64,000 nucleotides of DNA from Mesorhizobium sp. WSM3626. GTDB taxonomy: Bacteria; Pseudomonadota; Alphaproteobacteria; Rhizobiales; Rhizobiaceae. The position numbers and the translations under genes were made by a program. Below the pieces are notes generated by a model. It made no database searches, was not told where the DNA came from, and saw only the letters and a list, made by a program, of their open reading frames with translations. Below are positions 1 through 64,000 of the stretch, piece by piece. Each line of letters opens with the position of its first letter. Position 1 is the first letter of the stretch. The stretch lies in NCBI RefSeq assembly GCF_000513935.1, contig NZ_AZUY01000011.1:42251-106250 (forward strand), read 5' to 3'.

Positions 1-121
1 GGGCGCGGCCGTGGCCACCGCCTTCGCCATGATCTTCGAGGCCGGCGCGCTGTCCTTCACGGTCCGGCACAAGCTCGGCATCGTCATGGCGATCTTCGTG
101 CCAGCCAAAGGAGCCGCCTGA
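1..121 (+). CDS. C-terminus of a probable oligosaccharide flippase (partial)
   Basis: The window opens inside a reading frame whose codons start at base 2 and end in a TGA at 119-121. The 39 visible residues include an alanine-rich hydrophobic stretch followed by a basic VRHKLGI segment, which resembles the last helix and tail of Wzx/MATE-type polysaccharide flippases. The stop shares one base with the ATG of the next gene, so the two are probably co-transcribed. With so little protein, the family call is inference from tail resemblance and from the neighbouring surface-glycan genes. Confidence 0.4.
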   Translation, partial: GAAVATAFAMIFEAGALSFTVRHKLGIVMAIFVPAKGAA

Positions 122-1401
122 TGGCCGCCATCCCCTTGCTCGAGGAAACCAGCGGCGGTTCCGCCGGCGCCATGGTGTCCGGCCTTGCCGGGCTGGCGCG
201 CGACGCCGATCCGGCCCATATCGAGATCCTCGCCAACAACCGGCCCGAGCGCAAACTCGCGATCTACCCGGCATCGGCCGGCTTCGACCTGGTCGAGGAA
301 CTCGATTATCTCTGCGCCCGCACGATCGAGCCGAACGTCTTCTTCAACCCACGCTTCCTGGCGCCGGCCATGCCCCGGCTGGAAGACCGCGAGGTGCGCC
401 TTGCAGTGATCCGCGACGGTGATGAATACCGCAACCGGCTGCGCCTGCTGGTGCCGATCTCGGTGGAACGGCCGGTGGTGCCGCTGGGCGTGCCGGTCAT
501 GCGCACATGGTCGAGCCCGTTCGGTCCGCTCGGCACGCCGTTGATCGACCGCGACGATCCGGTCGGCGTGGTCGAGGATTTCTTCTCGATGCTGTCGCGC
601 CCGCATTTGAAGTTGCCGAAAGTCATGGTCCTGCCCGACATCAGGCTGGACGGTCCGGTGGCGAGCCTGATCGGCACCGTGGCCGAGACGCGCGGCCTGA
701 TGCTGGTCACCACGGGCCAGACCTCACGCCCGGTGCTGGAGAGCGAACTCGACGGCGACGACTATCTGAAGGCTTCGCTGCGCGCGCACCATTATCGCGA
801 GTTTCGCCGCCTGAAGCGGCGCCTCGGCGATCTCGGCAAGCTCGAACATGTCGTGGCACGCGGCCCCGAGGAAATCCGCCACGCCATCGAGCACTTCCTG
901 ACGCTGGAAGCGTCCGGCTGGAAAGGCCGCGAGCGCACCGCCATGGCGATCGACCGCTTCCGCGCCGCCTTCGCCCGCGAGGCTGTGCACCGGCTGGCCG
1001 AACAGGACATGTGCCGCATTCATTCGCTGACGCTCGACGGCCGCACCATCGCTTGCCTGATCGTCTTCATCGAGGCCGGCGTCGCCTACACCTGGAAGAC
1101 AGCCTATGACGAGACGCTGGCCGTCTATTCGCCCGGCACGCTGCTGATGATCGAGGTCACCAGGCAGCATCTCGAAGACCCCAACATCATGATGACCGAT
1201 TCCTGCACCGTGCCCGATCACCCGGTGATGAGCCGGCTATGGAGCGAGCGCAAGCCGGTCGGCACGCTGGTGATCGGGTTGACTCGCGACGCCGACCGCC
1301 TCGCCCGCCAGGCCGCCTCCCAGTTGCACCTCTACCGCGAGACCCGCAACATGGCGCGACTGCTGCGCAACCGGATGAAGAGTTTGCTGAAAAGGCGGTA
1401 A
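121..1401 (+). CDS. GNAT-family (BioF2-like / CelD-like) acetyltransferase
   Basis: This 426-residue soluble protein has a BioF2-like acetyltransferase domain at about residues 215-370. It contains the helical stretch around HHYREFRRLKRRLG (223-236), which is typical of the family formerly called CelD (cellulose/exopolysaccharide-associated proteins). No signal peptide or membrane segment is seen. The ATG overlaps the upstream stop (TGATG), so it is translationally coupled to the flippase-like gene. The likely role is acyl transfer onto a sugar or lipid precursor during surface polysaccharide synthesis. Substrate and acyl donor cannot be told from sequence. About 170 bases without a gene separate it from the next operon. 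Confidence 0.75.
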   Translation: MAAIPLLEETSGGSAGAMVSGLAGLARDADPAHIEILANNRPERKLAIYPASAGFDLVEELDYLCARTIEPNVFFNPRFLAPAMPRLEDREVRLAVIRDGDEYRNRLRLLVPISVERPVVPLGVPVMRTWSSPFGPLGTPLIDRDDPVGVVEDFFSMLSRPHLKLPKVMVLPDIRLDGPVASLIGTVAETRGLMLVTTGQTSRPVLESELDGDDYLKASLRAHHYREFRRLKRRLGDLGKLEHVVARGPEEIRHAIEHFLTLEASGWKGRERTAMAIDRFRAAFAREAVHRLAEQDMCRIHSLTLDGRTIACLIVFIEAGVAYTWKTAYDETLAVYSPGTLLMIEVTRQHLEDPNIMMTDSCTVPDHPVMSRLWSERKPVGTLVIGLTRDADRLARQAASQLHLYRETRNMARLLRNRMKSLLKRR

Positions 1402-1574
1402 GGGGTCCGTCGAGACGAGCCTGGCCGCGGTCAATCAACCTGTCGCGCAGCCGGCGTATCGCGTTCTGCAATGGAGGTCGCGGTTTCTTGACAACAGCAT
1501 TAATTCAGCTTGCCAAGAGTTGTGTCCAGCGACCACTCTCGAAGTGAAAAACAGATTCAGCCATTGAGTCGCCG

Positions 1575-2705
1575 ATGACGAAACAAGATTCCGTCCCGAT
1601 GAACGACCTCAAGCGACTGTATCAACGATACCAGGTCGAAATTGAACGTGAAGTAACAAGCACACTGCGCTCCGGATGGTGGCTCAATGGCGCGATGGGC
1701 AAGAAATTTGCCGCCAACTTTGCGGGCTTCATCGGCGTCTCGGATTGCGTTCTTGTGGCCAACGGAACGGACGCTCTCGAACTGGCCTTGGCCGCGGTTG
1801 TCGCACGCAATGGCGCTCGGGGACGCGAAGTCATCATGGCTGCCAATGCCGGCGGCTACGCAAGTTGCGCCTGCTGGCACAACGACCTTGTCCCCCACTA
1901 TGTCGACGTCGAGGCAGCCAGCCAGTTGATCAGCGTTTCATCGGTGCTGGCCGCGGCCGGCACCGATACCGCTGCCATCGTGGTCACGCATCTTTATGGC
2001 GGCGTCGTCGATGTCGGTGCCATCAAGAGCGCGCTCGCCGAGGCCGGGCTCTCACATATTCCGATCGTGGAGGATTGTGCGCAGGCGCATGGCGCACGTA
2101 TCGGCGGGCGCGTGGCGGGTTCACTCGCGGACGTGTCGACTTTCAGCTTCTACCCGACCAAGAATCTTGGCGCGGCGGGTGACGGAGGCGCCATTCTGAC
2201 GTCGGACCCGGCGATCGCCGAACATGTACGGCGGCTGCAGCAATATGGCTGGATTTCAAAATACCATGTCGGCGTACCCTATGGCCGGAATTCCCGCATG
2301 GATGAGGTCCAGGCGGCCGTTCTTGATGTCTTTCTGCATGATCTGGGCGATAGAAACGAACAGCGCCGTGCTATTCTGGGCCGCTACAAGTCGGCCGCCG
2401 GGCGGCGGCTGCAGTTCGTGGAAGGCGGTGACGGCGCGGTCGCGCACCTTGCCGTCGCCCTGTGCGACGAGCGCGATGCGTTCAGGATTTTCATGAAGGA
2501 GCGTGGCGTCGATACCGAGATCCACTACCCCGTCCTTGACTGCGACCAGGTCGGCTGGGCAGGACTGCCGATGAAAGGAACCGAAAATCTGGTGGTCTCA
2601 AGGGCCAGCGTAAACCGTCTCTGCACCGTGCCATGCTATCCCGACATGACGAATGACGAGGTCGACCAGGTCTGTCTGGCGCTCGCCCAATGGGAGGCAA
2701 TGTGA
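1575..2705 (+). CDS. PLP-dependent sugar aminotransferase (DegT/DnrJ/EryC1/StrS; FdtB/QdtB-like)
   Basis: 376 residues, the normal length for DegT sugar aminotransferases. Visible hallmarks are NDLKRLY near the N-terminus, NGTDAL (63-68) for PLP phosphate binding, EDCAQAHG (166-173) with the pyridine-binding Asp, and SFYPTKNLGAAGDGGA, in which Lys196 forms the Schiff base. It should transaminate a dTDP-linked 3-keto-6-deoxyhexose, because a 3,4-ketoisomerase/N-acetyltransferase fusion lies two genes downstream. That would give a 3-amino-3,6-dideoxyhexose (Fuc3N or Qui3N type). The stop overlaps a GTG start of the next gene. The operon looks more A/T-rich than its flanks. The stereochemistry of the product is not predictable. 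Confidence 0.85.
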   Translation: MTKQDSVPMNDLKRLYQRYQVEIEREVTSTLRSGWWLNGAMGKKFAANFAGFIGVSDCVLVANGTDALELALAAVVARNGARGREVIMAANAGGYASCACWHNDLVPHYVDVEAASQLISVSSVLAAAGTDTAAIVVTHLYGGVVDVGAIKSALAEAGLSHIPIVEDCAQAHGARIGGRVAGSLADVSTFSFYPTKNLGAAGDGGAILTSDPAIAEHVRRLQQYGWISKYHVGVPYGRNSRMDEVQAAVLDVFLHDLGDRNEQRRAILGRYKSAAGRRLQFVEGGDGAVAHLAVALCDERDAFRIFMKERGVDTEIHYPVLDCDQVGWAGLPMKGTENLVVSRASVNRLCTVPCYPDMTNDEVDQVCLALAQWEAM

Positions 2706-3640
2706 CGACACGCTCGATCGTTTTTCCGATCTACCGCAATCAGGCGAATATCCCCTCCCTGATGCAGGCGGTCGCCAATTTTCATGCCAGATATGGGGGC
2801 GATATCGAATTCGTCTTCGTCATCGATGGGTCGCCGGATGAATCGGGGCCCTTGCTTCTCAATGCGCTGAAGACCTCCGGCTTCGACTACAAGATCATCT
2901 TTCACAGCCGGAATTTCGGCTCTTTCACCGCCATTCGAACCGGTCTCGAGCATGCTTCTGGCGATCATGTCGCCGCCATGGCCGCCGACCTCCAGGAGCC
3001 GCCGGAACTGATCGTGGAGTTCTTTTCGATCCTGGATAAGGATGGCGCCGACGTCGTATTTGGACGCAGGACCGGCCGCAATGATCCGCCGATCACACGG
3101 TTTTTGTCGAAAGCGTTCTGGGCGGCCTACCGCAGGCTCGTCCTGCCCAGCATGCCAAGCGGCGGGGTCGATATTTTTGCCTGCAACCGCCAGGTGCTGG
3201 AAGCGATCCTGTCCATCGAGGAGCCCAACTCCTCGCTTGTCGTACAATTGTTCTGGGTCGGCTTCAGGCGGGAATTCGTGCCCTATCGCCGCCGCGAACG
3301 AGAGCACGGAACGAGTGCCTGGAGCATGGCCCGTCGGTTCAGATACATGATGGACAGCATCTTTTCGTTCTCCGACTTCCCGATAATTCTGACCCTTTGG
3401 GTGGGCTTTGCGGGCTGCCTGCTCAGCCTGCTGTTTGCAGCCGTTACCGTCGCGGCGCGGTTGCTCGGCAACATTGACGCGGCCGGCTACACAACGCTGG
3501 TGCTGCTGATCGTGGGCTTCGGATCGGCCAGTCTGATGGTCCAGGGCATTCTCGGCTGCTATCTCTGGCGGGCGGTTGAAAACACCAAGTCACGGCCCCT
3601 CCGGGTGATCAGCCGCGTCGTCGAGGGGACATCGAAATGA
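2702..3640 (+). CDS. Family 2 glycosyltransferase with C-terminal membrane helices (GtrB/ArnC-like)
   Basis: A GT-A fold domain occupies the first ~230 residues: IVFPIYRNQANIP at the start, the nucleotide-binding FVIDGSPDES, and AADLQEPPEL where polyprenyl-phosphate glycosyltransferases carry DADLQDPP. Two hydrophobic segments follow near the C-terminus (around SDFPIILTLWVGFAG and TTLVLLIVGFGSA). This layout is that of GtrB/ArnC/DPM1-type enzymes, which transfer a sugar from a nucleotide to undecaprenyl phosphate. I prefer the GTG at 2702 over the ATG at 2690, because GGAGG at 2693-2697 then acts as ribosome-binding site and the GTGA overlap couples it to the aminotransferase. The stop overlaps the next ATG (ATGA). 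Confidence 0.8.
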   Translation: MTTRSIVFPIYRNQANIPSLMQAVANFHARYGGDIEFVFVIDGSPDESGPLLLNALKTSGFDYKIIFHSRNFGSFTAIRTGLEHASGDHVAAMAADLQEPPELIVEFFSILDKDGADVVFGRRTGRNDPPITRFLSKAFWAAYRRLVLPSMPSGGVDIFACNRQVLEAILSIEEPNSSLVVQLFWVGFRREFVPYRRREREHGTSAWSMARRFRYMMDSIFSFSDFPIILTLWVGFAGCLLSLLFAAVTVAARLLGNIDAAGYTTLVLLIVGFGSASLMVQGILGCYLWRAVENTKSRPLRVISRVVEGTSK

Positions 3641-4587
3641 CCGACAAGGCATTTTTTGTTCATGAGCAGGGCATCTGCGAAAGTCCGCATATCGGCCAGG
3701 GAACACGCATCTGGGCGTTTGCCCACGTTCTGCCGGGCGCCGTTATCGGTGCGGGCTGCAACATTTGTGACCATGTTTTCATCGAGAACGACGTGGTGAT
3801 CGGTGATGACGTGACCATAAAAAGTGGCGTTCAATTGTGGGACGGCCTCCGCCTTGGGAACCGCGTTTTCGTTGGTCCAAACGCGACATTCACCAACGAT
3901 CGTTTCCCGCGCTCGAAAGAGTATCCTGAGGCATTTCTTCTGACGACGGTGGAGGACGGCGCATCGATAGGCGCTAATGCGACCATCCTGCCAGGCATAG
4001 TCATCGGACGTCAGGCGATGATCGGTGCCGGCGCGGTGGTGACCAAAAACGTCCCCCCCAATGCCGTGGTGGTCGGAAATCCAGCCATCATCATCGGCTA
4101 CCAGACCGGTCCGCAAATCCAGCCGACAGTGACCCAGACATTCCCCGATACGCCCGGCGAAAGAATGCCGCTTGGCATCGGCGGCGGCGAACTCTGGCGG
4201 CTGCCGCATTTTGGCGACCTGCGCGGCGAGATCGCACCGCTGGAGTTCGGTTCGAACCTGCCCTTCAAACCGGCACGCTCCTTTCTGGTCTACGGCGTGC
4301 CTTCCGATAAGGTCAGAGGCGAGCACGCGCATCGCGAATGCCACCAATTCCTCATCGCGGCCCACGGCCGGCTGTCGGTTGTCCTCGACAACGGCCATGA
4401 CAGAAAAGAGGTTTCACTGGCCGAACCGTCGATCGGGCTCTACATGCCGCCAGGCATCTGGGGAATCCAATACAAATTCCAGCCAGACACGGTCCTGCTG
4501 GTCATGGCTTCGCATCACTATGACGCCAGTGACTACATCAGGGATTATGCGGATTTCCTCAGCGTAGTCAGACAGGATGGCCGCTGA
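3637..4587 (+). CDS. Bifunctional N-acetyltransferase / dTDP-4-keto-6-deoxyglucose 3,4-ketoisomerase (FdtD-like)
   Basis: 316 residues with two domains. Residues ~5-155 are a left-handed beta-helix hexapeptide acetyltransferase (repeats such as VIGAGCNIC, VIGDDVTIK, ASIGANATI, MIGAGAVVT, ending VVVGNPA). Residues ~185-316 are a WxcM/FdtA-type cupin with RGEHAHRECHQFLIA, where the histidines are catalytic in the family, then YMPPGIWG and the DYIRDYADFL tail. The same fusion is known as FdtD, where one chain both isomerises the 4-keto sugar and later N-acetylates the 3-amino sugar. Here it would work before and after the aminotransferase at 1575. It begins in an ATGA overlap preceded by GAGGGG. 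No rmlA/rmlB is in this window, so the dTDP-sugar precursor must come from elsewhere. Confidence 0.85.
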   Translation: MTDKAFFVHEQGICESPHIGQGTRIWAFAHVLPGAVIGAGCNICDHVFIENDVVIGDDVTIKSGVQLWDGLRLGNRVFVGPNATFTNDRFPRSKEYPEAFLLTTVEDGASIGANATILPGIVIGRQAMIGAGAVVTKNVPPNAVVVGNPAIIIGYQTGPQIQPTVTQTFPDTPGERMPLGIGGGELWRLPHFGDLRGEIAPLEFGSNLPFKPARSFLVYGVPSDKVRGEHAHRECHQFLIAAHGRLSVVLDNGHDRKEVSLAEPSIGLYMPPGIWGIQYKFQPDTVLLVMASHHYDASDYIRDYADFLSVVRQDGR

Positions 4588-4960
4588 CCGAATGCGCGCA
4601 GACGCTGTCCGCTTCCTCGTCGCCGGTGGTCTCAACACAGCTTTGACCAGCCTCATCTATTTTGCCGGCCTCGTTGTCCTGCCTTCAGGTCTTTCCTATG
4701 CCATTGCCTGGCTGGCCGGTCTGTTGTTCGTCATGATGTTCTATCCCGAGCGTGTCTTTCCCGGAGGACGCACCGGTTTTGCCGATCGCCTGGCGATGGG
4801 GGGCTCGATCATTGTCGTCTTCCTGATCGGATTGGCGAGTCTTCACTTTCTGCGAAGCATCCTGCAGAAGACCGCGGTCGCGTTCTTCCTGACCCTTGCC
4901 GTCACGACGATCCTCAACTTCCTGATTTCCCGATGGATACTTCGCCGACCATGCAGATAG
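4577..4960 (+). CDS. GtrA-like membrane protein
   Basis: 127 residues with four hydrophobic helices and the GtrA-family opening VRFLVAGGLNTALTSLIYF. It ends in a basic tail, NFLISRWILRRP. GtrA proteins are small integral membrane proteins proposed to flip undecaprenyl-phosphate-linked sugars for O-antigen modification. They pair with a GtrB-type glycosyltransferase, here encoded at 2702. The start lies 11 bases inside the preceding gene, so it is the last member of this four-gene operon. No third Gtr component (the transferase that moves the sugar from the lipid onto the glycan) is seen in the operon. Confidence 0.85.
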   Translation: MAADRMRADAVRFLVAGGLNTALTSLIYFAGLVVLPSGLSYAIAWLAGLLFVMMFYPERVFPGGRTGFADRLAMGGSIIVVFLIGLASLHFLRSILQKTAVAFFLTLAVTTILNFLISRWILRRPCR

Positions 4961-5050
4961 GCAAACGCGCGACCAAGCCGGCGATCATCGCTGCCCACCT
5001 CCCGAAGCGCTCAATGCGACATCCGTATGTGAATATTGGCGAGCCATCCC

Positions 5051-5076
5051 GGAACATTTTAGCAGAGCTGGATGTT
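5051..5076 (+). promoter_or_regulatory. Candidate EcfG (general stress) promoter of csbD
   Basis: GGAAC at 5051-5055, 17 bases, then TGTT at 5073-5076. This is close to the alphaproteobacterial EcfG/RpoE2 promoter pattern GGAAC-N16/17-CGTT. It lies about 60 bases before the CsbD start, and CsbD proteins are typical general-stress genes. One -10 position is off consensus. Confidence 0.5.
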
Positions 5077-5135
5077 TGGATGTCATGACGGGGCCGTGCT
5101 CGCCCTGCTTTCGACAGACCATCGAGGAGAGAACC

Positions 5136-5339
5136 ATGGATTGGAACCGCATCGAAGGAAACTGGAAGCAATTCAAGGGCAAGGTGAAGGAACAGTGGGG
5201 CGACCTCACCGACGACGATCTCGACCAGATCGCCGGGAGGCGCGACCAGTTGGAGGGCAAGATTCAGGAACGCTACGGCATCGCGAAGGATCGCGTTCGC
5301 CAGGAGGTCGACGACTGGTATCGCCGCCAAAGCTGGTAG
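5136..5339 (+). CDS. CsbD family stress-response protein
   Basis: 67 residues, full length for the CsbD family: MDWNRIEGNWKQFKGK at the N-terminus, then a highly charged helix ending DDWYRRQSW. CsbD proteins are small, soluble, abundant stress proteins of unknown biochemistry. The start at 5136 is chosen because GAGGAGA at 5124-5130 precedes it at good spacing and because family members begin with M-D/N-W. An open frame extends 60 bases further upstream but has no family similarity. A stem-loop follows at 5367, and an EcfG-like promoter precedes it, suggesting a monocistronic stress gene. Confidence 0.9.
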   Translation: MDWNRIEGNWKQFKGKVKEQWGDLTDDDLDQIAGRRDQLEGKIQERYGIAKDRVRQEVDDWYRRQSW

Positions 5340-5366
5340 TTCGTTCAAACGTCCATTTTGTTGAGA

Positions 5367-5394
5367 GGGCGCCGGCATGGGCCGGCGTCCTTCT
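5367..5394 (+). terminator. Stem-loop after csbD
   Basis: GGGCGCCGGC (5367-5376) and GCCGGCGTCC (5381-5390) form a 10-bp stem with one G-U pair around an ATGG loop, followed by TTCT. The short T-run makes this a moderate rather than strong intrinsic terminator. Confidence 0.55.
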
Positions 5395-5529
5395 CCGTCC
5401 TGGGCAGACAGCTGCGGTGTCCTCAGCTTGGTCTTGCGGATCGAGAACTGGCTGACGCCGGCAAACGGGCGCCTCCCGCTTTGAAAGCCTTCCCGCGCGC
5501 GCCACCTCCGGTGAAATGCTCGCTGAACT

Positions 5530-5769
5530 TCAAAGGGGATGTTGGTCGCGATGATCAAAACAAACGGCCATGGTCCGACCAGTTGCGAATTTGACGACCG
5601 CCTCCACCAGGGCGTCATCGCTGCACGGCCAGTCCGGCGCCATGCGTCGAACCTCCGCGATCACGTCCCGTGTGGAGATTATCGCAAATGCCTCCCACCC
5701 CGATAGCGTCATGGAAACAAGCTCTTCGCTTGTCAGGCGGGGTAATATCCGATGCCGCGTCCTGTTCAC
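5530..5769 (-). CDS. Small hypothetical protein
   Basis: 79 residues, soluble and not recognised. It contains a region like a short regulatory or adaptor protein (SMTLSGWEAFAIISTRDVI, then PDWPCSDDALVEAVV). I place the start at the GTG at 5767-5769, because GGAGG lies seven bases upstream on the minus strand; a longer TTG start at 5784 would put that ribosome-binding site inside the gene. It is transcribed towards csbD and away from the tRNA. Codon use looks like that of its neighbours, so it is probably real, but no function is assigned. Confidence 0.5.
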   Translation of the reverse strand: MNRTRHRILPRLTSEELVSMTLSGWEAFAIISTRDVIAEVRRMAPDWPCSDDALVEAVVKFATGRTMAVCFDHRDQHPL

Positions 5770-5908
5770 CGCGTTTCCTCCCAACGATGAACGTTAAAGA
5801 TAGAGCCTAGCGCGAAGCCCCGAGGTCAGCGAGCTAAAATGTGGTCTGACCAAGTTGGCTCACGCCCACGGTCTTGGGGTTGGATTTGTTGACTTCAAAG
5901 CGATCAAA

Positions 5909-5993
5909 TGGTGCCCCTAGCCGGGATCGAACCAGCACTCCTTGCGGAACTCGATTTTGAGTCGAGCGCGTCTACCAATTCCGCCATAGGGGC
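5909..5993 (-). tRNA. tRNA-Leu (anticodon CAA)
   Basis: Read on the minus strand, the acceptor GCCCCTA pairs with TAGGGGC and the CCA end is encoded. The anticodon stem CTCGA/TCGAG encloses the loop CTCAAAA, giving CAA. A long variable arm (GTTCCGCAAGGAGT region) marks it as class II, and the T-loop reads TTCGATC. Length is 85 bases including CCA. It stands alone, with no neighbouring tRNA and no attachment-site duplication noticed. Confidence 0.95.
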
Positions 5994-6158
5994 TCAGGCC
6001 GGGCGGCCTGGATGGGCGCGGACTATACGGTCGGACGCCTGTTCGTCAACTGGCCAATTTTCGGTATCGCACTGGATGCGACCAATCTTCGCCTTTCGAT
6101 TTCGTGGCGGTGCTGCCATTGTGCAGCGCGGAAAATCTTTCTAGACAGGCGGCGCACC

Positions 6159-6209
6159 AAAGCGCGCCGTGTCTGGAGACATGCTGCGGCGCGCTTTGCG
6201 TCCTTTTTT
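6159..6209 (+). terminator. Strong branched hairpin followed by T-run, no upstream gene on this strand
   Basis: AAAGCGCGCCG (6159-6169) and CGGCGCGCTTT (6187-6197) are perfect inverted repeats. Between them TGTC-TGGA-GACA (6170-6181) forms a second small hairpin. A run of six T follows at 6204-6209. It looks like a rho-independent terminator on the plus strand. The only gene to its left, the tRNA, runs the other way, so it may end an unannotated small RNA or protect yqaA from read-through. Confidence 0.55.
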
Positions 6210-6270
6210 CATCCATGCCCTTGTCCCAGGGCGGCCGTGCGGTTTTGGGTCACTTGCACTAGGAGAGCCG

Positions 6271-6864
6271 ATGCTTCGCGGACTGTACGACTGGACCCTG
6301 TCGCTGGCGGCCCGCAAATCGGCCGAATGGTGGCTGGCCTTCATCGCTTTCGTCGAAAGCTCGGTATTCCTAGTGCCGGCCGACGTGCTCTATCTGCCGA
6401 TGGCGTTGTCGCGGCCGGATCGCGCCTATCGCTATGCCTTCATCGCCACCGTCGCCTCGGTGCTGGGCGGCATTGCCGGCTGGTTCATCGGCCACTACGC
6501 CTATGACGCGGTGGCGCGGCCCATCCTCGAATTCTACGGCAAGTATGACGAGTTCGAGCAGTTGCGCTCCTCTGCCGGCGTGAGCATCGAATTCATCGCC
6601 CTAATGCTGGTCACTTCGGGTGCCGCGCATCTGCCGCCCATCAAGGTCGTGACGATCCTGTCCGGCGCCCTTGGCGTCAATCTGGCGCTGTTCATCGTGC
6701 TGGCCATCATCGCGCGCGGCGGCCGCTTCGTGCTGCTGGCGTGGCTTTTGCGCCGCTATGGCGAGCCAATCCGCGAATTCATCGAAAAACGCCTGGGCCT
6801 GATCGCCGGCGCCGCCGCGGTTGCCCTGATTTTGCTCTATATCCTGATCAAATACGCTCTCTGA
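6271..6864 (+). CDS. YqaA/DedA-like inner-membrane protein
   Basis: 197 residues with about five hydrophobic segments: WWLAFIAFVESSVFLVPADV, then a glycine-rich helix around SVLGGIAGWFIGHY, and a C-terminal helix ending ILIKYAL. This matches the YqaA branch of the SNARE-associated/VTT (DedA) superfamily, membrane proteins implicated in lipid or small-molecule transport and envelope homeostasis. The start at 6271 is chosen for AGGAGAG at 6261-6267 and for the family-like MLRGLYDWTLSLAARKS N-terminus; the open frame extends upstream through the hairpin at 6159, which is unlikely to be coding. It is followed at 68 bases by dsbB, possibly in one transcript. Confidence 0.85.
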   Translation: MLRGLYDWTLSLAARKSAEWWLAFIAFVESSVFLVPADVLYLPMALSRPDRAYRYAFIATVASVLGGIAGWFIGHYAYDAVARPILEFYGKYDEFEQLRSSAGVSIEFIALMLVTSGAAHLPPIKVVTILSGALGVNLALFIVLAIIARGGRFVLLAWLLRRYGEPIREFIEKRLGLIAGAAAVALILLYILIKYAL

Positions 6865-6931
6865 CGCTTGTCGCTCAAACCGCGCAACGGTTTCGAGAGC
6901 GTGCAAGCAGATCTGGCGGACGGCGAACACG

Positions 6932-7465
6932 ATGGACGAGAGACCGATGACAGCGACCATGAATGCCGATACCGGCCGCCAGCGGACACGCGCTGCCTTG
7001 TTTCTCGCGGTCGCGATGGCCGCGACCGTTGGTTCGGCACTCGGTTTCCAGCACATCGGCGGATACATACCCTGCCATCTCTGTCTGGAACAGCGCACCC
7101 CATATTACATTGGCGTGCCTTTGATGGTGCTGGCGGTGATCGCATCGATGCTGCGCGCACCGGCATGGCTGACGCGCGGCCTGCTGGCGATCGGCGGCCT
7201 CTTGATGCTCTACGGCCTTTATCTCGGCGTCTATCACTCCGGCGTCGAATGGGGCTGGTGGCAGGGTCCGGCCGATTGCACGGCCGGGGCCGGACCGGTC
7301 GACACCGGCGGCAAAGGCGTGCTCGACGCGCTCGACAAATTCGTGCCGCCCTCCTGCGACAAGGCCGCCTTGCGCATTCTCGGCCTGTCCCTGGCCGGTT
7401 GGAATGCCATCGCCAGCCTGATCCTCGCCGCCGTCGCCTTCCGCGGCGCTCTGTCTCGTGACTGA
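6932..7465 (+). CDS. Disulfide bond formation protein DsbB family
   Basis: 177 residues with four membrane helices. The first periplasmic loop has the quinone-linked pair Cys48-His-Leu-Cys51 (PCHLCLEQR) and the second loop has Cys116 and Cys142, the four cysteines needed by DsbB. DsbB re-oxidises DsbA-type thiol oxidases and passes electrons to quinones. The loop between Cys116 and Cys142 is glycine-rich and typical of the alphaproteobacterial DsbB subgroup. Starts at 6947 and 6959 are also possible, since no strong ribosome-binding site decides. No dsbA lies nearby. Confidence 0.9.
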   Translation: MDERPMTATMNADTGRQRTRAALFLAVAMAATVGSALGFQHIGGYIPCHLCLEQRTPYYIGVPLMVLAVIASMLRAPAWLTRGLLAIGGLLMLYGLYLGVYHSGVEWGWWQGPADCTAGAGPVDTGGKGVLDALDKFVPPSCDKAALRILGLSLAGWNAIASLILAAVAFRGALSRD

Positions 7466-7792
7466 CACAACAGCGCCGTCGCGAGATCATTCAAGAATTC
7501 GGCAGATTGAGTGACCCATTGTGGCCGGAGAAGTCGGACTTATGCGCCGGTCTGCTTGTGGGCGAGCAGCATCGTTATCCGGCCGACCGCTCAGGATTAA
7601 ACGTCCATGACACGATGCGGCGCTCGGTCGATATGCCTTCGCACTACCGGATTTTAGCGCACGAGGGAGCACCGGCTGCTGCGCGACCCTCAAGCACCGA
7701 TGGCGACGATGCGTGAAATCCTTTGTTGCCCCGTTGCCGCTCAGACCCAAAAAACGCTTCAGGCGGCCAGCCTGCCGAATTCTCGTACGGAC
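7466..7792. other. 327-base intergenic stretch without a credible gene
   Basis: This lies between dsbB and the convergent HNH nuclease gene. The open frames here (for example 7487-7750, minus) are compositionally poor and have no recognisable domain. The only structure noticed is a 12-base inverted repeat near its two ends and a shorter nested GGCCGGA/TCCGGCC pair. Confidence 0.6.
7494..7783. repeat. 12-base inverted repeats bounding a non-coding segment
   Basis: AGAATTCGGCAG at 7494-7505 recurs as its exact reverse complement CTGCCGAATTCT at 7772-7783. The match does not extend beyond 12 bases and no target-site duplication is evident. It could be the ends of a small decayed element or chance. 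Confidence 0.4.
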
Positions 7793-8350
7793 TCAAGGCT
7801 CCAGTTCGACATCCCAGTAGAGATAATCCATCCAGCTTTCATGCAGATGGTTGGGCGGAAACAGCCGGCCGTTATTGTGCAGATCGTGCACGGTTGGCTG
7901 ATACGGCTTCTGCAGCGGCCACATCTTTGCCTGCGACGGCATCATCCCGCCCTTCCTCAAATTGCAGGGCGAACAGGCGGCGACGACATTCTCCCATGTC
8001 GTGGCACCGCCGCGATGGCGAGGGATGACATGGTCGAAGGTCAGGTCGTCGGGCGTGCTGCAATACTGGCACTGGAAACGATCGCGCAGGAAGACGTTGA
8101 AGCGGGTAAAGGCCGGATGCCTGGACGGCTTCACATAGGCCTTCAGGCTGACCACGCTCGGCAGCTTCATCGAGAAGGTCGGCGAGGATACCGCATGCTC
8201 GTATTCGGCGACGATGTTCACCCGGTCGAGGAACACCGCCTTGATGGCATCCTGCCAGGACCAGAGCGACAAGGGGTAATAGCTGAGCGGGCGGTAATCC
8301 GCATTCAGCACCAGCGCTGGAAGCCCATCCGGAGATACGGCAACCGTCAC
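7793..8350 (-). CDS. HNH endonuclease family protein
   Basis: 185 residues. The C-terminal half holds an HNH/zinc-knuckle nuclease domain: Cys94-x-x-Cys97, Asp106-His107, Asn121 and Cys126-x-x-Cys129 (motifs CQYCS, TFDHVIP, ENVVAACSPCN). The N-terminal part (ALVLNADYRPLSYYPLSLW) is the conserved opening of a chromosomal HNH family common in alphaproteobacteria and not tied to restriction or phage. I choose the GTG at 8348-8350 because a full AAGGAGGT ribosome-binding site stands seven bases upstream; the frame is open to 8374. No methylase neighbour is present, so a restriction role is unlikely. The cellular role is unknown. Confidence 0.85.
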   Translation of the reverse strand: MTVAVSPDGLPALVLNADYRPLSYYPLSLWSWQDAIKAVFLDRVNIVAEYEHAVSSPTFSMKLPSVVSLKAYVKPSRHPAFTRFNVFLRDRFQCQYCSTPDDLTFDHVIPRHRGGATTWENVVAACSPCNLRKGGMMPSQAKMWPLQKPYQPTVHDLHNNGRLFPPNHLHESWMDYLYWDVELEP

Positions 8351-8373
8351 CTTGTTGACCTCCTTGGTTCGCA

Positions 8374-8415
8374 CATGATCCCGAAAATCGAATTCGACTT
8401 TCGGAAAGGATCATG
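8374..8415. repeat. Rhizobial intergenic palindrome (RIME-like)
   Basis: CATGATC at 8374-8380 pairs with GATCATG at 8409-8415, enclosing CCGAAA and TTTCGG arms. This is the CATGATCC-GAAA...TTTCGG-GATCATG palindrome family found in many copies in rhizobial intergenic DNA. It sits just upstream of the HNH gene's ribosome-binding site. Related copies are at 39123 and, more diverged, at 59804. Confidence 0.65.
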
Positions 8416-8538
8416 CGCTGCTTCAAAAGCCCGACCGTTCGGCGCGGATACTGTAAGCCCGACATGACAGGGATGTGAAGCGGATTGTCGCTCGCGCGAC
8501 GTGCCAAAAACGCATGATTTTTATGCTTTTTTGCAAAT

Positions 8539-9180
8539 TCAGGCCGGCGGTGCGGCGTCCCGGCCCCTGGTTTCGCGATAATAGGACCAGAAAAGCCGCG
8601 ATGCGACACCTCGCCACGGGCTCCATGATTCGGCCAATGCGATCAGTGTTTTCTCCGCTGGACGCGGGTCGATGCCCAGCGCGTGGCCGACAGCGCTCTG
8701 CAGGGCGACATCGCGCGCCGGGAAAATATCGGGGTGCCCGGCGGCAAACAACAGATACACTTCCGCCGTCCAGGGACCGATACCGGGCACGGCCGTCATC
8801 CTGGCGATTGCCTCCCCAGCGTCCAGCGAACAAAGGTGATGCAGGTCGAGCCCGTCGGCTACGGCCTGGGCGACCGCGACAAGGCCACGCTGCTTGGGCC
8901 GCGACAGGCCGGCCTCGCGAAACATGTCCTCGCCGGCGGCCAGGATCGCTTGCGGCGTCAGCGGATCGACCAGTTTCGTCAGCCGGCCGAAGATGGCATC
9001 GGCGCTGGCCCGCGACACCTGCTGCGAGACGATGATCGAGGCCAGGCTCCTGAAGCCGGGCTCCGAAAGCCTGAGCGGCACCTCGCCGGCCATGCCGCGC
9101 ACTTTTTCCAGGCGCGGGTCGATGAGGCAAAGCGCGTCCAGTCCCCGCTCAACGTCGTCAACTGTCGCGATGCGCTGCAT
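8539..9180 (-). CDS. DNA-3-methyladenine glycosylase II-like (HhH-GPD, AlkA family)
   Basis: 213 residues. A helix-hairpin-helix at about 124-142 (ARMTAVPGIGPWTAEVYLL) is followed by FPARDVALQ, whose Asp157 is the catalytic residue of the HhH-GPD superfamily. This enzyme class removes alkylated purines from DNA to start base-excision repair. The frame is open far upstream, but the ATG at 9180 is preferred because AAGGA precedes it and the protein then starts at the expected family position. It is divergent from gluQ with a 75-base shared upstream region. It lacks the N-terminal domain of E. coli AlkA, as many alphaproteobacterial members do. Confidence 0.9.
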   Translation of the reverse strand: MQRIATVDDVERGLDALCLIDPRLEKVRGMAGEVPLRLSEPGFRSLASIIVSQQVSRASADAIFGRLTKLVDPLTPQAILAAGEDMFREAGLSRPKQRGLVAVAQAVADGLDLHHLCSLDAGEAIARMTAVPGIGPWTAEVYLLFAAGHPDIFPARDVALQSAVGHALGIDPRPAEKTLIALAESWSPWRGVASRLFWSYYRETRGRDAAPPA

Positions 9181-9255
9181 GATATCCTTGTCCGAAAATG
9201 TGCCGCAAAGTAGCAATGGCCAAAACCGCAGCACAACCCGATTGCCGCCTGAGAC

Positions 9256-10128
9256 ATGACGCTCCTGACATTCCGCTTCGCGCCCAGCCCCAACGGCGAA
9301 CTGCATCTGGGCCACGCCTATTCGGCGCTGCTCAATCAGAAGCTGGCGAGGCATACGGGCGGCCGCCTGCTGCTTCGTGTCGAAGACATCGACACCACGC
9401 GCTGCACGCCGGAGTTCGAGGCGGGCATGTTTGCCGACCTGAAATGGTTGGGCCTGGGCTGGGAAGAGCCGGTGCGCCGGCAATCCGAGCATTTCGCCGA
9501 CTACGAAGCGGTGCTGGAACGGCTGATCCGCGAGGAACTGGTCTATCCCGCCTTCATGAGCCGTGGCGAGATCAGGGCTTTCATCGCCAGCGAAAGGCGC
9601 GGACGCGACTGGCCGCGCGATCCCGACGGTGTGCCGCTCTATCCCCAGGTCGACAAGGCATTGCCGATGAAGGAACGCAAACGGCGCATCGCCGAGAATG
9701 CGCCTTTCGCCTGGCGGCTGGACGTCGGCGCCGCCATGGCGCGTGCCGGCAAGGACATCACATGGGCCGAATTCACCGATGAGACGCTTTCCGCGACGCG
9801 CCCGGTCGAAGCCTGTCCGCAAGACTGGGGCGACGTGATCGTGGCGCGCCGGGACATCCCGACCAGCTACCATCTCGCGGTCGTCATCGACGATGCACTG
9901 CAAGGCGTCAGCCATGTCGTACGCGGACAGGACCTGTTTTCCGCGACCGGGGTGCAGCGGCTGCTCCAGAAGATTCTGGGGTTACCACGGCCGGCCTATT
10001 TCCATCATCGGCTGATCCTCGGGCCGGACGGGCGAAAACTGTCGAAGAGCCTCAGGGATACCGGTCTCGCCGCCTTGCGCGAAGCCGGCGCTTCGCCGGA
10101 CGATGTCAGAAAGATGGTCGGACTGTAA
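9256..10128 (+). CDS. gluQ: Glutamyl-Q tRNA(Asp) synthetase
   Basis: 290 residues, a truncated class I glutamyl-tRNA synthetase without anticodon-binding domain. The ATP-binding HLGH (17-20, as HIGH) follows RFAPSPNGEL, and KLSKS (261-265) serves as KMSKS. The length and lack of the C-terminal domain identify GluQ-RS, which attaches glutamate to queuosine in the anticodon of tRNA-Asp rather than to a tRNA 3' end. No queuosine synthesis gene is adjacent. The stop codon lies about eight bases from where an antisense ParE-like toxin remnant begins to lose similarity. Confidence 0.9.
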   Translation: MTLLTFRFAPSPNGELHLGHAYSALLNQKLARHTGGRLLLRVEDIDTTRCTPEFEAGMFADLKWLGLGWEEPVRRQSEHFADYEAVLERLIREELVYPAFMSRGEIRAFIASERRGRDWPRDPDGVPLYPQVDKALPMKERKRRIAENAPFAWRLDVGAAMARAGKDITWAEFTDETLSATRPVEACPQDWGDVIVARRDIPTSYHLAVVIDDALQGVSHVVRGQDLFSATGVQRLLQKILGLPRPAYFHHRLILGPDGRKLSKSLRDTGLAALREAGASPDDVRKMVGL

Positions 10129-10135
10129 GGGCATG

Positions 10136-10220
10136 CAGCGGCGCGTGGATTGCGTTCGCTGATGTAGTCTCCGATAGTTTCAAGCTCCGTCAGGTAGCGT
10201 CTGGTCCAGATGATGCGCAT
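10136..10220 (-). pseudogene. Truncated RelE/ParE-type toxin remnant
   Basis: The first ~28 codons read MRIIWTRRYLTELETIGDYI and SERNPRAA, a typical ParE/RelE N-terminus (basic, W-T-R-R-Y, then D-Y-I). After that the frame runs antisense into gluQ and all similarity is lost; a full toxin would need about 60-70 more residues. It begins 11 bases after the stop of the antitoxin gene in the usual antitoxin-toxin order. The toxin is therefore almost certainly dead, cut off by the junction with gluQ. Confidence 0.65.
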
Positions 10221-10231
10221 GATCGCCCGGC

Positions 10232-10468
10232 TTACGCCTGGCTGTATTGGTTGAGCACCAAAGCAATTTCTTCCTCCGTGGCGAACTCGCCACGGTCGGC
10301 CTCTTCAAGTCCGGATTGGACGCCAGCGATCCAATTTTCTTGCCAGGCGAGCGAGCGTCCGCGCGCAAGCGCGTCTTCAATGATCTGGGCACGCGTCAGC
10401 GTCGAGCGTGCCGTTAGCGCATCGATGCGCCGCAAGAGGTCGTCTGAGATGCCGTCGTTCTTGTCCAT
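10232..10468 (-). CDS. Ribbon-helix-helix-like antitoxin (ParD type), orphaned
   Basis: 78 residues starting MDKNDGISDDLLRRIDALTA, then TRAQIIEDALARGRSLAWQE. This is a short ribbon-helix-helix-like DNA-binding N-terminus followed by an acidic tail (EEADRGEFATEEEIALVLNQ) of the kind that wraps a ParE toxin. The start at 10468 is chosen over the longer frame to 10504 because the extra residues do not fit the family. Its partner toxin at 10220 is truncated, so it may now be an orphan regulator or simply decaying. Confidence 0.7.
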   Translation of the reverse strand: MDKNDGISDDLLRRIDALTARSTLTRAQIIEDALARGRSLAWQENWIAGVQSGLEEADRGEFATEEEIALVLNQYSQA

Positions 10469-10700
10469 ACGGCTATTTTGCCACAGACGCGGCTGCCTCG
10501 CCAAGAAAATGCCGTCCGGGCGTCGCCGCAGGCAGGGAGCCGTCGGGCTTTGATCTCAATCGCGATCGAAGATCGTCAAATCGATCGGGCACGTTGAATC
10601 CCCATGACGCATGGATCAATCGTTTCGTTTTGCGTGCAGGGTTGAACGAGATTAGAGCATCTCGACGGTCAATTCTCACCAGCGCGGCGGTTTCCGGAAA

Positions 10701-11597
10701 ATGTCCAGCCTCAAGCGGTTCATCCCCGCCACCTTCGTCGTCCTTTGGGCGACCGGCTTCATCGGTGCGCGTTACGCCATGCCGTGGGCGGAGCCGTTCA
10801 CCTTCCTCGCGGCGCGTTTCGTGCTGGCCGCCGCCCTGCTTGGCGTCCTGATGCTTGTGCTGGGCTCGAAACCAGCCACCCGCATCGAGGCGTTGCATGC
10901 CACCGGTGCCGGCGTGCTGATGCATGGCGTCTATCTCGGCGCCGTTTTCTGGGCCATTCATAGGGGCATGCCGGCCGGTTTTTCGGCCCTGATCGTGGGC
11001 CTGCAGCCGCTGATCACCGCGATGCTCGCTGGCAAGTTTCTGGGCGAGGCCATCCTGCCGCGCCACTGGCTTGGCCTTGCTATCGGCCTTGTCGGCATCG
11101 TCATCGTGCTGTGGCCAAAACTCGGGGCGCTCGGCGGCGGCGTGACGGCGGCCACGCTGATCGCCTCCCTGGTCTCCGTGCTCGGCATGAGTGCCGGCAC
11201 CATCTGGCAGAAGCGTTTTGCTTCCGGCGGTGATCTCGTGGCGGCCACCATGTGGCAATATGTCGGCGGCGCTTCGCTGATGATCCTGGCTTCGCTTGCC
11301 TTCGAAACGCAAACCGTCGTCATCAATGGCGAATTGATCTTCGCCATGGCCTGGTTGCTGCTGGTGCTGTCGCTCGGCGCCATCTTCCTTCTGATGGTGA
11401 TGATCCGCGACGGCGAGATGTCGAAAGTGGCGTCGTTGTTCTACCTCGTGCCGGCGGTGACGGCCATCATCGCCTGGGCCCTGTTCAACGAACAGCTCAA
11501 CGCACTTCAGATCGCCGGCATGGCGATCACCACGTTCGGCGTTGGGCTGGCGACAGTTCGTCAGACCAAGGGAAGAATTGCGGAATTGAGGAATTGA
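10701..11597 (+). CDS. EamA/DMT-family transporter
   Basis: 298 residues with ten hydrophobic helices in two EamA repeats. The first starts at FIPATFVVLWATGFIGARYA; the second half contains a conserved LFYLVPAVTAIIAWALFNEQ. Drug/metabolite transporters of this kind export amino acids or other small metabolites, and the substrate cannot be predicted. The last four codons (E-L-R-N-stop) are supplied by the octamer repeat at 11583, so the C-terminus has been shaped by repeat expansion. The upstream 196 bases carry no other gene. Confidence 0.85.
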   Translation: MSSLKRFIPATFVVLWATGFIGARYAMPWAEPFTFLAARFVLAAALLGVLMLVLGSKPATRIEALHATGAGVLMHGVYLGAVFWAIHRGMPAGFSALIVGLQPLITAMLAGKFLGEAILPRHWLGLAIGLVGIVIVLWPKLGALGGGVTAATLIASLVSVLGMSAGTIWQKRFASGGDLVAATMWQYVGGASLMILASLAFETQTVVINGELIFAMAWLLLVLSLGAIFLLMVMIRDGEMSKVASLFYLVPAVTAIIAWALFNEQLNALQIAGMAITTFGVGLATVRQTKGRIAELRN

Positions 11598-11638
11598 GGA
11601 ATTGAGGAATTGAGGAATTGAGGAATTGAGGAATTGAG
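11583..11638 (+). repeat. Seven tandem copies of an 8-base repeat (GAATTGAG)
   Basis: Seven exact head-to-tail copies of GAATTGAG fill 11583-11638. The transporter's stop codon (11595-11597) is formed inside copy 2. Related sequence in the opposite sense (TTCAATTCCTCAG, 11703-11715) lies just before the convergent YihY gene's stop, so the array can fold back on it and may act as a two-way terminator. Confidence 0.9.
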
Positions 11639-11728
11639 GCCTATCTCGCGCTGTGTACTTCTCTTCAACTCTTTAATTCCCCATTCTTCGTTTCCCTATT
11701 TCTTCAATTCCTCAGTTCTTCAGTTCGG

Positions 11729-12580
11729 TCAACCGACCCGGGCGCGCGCCTCCAGATAGCGGCTGATCGCGGCGTTGAGCTCGCCGCCGAGGATGAAGAT
11801 CGCCGAGACGATGTAGAGGAAAACCACAGCGATCATGATCGAGGCGAGACCGGCATAGGTCGTCACATAGGACGAGAAGTGATCGAGATAGGTGGCAAAC
11901 ATCGTCGAGCCGATAAGCCATGCGGCCAGTGTGAAGATGATGCCGGGTATCAGCGATACGAAACGGCGCTTGCCGGCCGGCAGCCAGTAGTGGACGGCAA
12001 AAAGTCCGCCGATGATGACCGTTGAGGCAATGACGTAACGCCACAGCGTGCTCGTGCCCGTATAGGGTTTGATCCACTCGAAATGGGCTTCCGCCAGCCG
12101 CGCCAGCAGGGGCGCGAACACCAGGAGCACGCTGATAGCCAGGAACCCGGCGGTCGCGATCAGCACGAAGAAGATGCTCTGCACCCGGCGATAGATGATG
12201 CCGCGCGTCTCGGTGACCCGATAGGCGCGGTTGAGCGACGTGCGCAGCGCCTCGATGCCGTTAGAGGCAAAATAGGCGGCAAGCAGCACGCCATAAGTCA
12301 ACAGGTCGGTGCGCCTCACGGTCAGCACGTTCAGCACCTCGCGCGCGATCGGCTTGGCGATCTGCTCGGGCCATGTGTCGAAGACCAGATGCACGGCGGT
12401 GTCGGCAAAGGCCTGGGCGCCGAGGAAGCTGGCCAGCGTCGTGGCGAAGATCAGAAACGGAAACAGCGCCATCAGCGAGGTGATCGCCAGATGGCTGGCC
12501 ATCGCCCAGCCGTCATCGGTGTTGAAATGGCCGAGCGCGTCGTAGAGCACGCGGCGCAGGGCGACAATATTCCGCAGCAA
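11729..12580 (-). CDS. YihY/BrkB family inner-membrane protein
   Basis: 283 residues with about six membrane helices: SHLAITSLMALFPFLIFATT near the start, and the family signature region YGVLLAAYFASNGIEALRTS. It ends in FILGGELNAAISRYLE. The family was once called ribonuclease BN, but that activity belongs to another protein; BrkB homologues were linked to serum resistance and the family's transport role is unproven. The start is a TTG at 12580, supported by AAGGGAG nine bases upstream. It converges on the EamA gene and is divergent from the SDR gene. Confidence 0.85.
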   Translation of the reverse strand: MLRNIVALRRVLYDALGHFNTDDGWAMASHLAITSLMALFPFLIFATTLASFLGAQAFADTAVHLVFDTWPEQIAKPIAREVLNVLTVRRTDLLTYGVLLAAYFASNGIEALRTSLNRAYRVTETRGIIYRRVQSIFFVLIATAGFLAISVLLVFAPLLARLAEAHFEWIKPYTGTSTLWRYVIASTVIIGGLFAVHYWLPAGKRRFVSLIPGIIFTLAAWLIGSTMFATYLDHFSSYVTTYAGLASIMIAVVFLYIVSAIFILGGELNAAISRYLEARARVG

Positions 12581-12638
12581 GAACGCGCGCTCCCTTCGAT
12601 TGTCTCGACGCCGCGAATATGGGAAGGGAATGCGACAA

Positions 12639-13505
12639 ATGGCAACCCTTCGTCAAACCTCGAATTCTCCAGCGGCAGAGTTGCGCACCATCATCGTCAC
12701 CGGTGCGTCTTCCGGCATAGGCGCCTATTGCGCCCGTGCGTTGAAGGCCGAGGGCTGGCGGGTGTTCGCGACGGCGCGCAAGCCGCAAGACATCGCCGCG
12801 CTCGAAGCGGACGGCATCGAGGCCTTCTATCTCGATTACACTGAACCGGCATCGATCGCCGCCCTGGTGGCGGCAGTGCTCGACCGCACCGGCGGCAGGC
12901 TCGACGCGCTGTTCAACAACGGCGCCTACGCGCAGGCAGGCGCCGTCGAGGATCTGCCCGTTGCGGCGCTCAAGGAGCAGTTCGAGGCCAATTTCTTCGG
13001 CTGGCACGACCTGACCCGCCGTCTGGTTCCGGTGATGCGCCGCCAGGGCCACGGCCGCCTCGTCCATTGCTCATCGATTCTGGGTCTCGTGCCTGTGCGC
13101 TTCCGTGGCGCCTATTCGGCGTCCAAACATGCCTTGGAGGCCTTGATGCTCTGCCAGCGCCAGGAACTGGCCGGCAGCGGCATCCATGTCTCGCTGATCG
13201 AGCCGGGGCCGGTGAAATCGAAGATCGCCAGCAATGGCCTGGCCTGGTTCCTCAGGAATATCGATCACAAGAATTCCGTGCATCGCGCCGACTATGCCGC
13301 GCAGCTGGAACGCATGCGCGCCGGCGGCAGCCAATCGGCACTGAAGCCCGGGCCGGAAGTGGTCCACAAGGTGCTTTGCCATGCACTTCTGTCGCGGCGC
13401 CCGCGCCCGCACTATGTGGTAACAATATCGGCCAAGATCGGGGCCATGCTCAAACGCATCCTGCCTGCCTCGATGCTCCACCGCCTGCTCGCCAAGCGCG
13501 CCTGA
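12639..13505 (+). CDS. Short-chain dehydrogenase/reductase
   Basis: 288 residues with a Rossmann fold: TGASSGIG (21-28) for NAD(P) binding, NNGA around residue 93, Ser145/Ser146, and the catalytic Tyr159-x-x-x-Lys163 (YSASK). All catalytic residues are present. The start at 12639 is preferred over 12600 because GAAGGGA at 12623-12629 is then correctly spaced. The long C-terminus after residue 190 is characteristic of the classical SDRs acting on larger or lipid-like substrates, but the substrate is unknown. The next gene (13531) follows at 25 bases and may be co-transcribed. Confidence 0.85.
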   Translation: MATLRQTSNSPAAELRTIIVTGASSGIGAYCARALKAEGWRVFATARKPQDIAALEADGIEAFYLDYTEPASIAALVAAVLDRTGGRLDALFNNGAYAQAGAVEDLPVAALKEQFEANFFGWHDLTRRLVPVMRRQGHGRLVHCSSILGLVPVRFRGAYSASKHALEALMLCQRQELAGSGIHVSLIEPGPVKSKIASNGLAWFLRNIDHKNSVHRADYAAQLERMRAGGSQSALKPGPEVVHKVLCHALLSRRPRPHYVVTISAKIGAMLKRILPASMLHRLLAKRA

Positions 13506-13530
13506 ACAAGCAAAGAACTGGAAACACAAA

Positions 13531-13722
13531 ATGGCCACTGCCTTCAATATCCTTGCCATTCTGGTCATGGCCGCCGTGGTGGTCGTGCTGATCAGGGGCC
13601 TCATCAACATGATGCGCGGCGGCTCCGGCGTGACCTCCAACAAGTTGATGCAGGCGCGCGTTCTGCTGCAGGCCGTGGCGCTGGCGCTGATCCTGCTTGC
13701 CGTGTATTTCACCCGCAAGTGA
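13531..13722 (+). CDS. Twin-transmembrane (HIG1-like) small protein
   Basis: 63 residues with two membrane helices (ILAILVMAAVVVVLIRGLI and VLLQAVALALILLAVYF) joined by a basic loop, MMRGGSGVTSNKLMQARV. The M-R-G-G...S-N-x-L-M-x-x-R pattern is the HIG1 (hypoxia-induced) domain seen in small proteins tied to cytochrome oxidase in mitochondria and alphaproteobacteria. It lies directly upstream of a cobalamin adenosyltransferase gene, an arrangement that recurs in rhizobia. Confidence 0.85.
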   Translation: MATAFNILAILVMAAVVVVLIRGLINMMRGGSGVTSNKLMQARVLLQAVALALILLAVYFTRK

Positions 13723-13740
13723 GGGCCTTCGGGAGGCGAT

Positions 13741-14322
13741 GTGGTCAAGCTCAACAAGATCTACACCCGCACCGGCGATGACGGCACCACCGGGCTCGGC
13801 ACTGGTGAGCGGCGGCTGAAATCCGATCTCAGGGTGGATGCGTATGGTACGGTCGACGAAGCCAACGCCTGCATCGGCATGGCTCGCGTGCATACCGCAC
13901 AGAGCTATCAGGCGATCGACGCCATGCTTGCCCGCATTCAGAACGACCTTTTCGACCTCGGCGCGGATCTCGCCGTGCCTGATGACGGCAAGCCGCTTGG
14001 CTACGAGCCGCTGCGCATCGTTGCCGCCCAGACCGACCGTGTCGAGCGCGACATCGACCTCCTCAACAAAGACCTTCGGCCGCTGAAATCCTTCGTGCTG
14101 AACGGCGGCACGCCGGCGGCGGCCGCCCTCCATCTTGCCCGCACCGTGGCCAGGCGAGCCGAGCGGCTGATGGTCGCCCTGGCTCAGGACCCGGCCGAAC
14201 ACGTCAACCACGACGGGCTGAAATACATCAACCGCGTCTCGGATTTCCTGTTTGTCGCCGCCCGGGCGGTCAATGACAATGGAAATGCCGACGTGCTATG
14301 GGTTCCCGGCAAGAACCGCTGA
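13741..14322 (+). CDS. Cob(I)alamin adenosyltransferase (PduO type)
   Basis: 193 residues. The N-terminal KIYTRTGDDGTTGLGTGERR binds ATP and VDAYGTVDEANACIG follows at the usual place; ARRAERLMVAL and YINRVSDFLFVAARAVN close the family signature. It transfers the adenosyl group of ATP to reduced cobalamin to make coenzyme B12 (used, for example, by methylmalonyl-CoA mutase). The start is GTG at 13741 with GGGAGG eight bases upstream. It follows the HIG1-like gene by 18 bases and precedes a rhomboid protease gene. Confidence 0.9.
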   Translation: MVKLNKIYTRTGDDGTTGLGTGERRLKSDLRVDAYGTVDEANACIGMARVHTAQSYQAIDAMLARIQNDLFDLGADLAVPDDGKPLGYEPLRIVAAQTDRVERDIDLLNKDLRPLKSFVLNGGTPAAAALHLARTVARRAERLMVALAQDPAEHVNHDGLKYINRVSDFLFVAARAVNDNGNADVLWVPGKNR

Positions 14323-14355
14323 ACGGACTGAAAGGCGGGAGGAGGCCAACGACAA

Positions 14356-15156
14356 ATGTTCATCCCGCTTTACGACACCAACAGGCTGCGCCACATCAGG
14401 CTGCAATATGTGACGATCGGGCTGATCGTCGCCAACGCCGTGGTCTATTGCGCCACGGCGCTCGGCGGCGAGAACTTCACCAATGCCGCCGTGCTTGGCC
14501 TCGGCTTCATCCCCTCCGTCGTTCACGACACGGCCGAGCTTGACCCTCGCTTTATCATCATCCCCGAGAGCCTGAGCTACCTCACCTACTCCTTCCTGCA
14601 TGCCGACATTTTCCATCTCGGCGGCAACATGCTGTTCCTTTGGGTGTTCGGCGATAATGTCGAGGATGCGCTCGGCCACATCCGCTACCTGATCTTCTAT
14701 CTCCTCTGCGCCATCGCCGGAGCCGCTTTCCAGGGACTCATCGCCTGGGATTCGCAAGTGCCGCTGATCGGCGCCTCGGGCGCCATTGCCGGCGTGGTAG
14801 TCGCCTACCTGATCCTCTACCCCAGGGTAAAGGTGTGGGTGCTTGCCTTTGCCCGCATCCCCTTGCGTATTCCAGCCTTCATTCCGCTCATCCTGTGGGT
14901 GCTGTTCCAGGTCGTCATGTTCGCGGCCGGTGGAGAGGATCAGATCTCCTGGGCCTGCCACATCGGCGGCATCATTGCCGGCGCGGTCCTGGTGCTGGTC
15001 CTGCGCAGTCGCGGCGTGCCGCTGTTTGCCCCCGCTGACGAGGACGCCGTGGCTCCGACCCCCGAACAGCCGCCGGCCGTTGGCGAACCAGCCACCCCCC
15101 AAACGTCCGTCACTGCGGCGCGCTGGGGCCGCGGAAACCCTACTGGCTCGAACTGA
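14356..15156 (+). CDS. Rhomboid family intramembrane serine protease
   Basis: 266 residues with six helices. The catalytic dyad is visible: Ser141 in LIGASGAIAG and His202 in SWACHIGGIIAG. The HxxxN motif (His87-Leu-Gly-Gly-Asn91) in helix 2 is present as well. Rhomboids cleave membrane-anchored substrates inside the bilayer. A large first periplasmic loop (residues 35-75) and a proline-rich cytoplasmic tail (PTPEQPPAVGEPATPQ) are notable. It sits 33 bases after the adenosyltransferase gene, so the three genes from 13531 may form one transcript. Confidence 0.9.
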   Translation: MFIPLYDTNRLRHIRLQYVTIGLIVANAVVYCATALGGENFTNAAVLGLGFIPSVVHDTAELDPRFIIIPESLSYLTYSFLHADIFHLGGNMLFLWVFGDNVEDALGHIRYLIFYLLCAIAGAAFQGLIAWDSQVPLIGASGAIAGVVVAYLILYPRVKVWVLAFARIPLRIPAFIPLILWVLFQVVMFAAGGEDQISWACHIGGIIAGAVLVLVLRSRGVPLFAPADEDAVAPTPEQPPAVGEPATPQTSVTAARWGRGNPTGSN

Positions 15157-15359
15157 ACCGATTTGAGCAGCTTCCAGCGTATTGACGACAAGGGTTGCCA
15201 CAATTACGGAAACGTCTCCGTCGCAGCCCAAGGCGGTTAAGGAGCAGCCGCAAGGCGGGCAAAGACCAGAATTTCCATCCGGAATGTCGGCTTTCGACAA
15301 CTCAGAAAGGGCGCAGGCTGCTATAGCGCGCCCAACTAGCGTGAAGAGGTGACAGGCAA

Positions 15360-16109
15360 ATGAAGATCCTTGTGCCCGTGAAGCGGGTTGTGGACGCGAA
15401 TGTGAAGGTTCGCGTGAAGGCCGACGGTTCGGCGGTGGAACTCGCCAACGTCAAGATGGCGATGAACCCGTTCGACGAGATCGCGGTCGAGGAAGCGATC
15501 CGGATCAAGGAAGCCGGCAAGGCCGAAGAGATCATCGTCGTGTCGATCGGCCCGCAGCAGGCGCAGGAAACACTGCGCACCGCGCTCGCCATGGGCGCCG
15601 ACCGCGCCATCCTGGTCAAGACCGACGAACAGACCGAGCCGCTCGGCGTCGCCAAGGTGCTGAAGGGCGTGGTCGAGGCGGAGAAGCCAGGCCTTGTCAT
15701 TCTCGGCAAGCAGGCGATCGACGATGATTCCAACCAGACCGGCCAGATGCTGGCCGCCCTACTTGGCTGGGCGCAGGGCACCTTCGCCTCCAAGGTCGTA
15801 CTCGAGGGCGACCATGCCAAGGTGACGCGCGAAGTCGACGGCGGCTTGCAGACGGTGGAGTTGAAGATGCCGGTGATCGTCACCGCCGACCTTCGCCTCA
15901 ACCAGCCGCGCTATGCCTCGCTGCCCAACATCATGAAGGCCAAGAAGAAGCCGCTGGACGAGAAGAGCCCGGCCGACTACGGCGCCGACGTCACGCCGCG
16001 CCTCAAGGTCATCAAGACCGAGGAGCCGGGCGGCCGCAAGGCGGGCGTCAAGGTCAAGAGCGTCGCCGAACTGGTCGACAAGCTCAAGAACGAAGCCGGC
16101 GTGCTGTAA
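15360..16109 (+). CDS. etfB: Electron transfer flavoprotein beta subunit
   Basis: 249 residues, full length for EtfB. It opens [20 protein letters not shown] and carries the AMP-binding/adenine-nucleotide region around [20 protein letters not shown] and the beta-subunit signature [19 protein letters not shown]. With EtfA it accepts electrons from acyl-CoA and related dehydrogenases and passes them to ETF-quinone oxidoreductase. It is followed by etfA after 20 bases with a good ribosome-binding site. The ~200-base upstream region has no gene. Confidence 0.95.
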
Positions 16110-16129
16110 GGCTGGGAAGGGATAAAAAG

Positions 16130-17059
16130 ATGGCAATTCTCCTCATCGCAGAACACGACAACGCAACGCTTTCCGACCAGACCGCCAAGGCGCTTTCGGC
16201 AGCCCTGCAGATCAACTTGGACGTTCATGTGCTGGTGGCCGGCAAAGGCGCCAAGAGTGCGGCCGATGCCGCCGCCAAGCTGAAGGGCGTGAGCAAGGTG
16301 CTGCTCGCCGAAGCCGACGAGCTCGCCGAGCGCCTGGCCGAGCCGACGGCGGCGCTGGTCGTCTCGCTGGCTGGCGCCTACGACACGATCATCGCGCCGG
16401 CGACGTCCGCCGGCAAGAACGTCGCGCCGCGCGTGGCGGCCCTGCTCGATGTCGCCCAGGTCTCCGAGATCATCGAAGTGGTCTCGCCGGATACGTTCAA
16501 GCGGCCGATCTATGCCGGCAACGCAATCCAGACGGTGCAGTCGAGCGACGCCAAGAAGGTGATCACCGTGCGCACCGCCTCCTTCCAGGCGGCACCCGAG
16601 GGTGGCTCGGCTTCGGTCGAGACGGTTCATGCGGCTGCCAATCCCGGCCTGTCCACCTTCGTCGAGAACAAGCTGTCGGAGACCGACCGTCCGGAGCTGA
16701 CCTCGGCCAAGATCATCATCTCGGGCGGCCGTGCGCTCGGTTCCTCGGAAAAATTCCAGGAAGTCATCCTGCCTGTCGCCGACAAGCTCGGCGCCGCCGT
16801 CGGTGCTTCCCGCGCCGCTGTCGACGCCGGCTATGCGCCGAACGACTGGCAGGTCGGCCAGACCGGCAAGGTCGTCGCCCCCGATCTCTACATTGCGGTC
16901 GGCATCTCCGGCGCCATCCAGCACCTCGCCGGCATGAAGGACAGCAAGGTCATCGTCGCCATCAACAAGGACGAGGAAGCGCCGATCTTCCAGGTTGCCG
17001 ACTACGGCCTCGTCGGCGACCTCTTCGTCATCCTGCCGGAGTTACAGAAGGCACTTTGA
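16130..17059 (+). CDS. etfA: Electron transfer flavoprotein alpha subunit
   Basis: 309 residues. The C-terminal half has the FAD-binding signature [20 protein letters not shown] followed by [20 protein letters not shown]. The N-terminal domain is the usual alanine-rich alpha/beta fold. It pairs with EtfB as the soluble acceptor for fatty acid, amino acid and choline-type dehydrogenases. A strong terminator follows at 17090, so the transcript probably ends here and the downstream hydroxybutyryl-CoA dehydrogenase has its own promoter. Confidence 0.95.
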
Positions 17060-17089
17060 CGCTTCCGCGCAACCGTATTAAATTGCCAG

Positions 17090-17121
17090 GGGTGGGGTAG
17101 ACGAAGTCGCCCCACCCTTTT
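17090..17121 (+). terminator. Intrinsic terminator after etfBA
   Basis: GGGTGGGG (17090-17097) and CCCCACCC (17110-17117) form a perfect 8-bp stem around a 12-base loop, followed directly by TTTT (17118-17121). It lies 30 bases after the etfA stop. Confidence 0.9.
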
Positions 17122-17268
17122 AGTTTGCACCGCACAATAAGCAGGCCACAAAGGCTGAGAGCAATTCCAGCGGCAGTGCGCAGGTTTTTTGCGCCGGGAA
17201 TTGCGGGAAAACAAAGAGATGGGGCGGTTCGCGATTCTGGCGAAAAACGCTCCGGACGGGATCGGGTA

Positions 17269-18147
<879 letters not shown>

Positions 18148-18156
18148 CGCGTCCGG

Positions 18157-20136
18157 TCACGAGGCCGCGGCGAGCGGCTTGGGTGGTTCTGACCTGTCGT
18201 CGGCGGTTTTGCCGTCGGGTGCCATGCAAACGCATCCGCGCCCGGCCGCCTTGGCCGCATAGCAGGCGGTATCGGCCCTCGCGATGATCTCGTCGACTTC
18301 GCCGCAATTGGCGCAGATCGCCGTCAGCCCGATGCTGGCGCCGATCGCGTGCGGCCGGCCCTCCCAGGTGAAGTTGAGGCCGGCTATCGCATCGATGATG
18401 GAACGCGCCGCGAGCCGCGCGCCAGCGGCAGAACCGGACTTCAGGATAACAGCGAATTCGTCGCCACCCAGACGCGCGACGATGTCTTCAGAACCAAGCA
18501 CGCCGCGCACTGCCTCCGCGACCCGCTTCAGCAGGGCGTCTCCCGCAGCGTGACCGCCCGTGTCGTTGACCAGCTTGAAATGGTCAAGGTCGATGAACAT
18601 GAACTGATGGCGGTCCCCGGCCATCGTGCCGTCCTTGCGCGCCTGATCGACCAATCCCTCCATGGCGAGGATGAAGCTCGAGCGGTTGGCGAGCCCGGTG
18701 AGCGCATCGTGCGCGGCGGCATGGGCAAGCTGGCGCTGCAGGGCGCGCGCATCGGTGAAGTCCTGGAAGACGATCACCAGCCCGCCGAATTCGTTGCGCT
18801 CGTTGATGATCGGCGACACGACCTGGCGGATGCTGCAGCGTGTGTCGTCGCACCGGATGAGGACCGCGCGGCTGTTCTGGTCGGAGCGCGCCTCTTCGCC
18901 TGTCACGGGCCGCGTCATGCCGATCCTGTGGCCGGTCTCCTCGTCGACTGCCCAATAGACATGGCTCAGCGTCTTGCCGAGTGCCTCGTCGCCGGAAACG
19001 CCGGTCAGCTTTTCGGCCACCGGGTTCATGAAGGTGACGCGGTTCGCGGCATCGGTGCAGATGACCGCATCGCCGATCGATTGCAGCGTCACTCTCAGCC
19101 GCTCCTTCTCGTCGGCCAGCATCGCCGCCGAGACGATGAGCCGTTCTTCGGCCTGCTTGCGCAGGGTGATGTCGGTCAAGCTGCCGATCGCTCTGATCAG
19201 CTGTCCGTCCGCATCGCGCTCGATGGCCTTGCCGCGGTCGAGAATCCAAACCCAGCGGCCATCCTTGTGGCGCATCCTGAACTCGGCCTCGAAAAATTCC
19301 GTCTGGCCATCGAGATGGGCGCGATCAGCCTCCGCGACCGCGGCGCGGTCGTCGGGATGGATCATCGTCAGCCAGCGATCGGGGTCGCCATCGAGCTCGC
19401 CATCCCCATAACCCAGCATCTTGACCCAGGTGGGGGAATAGGTGGTGCCCCCCTTGCGCATGTCGAAATCCCAGACGCCTTGACCGGCGCCGGCCAGCGC
19501 GAAATTCCAGCGTGTTTCCGCCTCCGTGATGCGCGCCTCGGCCTGCTTGCGCGCGTCGATGTCCTCGATCTGCGAAACGAGATAGAGCGGCCGGCCGCTT
19601 TTCTCGTCTCGGATGACGGAGCCGGCAAGATTGGCCCAAATGGGTGCGCCATCCTTTTTGAGGTAACGCTTCTCGAATTGGAAAGTATCGACGGTGCCCG
19701 TCTTCAGGCCGGCCATCGTTTCGCGTCCGATCTGCAGATCGTCGGGATGCGTGAGCTGGAAGAAGGTCAGCGCCTCGATTTCCTCGCGGCTATAGCCAAG
19801 CATGGCGGCGAAGGCTGGGTTGGTCTGGAGAATACGCCCATCGAGGCTGACGATGGCGATGCCGATGACCGAGTCTTCCATGGCTCGGCGGAACCGCTGC
19901 TCGCTTTCCGCAATATGCCGCCGGTCATCAGAGATGCGCGTGATGAACAGATGAGCCAGGAAAAGCGCGCAGACCGTAACCGCGACCGACATTTGAAGGC
20001 AAAGTCTGAGGGCTTCCGCGCCGAGGTCCAGCCTTGACGGCACAAGCGAGGCGGCCACCACGGCAAAGCCGGCCACAAGCAGCGCCAGAGCTGCATGCTT
20101 GTACTGTCCCGGCCCGATGATACTTCGCAATGTCAC
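18157..20136 (-). CDS. Membrane-anchored PAS-PAS-PAS-GGDEF diguanylate cyclase
   Basis: 659 residues. Two N-terminal helices (about 14-34 and 44-66) are followed by three PAS domains (about 80-195, 205-325, 345-465), each of the first two with a PAC segment ending in D-I-x-x-R-K-Q-A. A complete GGDEF domain (475-640) follows. The signature GGDEF lies at 557-561 and FMFIDLDHFKLVND supplies the metal ligand, so cyclase activity is expected. The product-inhibition site RxxD five residues upstream reads GSED (548-551), so feedback by cyclic di-GMP is probably weak. No EAL domain is present. It is convergent with the dehydrogenase gene, with nine bases between stops. Confidence 0.92.
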   Translation of the reverse strand: MTLRSIIGPGQYKHAALALLVAGFAVVAASLVPSRLDLGAEALRLCLQMSVAVTVCALFLAHLFITRISDDRRHIAESEQRFRRAMEDSVIGIAIVSLDGRILQTNPAFAAMLGYSREEIEALTFFQLTHPDDLQIGRETMAGLKTGTVDTFQFEKRYLKKDGAPIWANLAGSVIRDEKSGRPLYLVSQIEDIDARKQAEARITEAETRWNFALAGAGQGVWDFDMRKGGTTYSPTWVKMLGYGDGELDGDPDRWLTMIHPDDRAAVAEADRAHLDGQTEFFEAEFRMRHKDGRWVWILDRGKAIERDADGQLIRAIGSLTDITLRKQAEERLIVSAAMLADEKERLRVTLQSIGDAVICTDAANRVTFMNPVAEKLTGVSGDEALGKTLSHVYWAVDEETGHRIGMTRPVTGEEARSDQNSRAVLIRCDDTRCSIRQVVSPIINERNEFGGLVIVFQDFTDARALQRQLAHAAAHDALTGLANRSSFILAMEGLVDQARKDGTMAGDRHQFMFIDLDHFKLVNDTGGHAAGDALLKRVAEAVRGVLGSEDIVARLGGDEFAVILKSGSAAGARLAARSIIDAIAGLNFTWEGRPHAIGASIGLTAICANCGEVDEIIARADTACYAAKAAGRGCVCMAPDGKTADDRSEPPKPLAAAS

Positions 20137-20236
20137 GATTTATGCCACCCCCGTGGGCAATCGCTTTTTTCCGTTAAGACCCTGAAGGATCGATTTTAAG
20201 GAATGGTTGCGACCGGGGCATCGGCGACATGGGAAA

Positions 20237-20254
20237 CCGGCAAACAATTGCCGG
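20237..20254 (-). terminator. Short hairpin after nrsF / before the GGDEF gene
   Basis: CCGGCAA (20237-20243) and TTGCCGG (20248-20254) form a perfect 7-bp stem with an ACAA loop, between the nrsF-like stop (20301) and the GGDEF gene start (20136). No clear T-run follows on the minus strand, so it may be a weak terminator or an operator palindrome. Confidence 0.4.
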
Positions 20255-20300
20255 CATGATTAAGGACCGGTATTAACGGGGTGTGGGCGCGGGTATCCTG

Positions 20301-20939
20301 TTACCATCGCACGAAAAGCCGCCCGCCGAGCGCGCCGAGCAAAGCGAGGGCCGCGATGGCGATCGTATACCAGGTGGCAACGAAAAGCGGCGAATCGTCG
20401 AAGCAGTGCGCCGCATAGAAGGTCGCCGCCAGCCCGCCGGCAAGCAGCCCCGCGACAGTGCCGGCAAGCACCGGCCGTGTCGGCGCACCATAGCGCAGCA
20501 TCCACAGGAAGATGGCCAGCGGGCCGATGCCGATCAGCGGGATGAAGCTCATGCAGATCATCATGTTCGATCCGATCATGCGCGTGCCCCATAGCGCCTG
20601 CGGCACCATGAAGAGTTCCAGCACCACGGCCACCGCGACCAGCAGCGGCGCGGCGATCATCGCCGCCATTGCACGGCCTGTCGCAGCACCCGGCGTCGAC
20701 AGGGCACGGATCAGGGCGAAGGCGCTGATGGCGAGCACGACGGTGAAAACAAACTTGGACAGGAAACGGATCGTGTGCGCGGCAACCATGAAGTCGGGGC
20801 GCGGCCCGATTGTCATCATGAAAACAGCGGCCGCGGCGACGACGGCCGCACCGGCCGCCAGCCACCAGGCCGAGCGCAATGACATCGCCTTGCTGCGAGC
20901 ATCGGCGTCGAGCGCCTTGATGAGATCGTCGGTCTTCAT
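20301..20939 (-). CDS. NrsF-like (DUF1109) membrane anti-sigma factor
   Basis: 212 residues with six predicted helices after a short cytoplasmic N-terminus (MKTDDLIKALDADARS). Conserved features of the DUF1109/NrsF family are visible: the W-W helix start, CMSFIPLIGIGPLAIFLWML, and a Cys-containing AAHCFDDSPLFVATWYTIA segment. NrsF proteins hold an ECF sigma factor at the membrane and release it on oxidative or metal stress through cysteines. The partner sigma factor gene stops one base before this ATG, so the pair is translationally linked. Confidence 0.88.
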   Translation of the reverse strand: MKTDDLIKALDADARSKAMSLRSAWWLAAGAAVVAAAAVFMMTIGPRPDFMVAAHTIRFLSKFVFTVVLAISAFALIRALSTPGAATGRAMAAMIAAPLLVAVAVVLELFMVPQALWGTRMIGSNMMICMSFIPLIGIGPLAIFLWMLRYGAPTRPVLAGTVAGLLAGGLAATFYAAHCFDDSPLFVATWYTIAIAALALLGALGGRLFVRW

Positions 20940-20940
20940 G

Positions 20941-21507
20941 TCATTCCCGTCCGAACCGCCCCTGTCCGAGTCGCCCCTGTCCGAATCGCTTGGCTATGGC
21001 GGTAAGTCCCCGGTGCAGCGACACACGCACCGCCGTCTCGCTGATGCCGAACTTCGCCGCTGTCTCACCGATGGAACGGCCCTCCACGGACACGGCCGAA
21101 ACCACGGACCGCTGAGCTGGCGGCAGCCCGTCGAGCGCCCGGTTGATGTCGCGCTCGCTGACCGTCTCGGTTTCCGGCTCGGCGAAAGTCTCGGCGATGT
21201 CGTCGACATCAATTTCGATGCGCCGCCCGCGTCGCCGGAATGCATCGATCAGCTTGAAACGGGCAATCGCATAGACCCATGGCAACACCGGCGCGTCCTG
21301 GCGCCAAGTGTGTCGTTTGACATGAATGGCCAGCAAGGTTTCCTGCACGACATCCTCGGGATCGACCCCGCCCTGCACGATCTTGCGCCTGACAAAGCCG
21401 CGGATCAGCGCGGCAATCCGGTGGAGAAAGTCGGCATAGGCCTTTTCATCTCCCGCGATCGCGGCCCGCATCAGCCGGGAAAGCTCGGCCTCGTCCTTGC
21501 CGCTCAC
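20941..21507 (-). CDS. ECF sigma factor, SigF/EcfF type
   Basis: 188 residues with both sigma domains. Region 2 contains DPEDVVQETLLAIHVKRHTW and PWVYAIARFKLIDAFRRRGR; region 4 contains ALDGLPPAQRSVVSAVSVEG and the helix-turn-helix GETAAKFGISETAVRVSLHR. The start is GTG at 21507 with GGGGAG upstream. It is followed immediately by the NrsF-like anti-sigma gene. Upstream lies GTAACA-N16-CGAA, close to the promoter pattern I recall for Caulobacter SigF, which suggests autoregulation. Targets elsewhere in the genome are expected to be oxidative or heavy-metal stress genes. Confidence 0.9.
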   Translation of the reverse strand: MSGKDEAELSRLMRAAIAGDEKAYADFLHRIAALIRGFVRRKIVQGGVDPEDVVQETLLAIHVKRHTWRQDAPVLPWVYAIARFKLIDAFRRRGRRIEIDVDDIAETFAEPETETVSERDINRALDGLPPAQRSVVSAVSVEGRSIGETAAKFGISETAVRVSLHRGLTAIAKRFGQGRLGQGRFGRE

Positions 21508-21526
21508 AAGAGTTCACTCCCCGATC

Positions 21527-21552
21527 TTCGCGCCTCGGCACTGATTTGTTAC
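21527..21552 (-). promoter_or_regulatory. Candidate autoregulatory SigF-type promoter
   Basis: On the minus strand GTAACA (21552-21547) is separated by exactly 16 bases from CGAA (21530-21527), about 20 bases before the GTG start of the ECF sigma gene. It fits a GTAACC-N16-CGAA pattern with one mismatch. Confidence 0.6.
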
Positions 21553-21736
21553 GTGGCCGGCGAAATAATGTCCAAGCCAAACTACGGGCAAATCACGAAA
21601 GTTTGCGGGAGGACCCGCGAAATTCCCTGACGGTTTCCCTGGTTCCCGGCTCAGGCGTGAGGAACGGCGCGGACCAAGCCTTGATTGACGTAAGGTAAAC
21701 CCTTCTGTAGCGTCAAAGGATCGGAGGGAGGCCGAA

Positions 21737-21874
21737 ATGGATTTCATTGAACGCATTTTTGGATTTTCTCCCGACAATGGCTCGGGAACTTTCGAGAGCG
21801 GCCTTGTCATTGCGGCCATAGTCTTTGTCACTGCCATCTACTTCTACAGAAGACGGGGATCACTGAAGAAATAG
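21737..21874 (+). CDS. 45-residue single-pass membrane protein
   Basis: A short gene beginning MDFIERIFGFSPDNGSGTFE, then one hydrophobic helix (SGLVIAAIVFVTAIYFY) and a basic tail RRRGSLKK. Topology should be N-out/C-in by the positive-inside rule. It has a very strong ribosome-binding site, GGAGGGAGG, at 21723-21731. Composition and start signals look genuine, but I do not recognise the family. It lies between the divergent ECF sigma operon and the unknown two-gene module and could belong to either regulon. Confidence 0.7.
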   Translation: MDFIERIFGFSPDNGSGTFESGLVIAAIVFVTAIYFYRRRGSLKK

Positions 21875-21946
21875 CCGGGAGAACCGGCGGGGATACGTCG
21901 CCAGGAAAACACTACCGTTGCGTCCTCTCAGCGTGGGAAACACGAC

Positions 21947-22996
21947 ATGGCAGGATCTCTGGTCAACCACGTCAGAACCGCGGCACTGCTGTTGTTCGCC
22001 GCCGAATTCTGGAAGCGTCTTGCCGTCGGGCTGAAGGTGCTGTTTGCGACGATTCGCATGCTGCTGTGCCGGTTGGCCAAGCGCCAGCGGCTGCCAGGCC
22101 CTGCGCAGAACGATTGCTGTATCCAGCTGCCGCCCGACATCTACAAGCGCGCCGATCCTCTTCTCTATGCCCAGTACTATCTTATGGCGCAGGGTCTCGC
22201 GGTCACCTGGGACAATCCCGACATCGACATTTTCGACGGCGCCGCGCCAGTCACCGGTGCGCTGCAGCCCTCTCGCACCTATCGCGTTCGCGTGCGTGTC
22301 TGGAACGGGTCCTATGATGCGCCAGCCGTCGGCGTCGGGGTGGCGCTGTCCTACCTGTCCTTCGGCGCACAGACCGTTTCCCGGCCGATCGCCAACCTCG
22401 CCGTCAATCTCGGGGCCAAGGGCACGATCGATTGCCCTGCCTATGCCGAATTCAGTTGGACCACGCCCGCCACCGGCGGCCATTACTGCCTGCAAGCACA
22501 GCTTTCCTGGGCCGATGACGCCAACCCCGGCAACAACCTCGGCCAGAAGAACGTCAACATTGCCGAGATGCGCTCACCGGCAAAGTTCTCCTTCAGCGTC
22601 CGCAACGAGGCCTCGGTCGTCCGGCGTTTCCAGATCGAGGCGGACTGCTACGGCCTGCCGAAGCTGCAACCATGTACCCCGCCACGCGGCCAAGGTCGAG
22701 ACGAACGCACGGACACCCCGCAGCCGAGGCTCGCGGAGAGCAAGGCGCGCTGGGCCAAGGCGCTGGAGGAACAGGCCTATGGCCGGTTTCCCGTTCCCGA
22801 TGACTGGTCGGTCAGGATCGTTCCAAGAACGCTTTCACTGCAGCCCCGCCAGATAACCGAGATCACCGTCGAGATCGAACCGAGGGACGCCGCCTTCCGT
22901 GGCTCAAAGGCCTTCAACGTCCATGTCTTCACGATCGGCGAAAGCGGATCACGCACCTTGACCGGCGGCGTGACGCTCATCGCCACGAAAGGCTGA
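21947..22996 (+). CDS. Uncharacterised protein with CARDB/Ig-like domain
   Basis: 349 residues, function unknown. The N-terminus has two amphipathic or hydrophobic stretches (RTAALLLFAAEFW and VLFATIRMLLCRLA) and then a CC pair (about residues 57-58). From about 75 to 190 the pattern ITFDG/RTYRVRVRVWNGSYDAPAVG...ADDANPGNNLGQKNV looks like a CARDB-type Ig fold (cell adhesion-like; N-P-G-N-N-x-G-Q-K-N is typical). A second beta-rich region follows (about 280-349), where RIVPRTLSLQPRQITEITVE is again Ig-like. No catalytic motif is seen. It is followed after nine bases by another unknown gene, so they form a pair. Confidence 0.65.
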   Translation: MAGSLVNHVRTAALLLFAAEFWKRLAVGLKVLFATIRMLLCRLAKRQRLPGPAQNDCCIQLPPDIYKRADPLLYAQYYLMAQGLAVTWDNPDIDIFDGAAPVTGALQPSRTYRVRVRVWNGSYDAPAVGVGVALSYLSFGAQTVSRPIANLAVNLGAKGTIDCPAYAEFSWTTPATGGHYCLQAQLSWADDANPGNNLGQKNVNIAEMRSPAKFSFSVRNEASVVRRFQIEADCYGLPKLQPCTPPRGQGRDERTDTPQPRLAESKARWAKALEEQAYGRFPVPDDWSVRIVPRTLSLQPRQITEITVEIEPRDAAFRGSKAFNVHVFTIGESGSRTLTGGVTLIATKG

Positions 22997-23005
22997 GGCG
23001 CTCCG

Positions 23006-24358
23006 ATGGCCTACAAGCACTATACGAGCTGCTTTCTCTATCCGGCCGGTGGCAAGCCCTACAATGAGGCCGACCGGCTGGCTTTCCTCGCCGGCCAGGC
23101 GCTGCAGATCATCGTCATCACCGGGCTGGCGGCCGCCTTCGGCTTGCTGCTGGGGCCGGTCGGCGCAGCACTTGCCGCGGCAATCGCGTTTCTGGCGTCC
23201 GCCACCGCGACGATCGACAAGGCCGCCGGGGAATGGCTCAACCATCGCCTGGTCTGCCTCGACAAGGACAATCCGAAATGCGCCGTCGGCATCGTCTCCT
23301 ACAATCCGTTCCGCAGCGATCTCGGCGCCTTCGACAACGGCCAGTATTTCGACATCATACTGATGCCGCATCCGACGACTGAAATTCTCAACGCCGAAAC
23401 CAATGAGGCGGCTTTGGCCGCCGCCAATCGCTACAATGGCGACGGCACCGTCGTCGCGGAATTCGCCGCCAACATCACGGCCCATCCGGCGAACGACATT
23501 CTCAATGACGGCTTTCAGGGTCATGAACTGCTGTTGCCGCGCGATGACCTGAAGACGGATCTGGGATACGCACCCGCCGACGATCATGCCCGCTGGGCCC
23601 TGCACTGCGAGGCCGAGGGTGACTTCTGGATCAAGATGCGCCAGTGGGCGCCGGCCATCGTCATCCTGCTGACGGCGGCTCTGGTCGTCACGGCGGCCGC
23701 GGCGGCTGCCGGTGCCAGTGTTGGGGCGGCTGTCGGCTGCGCCATAGGGTCGTTCTTCCTGGGTGCGCTGGGCTGCGCCATCGGCTCGTTCCTGGGAGGA
23801 TTGCTCGGAGCGGCCATTGGCGGCGCCATCGGCGGAGCGGCGTCCTACTTCGGCGGGGTCAAGCCGGTCCTGCAGGGATTGTTCAACTGGAATCCCGGCA
23901 ATGTCGAGGACGCCAATGTCGGCGACAAGGCGCTCGGCCCCATCAGGATGGGCGATCATGTCGCCGTCCTCGGCGAACATGTCTATGACGGCTATCACAA
24001 GGGCTGGCACGAGTTTCATCCGCTGATGGCGGTGGTCAAATTCGATGCGGCGGCCGGTGTCGACGCAAGACACTATCTTCAGTGGAATCCGGATTTTCCC
24101 GACACGGGCACGGTCCCGCCCAAACCGCCAGGCGAAGCCATCGACCTCACCGCGCAGGATATGCGTGACGGGCTGGGCAGCGCCGCGTTCAGGACACGCT
24201 GCGAGAATCTGCGCAGAACCTGGTGCGCCATGCTGAACGAAGCGTTCGATCCGGAGACCAAACGAGCACAGCAGGGGCTGGACCAGCGCTGGACCATTCA
24301 TCCGATGGTCGATGGTTGCATCCCGCAGGAGCAGCCACCAGCACCGCATATCGGATGA
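23006..24358 (+). CDS. Uncharacterised membrane protein with glycine-zipper region and EFHP motif
   Basis: 450 residues, function unknown. Hydrophobic segments lie at about 31-70 and 212-283. The second is a long alanine/glycine-rich glycine-zipper stretch (AAVGCAIGSFFLGALGCAIG, then GGLLGAAIGGAIGGAAS), the kind found in pore-forming or membrane-inserting proteins. After it comes a short block at 317-346 with DHVAVLGEHVYDGYHKGWHE then FHPLMAVV; Asp328, His331, Trp334, Glu336 and His338 could bind a metal or a ligand. I have seen similar D-x-x-H...E-x-H-P blocks in other uncharacterised bacterial proteins but cannot name the family. It forms a pair with the CARDB protein upstream. Confidence 0.65.
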   Translation: MAYKHYTSCFLYPAGGKPYNEADRLAFLAGQALQIIVITGLAAAFGLLLGPVGAALAAAIAFLASATATIDKAAGEWLNHRLVCLDKDNPKCAVGIVSYNPFRSDLGAFDNGQYFDIILMPHPTTEILNAETNEAALAAANRYNGDGTVVAEFAANITAHPANDILNDGFQGHELLLPRDDLKTDLGYAPADDHARWALHCEAEGDFWIKMRQWAPAIVILLTAALVVTAAAAAAGASVGAAVGCAIGSFFLGALGCAIGSFLGGLLGAAIGGAIGGAASYFGGVKPVLQGLFNWNPGNVEDANVGDKALGPIRMGDHVAVLGEHVYDGYHKGWHEFHPLMAVVKFDAAAGVDARHYLQWNPDFPDTGTVPPKPPGEAIDLTAQDMRDGLGSAAFRTRCENLRRTWCAMLNEAFDPETKRAQQGLDQRWTIHPMVDGCIPQEQPPAPHIG

Positions 24359-24411
24359 TGCATCAGCGTCCGACACGCGAAACCGTGATGGCGCCGATTG
24401 CCTTTCAATCT

Positions 24412-24426
24412 TGACTAACCCATTCA
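24412..24426 (+). promoter_or_regulatory. Candidate RirA iron-responsive operator (TGA-N9-TCA)
   Basis: TGACTAACCCATTCA is an exact TGA-N9-TCA, the iron-responsive operator bound by the Fe-S repressor RirA in rhizobia. It lies 53 bases before the fbpA start and overlaps a possible -35 (TTGACT, 24411-24416). Confidence 0.6.
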
Positions 24427-24478
24427 TGAATTGATACTCGGACGCACCCGCAGTGCGGGCAACCCCGAGGAGTACCTT

Positions 24479-25486
24479 ATGAAATCCCCCCTTTTTGCCC
24501 TGGCCAGCGTAGCGGCGCTTGCAATCAGCCTGGCCGCCGGTCCGGCGACGGCGGAAGATGCCAGCATCATCGTCTATAACGCCCAGCATGAAAGCCTGGC
24601 CAAGGATTGGGCCGAAGGGTTCACCAAGGAAACCGGCATCAAGGTTACCTTGCGCAATGGCGGCGACAGCGACTTCTCCAACCAGATCGTCGCCGAAGGC
24701 GCCTCCTCGCCCGCCGACGTGTTTCTGACGGAAAATTCGCCGGCCATGGTGCTGGTCGAGAATGCCGGCCTGTTCGCGCCGGTCGACGCCGACACGCTCG
24801 CACAGGTCCCGCAGGACTATCAGGCCGCCAGCGGCAAATGGGTGGGCGTGGCCGCGCGCAGCACCGTCTTTGCCTACAATACGACCAAGCTCAAGGCCGA
24901 CCAGTTGCCCAAGTCGATGCTCGACCTCGCCGACCCGAGTTGGAAGGGCCGCTGGGCGGCCTCGCCTTCTGGCGCCGATTTCCAGGCTATTGTCAGCGCA
25001 TTGCTGCAGCTCAAGGGCGAGGCCGCCACGGCCGATTGGCTGAAGGCGATGAAGGCGAACTTCACCGCCTACAAAGGCAATAGCACGGTGATGAAGGCGG
25101 TCAATGCCGGCGAGATCGAAGGCGGCGTGATCTACCACTATTACTATTTCGGCGATCAGGCCAAGACCGGCGAAAACTCCAAGAACGTCGCGCTGCACTA
25201 TTTCAAGAACCAGGATCCGGGCGCTTTCGTATCGGTCTCCGGCGGCGGCGTGCTCGCCTCGAGCAAGCACCCCAAGGAAGCCCAGGCCTTCCTGAAATGG
25301 GTGACCGGCAAGGGTGGCCAGGACGTGCTGAAGAACGGAACCTCCTTCGAATACGCGGTCGGCAAGGGTGCGCAGTCCAATCCGAAGCTGGTGCCACTGG
25401 TCGACCTGCAGGCGCCGAAGGTCGACGCCGCGACGCTGAACTCCAAGAAGGTCACCGACCTGATGACCGCAGCCGGCTTGCTTTAG
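24479..25486 (+). CDS. fbpA: Fe(III) ABC transporter, periplasmic binding protein
   Basis: 335 residues. A Sec signal peptide (cleavage near ATAEDAS, residue ~25) is followed by an IIVYNAQHESLAKDWAEGF opening typical of ferric-binding proteins. The iron-ligand tyrosine cluster YHYYYF lies at 219-224. It binds Fe(III) in the periplasm and hands it to FbpBC. The ATG at 24479 is fixed by GAGGAG at 24467-24472 and by the signal peptide. A terminator follows at 25520, so the binding protein may be made in excess over the permease and ATPase. Confidence 0.92.
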   Translation: MKSPLFALASVAALAISLAAGPATAEDASIIVYNAQHESLAKDWAEGFTKETGIKVTLRNGGDSDFSNQIVAEGASSPADVFLTENSPAMVLVENAGLFAPVDADTLAQVPQDYQAASGKWVGVAARSTVFAYNTTKLKADQLPKSMLDLADPSWKGRWAASPSGADFQAIVSALLQLKGEAATADWLKAMKANFTAYKGNSTVMKAVNAGEIEGGVIYHYYYFGDQAKTGENSKNVALHYFKNQDPGAFVSVSGGGVLASSKHPKEAQAFLKWVTGKGGQDVLKNGTSFEYAVGKGAQSNPKLVPLVDLQAPKVDAATLNSKKVTDLMTAAGLL

Positions 25487-25519
25487 TCGTCGTTCTTCCT
25501 AATAAGAACGTCAAACCGT

Positions 25520-25558
25520 GCTCCTGCGGGAATTCACTTTCCGCGGGAGCGTTTTGTT
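25520..25558 (+). terminator. Hairpin with T-run between fbpA and fbpB
   Basis: GCTCCTGCGG (25520-25529) and CCGCGGGAGC (25541-25550) form a 10-bp stem with one G-U pair, then GTTTTGTT. In this position it probably acts as a partial terminator that lowers fbpBC expression relative to fbpA. Confidence 0.8.
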
Positions 25559-25642
25559 CCGAGATGCATTCGTCCATGACGACACGCTTCGTTCCTGACC
25601 GCGACCGTGGTCCCCTGATTGCCGCCGCCGCGCCGCGATGGC

Positions 25643-27238
25643 ATGGCGCCTGAGCTGATGCAGCCCGCAGTCGATCTCGCGCGCCCTGGCCTGCCGCCGA
25701 AGATGCGCCGAAGAACGCAGCGGCGTGTGGCGCCCTGGCTTGTCATCGCCGCCATATCAGTCTCCCTGCTGGCATTGGTGCCGCTTGCCTTCATCATATG
25801 GATCGCGGTGCAGACCGGTTGGGACACTGTCGCGGCATTGGTCTTCCGGCCACGTGTCGGCGAACTGCTGGTCAACACCGGCCTGCTGGTGCTGCTGGCC
25901 GTACCGATCGCCATCGCCTTGTCGGTGACGCTGGCCTGGCTGACCGAACGCAGCGACCTGCCTGGTGCCCGGCTCTGGTCCTGGCTCTGCGTGGCGCCGC
26001 TCGCCATCCCCGCTTTCGTACACTCCTATGCCTGGATCACCATGGTGCCGGGGCTGCACGGCCTCTGGGCTGGCGTGCTGGTATCCGTCATCGCCTATTT
26101 TCCTTTCCTCTATCTGCCGGTGTCGGCGGCGCTGCGCCGCCTCGATCCTGCCCTGGAGGATGCCGCGGCGGCACTTGGTCTCGGACCCTGGCGTGTGTTC
26201 TGGCGTGTCGTGTTGCCGCAGCTCAGGCTCGCCATCTGCGGCGGCTCGCTGCTGGTCGGCCTGCATCTGCTGGCCGAATATGGCCTCTACGTCTTCATCC
26301 GCTTCGACACCTTCACCACCGCGATCGTCGACCAGTTCCAGTCGACCTTCAACGGTCCGGCCGCCAACATGCTGGCCGGCGTGCTGGTGACCTGCTGCTT
26401 CGTGCTGCTCGGCCTCGAGGTGCTGGTGCGCGGCGAGGAGCGTTATGCCCGTGTCGGCTCGGGTGCCGCGCGATATCAGCAGCGGATGAGCCTCGGTCGC
26501 GCCACCCTGCCCAGCTTGCTGCTGCTCGTCGTCACCACCCTGCTGGCGCTTGGCGTGCCGTTCATCACCATCGGCCGCTGGCTCATCGCCGGCGGCGCCG
26601 ATGTCTGGCGTCTCGACGAGATTGGCCTGGCACTCGGTCAGACACTGTTCCTGTCACTCGCCGGCGCGTTGCTTGCCACCGTCGCTGCCATGCCGATGGC
26701 CTGGATCTCGATCCGTGCGCCCGGTCCGTTGCAGCGCCTGCTGGAGGGATGCAATTACATTGTCGGCTCGCTGCCGGGTGTCGTCATTGCGCTGGCGCTG
26801 GTCACCATCACTGTGCGCATCGCCCTGCCGCTCTACCAGACCCTGTTCACCATCCTGGTCGCATATGCCCTGATGTTCCTGCCGCGTGCCCTGGTCAGCC
26901 TGCGCGCGTCGATCGCCCAGGCCCCGGTCGAACTCGAGCGCGCCGCCTCCAGCCTCGGCCGGCGGCCGCTCAACGCGCTGTGGTCGACGACAATCCGCCT
27001 GTCGGCGCCGGGTGCCGCGGCCGGCATGGCGCTGGTGGCGCTCGGCATCATGAACGAATTGACCGCGACGCAGATGCTGGCGCCCAACGGCACCCGCACG
27101 CTGGCCATGGCGTTCTGGTCCTATAGCGGCGAGATCGACTACGCCTCGGCGGCCCCTTACGCCTTCATCATGGTGGCGATGTCGCTGCCCCTGACCTGGC
27201 TGCTCTATGTCCAGTCGAAGCGGATGGCCGGACGATGA
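25643..27238 (+). CDS. fbpB: Fe(III) ABC transporter permease
   Basis: 531 residues, the fused double permease usual for FbpB, with about twelve helices. Each half carries an EAA-type coupling loop: [20 protein letters not shown] in the first and [20 protein letters not shown] in the second. It forms the inner-membrane channel for Fe(III) delivered by FbpA. The frame is open to 25619 from a TTG; ATGs at 25643 and 25658 are likelier starts, though no ribosome-binding site decides. Its stop overlaps the ATPase start (ATGA, 27235). Confidence 0.9.
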
Positions 27239-28317
27239 GCTTTCTTGAACTCGGCAATCTGCACAAGCGTTACGGCGCGGTCGCCGCACTTGCCGGCGTC
27301 GACCTGAACGTCGCCAGCGGCAGTCGCACCGCGATCGTGGGACCTTCCGGCTGCGGCAAGACAACCTTGCTGCGGCTGATCGCCGGTTTCGAGGCGCCCG
27401 ATCAGGGCCGCATCGTGCTCGACGGGCAGGTGCTGGCCAATGGCGGCGCCGCTGTGCCGGCGCATCGCCGCGGCATTGGCCTGGTGGCGCAGGACGGCGC
27501 TCTGTTCCCGCATCTGACCATCTCGGACAATATCGGCTTCGGCATGGCACGGGACGACGACAAGCGCGCCGAGCGCATCATCGAACTTGCCTATATCGTT
27601 GGACTGGACAAGGCGATCCTCAAACGCCGTCCGCACGAGCTCTCCGGCGGCCAGCAGCAACGCGTGGCGCTGGCCCGCGCCATGGCGATGAAGCCGCGGC
27701 TGATGCTGCTCGACGAGCCGTTCTCGGCTCTCGACACCGGCCTGCGCGCCTCGATGCGCAAGGCGGTGGCCGAGCTTCTGGAGGGGGCCGGCATCACCAC
27801 CATATTGGTGACGCACGACCAAGCCGAGGCGCTGTCCTTCGCCAGCCAGGTGGCGGTCATGCGCGACGGGAAATTTTCCCAGGTCGGCACGCCGCGCGAG
27901 CTTTATCTCAAGCCGAAGGACAGGATGATCGCCGAGTTCCTCGGCGATGCCATCATCCTGCCCGCGAGCATTTCGGGCGGCTTCGCCAGTTCGCCGCTGG
28001 GCCGCATCGCGGTCGACACGCCGGACAGCCGCGATGTCGCCCGCATCATGTTGCGGCCGGAGCAGATTGGGCTAAAACGCACCTCGCGCGAGGGCATGTC
28101 GGGCACACCAGACATGCCCTTCGGCGAGGTGACGGAATCGGAATTCGCCGGCTCGACATGCACGATCGCGGTGCGGCTCTTGAACAATTCCGATCCGCCG
28201 GACGCCGCCGCGATCGGCGGCACGCCGCTGATCCTGCGCAAATCCGGCATGGACGCGCCGGCGGTCGGCGAGATCGTGCGGCTGACCGTATCGGGCAAGG
28301 CGCACGTCTTCGCTTGA
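27235..28317 (+). CDS. fbpC: Fe(III) ABC transporter ATP-binding protein
   Basis: 360 residues. The Walker [10 protein letters not shown] is at 36-44, the ABC signature is LSGGQQQR (about 137), Walker B is LMLLDEP, and the switch histidine is in [11 protein letters not shown]-terminal TOBE-like regulatory region (from about 245, with [10 protein letters not shown]) is present. It powers the FbpB permease. The start overlaps the fbpB stop, so the two are translationally coupled. The gene ends 29 bases before the convergent phosphodiesterase gene. Confidence 0.92.
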
Positions 28318-28345
28318 GGCGCTGAACCCACGCGAAGTGGCCGGT

Positions 28346-29155
28346 TCACGCCGTGACGCGTTCGCCGGTTTCCGCTGAATAGATCGGCCATTGCTCGAGA
28401 AAATCGCAACCGTGCACCACCACGCACTCGTTGGCGCTGTCGATGAGGATGACGGCGTAGGACGGCGGCGCCTGTTCGACGATCTCGCTCGATCGGTCGA
28501 GGGCAAGCTCGAACCGGGCATGCAGGCCCCGCTGCGCCGAGAACGGAATGCCGGCGACGGTTCCCGCGATATCGCGGTGAACGTGGCCGAAGAAAATATG
28601 GCGAACGTTGCCATGATCCCGCAGCAGGCCGAGCAACCGCTGGGGCCGTTCGAGCGCCAGCGGATCGAGCTGCGGCAGGCCGAGCGCGACCGGCGGATGA
28701 TGCAGGAAAACGTAGGCGGGCCTGCCGCCTGATTGTTCGAGCCGGGCTTCGAGCCAGGCAAGCCGGCTGTCGCACAGTTCGCCCTCGATGCGTCCTTCCG
28801 CCAGGCAGTCGAGAAACAACAGCACGTCGTCGCCGGTATCATGGACCGACTGCACGAAGCCGTTTTTGTCGACCGCAACTTCGGGAAACGCAGCGATGAG
28901 ATTGGCCCGCCGGTCATGGTTGCCCGGGAGCAGCCTGTACGGCATCGATAGCGCGCTTAGGGCAACGCGCAGATCGGCATAGCTCTGCGGCGCGCCGGTC
29001 TCCGTCAGGTCGCCGGTGAAGACGCAAAGTGCTGCGTCGGCGTGGTGCGCATTGATGTGCGCAATGCACTGATCGAGCCGCTCATGCAGGTCCGCCCCAT
29101 AGCGGCGCTCACCTTGCCGGCCAAGATGTACATCGGTGACCTGGATGATTTTCAT
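28346..29155 (-). CDS. GpdQ-like metallophosphoesterase (glycerophosphodiesterase)
   Basis: 269 residues with the full binuclear metallophosphoesterase ligand set: Asp8-x-His10, Asp49 (FTGDL), Asn79-His80-Asp81 (PGNHD), His152/153 (FLHHPP) and His191-x-His193 (FGHVH). The stretch from FLHHPPVALG to LDPLALERPQRLL closely follows Enterobacter GpdQ, which hydrolyses glycerophosphodiesters, rather than cAMP phosphodiesterase CpdA. It is the last gene of the ugp-like operon and takes the place of the usual ugpQ. It probably cleaves imported glycerophosphodiesters to glycerol-3-phosphate and an alcohol in the cytoplasm; no signal peptide is present. Confidence 0.82.
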   Translation of the reverse strand: MKIIQVTDVHLGRQGERRYGADLHERLDQCIAHINAHHADAALCVFTGDLTETGAPQSYADLRVALSALSMPYRLLPGNHDRRANLIAAFPEVAVDKNGFVQSVHDTGDDVLLFLDCLAEGRIEGELCDSRLAWLEARLEQSGGRPAYVFLHHPPVALGLPQLDPLALERPQRLLGLLRDHGNVRHIFFGHVHRDIAGTVAGIPFSAQRGLHARFELALDRSSEIVEQAPPSYAVILIDSANECVVVHGCDFLEQWPIYSAETGERVTA

Positions 29156-29188
29156 GTGCGTCTCTTTGGCTGCGCGTGTTTTCGGAAA

Positions 29189-30289
29189 TCAAAGCGCCGG
29201 TTCGGGCACGGAAGCCTTGAAGACATCGAGACGGGTGCCTGTCTCCGACGAGAAGAAGTGCATGTCGTCCGGGAAGATCTTCAAGCCGACGGTGCTGCCG
29301 GGCTCGGGGTGAACGGCCTCCGAGGTCATCACCGAGAACGGCGCGCCGTCGAGGTCGACATAGATGACCCGCCCCGCGCCCAGTTCCTCGACCAGGTCCA
29401 CAGTGGCATCGAGCGCGCCGGCCGTTCCCGGTGCGACCAGCCGGACCGCTTCCGGGCGGATGCCCATCGCCACTTTCGTGCCGACCGGCAGGCCGGCGCG
29501 CGCCATGGCCAGGCGGCGGCTGCCGCCGAGCAGCGACAGCCCGTCGAGTTCGACCGTGCCTTCAAGGATGTTCATGGCCGGCGCGCCGACGAAGGTGGCG
29601 ACGAAGCGGCTGGCCGGGCGGGTGTAGATTTCACCTGGCGTGCCGACCTGTTCGACCCGTCCGCCATTCATCACCACCAGCCGGTCGGCCAGCGTCATCG
29701 CCTCGACCTGATCGTGGGTGACGAAGACGGAGGTGGCATTCAGCCGGCGATGCAGCTTGCGGATCTCCGAGCGCATCTGGACGCGCAGCTTGGCGTCGAG
29801 ATTGGACAGCGGCTCGTCGAACAGGAAGACTTTCGGCTCGCGGATCATCGCACGGCCCATCGCGACGCGCTGCCTCTGGCCACCCGAAAGCGCCATCGGC
29901 TTGCGATCGAGCAACTGCTCGAGCCCCAGCGTGCGCGCAACCGCCTGGATGCGCTGGTTGCGCTCGGCCGTGGGAACACCGGAGACCTTGAGCGAATAGC
30001 CGATGTTCTGGGCCACGCTCATATGCGGATAGAGCGCGTAGTTCTGGAACACCATGGCGCAGCCGCGTTCGCGCGGCTCGAGCTTGTTGACCACCATGCC
30101 GTCGATGGCGATCGTGCCGTCGGAAATCTCTTCCAGCCCGGCGATCATCCTGAGCAGCGTGGACTTGCCGCAGCCGGACGGCCCGAGAATGACGACGAAT
30201 TCGCCAGAGGCGAAGTCGAGATCGACGCCATGCACGACCTGCGTCTTGGCATAGTTCTTCTTGACGCCGCGTATTGCGATGGAGGCCAT
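29189..30289 (-). CDS. ugpC: sn-glycerol-3-phosphate-type ABC transporter ATPase
   Basis: 366 residues. Walker [10 protein letters not shown] (36-44), signature [16 protein letters not shown], Walker [13 protein letters not shown] and the switch histidine in [10 protein letters not shown] are all present, followed by the MalK-type C-terminal regulatory domain. It belongs to the UgpC/MalK group that serves CUT1 importers. The ATG at 30289 has AAGGAGA upstream; the longer frame continues antisense through the permease. It lies 14 bases after the ugpE-like gene. Confidence 0.9.
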
Positions 30290-30303
30290 CTTTTGTCTCC
30301 TTG

Positions 30304-31218
30304 TTACTTCTCGGTGGCGATCAGGCCGCGCACGAACCAGCGTTGCATGAGCACCACGACGATCAGCGGCGGCAGCATGACGATAAGCGTTCCGGCCATG
30401 GCGATGTTCCATTCCGGAATGCCGCCGACATTGGGGATGAGCTGCTTGAGCTCGGTAACCGCCGTCGCGTGCGACTGGTCGGTGGTGATGAGCAGCGGCC
30501 ACAGATACTGGTTCCAGGCCCACAGGAACATGATGGTGCCGAGTGCCGCCATGTTGTTGCGCGACAATGGCAGCAGGATATCGATGAAGAAACGCAGCGC
30601 GCCGGCGCCGTCCATACGCGCCGCCTCGGTCAGCTCATCCGGCACGGTCAGGAAGAACTGCCGGTAGAGGAAGGTGCCGGTGGCGGTGGCGATCAACGGC
30701 AGGATCAGTCCGGTATAGGAATTGAGCAGCCCTAGGCTGAGCGAAACCTGCACGCCCGAGACCTTCTCGATCAGCCAGCTCAGCCCGGTGATGTCGAGGA
30801 TGGTCTGGTAGGGCGACAGCACATTGGCGACGACCGCGTAGGTCGGCACGATGCGCACTTCCAGCGGCAGCATCAGCGTGACGAAGATCAGCCAGAAGAT
30901 GAAGGTGCGGCCGGGATAGCGAAAATAGACGATCGAGAAGGCGGTCAGCGCCGAGATGATCACTTTGCCGGCCGCGACGCCGGCAGCCATGATGAAACTG
31001 TTGAGCAGCTTGGGGCCAAGGTCGGCCGTCGTCCAGGCCGTCTTGATGTTTGTCCAAAAGTCGCTTCCCGGCAGCAGCGACATCGGCACGTCGTTGACAT
31101 CCCTAAGATTGTGCGACGCGGCCACGGCCACAACCACGAACGGCGCGATGCAAAGTACAAAGCCGACAAACAGGATCAGATGCGTGAAGAAGTTGAGGAA
31201 CGGGGTGCGCTCGACCAT
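30304..31218 (-). CDS. ugpE: Ugp-type ABC transporter permease (UgpE)
   Basis: 304 residues with six helices. The EAA loop [20 protein letters not shown] is typical of CUT1 permeases. The N-terminal [22 protein letters not shown] and the periplasmic [10 protein letters not shown] region match UgpE. It forms a heterodimeric channel with the UgpA-like permease encoded seven bases upstream. The ribosome-binding site overlaps the end of that gene. Confidence 0.88.
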
Positions 31219-31225
31219 TTCAGTC

Positions 31226-32110
31226 TCACCTGTAGTGCACGCGCCGCTCGATGAAGCGGAATTGGAAAATGGTCAGCACCACGATGAGCAGCATCAGAAT
31301 GATGCTCTGCGCAGCGGCGCCCGAATAGTCGAGGCCTTTGAAGCCATCGGAATAGATCTTGTAGACCATCAGATTGGTGGCGTTCGCCGGGCCGCCCGAC
31401 GTCATGATGTCGACGATGCCGAACGAATCCTGGAAGCTCTCCGTGATGTTGATGACCAGCAGGAAGAAGATTGTCGGCGTGATCAGCGGGAACTGTATGT
31501 CCCAGAAACGCCTCATGACGCCCGAGCCGTCCATCGCGGCCGCTTCGATGAGGGAACGCGGGATGGCCTGGAACGCGGCGAGGAAGAAGATGAAATTGTA
31601 GCCGACATATTTCCATGAGAAGGCGATGATGATCGAAGCCATGGCATCAGCGCCGTCGAGGCCGGGATCCCAGAAGCCGGGCCAGACTTGGTTGATCACG
31701 GCCATGAAGCCAGCCTCCGGCGCCAGGACGAAACGGAACGCCATCGCCAGAGCCGGTGCGGCGATACCGTAAGGCCAGATCAGCACCACGCGATAGAGAC
31801 GCGAGCCGGCAAGCTGGCGGTCGGTGAGCGCGGCGAGCACAAGCGCGACGAACATTGCAAGCCCGGTGCTGATGCCGGCAAAGACAAGGCTGGCGGTAAT
31901 CGAGTTCCAGTAATCGGCGTTGGCCAGGATCGAGCGGAAATTGTCGAGCCCGACCCAGATGTTGCCGCCGCCCCAGGGCTGTTGCAGCGTCAGCGACCAG
32001 TATACGGCCTGGCCGGCAGGCCAGTAGAAGAACGTGAAGATCAGGAGGAGCTGCGGCACCGCGAAAAGGATGCCGATTGTCCAACTGCTGAAGGTAACGC
32101 GTTTTTCCAT
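31226..32110 (-). CDS. ugpA: Ugp-type ABC transporter permease (UgpA)
   Basis: 294 residues with six helices, starting MEKRVTFSSWTIGILFAVPQ. The EAA loop reads SLIEAAAMDGSGVMRRFWDI and the following SESFGIVDIMTSGG-type segment (here QDSFGIVDIMTSGGPANATN) is the UgpA signature. I choose the ATG at 32110 because the extra eleven residues of the longer frame are not conserved in the family. It pairs with the UgpE-like permease. Confidence 0.88.
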   Translation of the reverse strand: MEKRVTFSSWTIGILFAVPQLLLIFTFFYWPAGQAVYWSLTLQQPWGGGNIWVGLDNFRSILANADYWNSITASLVFAGISTGLAMFVALVLAALTDRQLAGSRLYRVVLIWPYGIAAPALAMAFRFVLAPEAGFMAVINQVWPGFWDPGLDGADAMASIIIAFSWKYVGYNFIFFLAAFQAIPRSLIEAAAMDGSGVMRRFWDIQFPLITPTIFFLLVINITESFQDSFGIVDIMTSGGPANATNLMVYKIYSDGFKGLDYSGAAAQSIILMLLIVVLTIFQFRFIERRVHYR

Positions 32111-32213
32111 CGGTCCGCCGTGGCCGCGGAACGGCCAGCCCAAAGCAAGATAAGATTATATACGAAACGGCCGCCCGTCGAATCTCGGCGGGCGGCCTCG
32201 GCAATCTTCGAAA

Positions 32214-33566
32214 TCAGGGCAGGGTCTTGCCCGGATAGGTCTGCTGGAAGCGGTCGAGGATGGCGTCGCCATTCTTGACCAGCGTGTCGAGGCCCTGCTG
32301 CACGCTGACCTTGTTGGCGAAGATCGCCTGCATCTGCGTGCCGAACTCGGCGCGGATCTGGGTGAAGTTGCCCAGGCGTATACCACGGGTGATTTCGGTC
32401 GGCTCCGACGCGGTCAGGCTGGCGATGGCGACTTCACGGCCCTTGTAGGGCGCCTTGTCGTAGAAGCCGGTGGACTTCATGTAGTCGAAGCCCGACTTGG
32501 TCACTGGGATGTAGCCGGTGTTGGTCGACCAGAACAAAGCGGTCTTGGGGTCGTGGATGAAGTTAAGGAACGCGGCCACGCCCTTGTACTCAGCGTCCGA
32601 CTTGCCGGAGAGCACCCACAGCGAAGCGCCGCCGACCAGCGAATTCTTGCGCTCGGTACCGGCATAGGCCGGCAGTTCGGCGACATCCCACTTCATGCCT
32701 TCCTTCTGTGTCTTGCCGACCGTGCCGTGATCGCCGACCGAGGTCATGATCACCTGGCAGGTGCCCGAGGCGAAGGCCTGGACCATATCCTGGCCGAGAT
32801 CCTTGGACTTGATCTTGATCAGGCCGGCGTCATACCACTTCTTGAGATCGGTGACGTACTGGACGAACTTGGTCTTGTTGACTTCCAGACGCGCGTCGAG
32901 ACCGTCATAGCCGTTGTTCTTGGTGGCGATCGGCTGATTGTGGATGGCCGAGAACTGCTCCATCAGCTGCCAGCTTTCATTGGCCGAGATGTTGATCGCC
33001 ATCGGGCATTCATAGCCGGCGTCCTTCATCGCCTGCAGGTCGGCGCCGACGTCTTCCCAGGTCTTGGGCGCCTCGGTCTTGCCGATCTTGGCGAAGGCGT
33101 CCTTGTTCCAGTACATCAGCGCGGTCGAGGAATTGAACGGGAAGGACAGCATCTCGCCCTTCGAGGTCGCGTAATAGCGGGCGATGCCTGGGAAATAGTC
33201 GGCGTAGTCGATCTTGTAGCCGTTTTCTTCCATCAGCTTGTCGGCGGGCTTGTAGGCGCCCGACAGCATCATCGTGGCGGTGCCGACGTCGTAGACCTGC
33301 ACGACGGCGGGCTGTTTGCCGGCGCGGAAGGCGGCGATGGTGTTCTGCAGCGTGGCGTCGTAATTGCCCTGGCTGGTGCAGACGACTTCATAATCCTTCT
33401 GCGAGGCATTGAAGTTCTTGCACAGCGTGTCGACGACGCGGGCGAGGTCGCCCGACAGGCCGAACCAGAAGTCGAATTTTACCGGCTCCGCAAAGGCAGG
33501 AACCGCCAGCGCGGTGCTAAGCGCGCCTGCGGCAAGGGCAGCGAGGCCCCGCTTGATGATCGTCAT
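32214..33566 (-). CDS. ugpB: Ugp-type periplasmic substrate-binding protein (UgpB)
   Basis: 450 residues. A signal peptide (MTIIKRGLAALAAGALSTAL, cleaved near AFAEP) precedes a family-1 solute-binding fold. The region VDTLCKNFNASQKDYEVVCT...FRAGKQPAVVQVYDVGTATM follows UgpB closely, supporting sn-glycerol-3-phosphate and glycerophosphodiesters as ligands. GAGGGAAG precedes the ATG. It is the first gene of a five-gene operon (binding protein, two permeases, ATPase, phosphodiesterase). A palindrome CTTGCGCAAG lies 36 bases upstream of the start. Confidence 0.88.
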   Translation of the reverse strand: MTIIKRGLAALAAGALSTALAVPAFAEPVKFDFWFGLSGDLARVVDTLCKNFNASQKDYEVVCTSQGNYDATLQNTIAAFRAGKQPAVVQVYDVGTATMMLSGAYKPADKLMEENGYKIDYADYFPGIARYYATSKGEMLSFPFNSSTALMYWNKDAFAKIGKTEAPKTWEDVGADLQAMKDAGYECPMAINISANESWQLMEQFSAIHNQPIATKNNGYDGLDARLEVNKTKFVQYVTDLKKWYDAGLIKIKSKDLGQDMVQAFASGTCQVIMTSVGDHGTVGKTQKEGMKWDVAELPAYAGTERKNSLVGGASLWVLSGKSDAEYKGVAAFLNFIHDPKTALFWSTNTGYIPVTKSGFDYMKSTGFYDKAPYKGREVAIASLTASEPTEITRGIRLGNFTQIRAEFGTQMQAIFANKVSVQQGLDTLVKNGDAILDRFQQTYPGKTLP

Positions 33567-33922
33567 GGTTTCTTCCCTCTTGAATGACTGTTGACAAGGG
33601 TCTTGCGCAAGTCCTTGCCCGCTCTCTTAGAGAAGGTATGTGACAGTTCTGTTGTGGCCTCCCGGGCCTGTGGGCAGCTGGTCTTTCCTTCCCCTCGGCG
33701 GTGGCGCCGACATGAAAACGTCATACCGGCGCCTTAGGTAGCTAGGGCGGCTCTCGAGGACGTAAAGGTCGTCATGGTTATCCGGCTAAAGGGATGATGA
33801 AATGCGGGTGGAGCAGCTGACGAGACCTGACCGTCGGCCACGGCAAGCGTATTGCGATGCGCACCGACCGCCAGGATGTCAGCCTCATATTGCTAAGCCG
33901 AGCGTTCACTCGGCCTGATTGC
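33567..33922. other. Intergenic region upstream of the ugp operon
   Basis: No gene is seen in these 356 bases; the open frame running in from 33857 on the plus strand is only an upstream extension of argH's frame. The region should hold the ugp promoter. A perfect 10-base palindrome CTTGCGCAAG at 33602-33611 has a central CG as in LacI-family operators. A single CTGTCAC on the minus strand (about 33640-33650) resembles half a Pho box, but the second half is poor. Confidence 0.5.
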
Positions 33923-34603
33923 TCACGACCCGAGCGCCGTCTCGACCAACCGCTTGGCGTCAGGCCCCGACCATTCGGCCGGACCGTTCATATGGGCGAT
34001 CAGGCAGCCTTCGCCATCGATCAGCATGGTGACGGGCAAGCCGAACGCCAGACCGCGCGCCTTGAGGTCGTTGAACAGCGTCATCGTCGAATCCCGGTAG
34101 TAGCCGAGCGTGTGCACACCGGTATCGGCGAGAAACTTCTTCGGCTTCACATCGTCGCCGGCATCGACGTTGACGGCGACGACCTGAAAGGCGTCGCTGC
34201 CTTTCTCCTTTTGCAGCGCGTCGAGCGCCGGCATTTCGGCACGGCATGGCGCGCACCATGTGGCCCACAGATTGAGCAGCACCGTCTTGCCGGCATGGTC
34301 GGCGATCGTCATCGGCTTGCCGTCCGGACCGTTGAAGGCGAGGCTCCTCATCGACTGCGGCGGATCGGCCGGCAAAAGTGCCGCGACCTCGCCGGTGGCC
34401 GCGGCCGCGATCTTCTTGGCGCGGTCGCTCTTGGCGGCGCAGGCGACGTCGTCCTTGCTGTCACCCGCCGCCACTTGGGGCGCGGCGTTGTTGCCAGACC
34501 GGCTCTCGCTGACATATACCGCGACCGCGCCGGCCAGCGCTCCCGCCACCAGGGCGGCGAGGATCAGGCGCGGGGCCGGGAAAAATCTGTTTCCGTCTGC
34601 CAT
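33923..34603 (-). CDS. tlpA: TlpA family thiol:disulfide oxidoreductase
   Basis: 226 residues with an N-terminal membrane anchor ([20 protein letters not shown]) and a periplasmic thioredoxin fold. The active site WCAPC is at 116-120 and the cis-proline follows in [10 protein letters not shown]. An extra cysteine at 55 and one in EGCLIAH suggest additional redox pairing. TlpA keeps periplasmic thiols reduced, classically for cytochrome oxidase maturation in Bradyrhizobium. The ATG at 34603 gives the membrane anchor its proper N-terminus. It is divergent from argH with 36 bases between starts, the normal rhizobial order. Confidence 0.9.
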
Positions 34604-34639
34604 GTTCTCAAACTGCTCCGAAGCACGGGTTTTATAGCC

Positions 34640-36040
34640 ATGAGCGACAAGAAGACCAGCAACCAGATGTGGGGCGGACGATTTGCCTCGGGTCCGGCCG
34701 CGATCATGGAAGCGATCAACGCGTCGATCTCGTTCGACCGCAAACTCTATGCGCAGGACATAAGAGGCTCGATCGCCCATAGCGAGATGCTGGCGCAAAC
34801 GGGCATTATTTCGGCGGCCGATCAAGAAAAAATCGCTCACGGGCTGAACACGATCCTGAAAGAGATCGAAACCGGCAGCTTTGAGTTTTCAACGCGGCTG
34901 GAAGACATCCACATGAATGTCGAGGCCCGCCTCGCGGACCTTATCGGGTCGGCGGCCGGCCGGCTGCACACTGCCCGCTCGCGCAACGACCAGGTGGCTG
35001 TCGATCTGCGGCTCTGGGTCAAGGACGAATGCTTTCGTGTCGCCGAGGCGTTGAAGGGCCTGATCATGGCGTTGCTGGCGCGGGCCGAGGAACATGCGGC
35101 GACCGTCATGCCGGGCTTCACCCACATGCAGGCGGCGCAGCCGGTAACCTTCGGCCATCACTGCATGGCCTATGTCGAAATGTTCGCGCGCGACCTGTCG
35201 CGCGTGCGCGACGCCATCGAACGCATGGACGAGAGCCCGCTCGGTGCCGCGGCCCTTGCCGGCACCAGCTTCCCGATCGACCGCCATCAGACCGCCACCG
35301 CGCTCGGTTTCCGCGAGCCGATGCGCAATTCGCTGGACAGCGTCTCCGACCGCGATTTCGCGCTGGAATTCCTCGCCATGGCCGCGATCTGCGCCACGCA
35401 CCTGTCGCGGCTCGCGGAGGAAATCATCATCTGGTCGACGCCGCAATTCGGCTTCATCAGGCTGTCGGACAGCTTTTCCACCGGCTCCTCGATCATGCCG
35501 CAGAAAAAGAACCCCGACGCCGCCGAACTCGTGCGCGGCAAGACCGGCCGCGTCAACGGCCATCTGGTCGGCCTGCTGACGGTGATGAAGGGCATGCCTT
35601 TGACCTATGGCAAGGACATGCAGGAAGATAAGGAATCGGTGTTCGATGCCGCCGAGACGCTCGACCTGATGCTTGCCGCGATGACCGGCATGGTCTCGGA
35701 CATGACGGTCAATGCCGCCGCGATGAAGAAGGCTGCCGGCTCCGGTCACGCCACCGCCACCGACCTCGCCGACTGGCTGGTGCGCACTTTGGGCTTGCCG
35801 TTCCGCGAGGCGCATCATGTCACCGGCCGCGCGGTGGCGCTGGCCGAAGACAAGAAGGTTAGCCTGGAGAAGCTTTCGCTGGAGGATCTGCAATCGATCA
35901 ACCCAGGCATCACGGCGGACATATTCTCGGTGCTGGCGGTGCAGAACTCGGTCAAGAGCCGCACCAGCTTCGGCGGCACCGCGCCATCGGAAGTGCGGAA
36001 GCAGATACGCGCCTGGAAAAAGCGCATCGCCAAGGCGTGA
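34640..36040 (+). CDS. argH: Argininosuccinate lyase
   Basis: 466 residues. The fumarase-superfamily signature [12 protein letters not shown] lies at 282-293, with catalytic Ser283. Other conserved blocks are MWGGRF near the start, [19 protein letters not shown] and [11 protein letters not shown]. It cleaves argininosuccinate to arginine and fumarate, the last step of arginine synthesis. The frame is open 780 bases upstream, but the ATG at 34640 gives the family start [15 protein letters not shown]. It is followed by a hairpin cluster, a small lipoprotein gene and lysA. Confidence 0.97.
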
Positions 36041-36042
36041 TG

Positions 36043-36092
36043 CCGGATATTGCGACCACAAATATCCCGATATTGCGATCAGCAATATCCGG
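36043..36092 (+). repeat. Overlapping inverted repeats between argH and the lipoprotein gene
   Basis: CCGGATATTGC (36043-36053) and GCAATATCCGG (36082-36092) are exact inverted repeats. A second copy of GATATTGC at 36069-36076 can pair with the same right arm around a GATCA loop. Two alternative hairpins are therefore possible. No T-run follows, so it is either a weak terminator or an mRNA processing or stability element. Confidence 0.6.
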
Positions 36093-36155
36093 GGTGCAAT
36101 GCGCTGAGAACTCGGCTAAAAGCGGCGCTGGCAAACGTTTCGGACGGATGGATCG

Positions 36156-36362
36156 ATGACCGGAAGCAGGATTTTGGTAACGCTGACGCTGCTTGCGGCG
36201 CTTGCCTCCGTGACCGCCTGCGGCCGCAAGGCCGGTCTCGACACGCCCTACGAGGCGGCCGTCCAGGCACGCAAGGATGCCGAGAAGGCCCACCAGCCCG
36301 TGCCGCCGGAACCGGAAAAACCGGTCGTGGACAAGAAGTTCATCCTCGACCCGCTGATCTAG
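36156..36362 (+). CDS. Small lipoprotein (LptM-like)
   Basis: 68 residues. An N-terminal signal (MTGSRILVTLTLLAALASVT) ends in a lipobox V-T-A-Cys, and CGRKAGLDTPYEAAV follows the lipidated cysteine; C-G-x-K-G/A-x-L/P is the LptM (YifL) pattern. LptM stabilises the LptDE LPS translocon. Position between argH and lysA is conserved in alphaproteobacteria. The C-terminal tail is charged and proline-rich (HQPVPPEPEKPVVDKK). Confidence 0.85.
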   Translation: MTGSRILVTLTLLAALASVTACGRKAGLDTPYEAAVQARKDAEKAHQPVPPEPEKPVVDKKFILDPLI

Positions 36363-36431
36363 CTCCGATGAAGGCGGGATTGGTCTTTCCAAACCCGATC
36401 GCATCGTGCCCCAACTTCCGGAACCACTCTC

Positions 36432-37700
36432 GTGAACCATTTCGACTACCGCGACGGCGTGCTTCATGCCGAGGACGTGGCAATCCCTGATATCGCCGCG
36501 CAGGTCGGCACGCCGTTCTACTGCTATTCGACGGCGACCCTGACCAGGCACTACCGTGTCTTCGTCAAGGCCTTTGCCGGGCTCGACACGCTGGTCTGCT
36601 ACGCGATGAAGGCCAATTCCAACCAGGCGGTGCTGCGGACCCTGGCCAAGCTCGACGCCGGCGCCGACGTGGTCTCGGAAGGCGAATTGCGCCGGGCACT
36701 GGCCGCCGGCGTCCCGCCCAGCAAGATCCTGTTCTCCGGTGTCGGCAAGACGGCGCGTGAAATGGACTTTGCGCTCGAAGCCGGCATTCTCTGCTTCAAC
36801 GTCGAATCCGAGCCGGAACTCGAACTCCTGTCGGCCCGCGCCTCTGCTCTCGGCAAGATGGCGCCGGTCTCGCTGCGCATCAATCCCGATGTCGACGCCA
36901 GGACCCACAAGAAGATCTCAACCGGCAAGGCCGAGAACAAGTTCGGCATTCCGTGGCAGCGTGCGCGCCAGGTCTATGCCCGCGCGGCAACGCTTCCCGG
37001 CATCAAGATCACCGGCATCGATACCCATATCGGCAGCCAGATCACGGAACTGCAGCCTTTCGACGACGCCTTCGCCCTGCTGGTCGACCTGGTCGGCGCG
37101 CTGCGCGGCGACGGCCACGCCATTGAGCATATCGACCTCGGCGGCGGCCTCGGCATTCCCTACCGGGTCGACAACAACCCGCCCCCCTTGCCCGACGCCT
37201 ATGCCCAGATCGTCCGCAAGCATGTCACCAAGCTCGGGCTGAAGGTGATGTTCGAGCCAGGCCGATTGATCGTCGGCAATGCCGGCATCCTGGTCTCGGA
37301 AGTGATTTTCGTGAAGGAAGGCGACGCCAAGAACTTCCTCGTCGTCGACGCCGCCATGAACGACCTGATCCGGCCGACGCTCTACGACGCCTTCCACGAG
37401 ATCAAGCCGGTCGTGCAGCCGCCGGCCGACACGCCGCGCATGATGGTCGACGTGGTCGGCCAGGTCTGCGAGACCGGCGACTATCTCGGGCTCGATCGCG
37501 ACCTGCCCCGGCTGAAGGCGGGCGATCTCGTTGCCGTTTCCACCGCCGGCGCCTACGGCGCGGTCCAGGCCGGCACCTACAACACCCGCCTGCTGGTGCC
37601 GGAGGTGCTGGTCGACGGCGACCGTTTCCACGTCGTGCGTCCGCGGCTGACCTATGACGAGCTGATCGGGCTGGATTCGGTGCCAGACTGGCTTGCATAA
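36432..37700 (+). CDS. lysA: Diaminopimelate decarboxylase
   Basis: 422 residues. The PLP lysine is Lys60 in CYAMKANSNQ. The glycine-rich DLGGGLGIPY and the EPGR motif bind PLP phosphate, and QVCETGDYLG supplies the second-subunit catalytic cysteine. It converts meso-diaminopimelate to lysine. The start is GTG at 36432, and the family N-terminus MNHFDYRDGVLHAEDV supports it. The gene ends 19 bases from the convergent ArsR gene. Confidence 0.97.
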   Translation: MNHFDYRDGVLHAEDVAIPDIAAQVGTPFYCYSTATLTRHYRVFVKAFAGLDTLVCYAMKANSNQAVLRTLAKLDAGADVVSEGELRRALAAGVPPSKILFSGVGKTAREMDFALEAGILCFNVESEPELELLSARASALGKMAPVSLRINPDVDARTHKKISTGKAENKFGIPWQRARQVYARAATLPGIKITGIDTHIGSQITELQPFDDAFALLVDLVGALRGDGHAIEHIDLGGGLGIPYRVDNNPPPLPDAYAQIVRKHVTKLGLKVMFEPGRLIVGNAGILVSEVIFVKEGDAKNFLVVDAAMNDLIRPTLYDAFHEIKPVVQPPADTPRMMVDVVGQVCETGDYLGLDRDLPRLKAGDLVAVSTAGAYGAVQAGTYNTRLLVPEVLVDGDRFHVVRPRLTYDELIGLDSVPDWLA

Positions 37701-37719
37701 AGGCCGCCTGGCCGCGACG

Positions 37720-38022
37720 CTATAGCCGGTTCTGGATGAGCGCCCTTGCGTCGGCGATCCTGTCCTCGTCGCGGCGGTAGAAGGTCCATTGCTTGATGCG
37801 CTTGGTTCTGAGCAGGCCGGCTTGGGTAAGTACACGCATATGCTCGGAAAGCGTCGCCTGCGTGATGCCGAGCTTCTCGGCGATCAGCAGCGCGCAGGCG
37901 CCGTCCTCGACCAGATCGCCATCCGCCTGTGCCCGGAAATGCGCACGCGGATCCTTGAGCCAGTCGAGAATCTGCAGCCTGCGTCCGTTGGCGATCGCCT
38001 TGAAGACATCAACCTCTTGCAT
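37720..38022 (-). CDS. ArsR-family winged-helix regulator
   Basis: 100 residues. A winged helix is plain: FKAIANGRRLQILDWLKDP, then AEKLGITQATLSEHMRVLTQ as the recognition helix and LLRTKRIKQWTFYRRDE as the wing. No ArsR-type metal cysteines are present (the single Cys is in GACALLIAEK), so it is probably not a metal sensor. It is divergent from the threonine/serine dehydratase gene, with 50 bases between starts, and likely controls that gene. Confidence 0.88.
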   Translation of the reverse strand: MQEVDVFKAIANGRRLQILDWLKDPRAHFRAQADGDLVEDGACALLIAEKLGITQATLSEHMRVLTQAGLLRTKRIKQWTFYRRDEDRIADARALIQNRL

Positions 38023-38039
38023 TTAGCCATTTTGCCAAG

Positions 38040-38052
38040 TTACTGATTACTG
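38040..38052 (+). promoter_or_regulatory. Direct repeat TTACTG-A-TTACTG in the divergent promoter
   Basis: Two TTACTG copies (38040-38045 and 38047-38052) separated by one base lie between the ArsR-family gene and the dehydratase gene. They are candidate half-sites for the regulator or part of the core promoter. Confidence 0.35.
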
Positions 38053-38072
38053 TCAATCCCGAGGAGATCTTG

Positions 38073-39014
38073 ATGTCGCAGGACAAAACCGTCACACGCG
38101 AACGCATCGCCGCGATGGAACCGCGCATCCGCCCTTATATCAGGCACACGCCGGTGCTGCGCGTCGACATGGCCGACTTCGACCGGCCGCCATTGGCGGT
38201 CGACCTCAAGCTCGAATGCCTGCAGCATTCCGGCTCGTTCAAGGCGCGCGGTGCCTTCACCAACCTTCTGGAGCGGCCGGTTCCCGAGGCCGGCGTCGTC
38301 GCCGCATCGGGCGGCAATCATGGCGCCGCTGTCGCCTATGCCGCCATGCGGCTTGGCCACAAGGCGACCATCTTCGTTCCCGAAGTGAGCCCGCAGGCCA
38401 AGCTCGACCGCATTCGCGGCTATGGCGCCGACCTCGTGGTGGGCGGCGCCCGTTATGCCGAGGCGCTGGCCGCCAGCGAACGTTTCGCTAAGGAAACCGG
38501 GGCCTTGCGGATCCACGCCTTCAACCAGGAGGAAACGCTGATCGGCCAGGGCACTCTCGGGCTTGAGATCGAAAACGATCTGCCTGAGATCGACACGCTG
38601 CTGGTTGCCGTCGGTGGTGGTGGCCTGATCGGCGGCGTCGCCGCCTGGTACGCCGGCCGCATACGCATCGTCGCGGTCGAGCCCGAGGGCGCGCCGACGC
38701 TTCATCGCGCCTTCGAGGCCGGCCATCCGGTCGACGCGCCGGCCGAAGGTATCGCCGCCGATTCGCTGGCGCCGAAGCGCGTCGGCGAAATGATGTTCCC
38801 GATCGCCGAAGCCTTCGTCGAACGCTCCATCCTGGTCAGCGACGACGACATCATCGCCGCCCAGAAGGCGCTCTGGAACAGCGTGCGCATCATCTCGGAA
38901 CCAGGTGGTGCCGCCGCCTTCGCCGCGATCCTGTCCGGCCGCTACGCGCCGGCGCCGGGCGAGCGGGTCGCCGTGCTGGTCTGTGGCGCCAACGCAAACC
39001 CCGCCAATTTCTGA
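38073..39014 (+). CDS. Threonine/serine dehydratase-like PLP enzyme
   Basis: 313 residues, fold type II PLP enzyme. Lys57 in SGSFKARGA forms the Schiff base, SGGNHG (79-84) holds the cofactor ring, and the glycine loop VGGGGLIGG binds the phosphate. The length and lack of a C-terminal ACT domain fit the catabolic threonine/serine dehydratase or serine racemase group. It deaminates threonine or serine to 2-oxoacids. The ATG at 38073 has GAGGAGA upstream. It is probably controlled by the divergent ArsR-family protein. Confidence 0.85.
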   Translation: MSQDKTVTRERIAAMEPRIRPYIRHTPVLRVDMADFDRPPLAVDLKLECLQHSGSFKARGAFTNLLERPVPEAGVVAASGGNHGAAVAYAAMRLGHKATIFVPEVSPQAKLDRIRGYGADLVVGGARYAEALAASERFAKETGALRIHAFNQEETLIGQGTLGLEIENDLPEIDTLLVAVGGGGLIGGVAAWYAGRIRIVAVEPEGAPTLHRAFEAGHPVDAPAEGIAADSLAPKRVGEMMFPIAEAFVERSILVSDDDIIAAQKALWNSVRIISEPGGAAAFAAILSGRYAPAPGERVAVLVCGANANPANF

Positions 39015-39122
39015 TTGCAACCAATTCGGCCGGCTTCACGTTTTCTCAAACTGCCTCGCCTTTGCCGTGTTTGCTGGTATTCTTCGAGTCGTGAGGCTTG
39101 GGCTATCCCGCCCCGCCTGGCA

Positions 39123-39217
39123 GCATGATCCTCGAAAGTGGAGTCCGGTTTTCGGAACAGATCATGCTCAAAGAGATAGAGCCCCATTCCGGTCCTTTCA
39201 GGGCGGAACAGGCTCTA
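39123..39217. repeat. Two-palindrome rhizobial mosaic element (RIME-like)
   Basis: The first palindrome has arms GCATGATC (39123-39130) and GATCATGC (39160-39167) around CGAAA/TTTCGG. The second has arms TAGAGCC (39177-39183) and GGCTCTA (39211-39217) around TTCCG/CGGAA. Two different palindromes in series are the build of the rhizobial intergenic mosaic element RIME. It ends exactly at the ribosome-binding site of the next gene. Confidence 0.7.
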
Positions 39218-39227
39218 GGAAGGGCCG

Positions 39228-41825
39228 ATGACGCAACGACCCATCTTCAGCAACGATCGCGGCCTGGCCGGACGCCTTGCCTTGAGCCGGCTGGCGACGC
39301 GTGTCGCGATGACCGTCGAGCGCGGCTGGCCGCTGCTGCTCCCGCTCACGGTTATTGCCAGCCTGTTCCTCAGCGTCTCCTGGTTCGGTATTTTCCCTCG
39401 GCTGCCGGATGTAGCGCGCATCGGCCTTATCGCCGTTTTCGGCCTGGCAGGGCTGGCCGCGCTTTATCCGCTGCGCTTTTTCCGCATGCCTGGCGCCACC
39501 GAGGTCGATCGCCGCATCGAGGCCGCCAACAGATTGCTGCACAGTCCCGTACAGGTGCAGAGCGACCGGCCCAGCGGCCAGGAAAGCAGTTTCTCGCAGG
39601 CGCTCTGGCGCGAGCATCAGAAGCGCATGGCTGGAAAGCTCGACGGTCTCGGCGCCGACCTGCCGCGCGCGCGCGTGCCGGAGCGTGACCCCTGGGGACT
39701 TCGCGCCGTGGCGGCGCTCCTGCTGGTCACCGCCTTCGCCTTCTCCTTCGGGCCGACCGGCGGCAGGATAGCAGACGGTTTCAGCGCACACGGCACACTC
39801 GACACCGTGCCGCCGCGCATCGACGCCTGGGTGACGCCGCCGGCCTATACCGGCAAGCCGCCGATCTTCTTGACCGCTGATGCCAACCAGGCGACGCCGA
39901 CCTTCACCATTCCGGAAGGCAGCGATGTCTCGCTGCGTGTGACCGGTGGATCGGGCGAGGAAACGCTTGCCTATGCCGACAAGGATGGCAACGCGCGCGC
40001 CATCGAACCGCAAGCCGTCGCCAAGCCTGCGGCAAGCCCGGCGGTGCCGGCCCCCGCCTCATCCTCGAAGATACGCCAGTTCAACGGCAAGCTGACCGGC
40101 GACGGCACGCTGACGCTGAAGTCGGGCGACGACCAGCTTGCCCGCTGGGCCTTTGCCGTGCTGCCGGACAAGCCGCCTCAGATCCGCTTCGTCGGCGAGC
40201 CCAAGCGCGCCGCCAACGGCGCCTTCGAGCTCAACTACCAGATCGACGACGACTACGGCGCCGCCACCGCCAAGGCGGTATTCGCGCTGGCCGATCCGCA
40301 GGCGCCAGATGCGCATCCACTCTATGGCCCGCCTGACATGCCGCTGACGCTGCCTCGCCGCGGCGGCAAGGCGAATGCCGCCCGCACCACGAAGGATCTG
40401 ACCGAGCATGTCTGGGCCGGCGGCAGCATCAAGCTGACGCTGGTCGCCACCGACGACGCCGGACACACCGCGTCCAGCGAGACAAAGACGCTGGTGATGC
40501 CCGAGCGGCCGTTCGCCAACCCGCTGGCGCGCGCCGTGATCGAACAGCGCCGCCTGCTCGCACTCGACGCCAATGCCAAGCCGCGCGTGCTCGACCTGAT
40601 GGACGCCATCACGCTGCGGCCCGAAGACACGTTCGACAACATGTCCCACTACCTCGCCATCATGAGCGCGATGAGCCGGCTGAAACTGGCCGGGAACGAC
40701 GATCAGCTGCGCAGCGAGGTCGCTTATCTCTGGGAGATCGCGCTCGGCATCGAGGAGGGCAACCTCTCGGCCGCCGAAAAGCGGCTGCGCCAAGCGCAGC
40801 AGGCGCTGCAGGACGCCATCAAGAACGGCGCCAGCGACGCCGAGATCGAGAAGGCGATGAAGGAACTGCGCGAGGCGATGAACCAGTTCCTGCAGGAATT
40901 CGCCGAACGCGCCAAGCAGAACCCGAACGCGCCGCAAATGCAGCAGAACGGCCAGGAACTGCGGCAGAGCGATATCGACCGCATGATGGACCAGATCGAG
41001 AACCTGGCCAAGTCGGGCGATCGCGACAAGGCGCAGCAATTGCTGTCGCAGCTGCAGGACATGATGAACAACCTCCAGGCCGGCCGCCAGCAGCAGGGCG
41101 GTGAGCAGGACAGCCAGATGCGCCAGCAGATGGACAAGCTCGGCGAGATCCTGCGGCGCCAGCAGGAGATGATGAACGACACGTTCCGCATGGACCAGAT
41201 GCAGCGCGGCGAGCGCCAGCGTGGCGAGAACCGCGACGAGCAGCTTGGCCAGGGCGGTGGCGAGGAGCAGGACAAGCCAGGCGTTGGGCAGGACCGCGAT
41301 CCGCGTGCCAGGCAAAAGTCGATGACGCCGCAGGAATTCGCCGATGCGCTGAAGCAGTTGCAGGAAGGCCAGGGCCAGCTGAAAAGCGATCTCGAGCAGC
41401 TGAAGAAGGGCCTCGAAGGCATGGGCATGGAGCCCAATGAAGGATTTGGCGAGGCCGGCAAGTCCATGGGCAGCGCCGAGCAGGCGCTTGGCGAGGGCCA
41501 GGGCGACGAGGCGGTCGGCCACCAGGGCCGGGCACTCGAGGCGCTGCGCAAGGGCGCCAAGGACATGATGAAGCAGATGCAGGCCATGCAGGGCGACCAG
41601 GGCGGCAGCCAGCAAGGCGGTCGTCAGCAGGACGCCGACCGCGACCCGCTCGGCCGGCCGCGCGCCAGCCAGGGTCCTGATTTCGGCGATTCGGTGAAAG
41701 TGCCCGACGAGATCGACGTGCAGCGCGCCCGCCAGATCCTGGAAGCGATCCGCAAGCGGCTCGGCAACGCGCTCAGCCCGGACATCGAGCGTAGCTATCT
41801 GGAACGGCTGCTCGAGCTGAAGTAG
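39228..41825 (+). CDS. TIGR02302/DUF4175-family large membrane protein
   Basis: 865 residues. Two N-terminal helices (PLLLPLTVIASLFLSVSWFG and IGLIAVFGLAGLAALYPL) and a third near 155 precede a periplasmic region with Ig-like beta segments (to about 430). A long, glutamine- and methionine-rich coiled coil follows (about 510-830, with runs such as QQLLSQLQDMMNNLQAGRQQ). This is the TIGR02302 family found next to lysA in many alphaproteobacteria; its function is unknown. AGGAAGGG precedes the ATG. The low-complexity Gln/Gly region is expected for the family. Confidence 0.85.
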   Translation: MTQRPIFSNDRGLAGRLALSRLATRVAMTVERGWPLLLPLTVIASLFLSVSWFGIFPRLPDVARIGLIAVFGLAGLAALYPLRFFRMPGATEVDRRIEAANRLLHSPVQVQSDRPSGQESSFSQALWREHQKRMAGKLDGLGADLPRARVPERDPWGLRAVAALLLVTAFAFSFGPTGGRIADGFSAHGTLDTVPPRIDAWVTPPAYTGKPPIFLTADANQATPTFTIPEGSDVSLRVTGGSGEETLAYADKDGNARAIEPQAVAKPAASPAVPAPASSSKIRQFNGKLTGDGTLTLKSGDDQLARWAFAVLPDKPPQIRFVGEPKRAANGAFELNYQIDDDYGAATAKAVFALADPQAPDAHPLYGPPDMPLTLPRRGGKANAARTTKDLTEHVWAGGSIKLTLVATDDAGHTASSETKTLVMPERPFANPLARAVIEQRRLLALDANAKPRVLDLMDAITLRPEDTFDNMSHYLAIMSAMSRLKLAGNDDQLRSEVAYLWEIALGIEEGNLSAAEKRLRQAQQALQDAIKNGASDAEIEKAMKELREAMNQFLQEFAERAKQNPNAPQMQQNGQELRQSDIDRMMDQIENLAKSGDRDKAQQLLSQLQDMMNNLQAGRQQQGGEQDSQMRQQMDKLGEILRRQQEMMNDTFRMDQMQRGERQRGENRDEQLGQGGGEEQDKPGVGQDRDPRARQKSMTPQEFADALKQLQEGQGQLKSDLEQLKKGLEGMGMEPNEGFGEAGKSMGSAEQALGEGQGDEAVGHQGRALEALRKGAKDMMKQMQAMQGDQGGSQQGGRQQDADRDPLGRPRASQGPDFGDSVKVPDEIDVQRARQILEAIRKRLGNALSPDIERSYLERLLELK

Positions 41826-41851
41826 CAGGCGGCGGGAGCAACTGGCGACGT

Positions 41852-42742
41852 CTATGACGCGGCGGGTTGGACCTGTCTGTTGACGAACGCCTCGCGGATC
41901 GCCTCCTGCATGCCGTCGATCGCCTCGCCTGACGCATTCGGGTTGCGATGCATCACCACATTGGACGCATCGATGTCGCCGAACCCGTCGGCTGCAGTGA
42001 GTTCGCGGCAGTCCGCCGGAATGTTGCTCCGCGAAATCGGCGCGATCGCCAAGCCTGAAGTGACGGCGAGCTTCAGGCCGCCATTGGTGTCGCTGGTATA
42101 GGCGACGCGATAGGCAAGGCCGCGCTGCTCCAGCGACTTGATGGCGAAATCCTTACACCAGCCGGCACGGTTGTAGAGCGCGATCGGCAGCGGCTGTTCC
42201 TCATGCACGTGATGCAGGTTCGACGTCACCCACACGGTTGGGTCGTGCATCAGCACCTCGCCACCGGCAAGGTCCTGCCATTCGAAGACCACGGCGAGAT
42301 CGAGCTCACCGGCGGCGAGCGCCGCAACCTGCGCCCACGAATGGGCGTAGCGCACCGTGACTTCAACCTTTGGATGCCGCTTCGAGAATGCGCCGAGCGC
42401 ACGCGACAGTATGGCGTGGCCATATTCCTCCGGAATACCGATACGCACCGGCCCGCCCAGCGGCGCCGCCGCCATTGACGCCGCCGTCTCGTCGAGCAGC
42501 GCGACGATGCGGCGGGCATTGACGATAAGTTCGCCGCCACGCCGCGTCAGGGCGACGCCACGTGAACCGCGCTCGAACAGGCTGTCGCCGACCAGCTCTT
42601 CGAGCTTCTTCATCTGCATCGATACGGCCGACTGCGTGCGGCCGGCCTGCTCGGCGGCCCTCGTGAAATTGCCGGCCTCGGCGATGGCGACAAAGGTGCG
42701 CAGGAGATCGCTGTCGAGGGCTGGCCGCATCGCATCCGTCAT
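41852..42742 (-). CDS. LysR-family transcriptional regulator
   Basis: 296 residues. The N-terminal helix-turn-helix reads LLRTFVAIAEAGNFTRAAEQ then AGRTQSAVSMQMKKLEELVG; the effector-binding domain follows from about 95 (VRIGIPEEYGHAILSRALGA). The ATG at 42742 is preferred to an upstream TTG. It is divergent from an EamA-type transporter gene at 42951 and is the likely regulator of it, as LysR proteins often control an adjacent exporter. Confidence 0.9.
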   Translation of the reverse strand: MTDAMRPALDSDLLRTFVAIAEAGNFTRAAEQAGRTQSAVSMQMKKLEELVGDSLFERGSRGVALTRRGGELIVNARRIVALLDETAASMAAAPLGGPVRIGIPEEYGHAILSRALGAFSKRHPKVEVTVRYAHSWAQVAALAAGELDLAVVFEWQDLAGGEVLMHDPTVWVTSNLHHVHEEQPLPIALYNRAGWCKDFAIKSLEQRGLAYRVAYTSDTNGGLKLAVTSGLAIAPISRSNIPADCRELTAADGFGDIDASNVVMHRNPNASGEAIDGMQEAIREAFVNRQVQPAAS

Positions 42743-42823
42743 AAGCAAAGTTGATTGCTGGCATCATTCCAATTCGTTTGCAACATGTCAAACACCGGGC
42801 GATAGTCGCCTCACCCATTGGAT

Positions 42824-42907
42824 ATGCGGCCGCGAAATCGGCAGCGGACCAATCAAAGAGTCCTCACTCGTGCCCGCTGCCCGAAAACGGTGGCGGGTTC
42901 TTTTTGA
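42824..42907 (+). other. Possible arginine-rich leader ORF overlapping an attenuator
   Basis: A 27-codon frame from the ATG at 42824 to TGA at 42905-42907 contains seven arginine codons, six of them CGN (MRPRNRQRTNQRVLTRAR, then CPKTVAGSF). It runs through the terminator hairpin at 42873. Its ribosome-binding site is weak (GGAT), and arginine codons are common in GC-rich DNA, so a real leader peptide is only a possibility. Confidence 0.3.
42873..42905 (+). terminator. Terminator in the leader of the EamA transporter gene
   Basis: CCCGCTGCC (42873-42881) and GGTGGCGGG (42889-42897) form a 9-bp stem with two G-U pairs around CGAAAAC, followed by TTCTTTTT (42898-42905). It stands 46 bases upstream of the transporter ATG and downstream of the divergent LysR gene's start, so the only transcript it can end is the transporter's own leader. 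It looks like an attenuator. Confidence 0.75.
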
Positions 42908-42950
42908 TCTGGAGGGTCACCGGATCGTATGCGCGGGAGCCTGGACGCGG

Positions 42951-43898
42951 ATGCAGAATAGGATGGTGCGCGGCATCCTGAGCCTGTGCCTGGGCGTGCT
43001 GGTCTTCTCGCTGCAGGACCCGCTCGTCAAAGCCGTGTCGAGCGGCTACCCGGTGACCGAGGTGATGGCGATCCGCTCGATCATCGCCCTGCCGATCCTG
43101 ATCCTTCTCGTCCATGCCGATGTCGGGCTGCGCGCCATCCTGTCGCGGCGCTTCGGCATGCTGACCGTGCGCGCCTTCATCCAGTTCACGTCCTACACCG
43201 TCTATTACCTGGCCATCGCCGCCCTGCCGCTGGCCGACGCCGTGGCGCTCTATTTCATGGCGCCGCTCTGCATCATGGCGATGGCCGGCCCCTATCTTGG
43301 CGAGCGCGTCTCCTGGCAGACGCTGGCAACCGTGCTGATCGGCATGCTTGGCGTCCTGGTGATGCTGCGCCCCGGCGCCGGACTGTTCGACTGGGCGGCC
43401 TTGCTGTCGCTGGGCTCGGCCGTGCTCTACGGATTTTCGCAATTGATGGCCCGCAAGATCGGCGACACCGAATCCTCCACCGTGATGGCCTTCTACCAGA
43501 ACGGCGCCTATCTGACCGGCGCCGCCGTGGTCGCCGGCACGTTCCACCTCGCCGGCATAACCCACGCCGTCCACCCGAGCCTCGAATTCCTGGTGCGGCC
43601 GTGGATCTGGCCGACACCGCCGGATTTTCTCAAGATGGCGGCGTGCGGTTTCGTCGCCTCCGCCGGCATGATCCTGCTCTCGCAGGGGTACCGGCTGGCG
43701 CCGGCCAACCGCGTCGCCACGTTCGAATATACCGGCATCCTGTGGTCGCCGCTGTGGGGTTTCCTGTTCTTCGCCGAGGTACCACGCTCGACGACCGTGA
43801 TCGGCGCGGCGCTCATCATCGGCGCCGGCCTACTGGCGCTCAACACCGACCGGCGGACCAGCCCGGCGCCGGCGCTTGTCGCCAGGGATCCGGCCTGA
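42951..43898 (+). CDS. EamA/DMT-family transporter
   Basis: 315 residues with ten helices in two EamA repeats, opening ILSLCLGVLVFSLQDPLVKA. The second repeat has YRLAPANRVATFEYTGILWS and a basic C-terminal tail. The ATG at 42951 is chosen because the family starts here, although the frame runs open for 590 bases upstream. The substrate is unknown. Its leader carries a terminator (42873) and it is divergent from a LysR gene. The stop TGA abuts the convergent response regulator's stop as TGATCA. Confidence 0.85.
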   Translation: MQNRMVRGILSLCLGVLVFSLQDPLVKAVSSGYPVTEVMAIRSIIALPILILLVHADVGLRAILSRRFGMLTVRAFIQFTSYTVYYLAIAALPLADAVALYFMAPLCIMAMAGPYLGERVSWQTLATVLIGMLGVLVMLRPGAGLFDWAALLSLGSAVLYGFSQLMARKIGDTESSTVMAFYQNGAYLTGAAVVAGTFHLAGITHAVHPSLEFLVRPWIWPTPPDFLKMAACGFVASAGMILLSQGYRLAPANRVATFEYTGILWSPLWGFLFFAEVPRSTTVIGAALIIGAGLLALNTDRRTSPAPALVARDPA

Positions 43899-44270
43899 TC
43901 AGGCGAAGCAGATCAGCGCCCGTTCGACGCGCGAACGGATCTCGGCCAGCGTGAAGGGCTTTTGCACGACATCGAGGATAATGCCGTTCAATTCCTCGGC
44001 GCGCTCGCGCTGGTCGGCATAGCCGGTCATCAGCATGATCTTCATCGCCGGGAAAAGCGCCGCGGCCGCAACTGCCATCTCGATGCCGTCCATCTCCGGC
44101 ATGCGGATGTCGGAGACGACGAGATCGTATCCGCCATGCGCGGCCTTAATCAGCGCCAGACCTCGAGCGCCGTCGGCGGCGATATCGATTGCGTGGCCGG
44201 CGCGTTCGAGCGCGCGGGCTGCGAGGGTGCGGACGGACTCATCGTCCTCGACGATCAGAAGCTTTGCCAT
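43899..44270 (-). CDS. Single-domain response regulator (CheY/CpdR-like)
   Basis: 123 residues, a lone receiver domain: acidic pair in LLIVEDDESVR, phosphoacceptor Asp in LVVSDIRMPEMDG, the switch Thr in IMLMTGYAD and the invariant Lys in VQKPFTLAEI. The ALERAGH segment and the MPEMDGIE motif are close to CpdR-type regulators of rhizobia and Caulobacter, which control ClpXP proteolysis of CtrA, though assignment to CpdR itself is uncertain. A start at 44279 is equally possible. No histidine kinase is adjacent, so phosphate probably comes from an unlinked phosphorelay. Confidence 0.85.
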   Translation of the reverse strand: MAKLLIVEDDESVRTLAARALERAGHAIDIAADGARGLALIKAAHGGYDLVVSDIRMPEMDGIEMAVAAAALFPAMKIMLMTGYADQRERAEELNGIILDVVQKPFTLAEIRSRVERALICFA

Positions 44271-44345
44271 GGCCGGCATATTTGGCGGGCAAAAGTTGAC
44301 TTTTCCTGAAAGCGGAGCCGGTCGGGAAGTCTTTTTGGAAGCCGC

Positions 44346-44888
44346 TCAAACGTCGCCTTTGACGACGCCCACGAATGGCAGTTCGCGGAAAGCATGCGAA
44401 ACATCCATGCCGTAGCCGACGACGAAATAATCGGGGCAGTCGAAGCCGACATAGTCGGCATTGAGCGCGGTCTGGCGGCGCATGCGCTTGTCGAGCAGCA
44501 CGGCGATGGAACAGCTTTTCGCGCCACGCGACAGCATCAGGTCGCGGGTGAAGCTCAGCGTCTTGCCCGATTCCAGAATATCGTCGATCAACAGCACGTC
44601 GCGGCCGGCAACCTCGTTGTCGATGTCGCGCAGTACCCTCACCTCGCCGCTGGTGGTGCCGGCGCCATAGCTGGAGATGAAGATGAACTCGACTTCCGGC
44701 GACAGGCCGACATCGTGCATGGCCCGGATCAGGTCGGCGGCGAAGATGAACGAGCCTTTCAGCACCGAAATCACCAGCAGATCGTGATAGTCGTGCCCGG
44801 CGATCTCCTTGGCGAGTTCGAGATTGCGCCGCGCGATCGCCGATGCCGAAAACAGGACTTCGATGTCCTTGCCGCGTACGATGGGCAT
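44346..44888 (-). CDS. hpt: Hypoxanthine phosphoribosyltransferase
   Basis: 180 residues. The PRPP-binding signature VLLIDDILESGKT is present, preceded by VLKGSFIFAADLIRA (the PRTase loop) and followed by DKRMRRQTALNADYVGFDCP and the DYFVVGYGMD purine-binding region. It salvages hypoxanthine and guanine. It lies 66 bases upstream of the response regulator gene on the same strand, so the two may be co-transcribed. Confidence 0.95.
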   Translation of the reverse strand: MPIVRGKDIEVLFSASAIARRNLELAKEIAGHDYHDLLVISVLKGSFIFAADLIRAMHDVGLSPEVEFIFISSYGAGTTSGEVRVLRDIDNEVAGRDVLLIDDILESGKTLSFTRDLMLSRGAKSCSIAVLLDKRMRRQTALNADYVGFDCPDYFVVGYGMDVSHAFRELPFVGVVKGDV

Positions 44889-44911
44889 TGATGGTCTTCC
44901 CCGGTGATCGC

Positions 44912-45553
44912 CTACTCGGCGAAAGTAACCAAAACGGTTCTTACGCCGTTCTTAGGCACGTCGAGCCGGCTGGCAAAGCCGAATCTTTCGCCGGATGCCA
45001 GTGAACGGCCTGATGTCCCCAACGTATAGCGGATTGTGCGCCCGTCCTTGCCCGTCACGCGGATTTCGAGCGGCGGCAGGGTCGCGGGGCCCATCCCGTC
45101 GTTCGCCGCCTCCCCATCGACGAACAGCACCGGGTTCGTGCCGGAGACGTCGACGCGTGACGTGACGCCTGAAATGGTCAGCGCCGACGCTTGCGCGCCG
45201 GCGAAGAACGGCGCCTGGCGCACCAGCGCATGGCCGCCGGAGACCCAGAAGGCGGCAAGAGCGGCGCCGACGCCGGCGATCCAGAAGATCGGCCCACCGC
45301 GTGATGCCGGCCGTTTCGCTGGCGCTTCCGGCTTGCGCAGCATGTCCATGCCCTCGATGGGCGGGGTGACGATCGCACGCGGCGGTGGTGAATCGCTTTC
45401 CACCGCAGGAGCAAGGCGCGGCATCACTTCATAGTCGGCATCGATGATATCGGCCGCCGGACCGCGCACGATCCGGTCCGCCACGGCAATTGCCGGTGGA
45501 TCGGTCATGATTTCGCCGGAAACCGGGCGCGCGGTTCGCTGGTCAGCCATCAT
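44912..45553 (-). CDS. Conserved single-pass membrane protein of unknown function
   Basis: 213 residues. A proline-rich cytoplasmic N-terminus (about 1-85, including DIIDADYEVMPRLAP) is followed by one helix (GPIFWIAGVGAALAAFWVSG). A C-terminal beta-rich domain has LTISGVTSRVDVSGTNPVLF then VDGEAANDG and ends FASRLDVPKNGVRTVLVTFA, which resembles FxLYD/DUF3426-like domains. Homologues appear next to ftsE and hpt in rhizobia, as here. No function is known; a role near the divisome is suggested only by position. A start at 45550 is also possible. Confidence 0.7.
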   Translation of the reverse strand: MMADQRTARPVSGEIMTDPPAIAVADRIVRGPAADIIDADYEVMPRLAPAVESDSPPPRAIVTPPIEGMDMLRKPEAPAKRPASRGGPIFWIAGVGAALAAFWVSGGHALVRQAPFFAGAQASALTISGVTSRVDVSGTNPVLFVDGEAANDGMGPATLPPLEIRVTGKDGRTIRYTLGTSGRSLASGERFGFASRLDVPKNGVRTVLVTFAE

Positions 45554-45656
45554 GGCCCAGTATTGCACCTGTTCGCTTTTCGTTTCTTTTGCGTAAACAC
45601 AAATGGTTAACGCTTCCCCACCGGAGCTGTCGTGACAAGCCGAAACAACCCAGGAA

Positions 45657-45671
45657 TTAACCGCCGGTTAA
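45657..45671 (+). promoter_or_regulatory. CtrA-type binding site TTAA-N7-TTAA upstream of ftsE
   Basis: TTAACCGCCGGTTAA is an exact TTAA-N7-TTAA followed by CC, the binding site of the cell-cycle regulator CtrA. It lies 71 bases before the ftsE start. A GGTTAACG half-site stands at 45604-45611. Confidence 0.7.
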
Positions 45672-45741
45672 CCATGCCGGCCGATGGTCTTTTCGCAGAA
45701 CAGGCCGGCTCGCCGCCGGCAGGAATTTCAGGTCGCCGAAA

Positions 45742-46401
45742 TTGATTCGCTTCGAAAATGTCGGCCTCCGCTATGGCATGGGTCCGGAAATCCTCCGCGA
45801 CATCTCTCTGCACATACCGGAGCGCTCCTTCCAGTTCCTGAGCGGGCCTTCGGGTGCCGGCAAGACGACGTTGCTGCGCCTTTTGTTCATGTCGCTGAAG
45901 CCGACGCGTGGACTGATCACCATCTTCGGCAAGGACCGCTCGCGCATCTCACGCACCGAACTGCCGCATCTGCGCCGCCGCATCGGCGTGGTGTTCCAGG
46001 ATTTTCGCCTGCTCGACCACATGACCACCTATGAGAATGTTGCTTTGCCATTGCGCGTGCGCGGGCGCGAAGAAGCGAGCTACCGCACCGATGTCACCGA
46101 ACTGTTGAAATGGGTGGGGCTCGGCGAACGCATGCATGTGCTGCCGCCGGTTCTGTCAGGCGGCGAGAAGCAGCGCGCCGCGATCGCGCGCGCCCTGATC
46201 GAGCAGCCGGAGATCTTGCTGGCCGACGAGCCGACCGGCAATGTCGATCCGCCGCTGGCGCGGCGGCTGCTGCGGCTGTTCATCGAACTCAATCGCCTCG
46301 GCACCGCCGTGGTGATCGCGACCCACGATCTTGGCCTTATGGAACAGGTCGACGCGCGCCGCATGATCCTGGCCGGCGGAAGGCTTGATATCTATGACTG
46401 A
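45742..46401 (+). CDS. ftsE: Cell division ATP-binding protein FtsE
   Basis: 219 residues. Walker A GPSGAGKTT (35-43), VFQDFRLLDHMTTYENVALP (FtsE Q-loop and helical region), LSGGEKQRAAIARAL signature and ILLADEPTGNVDP Walker B identify FtsE. With FtsX it couples ATP hydrolysis to septal peptidoglycan hydrolases. The start is TTG at 45742 (MIRFENVGLRYG); no ATG fits the family. The gene overlaps ftsX by eight bases and has a CtrA-type site upstream. Confidence 0.93.
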   Translation: MIRFENVGLRYGMGPEILRDISLHIPERSFQFLSGPSGAGKTTLLRLLFMSLKPTRGLITIFGKDRSRISRTELPHLRRRIGVVFQDFRLLDHMTTYENVALPLRVRGREEASYRTDVTELLKWVGLGERMHVLPPVLSGGEKQRAAIARALIEQPEILLADEPTGNVDPPLARRLLRLFIELNRLGTAVVIATHDLGLMEQVDARRMILAGGRLDIYD

Positions 46402-47380
46402 GCTATCGGCTGACCATTTCGAGGAACAGGATGCCGAGGCGGTCGAGGCAAGACCGCGCGCCCAGCGCAAGATGGCGCCGATCGTGCCCGCGCAGAACAT
46501 TGCCGGCCGCGCCCTGGTGCTGGTCATCGCTATCATGACCTTCCTGTCCTGCCTGACCTTCGGCGCGGTGACGCTGGTGCGCGACACGGCCTCGGTTTGG
46601 GAAAACCAGATCTCGCGCGAAGCGACCATCCAGATCAAGCCGGCCGACGGCCTCGACATGGAGGCAGCGCTCAGCCAGGCCTCACAGATCGCCGGCGAAT
46701 TCCCCGGCGTGAAGTCGACCCGGATCATCGACCGCGAAGCGACCGCCAGGCTCTTGGAGCCCTGGCTGGGATCGGGCCTCAACATCGACGACCTGCCGGT
46801 GCCGCGGCTGATCATCGTAACCATCGACGAGAACAGTCCGCCGGACTTCGCCGCCATGCGCGCCGCGATCACGCCGAAGCTGCCGAGTGCATCGCTTGAC
46901 GACCACCGCACCTGGGTCGACCGGCTGGTGGCCATGGCCCGCACCACGGTGACCATCGGCGTCGCCGTTCTGGCCCTGATGCTGTCGGCAACGGTGCTGA
47001 CCGTGGTGTTCGCGACCCGTGGCGCCATGGACGGCAACGGCCACATCATCGAGGTGCTGCATTTCGTCGGCGCCGAAGCGCGCTTCATCGCGCGCGAATT
47101 CCGCCGGCATTTTCTGGTCACCGGCATGAAGGGCGCGGCCGCCGGCGGAGCGGCGGCGGTGCTCGTCTTCATCGTGTTTTCCTGGTGGTCGTCGCGCAAT
47201 ATGGCAACGCCGCAGGCCGATCAGGCCACCGCCTTGTTCGGCAACTTCGCCATCGGCTCCGCGGGCTACCTAGGTGTCGTCCTGATGGTGCTGGTGATTG
47301 GCGCGCTGACGGCGGCAACTTCGCACGCCACGGTCGTCGCCTATCTCAGCGACATCGACGTTCGCCAACCCGACGCATGA
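46394..47380 (+). CDS. ftsX: Cell division protein FtsX
   Basis: 328 residues with four helices: one after a ~35-residue cytoplasmic N-terminus (ALVLVIAIMTFLSCLTFGAV), a ~120-residue periplasmic loop, then three near the C-terminus (TTVTIGVAVLALMLSATVLT onwards). GHIIEVLHFVGAEARFIARE is the FtsX cytoplasmic coupling loop. The start at 46394 overlaps ftsE. It forms the membrane partner of FtsE. The following gene (47490) encodes a YdcF-type protein. Confidence 0.92.
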   Translation: MTELSADHFEEQDAEAVEARPRAQRKMAPIVPAQNIAGRALVLVIAIMTFLSCLTFGAVTLVRDTASVWENQISREATIQIKPADGLDMEAALSQASQIAGEFPGVKSTRIIDREATARLLEPWLGSGLNIDDLPVPRLIIVTIDENSPPDFAAMRAAITPKLPSASLDDHRTWVDRLVAMARTTVTIGVAVLALMLSATVLTVVFATRGAMDGNGHIIEVLHFVGAEARFIAREFRRHFLVTGMKGAAAGGAAAVLVFIVFSWWSSRNMATPQADQATALFGNFAIGSAGYLGVVLMVLVIGALTAATSHATVVAYLSDIDVRQPDA

Positions 47381-47489
47381 AAGGAACTCGTCTTGGCGTG
47401 GATCGAAAGAGCGCGATCACGGATGGAGAATTCGCGTAACGCAAAGTGCGTCTTTTACCTATCAAAGGCCGCATTTCGGGATTAACCAT

Positions 47490-48215
47490 ATGACCATGGA
47501 CGTGCGGGACTCGACCGGGACGGCTGGACAGCTGCCAGTGGTGGTTGCCCGTTGGCGCGGCCATGGCAGACTTAGCCATTTAAGGACCGCCCTGCGTCTC
47601 TTCGCCGTCTCCCTGTTTGTGCTCGCAACAGTGTTCGCTGGCGGCTTCGGCTGGTTTGCCAGCAAGGTCAGCCATCTGACCACGCCCGCCAATCCGGCCA
47701 AGGCCGACGCCATCATTGTGCTGACCGGCGGCCAGTCGCGCCTCGACGCGGCGATGGAGCTGCTGGCGTCCGGCAAGGGCGAGCGGCTTTTGATCAGCGG
47801 CGTGCATCCCTCCGCCAGCCGTCACCAACTCCAGGCGGCGACCGGCGGCGACAAGAAGCTGTTTTCCTGCTGCGTCGACATCGACCGCGCCGCGCTCGAC
47901 ACGATCGGCAATGCCGAGGAAAGCGCCAAATGGGTGGAAAACCATGCCTATGGCACGGTGATCCTGGTCACCAACAATTATCACATGCCGCGCAGCCTGC
48001 TGGAAATGGGCCGGCTGCTGCATGGCGCCAAGCTCGAACCCTACCCGGTGGTCAATTCCAACCTCGATAACGGCAATTGGCTGACCAAGCCGCGGGCGGT
48101 GCGCGTGCTGTTCACCGAATACACCAAATACCTGCTGGCGCTGGCTCGCGGCATCATCCCGCTGAAGCCGACGCCTGAAGGCATCGCGCTGGCCGAGACC
48201 GCCGCCGGCGGCTGA
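47490..48215 (+). CDS. YdcF/ElyC-family (DUF218) protein
   Basis: 241 residues with a single membrane helix (ALRLFAVSLFVLATVFAGGF) and a DUF218 domain: ADAIIVLTGGQSRLDAAMEL, LISGVHPSASRH, and VTNNYHMPRSLLEMGRLLHG. The GGxxR and N-x-Y-H-M-P-R motifs are intact. ElyC-like proteins affect peptidoglycan or envelope synthesis. In rhizobia this gene usually lies between ftsX and plsC; here a four-gene block separates it from plsC. It converges on the flavin-binding protein gene with eight bases between stops. Confidence 0.85.
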   Translation: MTMDVRDSTGTAGQLPVVVARWRGHGRLSHLRTALRLFAVSLFVLATVFAGGFGWFASKVSHLTTPANPAKADAIIVLTGGQSRLDAAMELLASGKGERLLISGVHPSASRHQLQAATGGDKKLFSCCVDIDRAALDTIGNAEESAKWVENHAYGTVILVTNNYHMPRSLLEMGRLLHGAKLEPYPVVNSNLDNGNWLTKPRAVRVLFTEYTKYLLALARGIIPLKPTPEGIALAETAAGG

Positions 48216-48222
48216 GCCCGTG

Positions 48223-48855
48223 TCATTGCTTGGCGCCAGCCCCTGAAACGCCCTTGAGGCGCGCGATCTCTTGCTCAAGGTCCTGGATGCGCCGGTCGCG
48301 CTCGCCAAGCGCCGCCGCCACATCAGCCGCCTCGAAGCGCTGCGGTATATGTTGCGGGCAATTGGCATCCCACGCCGAGACGGTGAACAGGATGACCTGT
48401 TCGGGACGCGCCTTGTAGTCCGGCGGCATCAGCCGCGCCGTCAACCCGGCGTCGTTTTCGACAACGCGTGCCGTGCCCCAGATCTTGATGCGCTGGCGCA
48501 TCATGTAATCGATCAGGAACAGGAAGGCCCTCGGATTGTCGGCCAGATTGCCCTGCGTGACGAACTGCTTATTGCCGGAAAAATCCGCGAAGCCGATGGT
48601 CTTCTCGTCGAGCACCTTGAGAAAGCCGGCAGGGCCGCCGCGGTGCTGGATGTAGGGCTGGCCATCGCCATTGGCCGTCGACAGGAAGACGCTGGTCTGC
48701 ACTTCGATGAAGGCGGCGAGGTCCGGTGTGATCGCCGACTGCCAGCCGCCGCGCTCCTCGACGCGGGCGTAGGACTGACGCGAGCCCTTACGCGCCTGGA
48801 TCGCCTTGACCGTCGGCGTGAAGGCGACATCGCTCGTAAAAGCGTGTGCGTTCAT
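48223..48855 (-). CDS. Pyridoxamine 5'-phosphate oxidase-like FMN-binding protein
   Basis: 210 residues with a split-barrel flavin-binding fold: FIEVQTSVFLSTANGDGQPY, then IQHRGGPAGFLKVLDEKTIG and NKQFVTQGNLADNPRAFLFL. It ends in a short coiled coil (LGERDRRIQDLEQEIARLKG). This subgroup is related to pyridoxamine phosphate oxidases but usually acts on other substrates with FMN or F420-like cofactors. It is the last of three genes divergent from a LysR regulator. Confidence 0.8.
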   Translation of the reverse strand: MNAHAFTSDVAFTPTVKAIQARKGSRQSYARVEERGGWQSAITPDLAAFIEVQTSVFLSTANGDGQPYIQHRGGPAGFLKVLDEKTIGFADFSGNKQFVTQGNLADNPRAFLFLIDYMMRQRIKIWGTARVVENDAGLTARLMPPDYKARPEQVILFTVSAWDANCPQHIPQRFEAADVAAALGERDRRIQDLEQEIARLKGVSGAGAKQ

Positions 48856-48880
48856 CGAAACCTCCTTGCATGAAACGTTT

Positions 48881-49351
48881 CTAAAGGCCGAGCTCCGACA
48901 ACGTCGGATGGTCGTCCGGCCGCCGGCCGAGAGGCCAGCGATATTTGCGCTCGGCCTCGGCGATCGGCAGGTCGTTGATGCTGGCGATGCGCAGCCGCAT
49001 CAGCCCGTGCTCGTCGAATTCCCAGTTCTCATTGCCGTAGCTGCGGAACCATGAGCCGCTGTCGTCGTGCCATTCATAGGCGAAGCGCACGGCGATGCGG
49101 TTGCCGTCGAAGGCCCAGACCTCCTTGATTAGCCGGTAGTCGAGTTCGCGTGTCCATTTGCGCGTCAGGAACGCCTGGATCGCATCGCGGCCTTGCAGGA
49201 ACTCGGCGCGGTTGCGCCAACGGCTGTCCGCCGTATAGGCGAGCGCCACCCGCGCAGGATCGCGCGAGTTCCAGGCATCCTCGGCCATGCGCGCTTTCTG
49301 TGCTGACGTCTCGGCGGTGAAGGGCGGAAGCGGCGGGCGGCTCTCAGACAT
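48881..49351 (-). CDS. SnoaL/NTF2-like protein, DUF1348 family
   Basis: 156 residues. The region [20 protein letters not shown] followed by [20 protein letters not shown] and [19 protein letters not shown] is characteristic of the DUF1348 branch of the NTF2-like cone fold. Members bind small ligands in a pocket and are often found with oxidoreductases. Function is unknown. It lies between the AhpD-like and the flavin-binding protein genes. Confidence 0.85.
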
Positions 49352-49411
49352 GGGATTTCCTCTGCGGCATGAAGGTTGAGGCCGGCGGGCACCGCCGCCC
49401 CTTTTCCGGAT

Positions 49412-49963
49412 TCAGGCAGCATCGCGGGCGGAAACAACCGGAAAATCGATCTCCGTCTGGGCAACCTCGTTGATGTAGTTGGTCCAGACGTTTAGGGCGA
49501 CATGCTGGACGATCTCGATGATCTCCCCGTCGTCATAGCCCGCGAGCCTGACAGCGGCGAGATCCTCCTGGCCGACATGCCCGCGGCTTTGCGCTACTCC
49601 GGCGGCAAAACGCACCGCCGCGGCCGCCTTGGGATCCGTGGAGCCGCCATGGCGGTTGGCGATCATCTCGGCATCGTCGAGCCTTGCAAGGTTTTTGCCG
49701 AGATAGGTGTGGGCGGAAAGACAGTAGTTGCAGCCATTGATCTCGGCGACCGCCAGCGCGATGCGCTCGCGCGTCGGCGCCGGCAGCCGGCCCTTGGCCA
49801 ACGCTCCCATCATGCCGATATAGCCTTCCAGCGCGGCCGGACTGTTGGCGACCACCCGAAACAGATTCGGGACGACACCGAGCTGTTTTTCCACCGCCTG
49901 CAGCATGGGCAGCGCGGCGGCGGGAGCGTTTGCGATGGACGAAGGCGTGGCAATGCGGGGCAT
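49412..49963 (-). CDS. AhpD-like / carboxymuconolactone decarboxylase family protein
   Basis: 183 residues. CNYCLSAHTYLGKNLARL holds the Cys-x-x-Cys...His catalytic motif of AhpD-type alkylhydroperoxidases within a carboxymuconolactone decarboxylase fold. The motif points to a thiol peroxidase role. It is the first gene of the operon divergent from the LysR gene at 50062 and, with the flavoprotein and NTF2-like protein, suggests a response to reactive electrophiles or peroxides. Confidence 0.88.
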   Translation of the reverse strand: MPRIATPSSIANAPAAALPMLQAVEKQLGVVPNLFRVVANSPAALEGYIGMMGALAKGRLPAPTRERIALAVAEINGCNYCLSAHTYLGKNLARLDDAEMIANRHGGSTDPKAAAAVRFAAGVAQSRGHVGQEDLAAVRLAGYDDGEIIEIVQHVALNVWTNYINEVAQTEIDFPVVSARDAA

Positions 49964-50042
49964 GGAGATTTCCTTGTTGAGGTACCCCGCCTATATGCAG
50001 CCTTCCATGTTGCGGATGTAGATGTCATATTTGCAATCAATC

Positions 50043-50059
50043 CTTCCATTTTCTGGAAG
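50043..50059. promoter_or_regulatory. Palindromic LysR-type box over the LysR start region
   Basis: CTTCCA (50043-50048) and TGGAAG (50054-50059) are exact inverted repeats around TTTTC, giving TTCC-N7-GGAA (a T-N11-A LysR motif). The right arm GGAAG also serves as ribosome-binding site of the LysR gene. Another CTTCCA lies at 50001-50006. Confidence 0.6.
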
Positions 50060-50061
50060 AA

Positions 50062-50970
50062 ATGATGGATCGTCTCGAAGCCATGTCCCTTTTTGTCGCG
50101 GCAGCGGAAGGCGGCAGCCTTTCCGCCGCCGCGCGCCGTTCGGATGTTCCGCTGGCAACGGTCAGCCGCAAGGTCTCCGATCTGGAGCGCCATCTGAAGA
50201 CACGCCTGTTGAACCGCTCGACGCGGCGGCTGACACTGACCGATGCGGGCCATGCCTATCTCGCTGCCTGCCGCCGCATTCTCGACGAGGTCGGCGACGC
50301 CGAGCGCACCGCCGGCGGCGAATACAGCGCCCCGACAGGGGAACTGATCATCACCGCGCCGATCGTCTTCGGCCGCCTTCACGTGTTGCCGGTTGTCACC
50401 GAGTTCCTCGCCGCCTATCCCCTGGTGGATATCCGCCTCACGCTCGGCGACAGGATAAGCCAGTTGGCCGAAGACCATATCGACCTCGCCGTCCGCATCG
50501 GCAGGCTGCCGGATTCGCGGATGGTCGCCATCAGGGTCGGCTCGATCGGTCATGTTGTCTGCGCAAGCCCGGCCTATCTGGCCGGACACGGCATTCCTGG
50601 GACGCCGGGAGAGCTCGAGACGCACAGCTGCATCACCTTCGAGGGCCTTGGCTCGCTTGCCACCTGGACCTTCACCGTGGACAAGGCTGATTTTGTCGTA
50701 CCGGTCCGCTCAAGGCTTCGGGTCAACACCGCTGAGGCGGCGACCGATGCGGCGATCGCCGGGGTCGGGTTGACCCGGGTGCTTTCCTACCAGATCGTCG
50801 CCGCCGTACGATCAGGAACACTGCGCCCCGTGCTCAGGGATTTCGAACCCGAGTCTTGGCCGGTAAACCTGGTGCATGCGGGCCAGGGCCGGCTGCCGGT
50901 AAAATTGCGCGCCTTCCTCGACTTCGCCGCCCCACGCCTGAGGGAACGGCTGGCGCAGGCGACCTGGTAG
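50062..50970 (+). CDS. LysR-family transcriptional regulator
   Basis: 302 residues. The helix-turn-helix is AMSLFVAAAEGGSLSAAARR then VPLATVSRKVSDLERHLKTR, followed by the effector domain (GELIITAPIVFGRLHVLPVV). This is the CrgA/AphB-like branch of LysR. It is divergent from the AhpD-like operon and should control it from the palindrome at 50043. ATG at 50065 is an alternative start. The gene ends 77 bases before plsC. Confidence 0.92.
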   Translation: MMDRLEAMSLFVAAAEGGSLSAAARRSDVPLATVSRKVSDLERHLKTRLLNRSTRRLTLTDAGHAYLAACRRILDEVGDAERTAGGEYSAPTGELIITAPIVFGRLHVLPVVTEFLAAYPLVDIRLTLGDRISQLAEDHIDLAVRIGRLPDSRMVAIRVGSIGHVVCASPAYLAGHGIPGTPGELETHSCITFEGLGSLATWTFTVDKADFVVPVRSRLRVNTAEAATDAAIAGVGLTRVLSYQIVAAVRSGTLRPVLRDFEPESWPVNLVHAGQGRLPVKLRAFLDFAAPRLRERLAQATW

Positions 50971-51047
50971 CACGGGCAGTATCGCACCGTTTCCTTTTTC
51001 CCCGCGCTTGGTGTAACCAACGCACACTTCCTCACCGGACCTCCCCC

Positions 51048-51836
51048 ATGCTTTATGTCAGATCGCTGGCGTTCAATTTCGTCTTCTACGTCAATCTGAT
51101 CGTCCAGATGATCCTCTGGACCCCGTACTATTTCCTGTCGTCCCGCCACCGCGCCTGGTTCGTGCCGAAATTCTGGTCGCGCACCTCGATGTGGCTCTAT
51201 GACAAGATCGCCGGAACGACAAACGACATCACCGGGCAGGAAAACCTGCCCGAGGGCTCCTTCATCCTGGCGCCCAAGCACCAATCGTTCTGGGACGCTA
51301 TCGCCTTCTTTCCTTACCTCCATGACCCGCTTTACATCCTGAAGCGCGAGCTGACCTGGATCCCGTTCTTCGGCTGGTATATCTTGAAGATGCGCATGAT
51401 CCCGGTTGATCGCGGCAGCCGCTCCAAGGCGCTGAAGGCCGTGGTCGCAGCGACCAAGGAAGAGATGGCGCGCAACCCGCGCCAGTTGATCATCTATCCC
51501 GAGGGCACGCGCCGGGCGCCGGGCGACGAGCCGGCCTACAAATACGGCATCGTCGAAATCTACACGCAGCTTGGCGTTCCGGTGGTGCCGGTCGCCCATG
51601 TCGCCGGCCTCTATTGGCCGCGCCGCAAGTTCCTGCGCTATCCCGGGACCGTCAAGGCGCGCTTCCTGCCGCCCATACCGCCTGGTCTGGGCAAGGACGA
51701 GTTCATGGCGCGGCTGATCGGCGAGACCGAGGCTGCCTGTGACCAGCTTCTCGTCGAGGCATCGCGCGCCCCCAATCCGCCGGCCCTGCCGCCAACGGCG
51801 ATCAAGCGGCTTCGGGAGCTGGGCACGAAGGCCTGA
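51048..51836 (+). CDS. plsC: 1-acyl-sn-glycerol-3-phosphate acyltransferase
   Basis: 262 residues. The catalytic HX4D motif is His78-QSFW-Asp83, and the substrate-binding motifs include FFGWYILKM, VDRGSRSKALK and YPEGTRRAPGD (EGTR at 152-155). A hydrophobic N-terminus anchors it to the inner membrane. It acylates lysophosphatidic acid to phosphatidic acid. The ATG at 51048 is the family start; the frame is open upstream. It converges on the LysE gene with 19 bases between. Confidence 0.93.
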   Translation: MLYVRSLAFNFVFYVNLIVQMILWTPYYFLSSRHRAWFVPKFWSRTSMWLYDKIAGTTNDITGQENLPEGSFILAPKHQSFWDAIAFFPYLHDPLYILKRELTWIPFFGWYILKMRMIPVDRGSRSKALKAVVAATKEEMARNPRQLIIYPEGTRRAPGDEPAYKYGIVEIYTQLGVPVVPVAHVAGLYWPRRKFLRYPGTVKARFLPPIPPGLGKDEFMARLIGETEAACDQLLVEASRAPNPPALPPTAIKRLRELGTKA

Positions 51837-51855
51837 AGGCTCTCCGGCCAAGCCG

Positions 51856-52482
51856 TCAACCGTGCACCGCCAGCGCCGTGGTCAGCAGCAGCGTCGCGGC
51901 AAAAGTCAGATTGATGATCCGCGAGGCGACAGGCCGGCGCAGGAAGCGCGAGAACGCCGCACCGGCAAGAAGCCACACGGCATGGATGACAACGATCATC
52001 ACCGCGAGAACGGTCAGTTTCGTCCACAGCCGGAGCTCGGCATCGCCCGCGCTCGACGAAGCACCCGCGAACACGGCGGCGATCGCCACATACGCCTTCG
52101 GGTTGGCCACCGCGAGGAGAAAACCGGCCAGCCATGTCGGGCGCGACGCGTCGGCGGCGCGTACAGCCAATGGCGGGGCGGTGGCGATCTTGAAGGCGAG
52201 ATAGAAGATGTAGGCCGCGGACGCGCCAACCAGCAACGGCGCCAGCTTCGGCATCGACCCGAGCACCGCCATGACACCGGTCGCCACGACCAGCAGCACG
52301 GCGATCGTGCCCAGCACGATGCCGCCGGTGTAGCGCAGCGAATCGCGCAGGCCGAAGGCGGCGCCAACGGCGGTGACGCTTATCGTCGCCGGCCCCGGGC
52401 TACCCATCACCACGGTGGCGGCCAGCAACAGCGCAAGCAATTGGCGCCAAAGCTCCGGCTGCGAAACAAGCGATCCGGCCAT
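51856..52482 (-). CDS. LysE-family amino acid exporter
   Basis: 208 residues with six hydrophobic helices. The N-terminal motif VVMGSPGPATISVTAVGAAF is the LysE/RhtB signature (G-x-x-x-G-P), followed by GLRDSLRYTGGIVLGTIAVL and FLLAVANPKAYVAIAAVFAG. It probably exports an amino acid or derivative. It is monocistronic and convergent with plsC. Confidence 0.88.
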   Translation of the reverse strand: MAGSLVSQPELWRQLLALLLAATVVMGSPGPATISVTAVGAAFGLRDSLRYTGGIVLGTIAVLLVVATGVMAVLGSMPKLAPLLVGASAAYIFYLAFKIATAPPLAVRAADASRPTWLAGFLLAVANPKAYVAIAAVFAGASSSAGDAELRLWTKLTVLAVMIVVIHAVWLLAGAAFSRFLRRPVASRIINLTFAATLLLTTALAVHG

Positions 52483-52575
52483 CTGATCCTCCGCCCTGCA
52501 ACCCCGTGCGAAGGACGGTATGGCAAGGCATGAGGATCGTCTTGGACGTTCGTGCGCCCCGCGCTGCCGGCCGCC

Positions 52576-53523
52576 TCAGACGCTGGCTTTGTCGAGTTCG
52601 GCCATGTCGTCCGCGCTCAACTTCAACGACACCGCCTTGATCAGGCTGTCCATCTGGCTCGGCTTGGTGGCGCTGGCGATCGGCGCGGTGACGCCTGGCC
52701 GTGCGATAACCCAGGCAAGCGCCACTTCCGCCTGCTTGGCCGAATGCCTGGCGGATACGGCGTCGAGCGCCGCCAGAATGCGCATGCCGCGTGGATTGAG
52801 ATAGCTGCCGACATCCTCCCCGCGCTCGCTCTGGCCGAGATCGGCTTCCGTGCGGTACTTGCCGCTGAGAAAACCCTTGGCCAGACTGAAATAGGTGATG
52901 ACGCCGATATCCTCGGCCACGCAGAGGTCGCGTAGCGGGCCGTCGAAGGAGGAACGGTCGTAGAGATTGTATTCCGGCTGCAGCACCTCATAGCGTGGCA
53001 AGCCGCGCAGGCTTGCCACGTCAAGTGCCGCGCGCAACTGACCGGCATCGAGGTTAGAACAGCCGGCATAGCGGATCTTGCCCTTGGCGAGCAGTTTCTC
53101 ATAGGCGCCGAGGGTTTCCTCATAGGGCGTGGTCGGATCCGGCCAGTGCGATAGATAAAGGTCGATGAATTCTGTCCGCAGCCGCTTCAGCGATGCGTCG
53201 ACGGCCTTTTCGATATAGGCGGCCGACAGGTCCTTGTGGCCCTGCCCCATGTCCGAGCCGACCTTGGTGACCACCACGACCTTGTCGCGATTGCCACGAT
53301 CCTTCATCCATTTGCCGATGATGGTTTCCGATTCGCCGCCCTTGTTGCCGGGAACCCAACGCGAATACGCGTCGGCCGTATCGATGGCATTGAGGCCCGC
53401 GCCGACGAAGCGGTCGAGCAGGTCGAAGGAGGTTTTCTCGTCAGCGGTCCAGCCGAAGACATTGCCGCCCAGAACCAGCGGCGCGATGGAAAGGTCGGTG
53501 CGACCGAGACGGCGTTTCTGCAA
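52576..53523 (-). CDS. Aldo/keto reductase
   Basis: 315 residues, (beta/alpha)8 barrel. Catalytic Asp48 and Tyr53 lie in NAIDTADAYSRW, Lys in VVVVTKVG, and the His in DLYLSHWPDPTTP; the NADPH-binding C-terminus reads AWVIARPGVTAPIASATKPS. All four catalytic residues are present. It reduces aldehydes or ketones with NADPH and belongs to the AKR11/12-like bacterial group. It is a single gene with about 120 bases before the ChaC-like gene's stop. Confidence 0.92.
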   Translation of the reverse strand: MQKRRLGRTDLSIAPLVLGGNVFGWTADEKTSFDLLDRFVGAGLNAIDTADAYSRWVPGNKGGESETIIGKWMKDRGNRDKVVVVTKVGSDMGQGHKDLSAAYIEKAVDASLKRLRTEFIDLYLSHWPDPTTPYEETLGAYEKLLAKGKIRYAGCSNLDAGQLRAALDVASLRGLPRYEVLQPEYNLYDRSSFDGPLRDLCVAEDIGVITYFSLAKGFLSGKYRTEADLGQSERGEDVGSYLNPRGMRILAALDAVSARHSAKQAEVALAWVIARPGVTAPIASATKPSQMDSLIKAVSLKLSADDMAELDKASV

Positions 53524-53645
53524 GACGGATCTCCGTGATGATTGGGACCGGGCGATGCCGCCCGCTGGCTGGGTTCGGAGCTTAACCTAGGTCCTGCCGC
53601 ATCGAGGTCAAAGGCCTGGCCGCCTTTTTCCGCAGAGCCAGCGCT

Positions 53646-54167
53646 TCACGAAGTCGCTATCCGGCGCGCCACATCCTCCAGCCAGTGGTCGCGGATATCG
53701 AGCGCTTCCAGATGCTTGAGCGTGCTCAGCACATAGTCCTCATTGTTGCCGGATCGGCCGACCGCGCCGCGCACCAGGGCCGCCGCATCGGCCGCATCCA
53801 GCGCACCGGCATATTGCTCATGCCTGCGGTCGACGATGTAGGCCACGGCTTCAACCGCGCCGCCGCCGTCGAGGCGCACCTTGAGCGTGCGTTCGAGATA
53901 GACGCTGGTGACGAGCTCGCGTTCGCGTAGATACGCAATGACCTCGTCGCGCAATTCGCCAGGCACGCGGAATGCAAGGCCGACGCAGGAGCCGCCATGG
54001 TCGAGGCCAAGCACCAGTCCGGGCCGCTGACGCGTGCCGCGGTGCACGAAGGAATAGACGCAGAGCGAGCGGCGATAGCCATGCAGGTGGGCGCGTCGTG
54101 TCTCGACATGCGCGAAACCCGGCCGCCAGATCAGCGAACCGTAGCCGAACACCCAAAAATCGCCCAT
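53646..54167 (-). CDS. Gamma-glutamylcyclotransferase, ChaC type
   Basis: 173 residues. VFGYGSLIWRPGFAH at 6-20 is the ChaC nucleotide-like/glutamyl-binding loop and RTLKVRLDGGG...AVAYIVDRRHEQYAG with the downstream NNEDYVLSTLKHLEAL complete the family. The catalytic Glu is expected in the central sheet region (RERELVTSVYLE). It cleaves gamma-glutamyl peptides such as glutathione. It is divergent from the DUF2125 gene with ~150 bases between starts. Confidence 0.88.
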   Translation of the reverse strand: MGDFWVFGYGSLIWRPGFAHVETRRAHLHGYRRSLCVYSFVHRGTRQRPGLVLGLDHGGSCVGLAFRVPGELRDEVIAYLRERELVTSVYLERTLKVRLDGGGAVEAVAYIVDRRHEQYAGALDAADAAALVRGAVGRSGNNEDYVLSTLKHLEALDIRDHWLEDVARRIATS

Positions 54168-54320
54168 ATCAACGCGCCTGATTGCAAAAAGAATGGCAAC
54201 ACCGCACCGGAAACCGGTGTTTTTTCCGCCCGTGTCCGTCTACCTATTCGTCTCTGTCCCCTGGTGTTGTCGGAATCGAGAATCCGTCCACACCATCCAT
54301 GCGTTAACGAGAGCCAAAGC

Positions 54321-55319
54321 ATGACGTCAAGTGACGAACGCCAACCGGGTAGCCGTCGCCGCCTGTGGTGGCTTGCCGCGTTCATCCTGGTGCTGTTCGC
54401 CATTTACAGCGCCGGCTGGTTCTATATGGCCGGCAGGGTGAGGTCCGAGGCCGACAAGGCGGTTGCCACGCTCAACAAAAGCGGCATCGCGGCCGGCTGC
54501 GCCAATCTCCAGGTCGGTGGCTATCCCCTGAGCTTTGCCGTCTCTTGCGACAACCTCGCTTACGAGGACGATGCCAAGAACATCGCCGCCTCGGCCGGTA
54601 GTTTCAATGCCACCGCCCAGATCGTCCAACCCTTGTCGCCGGTTGCCAGTCTGCGCGGTCCGCTCCGGACCTCCGTCCCGGGCATGATGCCGCTCTGGAT
54701 CGACTGGGACAATCTGCAGGCCAACGTCAAACTGTGGTACCCGCTGCCGCGGCGTATATCGCTGCAGGCCGAGGGCCTGTCAGGCCAAACCGACCCGGCC
54801 GACGACACCGATCCGGTCGAACTGTTCAGTGCTGGCAATGCATCAGGCCAGTTGCAGCCGAATGGCGGGGATCTCGACTATGTCGGCAGCTTTGGCGATC
54901 TCGAGATCGATCCCGACGCGATCGGCGGGCGCGTGCTGCCGGCGCTCGATGCCAGTGGCGACGTGACACTGAAGAACGGCGTCGCGGTGATCGGCACACA
55001 GGTGAAAAGCCTGCGCGGCCAGAGGATCGAAATCCGCACCCTCGATCTGTCGTCGGGAACGGCGCGTGTCACCGTTTCCGGGCCGCTTTCGGTCGATGCC
55101 GAGGGCCTGGTCGACGCCGATCTGATGATCAGGATCAAGGATCCCAAGGCCGTGGCATCCATTCTTGCCGGCGCCATACCCGAGCAGAAGAATGCGATCG
55201 AGCAGGGTTTTGGCGCCCTGGCGCTGCTTGGCAGCGAACCGTCGATGCCGCTGAAAGTGGTCAAGGGCAAGGCCTCGCTCGGCTTCATCCCGCTGGGCAA
55301 GATCAAGCCGGTGCAATAG
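54321..55319 (+). CDS. DUF2125 domain-containing membrane-anchored protein
   Basis: 332 residues. A short basic N-terminus (QPGSRRRLWW) and one helix (LAAFILVLFAIYSAGWFYMA) anchor a long periplasmic beta-rich domain. NLQVGGYPLSFAVSCDNLAY is the DUF2125 opening; the C-terminus ends SLGFIPLGKIKPVQ. The function is unknown. The helical/beta pattern resembles AsmA-like lipid-transfer proteins, but this is only a resemblance. The ATG at 54321 is used although the frame is open upstream. It precedes the PfkB kinase gene by seven bases. Confidence 0.85.
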   Translation: MTSSDERQPGSRRRLWWLAAFILVLFAIYSAGWFYMAGRVRSEADKAVATLNKSGIAAGCANLQVGGYPLSFAVSCDNLAYEDDAKNIAASAGSFNATAQIVQPLSPVASLRGPLRTSVPGMMPLWIDWDNLQANVKLWYPLPRRISLQAEGLSGQTDPADDTDPVELFSAGNASGQLQPNGGDLDYVGSFGDLEIDPDAIGGRVLPALDASGDVTLKNGVAVIGTQVKSLRGQRIEIRTLDLSSGTARVTVSGPLSVDAEGLVDADLMIRIKDPKAVASILAGAIPEQKNAIEQGFGALALLGSEPSMPLKVVKGKASLGFIPLGKIKPVQ

Positions 55320-55326
55320 TCTCGCC

Positions 55327-56256
55327 ATGGCAAGACCCGTGAAGCTCCTGAGTGTCGGGGCGCTGACGCTGGATACGATCCTGCGTGTCGATACATTGCC
55401 CCATCATCAGGGAAAGTTCATCGCCTCCGACGGCATCCAGATCGCCTCGGGCATGGCCACGAGCGCGGCCTGCGCCGCGCATCGTCTCGGCGCCGAGGTA
55501 TCGCTATGGGCGAGCGCCGGCGACGATCCGGTCGGCGATCAGCTGATTGCGGGAATAGAGGCCGAGGGCGTCGATTGCAGCCATGTGCGCCGCGTCAGCG
55601 GTGCGCGCTCGGCACTGGCCTCGATCCTGGTCGATGCGCATGGCGAGCGGATCATCGTGCCTTTCTACGACACACGCGCTCAGGCTGATCCCGACGCCTT
55701 GCCGTTCACCGACTTCACGACATTCGATGTCGTGCTGGCCGACGTGCGCTGGCCGGGTGCCGCTGCCCTGGCCCTGAAGGCGGCGCGCGGCGCTGGCCGG
55801 CCGGCTATCCTCGATGCCGATACCGCGCCGCTTGCGGTGCTGGAACAATTATTGCCGCTGGCCTCGCACATCGTCGCCTCCGAACCGGCAGTCCGCATCA
55901 TATGTGGCCACGCGCTGGATCTGGAGACCGCCTGCACCGACCTTGCCTCCCGCACCGATGCCTTCGTCGCGGTCACCGGCGGTGCGGCGGGAACCTGGTG
56001 GCTCGATCGAAGCGCTGGATCAGCCCGCCATGTCGAGGCACTGAGGATCAAGGCGGTCGACACGCTGGCCGCCGGCGATGTCTTTCATGGCGCCTTTGCC
56101 GTCGGGCTGGCGGAAGCCATGCCGGTCGAACAGGCCTTGCGTTTCGCAAGTGCGGCCGCCGCGCTCAAATGTCTGCGCTTCGGCGGCAGGCTGGGCGCGC
56201 CGGATCGGACGGAGACGCTCGCCATGATGGCAGCGACCTGGCCTGAGACAGCTTAG
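55327..56256 (+). CDS. PfkB-family (ribokinase-like) sugar kinase
   Basis: 309 residues. The catalytic Asp251 lies in DTLAAGDVFHGAFA, the PfkB signature 2, and the N-terminal substrate lid region GGxxANxA appears as SGMATSAACAAHRLGA. The oxyanion-hole glycines are intact. Substrate is unknown; the non-canonical SGMAT in place of GGNAAN suggests a substrate other than ribose or fructose. It is transcribed with the DUF2125 gene and ends overlapping the tyrC stop (TAG/TAA share three bases). Confidence 0.9.
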   Translation: MARPVKLLSVGALTLDTILRVDTLPHHQGKFIASDGIQIASGMATSAACAAHRLGAEVSLWASAGDDPVGDQLIAGIEAEGVDCSHVRRVSGARSALASILVDAHGERIIVPFYDTRAQADPDALPFTDFTTFDVVLADVRWPGAAALALKAARGAGRPAILDADTAPLAVLEQLLPLASHIVASEPAVRIICGHALDLETACTDLASRTDAFVAVTGGAAGTWWLDRSAGSARHVEALRIKAVDTLAAGDVFHGAFAVGLAEAMPVEQALRFASAAAALKCLRFGGRLGAPDRTETLAMMAATWPETA

Positions 56257-57188
56257 CTCTTTGCCGGGTGCTCGACCGCCTGGCGGCCGAAATCGGGCGC
56301 GTCGATATCCTGGCCGGCTTCGATGATCGAGCGGCGCACGGCGCGGGTACGGGTGAACAGGTCGAACAGCTTGTCGCCGTCCCCCCAGCGGATCGCACGC
56401 TGCAGGAAGGCCAAATCCTCCGAGAACCGCGCCAGCATTTCCAGGATGGCATCCTTGTTGTGCAGGCACACGTCCCGCCACATGGTCGGATCGGAGGCGG
56501 CCAGACGCGTGAAATCGCGAAACCCGGAGGCGGAATATTTGATCACTTCCGTCTTGGTCACCGATTCCAGATCGTCGGCGGTGCCGACGATGTTGTAGGC
56601 GATGATGTGCGGCAGATGCGAGACGATGGCCAGCGTCATGTCGTGATGCTGCGGGTCCATCGTGTCGATGTTGGCGCCGCAACGGCGCCAGAATTCCGAG
56701 AGCCGTTCCAGCGCTTCCGGATCGGTGCCCGGTACCGGCGTGAAGATGCACCAGCGATTGTCGAACAGGTCGGCAAACCCGGCATCCGGGCCGGATTTTT
56801 CGGTGCCCGCCAGCGGGTGGCCGGGAATGAAATGGACGCCATCAGGCACATGCGGTTGCATCTGCGCGATGACCGAGGCCTTGGTCGAGCCGACATCGGT
56901 GAGGATCGCCCCCTTTTTCAGCGCCGGCGCGATTTCCTGCGCCACCGCGCCGGACGAACCGACCGGCACCGAGACGATGATCAGATCGGCGTCGTGGACC
57001 GCTTCCCTGGCAGCCGTGGTGTAGGAATCGCCGAGGCCCAGTTCTTCGGCCCGCTTGAGCGTTGCCGCGCTGCGGGTCGAGATGGCGACGTGGCGAGCCA
57101 AACCCTCACGGCGAATGACGCGGGCGAGCGACGAGCCGATCAGGCCAATGCCGACCAGCGCGATTTTTTCAAACATCGGAGATGTCAT
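56253..57188 (-). CDS. tyrC: Prephenate/arogenate dehydrogenase
   Basis: 311 residues. NAD(P)-binding GIGLIGSSLA (13-22) is followed by ADLIIVSVPVG, TDVGSTKASVI, and the substrate-binding His in FIPGHPLAGTEKSG, and HDMTLAIVSHLPHIIAYNI. It makes tyrosine precursor from prephenate or arogenate; specificity is not clear from sequence. It follows hisC by five bases, forming the rhizobial hisC-tyrC operon. Confidence 0.92.
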   Translation of the reverse strand: MTSPMFEKIALVGIGLIGSSLARVIRREGLARHVAISTRSAATLKRAEELGLGDSYTTAAREAVHDADLIIVSVPVGSSGAVAQEIAPALKKGAILTDVGSTKASVIAQMQPHVPDGVHFIPGHPLAGTEKSGPDAGFADLFDNRWCIFTPVPGTDPEALERLSEFWRRCGANIDTMDPQHHDMTLAIVSHLPHIIAYNIVGTADDLESVTKTEVIKYSASGFRDFTRLAASDPTMWRDVCLHNKDAILEMLARFSEDLAFLQRAIRWGDGDKLFDLFTRTRAVRRSIIEAGQDIDAPDFGRQAVEHPAKS

Positions 57189-57193
57189 GGTTT

Positions 57194-58303
57194 CTAGCTT
57201 TTCAGGAATGTCGTGATCGCGGCGACAACGCCGCGATTGGCCTTTTCAGTGCCGACGGTCATGCGCAGCGCGTTGGGAAAGCCGTAGCCTGAAACGCGCC
57301 GCAATATATAGCCGCGCGCGCTCAGATACTCATCAGCAGCCGCCGCCGAATGCTTCTGGTCGTCGGGAAAATGAATGAGCAGGAAATTGCCGACGCTCGG
57401 CGTCACCCGCAGTCCGAGCCCGGTCATCTCCTCGCTCAGCCAGGCGAGCCAGGTCTCGTTATGCGCCACGCTGCGCTCGACATGGGCGCGGTCGCGGATC
57501 GCGGCGATGCCGGCTTCGATCGCCGTCGCATTGACGTTGAAGGGGCCGCGCACGCGGTTGATGGCGTCGACAATGTGCATTGGACCATACATCCAGCCGA
57601 TGCGCGCGCCGCCGAGGCCGATCTTGGAGAAGGTGCGCGTCATCACCACGTTCTCAGCGCTGCCGACAAGTTCTATGCCGGCTTCATAGTCGTTGCGGCG
57701 GACATATTCGGCATAGGCCGCGTCGAGCACCAGAAGCACGTTTTTCGGCAGTCCGGCATGCAGCCGGCGCACCTCCTGGAACGGCACATAGGTGCCGGTC
57801 GGGTTGTTGGGATTGGCCAGGAACACGATTTTCGTGCGCGGTGTGACAGCCGCCAGCATCGTATCGATGTCGGCGCGCTCGTCGGTCTCCTTGACCACCA
57901 CCGGGGTGGCGCCCGCCGACTGGATGTAGATCTTGTAGACCATGAAGGCGTGTTCGGTGAACATGGCCTCGTCGCCGGGCGCGAGATAGGTCTGTGCCAG
58001 CAGGCCGAGGATCTCGTCGGAACCGTTCGAGCAGATGATGTTCTGCGCGTTGAGGCCATGCACCTCGGCGATCGCCTCGCGCAACCGCCTGGCGGTGCCG
58101 TCGGGATAGACGTCGAGTTTGCCGGCGACCTCACGCGCGGCCTCGATCGCCTTCGGCGAGGGCCCAAGCGGATTCTCGTTCGACGACAGCTTGTAGACCT
58201 TGGCGACACCGGCCGGCGCCGTGCTCTTGCCGGGCACGTAGGCGTCTATGTCCATGATGCCCAAGCGCGGGGTCGGACGTGCCTGATCAGGTGTCTGGTT
58301 CAT
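57194..58303 (-). CDS. hisC: Histidinol-phosphate aminotransferase
   Basis: 369 residues, class I/II PLP aminotransferase. [15 protein letters not shown] starts the fold, [14 protein letters not shown] and [11 protein letters not shown] bind the cofactor, ANPNNPTGT and LDAAYAEYV follow, and Lys227 in [14 protein letters not shown] forms the Schiff base. It serves histidine synthesis and probably aromatic transamination too. The ATG at 58303 is the family start; the frame is open to 58489. It is divergent from metX. Confidence 0.92.
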
Positions 58304-58390
58304 TTTTGCAAAATCCGTCGAAAACGCCTCCATCCGGAAGCCGCTGCGGAAATACAAGCCATGGCAGGCAATGTCGAGGGGCGGCAGTGG

Positions 58391-58434
58391 TGCCGGCCGC
58401 CGGCATTGACGGCGAGGCGGGTGAGTTCTAGAAG
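58391..58434 (+). promoter_or_regulatory. Metx promoter and adjoining palindrome
   Basis: TTGACG (58406-58411), 17 bases, TAGAAG (58429-58434) forms a plausible sigma-70 promoter whose transcript would begin about seven bases later, just before the SAM-II aptamer. The perfect palindrome TGCCGGC-C-GCCGGCA (58391-58405) abuts the -35 and could be an operator for this promoter or for hisC. Confidence 0.6.
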
Positions 58435-58448
58435 GACAGGGACAGTTC

Positions 58449-58501
58449 CGTGGTGATTTGGCCGGTCGGCTTGCAGCCACGTTAAACAATTCGCTAAAGG
58501 G
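58449..58501 (+). promoter_or_regulatory. SAM-II riboswitch
   Basis: The aptamer's P1 pairs CGTGG (58449-58453) with CCACG (58477-58481). Between and after them stand the conserved strings TGATTT (58454-58459), TTGCAG (58471-58476), TTAAACAA (58482-58489) and GCTAAAGGG (58493-58501), which match the SAM-II (metA motif) consensus including the A-rich L3 that binds S-adenosylmethionine. It lies upstream of metX as in other alphaproteobacteria. Confidence 0.92.
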
Positions 58502-58516
58502 CCGTTTGCGTGACGT

Positions 58517-58548
58517 AACCGGCTTTGCGAAGGCAATGCCGGTTTTTT
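58517..58548 (+). terminator. Intrinsic terminator between SAM-II aptamer and metX
   Basis: AACCGGC (58517-58523) pairs with GCCGGTT (58538-58544), extended inward by TTGC/GCAA around GAAG with one T-T mismatch, and ends in six T (58543-58548). It lies 15 bases after the aptamer and about 90 bases before the metX ATG, so the riboswitch probably works by transcription termination. Confidence 0.88.
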
Positions 58549-58637
58549 ATTGTCCGCGACCGGCCGGACGAACGCATCGGCGGCGCGGAGATCGGCAGCG
58601 ATTTCCGCAAAAAGCATGGTGCAGCAAGAGAGACGTG

Positions 58638-59807
58638 ATGGCTGTTCTGCGTGCAGGAAAGACCAACAACGAGGCCGATCAACCGTCGAGCCCGGTGTTG
58701 CGTTTCGGGCCCGACAAGCCGCTCAAGCTCGACGCCGGCACGCTGCTGTCGCCATTCCAGATCGCCTACCGGACCTATGGCACGCTGAACGACGCCCGTT
58801 CCAATGCCATCCTCGTCTGCCATGCGCTGACCGGCGACCAGCATGTCGCCAGCACCAATCCGGTGACCGGCAAGCCAGGCTGGTGGGAAGTGCTGATAGG
58901 CCCCGGCAAGATCATCGACACCAGCCGCTTCTTCGTCATCTGCTCCAACGTCATCGGCGGCTGCCTTGGTTCCACCGGGCCGGCCTCGACCAACCCCGCC
59001 ACGGGAAAGTCCTATGGGCTCGACCTTCCGGTCATCACCATCCGCGACATGGTGCGTGCGCAGCAGATGCTGGTCGACCATTTCGGCATCGAGAAGCTGT
59101 TCTGCGTGCTGGGCGGTTCGATGGGCGGCATGCAGGTGCTGCAATGGGCGTCGAGCTATCCCGAACGGGTTTTTTCGGCACTGCCGATCGCCACCGGCGC
59201 GCGCCATTCGTCACAGAACATCGCTTTCCACGAGGTCGGCCGGCAGGCCGTGATGGCCGATCCGGACTGGCATGGCGGCAAATATTTCGAGCACGGCAAG
59301 CGCCCGGAAAAGGGGCTGGCAGTGGCGCGCATGGCCGCCCACATCACCTATCTGTCGGAAGCCGCCCTGCACCGCAAATTCGGCCGCAACCTGCAGGACC
59401 GCGAAGCGCTGACCTTCGGCTTCGATGCCGATTTCCAGATCGAGAGCTATCTGCGCCACCAGGGCATGACCTTCGTCGACCGTTTCGACGCCAACTCCTA
59501 CCTCTACATGACACGGTCGATGGATTATTTCGACCTCGCCGCCGACCATGGCGGCCGGCTGGCGGACGCCTTTGCCGGCACCAAAACCCGCTTTTGCCTG
59601 GTGTCCTTCACGTCGGATTGGCTATTTCCGACCGAAGAGAGCCGCTCCATCGTCCATGCGCTCAACGCCGCCGGCGCCTCGGTATCCTTCGTCGAGATCG
59701 AGACCGATCGCGGCCACGACGCCTTCCTGCTCGACGAACCGGAACTGTTTGCCGCCATCAACGGCTTCATCGGCTCGGCCGCGCGCGCCAGGGGGCTGGG
59801 CGTATGA
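58638..59807 (+). CDS. metX: Homoserine O-acetyltransferase
   Basis: 389 residues, alpha/beta hydrolase fold. The nucleophile Ser161 lies in [24 protein letters not shown] and the acid/His pair in TSDWLFP and RGHDAFL complete the MetX triad. It makes O-acetylhomoserine for methionine synthesis. The ATG at 58638 has AAGAGAG upstream; the frame is open further up but the riboswitch and terminator lie there. Its stop overlaps a 42-codon repeat ORF (ATGA at 59804), and metW follows. Confidence 0.95.
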
Positions 59808-59932
59808 CCCCGAAAAGTTGCAGACTTTTCGGATCAAGGTCATGCGCCAAACAGAAAGGCGAAGCCATGACCCCGAGGAGTTGCGGACTTTCCGGACCAT
59901 GGTCATGCGCCACTCAGGAGGCGAAACCATGA
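59804..59932 (+). repeat. Tandem palindromic repeat encoding a 42-codon ORF bridging metX and metW
   Basis: Two 63/62-base units (59804-59866, 59867-59928), each beginning ATGACCCCGA and ending GGCGAA(G/A)CC, lie head to tail. Each folds: outer ATGACC/GGTCAT, and in unit 1 CCGAAAAGT/ACTTTTCGG inside. They encode [21 protein letters not shown] then MTPRSCGLSGPWSCATQEAK/P, 21 residues repeated. The ATG at 59804 overlaps the metX stop (ATGA) and the TGA at 59930 overlaps the metW ATG (ATGA). CAGGAGG in unit 2 is the metW ribosome-binding site. Whether the peptide is made is unknown. Confidence 0.7.
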
Positions 59933-60543
59933 GCGTCAACGGCAGCCAGCGCGTCGACCTCGAGGTCGTCGCCAACCTCATCCCGCCGCAATCGCGCGTG
60001 CTCGACGTCGGCTCCGGCGACGGTTCGCTGCTCGAATTGCTGCAGGAAACCAAGCAGGTCGACGGCCGCGGGCTCGAGTTGTCGCAGCGCGGCGTCAACG
60101 AATGCGTGGCGCGCGGCCTCTCGGTCATCCAGGGCGATGCTGACAAGGATCTCGAATTCTATCCCGACAAGGGTTTTGACTTCGTCGTCCTGTCGCAGAC
60201 CCTGCAGGCCACCCGCAATCCAAAACTGGTGCTCGACGAACTGCTCAGGATCGGCAATCGGGCGATCGTCTCCTTCCCCAATTTCGGCCATTGGCGGGTG
60301 CGCCTGTCGCTGTTCGTCAAGGGCCGAATGCCGGTGACCAAGGATCTGCCCTATTCCTGGTACGACACGCCCAACATCCACTTCTGCACCATCCGCGACT
60401 TCGTCAATCTGTGCGAAGAGCTTGGCGCGACGGTGGAAAAGGCGACAGCGCTCGACGCCAACGGCCAGAAGATCGGCCTGTCGATGCCATGGTGGTTCTG
60501 GAATTTCTTTGGCCAACAGGCTGTGTTCCTGCTGAAGCGGTAG
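59929..60543 (+). CDS. metW: Methionine biosynthesis protein MetW
   Basis: 204 residues, SAM-methyltransferase fold: VLDVGSGDGSLLELLQE (motif I), DFVVLSQTLQATRNPKLVLD, and RAIVSFPNFGHWRVRLSLF. MetW partners MetX and is needed for its activity in several proteobacteria. The ATG at 59929 has AGGAGG eight bases upstream and gives the family start MSVNGSQRVDLEVVANLI. It follows the repeat ORF and ends eight bases before the sulfotransferase gene's ATG. Confidence 0.95.
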   Translation: MSVNGSQRVDLEVVANLIPPQSRVLDVGSGDGSLLELLQETKQVDGRGLELSQRGVNECVARGLSVIQGDADKDLEFYPDKGFDFVVLSQTLQATRNPKLVLDELLRIGNRAIVSFPNFGHWRVRLSLFVKGRMPVTKDLPYSWYDTPNIHFCTIRDFVNLCEELGATVEKATALDANGQKIGLSMPWWFWNFFGQQAVFLLKR

Positions 60544-60551
60544 TGGTTGCC

Positions 60552-61337
60552 ATGCATCTCTTTCGCAGACGGCCTCTTCCGGTTGAAATACCACCTGACA
60601 TCCTGTCTGGCATAAAGGCTGGAATTCTGGTCTGCACGTCACCGCGCAGCGGCAGCAATCATCTCGCTGGATTGATGGCAGCCGCCGGGCTTGGCAACCC
60701 GTTGGAGTGGTTCGGCGGCCGCCGTCTTCTTGAATTGCCGAACTATCCTCGCGATCCCCGCGCTCAAGTCTTGCGGGCATTGAGGGATGGGCGATCCGCT
60801 TCCGGAATTTACGCAGTCAAACTGTTTGCCAGCCAATTTTCACAAGTGGCTAGAACCATCGACCTACCAGCCACCCTCCCAGAATTGCGCTATGTCCGTT
60901 TGACGCGCCGCGATCTCCTTGGCCAGGCAATCTCCTGGGCGCGCGCCCGTCAGACCGGCCGATTCCGTTCCACTGAGACCGCCAACAACGCGCCACGTTA
61001 CGACGGCGCGGCGATCGCACAGTCGCTTGATAAACTTGTGCTGGAAAATCTGGTTTGGGACCTCTGGTTTGCAAAAAACGGTGTGCCTTTCCTGTCGTTG
61101 ACATATGAGGATCTTTTGCAAGACCCACAGACCAGTCTTAAGCAAATCGCTGGTCTCGTTGACGCCGAGCTTGGCCGTGACGTCGGATTTGGCTTTGCGT
61201 CCGGCCTCGCAATTCAACGAGACACCGTCAATGTAGAATGGCGGCAGCGTTTCTTGGCGCAATATTCAGACACTTCAAGATTCCCGGTTGACCGCACTCG
61301 CGGTTCCCTTTGGTCCCGATTTGGTGGCGGTGGCTGA
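60552..61337 (+). CDS. Stf0-like sulfotransferase
   Basis: 261 residues. The PAPS 5'-phosphosulfate-binding motif TSPRSGSNHL lies at 29-38, and VRLTRRDLLGQAISWARARQ is the 3'-phosphate-binding region. LSLTYEDLLQDPQTSLKQIA follows, as in Stf0/NodH-like sulfotransferases. It probably sulfates a glycan or glycolipid; the target is unknown. It follows metW by eight bases, yet composition becomes visibly more A/T-rich from here, suggesting a later insertion at the metW end. Confidence 0.82.
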   Translation: MHLFRRRPLPVEIPPDILSGIKAGILVCTSPRSGSNHLAGLMAAAGLGNPLEWFGGRRLLELPNYPRDPRAQVLRALRDGRSASGIYAVKLFASQFSQVARTIDLPATLPELRYVRLTRRDLLGQAISWARARQTGRFRSTETANNAPRYDGAAIAQSLDKLVLENLVWDLWFAKNGVPFLSLTYEDLLQDPQTSLKQIAGLVDAELGRDVGFGFASGLAIQRDTVNVEWRQRFLAQYSDTSRFPVDRTRGSLWSRFGGGG

Positions 61338-61445
61338 TCGTCAGTATTGTTGGGAAACATCCCCGCGTGATCTTGAAAGGGTTGCCTTTAGGCCGACTTG
61401 CAGGGACTATCGCCAGTGCGACGCAGCGATCTGGTCCATGCGGAA

Positions 61446-62438
61446 ATGGTTGAACCACACACAACATATTCCCTCGTGGTGGAGATGGAGAACGCCAAGT
61501 CCATCGATTGGGACGAAGTCGGCGTTGGCCTGAAGGCCTTGGCACGTGAAATCACCACGGTTTCTTCAGCCGGCTTGCACAGACCCAAGGTTGTTATCTC
61601 TCACGGCGGCACGGACGCCGACGCTGGATCGCTTCGCATCGACGTCAGGGCGGTAGCGCCACAGCTGGAACAAGTTGCCGATCTGATCTTTGCCGCTTTC
61701 CCCGGGGGCCGATACTACGATCTAAAAAACAACGGCATATTGGCAACGGACGGGGATATCGTCCTTTTCACCGATTCCGATGTAGTGGCCGAACCAGGCT
61801 GGCTATCAGGTTTGCTTGAGCCCTTTAGCGATCCAGAAGTTATGTGTGTGAATGGATATACTTATCTTTCATACGATGATTTCTTTTCGAGGACGTTTGC
61901 ACTGATCTGGTTTTTCCCAATGGCTCACGGGGACAAGCGGTTTGCCTCGAAACGAGCGATGAACGCCAACAATGTAGGGTTTCGGCGCGACTGGATCGTC
62001 GATCATCCTTTTCCAAGACACAATGGCTTCAAGGTCTCGTGCACATTGCTGATGCGCGAACTGCAACGCGAAGGCCAGACAATTCGTAATGTCAACGCAC
62101 GCGTCTACCATTACTCACCGCGGGGCTGGCGTTTTTTTTTCTGGCGCGCCCTGGTCACGGGCAGAGACGCCGACCGAAAGTTCGTGGAGCTCAAATCGCC
62201 TGGCCGCACGCAACGGATCGCCAAGTCCTTCAGCCGTTGGTTCACCATGTCATGGCGCACCATAAGACGGATTGTCGGCCATGCCGGGGATACCGGGATG
62301 CCGCTTTGGCAGATTCCATTTTCCCTTCTTGTCGGCCTTGCATTCTACAGTTTGGCGTTTTGGGGCCAGTTCAGTCTCGCTACAGGCCTGGTCAGCGACG
62401 ACATCGAGATCGTGCCCGACTATGTCGGGCACAGCTAG
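61446..62438 (+). CDS. Glycosyltransferase family 2-like, membrane associated
   Basis: 330 residues. The opening TTYSLVVEMENAKS resembles a rhizobial GT family with the phrase YSLVIETEN; the DxD motif lies in VLFTDSDVVAEPGWLSGLLE, and the acceptor-side RRDWIVDHPFPRHNGF follows. A hydrophobic helix pair near the C-terminus (FSLLVGLAFYSLAFWGQFSL) anchors it. The ATG at 61446 is chosen on family similarity; the frame is open to a TTG at 61398. Composition is A/T-richer than the flanks. The sugar and acceptor are unknown. Confidence 0.75.
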   Translation: MVEPHTTYSLVVEMENAKSIDWDEVGVGLKALAREITTVSSAGLHRPKVVISHGGTDADAGSLRIDVRAVAPQLEQVADLIFAAFPGGRYYDLKNNGILATDGDIVLFTDSDVVAEPGWLSGLLEPFSDPEVMCVNGYTYLSYDDFFSRTFALIWFFPMAHGDKRFASKRAMNANNVGFRRDWIVDHPFPRHNGFKVSCTLLMRELQREGQTIRNVNARVYHYSPRGWRFFFWRALVTGRDADRKFVELKSPGRTQRIAKSFSRWFTMSWRTIRRIVGHAGDTGMPLWQIPFSLLVGLAFYSLAFWGQFSLATGLVSDDIEIVPDYVGHS

Positions 62439-62727
62439 CTGATTTTAGCGGTGGATTCGATCGCCCTTGCGAAAATTGATCGTCAAGGCCACTTCGCAAG
62501 CATGGAAGGCAGCGATGGTGTTGCAGTTAAAGCTCCAGGAGCCGGAATTCATCACGCCTTGTCGGTCGAACGACAGCAGAATAGGATGACATAACAGGTT
62601 GTTCTTTGTAGCGTCGCGCTGAATCCGATGAGGGCCATCCAGGGGGAAGTCCGATCCGTTCAACCATCCTGAAGATCAAAGGACCTGGCGCGAAGTGTGT
62701 TTTTGCGCTGAAGATGGCTGACGCGAT
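62439..62727. other. Intergenic region, no gene seen
   Basis: 289 bases between the two glycosyltransferase genes. The minus-strand frame at 62445-62663 has no recognisable feature, ribosome-binding site or conserved look. A promoter for the gene at 62728 is presumably here. Confidence 0.5.
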
Positions 62728-63663
62728 ATGAGCGGGAAGACGGAGCAGGCGCCCCTCATCACGGTCATCACACCGACCCACAACCGGCGCGAAACGGTGC
62801 TCCGCGCCGTCGAAAGCGTGCTTTCCCAGAGCATGCCGCGGTTCGAGCATATCGTCGTCGACGATGGCTCGACCGACGGAACCGAGGCGGCGCTCGCCCG
62901 CGTCAGCGATCCGCGGCTGATCTATGTCGGCGCGAAATGGCGCGGCGCCAACGCCGCCAGGAACGCCGGCATCGAACTTGCGCGGACCCCCGTGGTGACA
63001 TTTCTCGATTCCGACGACGTCTACCTGCCGCACCGGCTTGAGCGCACGCTGGCCCGGTTCGATGACGATCCGTCGCTCGAAGTATTGCTGAGCTCATACG
63101 TCTCGCTGAAGAGCGGCCGCGCCACCAACTGCATCAATCCCGAGGCATTCGTGAGTTCCATGGTACTGGAGCGCACGCTTGTGGCGCAGACGATCTTCAT
63201 CGCCGGCTCGGCGATATCGGCCCGCCGCGAGGCCCTGCTGGCGGTTGGCGGCTATGACAGCGACATCACCCGGATGCAGGACCGGGAGTTGCTGCTGCGC
63301 CTCGCGCAGCGGTTCGGCGCGCAATTGTCGGGAGATATCGACTGGACGAAATACAATTCGGAGAATTCGATTTCGGGCCGCAGGACAGGCTATGTCGAAG
63401 CCTATGCCAATCTGATGGGCAAGCACCCGCATATCGCCCGCTCCTACCCGCACATTCCGCCCTACATGATCTCACGGCAGATCATCGCCGATATTCTCAG
63501 GGGCCGGATACCGGAGGCGTTCGAGGGCTATATGGCCAATCGGTCGTCGAAGGCGCTCGGCTACTCCTTGCCGGAACTGGTCAACGGTTATGTCCAGGGC
63601 CGGCGCTGGCGCCGCGATCTCTTCAACACATTCCGCAACGAGTTTGGCGCCCGGCCTGCCTGA
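62728..63663 (+). CDS. Glycosyltransferase family 2
   Basis: 311 residues. ITVITPTHNRRETVLRAVES and HIVVDDGSTDGTEAAL bind the nucleotide sugar; VVTFLDSDDVYLPHRLERTL is the DxD region, and AISARREALLAVGGYDSDIT with MQDRELLLRLAQ is the acceptor-side motif. It lacks membrane helices. The product glycan is unknown. The ATG is used although the ribosome-binding site is weak. Confidence 0.9.
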   Translation: MSGKTEQAPLITVITPTHNRRETVLRAVESVLSQSMPRFEHIVVDDGSTDGTEAALARVSDPRLIYVGAKWRGANAARNAGIELARTPVVTFLDSDDVYLPHRLERTLARFDDDPSLEVLLSSYVSLKSGRATNCINPEAFVSSMVLERTLVAQTIFIAGSAISARREALLAVGGYDSDITRMQDRELLLRLAQRFGAQLSGDIDWTKYNSENSISGRRTGYVEAYANLMGKHPHIARSYPHIPPYMISRQIIADILRGRIPEAFEGYMANRSSKALGYSLPELVNGYVQGRRWRRDLFNTFRNEFGARPA

Positions 63664-63676
63664 CCCACGGCCAGGC

Positions 63677-64000
63677 CTATCGGTCCAGTTCCGGGAAATA
63701 GGGATCCGACAGGAACCGCCTGTCCCGTTCCCCCAGAAGGCAGTCGATCGGGGCGTCCATCTCGACAGGCGTGATCTTGGGCTTGTCCTGAATGCCGCTG
63801 ACTTCCAGAATCAGCTTGCGCCGGATCGCCGTCGAGAATTCGGCGGCCGCATGGATCGGCAGCACGAAGGAACCAGGTCCGCCGGTCACGCACTGCGCAT
63901 AATACTGATCGAGATGGCTGAAGGTCGGCGATGGCTTGATCAGGATCGGCAGGCCGTTGACGACTATGCCCTTGGCAATGGCCGCATCACGCATCACGGT
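63677..64000 (-). CDS. DUF1194 domain protein, C-terminal part (runs off window)
   Basis: 107 residues of the C-terminus are visible; the gene continues beyond base 64000. RDAAIAKGIVVNGLPILIKP, YYAQCVTGGPGSFVLPIHAA and FSTAIRRKLILEVSG match the C-terminal half of DUF1194 proteins, von Willebrand factor A-like secreted or periplasmic proteins of unknown function. Its stop is 13 bases after the convergent glycosyltransferase stop. Confidence 0.8.
   Translation of the reverse strand, partial: TVMRDAAIAKGIVVNGLPILIKPSPTFSHLDQYYAQCVTGGPGSFVLPIHAAAEFSTAIRRKLILEVSGIQDKPKITPVEMDAPIDCLLGERDRRFLSDPYFPELDR

What the first reader, a model, noticed from the sequence alone, without database searches (positions are those of the whole stretch)
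21947..24358. Uncharacterised two-gene membrane module: CARDB-like protein plus glycine-zipper/EFHP protein
Two adjacent genes of unknown function lie together. One has CARDB-type Ig domains; the other has a long glycine zipper and a compact block with Asp328, His331, Glu336, His338 that looks like a ligand or metal site. Glycine zippers are typical of pore formation. Association with a beta-sandwich partner suggests a surface or toxin-like assembly. No known family fits both.
Basis: inference. Interest (0 to 1): 0.6.

Follow-up and report, generated by a model that had tools for sequence, protein, structure and literature searches.

The report
Membrane protein pair with Ig-like partner
Two neighbouring Mesorhizobium genes encode a real, co-inherited but optional pair, one protein built of antibody-like folds and one membrane protein that shares an unnamed short building block with proteins from unrelated sources; what the pair does is unknown, and the evidence does not point to a pore or toxin.

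Summary
A (21947-22996, 349 aa) and B (23006-24358, 450 aa) are real adjacent genes under purifying selection (median dN/dS 0.17 and 0.09). A has two predicted beta-sandwiches; a CARDB domain is the top structural match of the first (Z 12.4, tied with other sandwiches), but no CARDB profile detects it. B has two hydrophobic hairpins; the second carries a glycine zipper. D328/H331/E336/H338 are as stated.

The pair travels together: all 9 genomes with A among 101 relatives, plus one distant genome of the order, have B directly downstream, in three Mesorhizobium clades at three loci. It is rare and can be lost; one genome keeps only B remnants.

New: the D-x2-H-...-E-x-H-P block recurs in small proteins that Pfam and NCBIfam do not name ('EIHP' here), on IMG/VR contigs and an Alicyclobacillus plasmid (hhalign 95%). 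Homology beyond that hairpin is suggested, not proven. The zipper is absent from clades II and III, so pore formation is unlikely to be the shared function.

Most likely an accessory membrane-anchored ligand- or metal-binding complex; that function is inferred.

The parts
21947..22996 (+). Gene A, 349 aa: N-terminal helix plus two Ig-like beta-sandwiches
21950..22078 (+). A residues 2-44: long N-terminal helix, moderately hydrophobic in clade I, amphipathic by eye in clade II; no classical signal peptide by eye
22178..22570 (+). A residues 78-208: Ig-like sandwich; top VIA-align row is the CARDB domain 3idu_B (Z 12.4, rmsd 2.0, 107 aligned), tied with other sandwiches
22580..22990 (+). A residues 212-348: second beta-sandwich with a helical insert (258-277); weak NPCBM_assoc/NEW3 similarity in 5 of 13 copies, not in the window's own
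23006..24358 (+). Gene B, 450 aa: membrane protein with two hydrophobic hairpins and soluble segments between and after them
23078..23215 (+). B residues 25-70: first hydrophobic hairpin
23246..23620 (+). B residues 81-205: conserved segment RL-x-CL ... LHCE, proposed N-terminal half of an EIHP-type beta domain (homology not proven)
23642..23860 (+). B residues 213-285: second hydrophobic hairpin with glycine zipper (zipper only in clade I and G146)
23957..24043 (+). B residues 318-346: conserved EIHP hairpin with D328, H331, E336, H338, P339 (23987-24022)
24290..24319 (+). B residues 429-438: second conserved block WTIHPMVDGC

Best explanation
A and B are a closely spaced accessory gene pair that most likely builds one membrane-anchored binding complex. 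B is held in the membrane by two hydrophobic hairpins. Its water-exposed part is a small beta domain (EIHP type), apparently interrupted by the second hairpin, whose conserved D/H/E/H cluster and second HP-x-x-DGC block form a metal- or ligand-binding site. A, two Ig-like sandwiches behind a membrane-associating N-terminal helix, docks on B and supplies a recognition or scaffold surface. In clade I the hairpin has become a glycine zipper, which probably tightens helix packing or self-association. Shown: the two genes, their co-conservation, A's predicted sandwich folds, and the shared EIHP hairpin. Inferred: complex formation, metal or ligand binding, membrane side, and biological role.
For: Adjacent in all 9 genomes holding A among 101 relatives, in G146 and in the 5 named Mesorhizobium records (L025 appears to be the same record as G022, contig length 434691). 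Spacing is 9 bases in clade I, 8-9 in clade II, a 4-base overlap in clade III, 1 in G146. Purifying selection. A model: mean pLDDT 67.9, pTM 0.42, both sandwiches mostly above 70; top VIA-align row the CARDB domain 3idu_B at Z 12.4. EIHP family against B: hhalign 95.2%, E 2.9e-8 and 95.5% against B's C-terminus; control against A 0.3%; with the motif masked on both sides 0 of 200 column shuffles reach the score. In Alicyclobacillus an EIHP domain shares one chain with two N-terminal hydrophobic segments (by eye) and a C-terminal stretch with weak hits to beta-sandwich families.
Against: No usable structure of B (model mean pLDDT 37.3). The N-terminal half of the beta domain does not stand out alone: 11 of 200 shuffles reach the score, and with clades II, III and G146 only, 33 of 200 and an alignment of 9 columns. 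The first EIHP sequences were chosen by B's own motif, so part of the profile score is by construction, and two of those three are nearly identical. EIHP relatives look exported (signal peptide read by eye), whereas A and B lack one. A profile of the EIHP relatives found no match in 100 genomes, B's own included (no positive control there). CARDB is tied with other sandwiches and is not in the 50 rows shown by Foldseek. No binding, complex or phenotype data.
Confidence: 0.4

Rival explanations
1. Pore-forming or toxin-like surface assembly: B inserts its glycine zipper as a pore and A is the docking or receptor-binding part.
For: Strong glycine zipper in clade I and G146; beta-sandwich partner.
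Against: Zipper absent in the 5 clade II and III copies although B and A persist; no PADLOC match; no immunity or secretion gene among the neighbours profiled; no classical signal peptide by eye.
Confidence: 0.1
2. Envelope-stress module of the neighbouring ECF sigma factor and NrsF-type anti-sigma factor: A and B are part of that regulon or its sensor.
For: ECF and NrsF genes lie divergently next to the pair in the 8 clade I genomes; Caulobacter sigma-F with NrsF answers heavy metals (PMC3511200, passages seen).
Against: A sigma-F-like site (1 mismatch) faces the ECF gene at 21552 on the minus strand; none with 2 or fewer mismatches (spacers 15-17) lies between 21508 and 21946 facing A and B. 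In clades II and III and G146 tblastn found no such genes within the stretches held (5 kb for L034, 18-19 kb for the others).
Confidence: 0.1
3. The EIHP likeness is convergence on a short motif; B is an unrelated membrane family and A a generic Ig scaffold.
For: Significant similarity is confined to about 30-37 columns; the N-terminal half is not significant; selection by motif inflates the score.
Against: Masked profiles still beat 200 of 200 shuffles. L065, L066 and L069, found by tblastn and not by the motif, keep D, H, W, E, H, P. The order of conserved segments agrees by eye.
Confidence: 0.25
4. Injected effector without signal peptide (for example type VI), with A as its adaptor.
For: No signal peptide by eye, hydrophobic hairpins, patchy distribution.
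Against: No secretion-apparatus, immunity or chaperone family among the neighbours profiled. Presence of an injection system elsewhere in these genomes was not tested.
Confidence: 0.05

Closest known systems
CARDB domain (Pfam PF07705; solved 3idu, 2kl6)
   Same: Predicted fold of A residues 78-208; Z 12.4, rmsd 2.0, 107 aligned residues, 19% identity
   Different: Tied within 1 Z with other sandwiches; no PF07705 sequence match in 13 copies at E<=1, nor in the whole genome at E<=10; no signal peptide by eye
NPCBM_assoc / NEW3 domain (PF10633)
   Same: Weak matches in 5 of 13 copies of A, best E 1.1e-4; in the copy viewed the match falls in the C-terminal sandwich
   Different: That copy is below the curated cut-off (22.4 against 24.4 bits); the window's own A has no match at E<=1
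Unnamed EIHP domain family (IMG/VR contigs L061-L068; Alicyclobacillus sp. SO9 plasmid protein WP_198854289.1)
   Same: G-x-W-V-x-D-x2-H-...-W-N-E-I-H-P type hairpin; hhalign 95.2%, E 2.9e-8
   Different: In those proteins the domain is continuous and appears exported by eye; in B a membrane hairpin would interrupt it and two hairpins anchor it
VARTIG hypervariable Ig modules of Thermococcales (PMC8416519; abstract and section list seen)
   Same: Ig-domain protein in an accessory multigene unit of unknown role
   Different: Different organisms and gene make-up; A and B are two conserved genes under purifying selection, not hypervariable

Membership tests
CARDB (PF07705) | Match to the Pfam profile | tested here: not met
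   0 of 13 copies at E<=1; no match in own genome at E<=10 while 12 of 14 control genomes ring
CARDB (PF07705) | CARDB-type beta-sandwich fold | tested here: inconclusive
   Predicted model only; 3idu_B top at Z 12.4 and 2kl6 Z 11.7, but tied with 5x7g 11.9, 1ggt 11.6 and others; Foldseek's 50 shown rows hold no CARDB entry
NPCBM_assoc / NEW3 (PF10633) | Score above curated cut-off | tested here: not met
   L029 copy 22.4 against 24.4 bits; window A no match at E<=1
EIHP domain (named here) | G-x-W/H-V-x-D-x2-H ... E-x-H-P hairpin | tested here: met
   hhalign 95.2%, E 2.9e-8; motif masked 0 of 200 shuffles
EIHP domain (named here) | N-terminal strands with RHEAD-x-D-x-H and V-x-E segments | tested here: inconclusive
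   N-terminal half alone: 11 of 200 and 33 of 200 shuffles reach the score
Glycine-zipper pore formers | Zipper conserved with the protein family | tested here: not met
   GxxxG 9-11 in 7 of 7 clade I rows and 6 in G146, but 0-1 in 5 of 5 clade II/III rows
Pore-forming toxins | Membrane permeabilisation | not testable with these tools
   No experiment
Sigma-F / NrsF regulon | GTAACC-N16-CGAA promoter facing the operon | tested here: not met
   Between 21508 and 21946 no site with at most 2 mismatches (spacers 15-17) on the + strand; one with 1 mismatch faces the ECF gene
Known anti-phage defence proteins | PADLOC profile match | tested here: not met
   0 families at E<=1 for 7 proteins

The most novel reading that the evidence does not exclude
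The D-x2-H-...-E-x-H-P block marks an undescribed small metal- or ligand-binding beta domain shared by Bacillota, IMG/VR contigs and Alphaproteobacteria. In B it is split by insertion of a transmembrane hairpin, and A plus B are the two-gene form of an assembly (membrane hairpin + EIHP + Ig sandwich) that Alicyclobacillus encodes as one chain.
Probability: 0.4. Interest if true: 0.5.

Novelty: new variant of a known kind. Interest (0 to 1): 0.35.

Why it matters
It gives two orphan protein families a defined unit and links one to a conserved block, and perhaps a domain, that Pfam and NCBIfam do not name, with an exact residue set to test. A soluble beta domain interrupted by a transmembrane hairpin would be an unusual architecture. 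It also corrects the reading of the glycine zipper as the functional core: the zipper varies while the D/H/E/H block hardly does.

Tried and rejected
Pfam, NCBIfam, PADLOC and PHROGs scans: nothing above a curated cut-off for A or B in the rows shown, and the PHROGs tape-measure and Pfam YidB hits lie mainly on glycine-rich or hydrophobic stretches. PDB sequence searches: nothing useful. Plasmids were searched by tblastn with the window's A, G146's A and L029's B (no match), phages with L029's B only (five hits at E 0.2-1, taken as chance). Viral contigs with A or with B's C-terminus: no relative. B's C-terminal profile in 199 genomes of the order matched only G000 and G015.

Weak genome hits set aside: G100 (glycine-rich piece of a 4336-residue frame), taken as low complexity and not opened; G170, G307, G380, G393 and G482, G707, matching only A's last domain. 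Two of these six were opened (L051 of G170, L053 of G707): each is a different protein with one C-terminal hydrophobic segment and an ABC-type ATPase ORF beside it, by eye.

The B model (mean pLDDT 37.3) was not used for fold search. Foldseek's whole-model list for A is led by protein 4.2, RbmA and alpha-2-macroglobulin with low TM-scores and was not used to name a family. A cysteine-pair idea (C92 and C201 lost together in clade III) was dropped because G146 has T92 with C201. Charges flanking the hairpins only weakly favour the soluble parts being cytoplasmic, with no positive charges around the second hairpin in clades II and III. Literature: searches for motif strings found nothing relevant (listings only); a search joining CARDB, OB-fold, domain of unknown function and Mesorhizobium gave one protease survey (listing only); two searches were seen as listings apart from PMC8416519 and PMC3511200. 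An OB-fold reading of the EIHP domain is recalled and untested; it was dropped.

Full report
What is there. The window lies in a Mesorhizobium-like genome: the five named relatives found are all Mesorhizobium. Gene A (21947-22996) and gene B (23006-24358) are complete ORFs on the + strand, 9 bases apart. Codon comparison over 8 clade I genomes (28 pairs) gives median dN/dS 0.171 for A and 0.091 for B, so both are real genes and B is the more constrained.

Co-conservation. In 101 relatives B matched 10 genomes and A matched 9. All 9 genomes with A have B next to it, including G050, whose B was missed but is the next ORF. Of the other two B hits, G047 holds only B remnants with no A found, and G100 is a match on a glycine-rich stretch that I set aside unopened. 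In 397 genomes of the order, A's profile matched 7 and B's 4; full pairs were in G000, G015 and the distant G146, where A and B are again adjacent. A's profile found no further full-length match in 289 genomes of the class, 200 of the phylum (which again held G015) or 100 relatives of G146; B's C-terminal profile found only G000 and G015 in 199 of the order. These samples overlap and were drawn from larger groups, so absence elsewhere is not shown.

Three clades, three loci. Clade I (the window and 7 other genomes) lies between an ECF sigma/NrsF operon and a solute-binding protein gene followed by ABC-transporter-like ORFs (the latter by eye). Clade II (L029, L030, L034) lies beside DUF992 proteins; in L030 and in the remnant locus L033 a TPR protein and an MFS transporter flank it too. 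Clade III (L031, L032) lies upstream of an ArsR-type regulator and an AHSA1 protein (family names tested for L029, L030, L031 and L033 only, the rest by eye). In G047 the clade II locus (TPR, DUF992, MFS) holds B pieces in two frames, covering profile positions 127-344. The pair is therefore accessory, and its neighbours do not explain it.

Protein A. AlphaFold2 (13 sequences, mean pLDDT 67.9, pTM 0.42) gives an N-terminal helix 2-44 and two beta-sandwiches. VIA-align's top row for residues 78-208 is the CARDB domain 3idu_B (Z 12.4, rmsd 2.0, 107 aligned, 19% identity); a glucanotransferase (11.9), a second CARDB entry (11.7) and a transglutaminase (11.6) are within 1 Z and so tied. The Ig-like sandwich is secure, the CARDB label is not exclusive. 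The CARDB profile itself does not match. The second sandwich resembles NEW3 domains weakly in some copies.

Protein B. Two hydrophobic hairpins (25-70 and 213-285) flank a conserved soluble segment. In 13 aligned copies D328, E336, H338, H432, P433 and G437 are invariant and H331 is kept in 12; for G146 the alignment of the C-terminal block is doubtful, since that ORF ends differently. The second hairpin of clade I has 9-11 GxxxG in 7 of 7 rows (shuffle means 3.1-3.5, 0 of 1000) and G146 has 6 (14 of 1000), but the 5 clade II and III rows have 0-1. The zipper is real yet not shared. The AlphaFold2 model of B is too poor to use (mean pLDDT 37.3).

The EIHP link. A DNA pattern for D-x2-H-x2-W-N-E-I-H-P found 3 IMG/VR contigs, all encoding the same kind of small protein (two of the three nearly identical), with CVxVxGTIVDA...RHEADGDTHGWLK...LVFE(I/V)VC...TGxxVxDxxHxxWNEIHPV. 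Searching with one of them added L065 and L066 and a hypothetical protein on a plasmid of Alicyclobacillus sp. SO9 (L069). These three keep D, H, W, E, H and P without having been selected for them. L061's protein has no Pfam or NCBIfam family at E<=1 and no PDB relative of note. hhalign to B: 95.2%, E 2.9e-8 over 37 columns; control with A: 0.3%. Because the first members were chosen by the motif, I masked it on both sides: the score 24.7 still exceeded all 200 column shuffles (maximum 20.4); with clades II, III and G146 only, 19.6 against 18.9; the N-terminal half alone did not stand out (11 of 200; 33 of 200, the latter on 9 columns). So the hairpin is shared; the whole domain, split by B's second membrane hairpin, is a proposal. 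An EIHP profile search of 100 genomes matched none, B's own genome included; there was no positive control, but it is a result against close kinship.

Regulation. A sigma-F-like site (GTAACA-N16-CGAA) at 21552 on the minus strand faces the ECF gene; it is one of 2 sites with at most 1 mismatch at spacer 16 in the window, both strands (motif from PMC3511200, passages seen). Its two elements are kept in the 8 aligned clade I genomes. No such site faces A between 21508 and 21946, so the pair is not placed in that regulon.

Verdict. Real, co-conserved, accessory and uncharacterised; best read as a membrane-anchored binding complex. Toxin or pore formation is not supported. Interest is moderate, mainly for the unnamed EIHP block and its possible interruption by a membrane hairpin.

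Noticed in passing
window 21737-21874, + strand: Small 45-aa ORF (MDFIERIFGFSPDNGSG...) with one hydrophobic segment by eye, kept upstream of A in the DNA alignment of 8 clade I genomes; no Pfam match.
   Followed up: partly
window 21552, - strand: Sigma-F-like promoter (GTAACA-N16-CGAA) facing the ECF sigma/NrsF genes, both elements kept in 8 clade I genomes.
   Followed up: partly
window 21685-21714: Block TTGACGTAAGGTAAACCCTTCTGTAGCGTC, well conserved in 8 clade I genomes just upstream of the small ORF; possible promoter or operator.
   Followed up: no
L061-L068, L069: EIHP-domain proteins on IMG/VR contigs and an Alicyclobacillus plasmid; L061's has no Pfam or NCBIfam family, L069's has a C-terminal stretch with weak beta-sandwich hits.
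   Followed up: partly
L033 8520-9011 and just upstream: G047 holds only B remnants in two frames and no A was found, at the same TPR/DUF992/MFS locus as clade II: the pair can be lost.
   Followed up: yes
L050 10829-11995, - strand: G146's A copy carries a strongly hydrophobic stretch (residues 246-281) near where other copies have a helical insert in the second sandwich.
   Followed up: no
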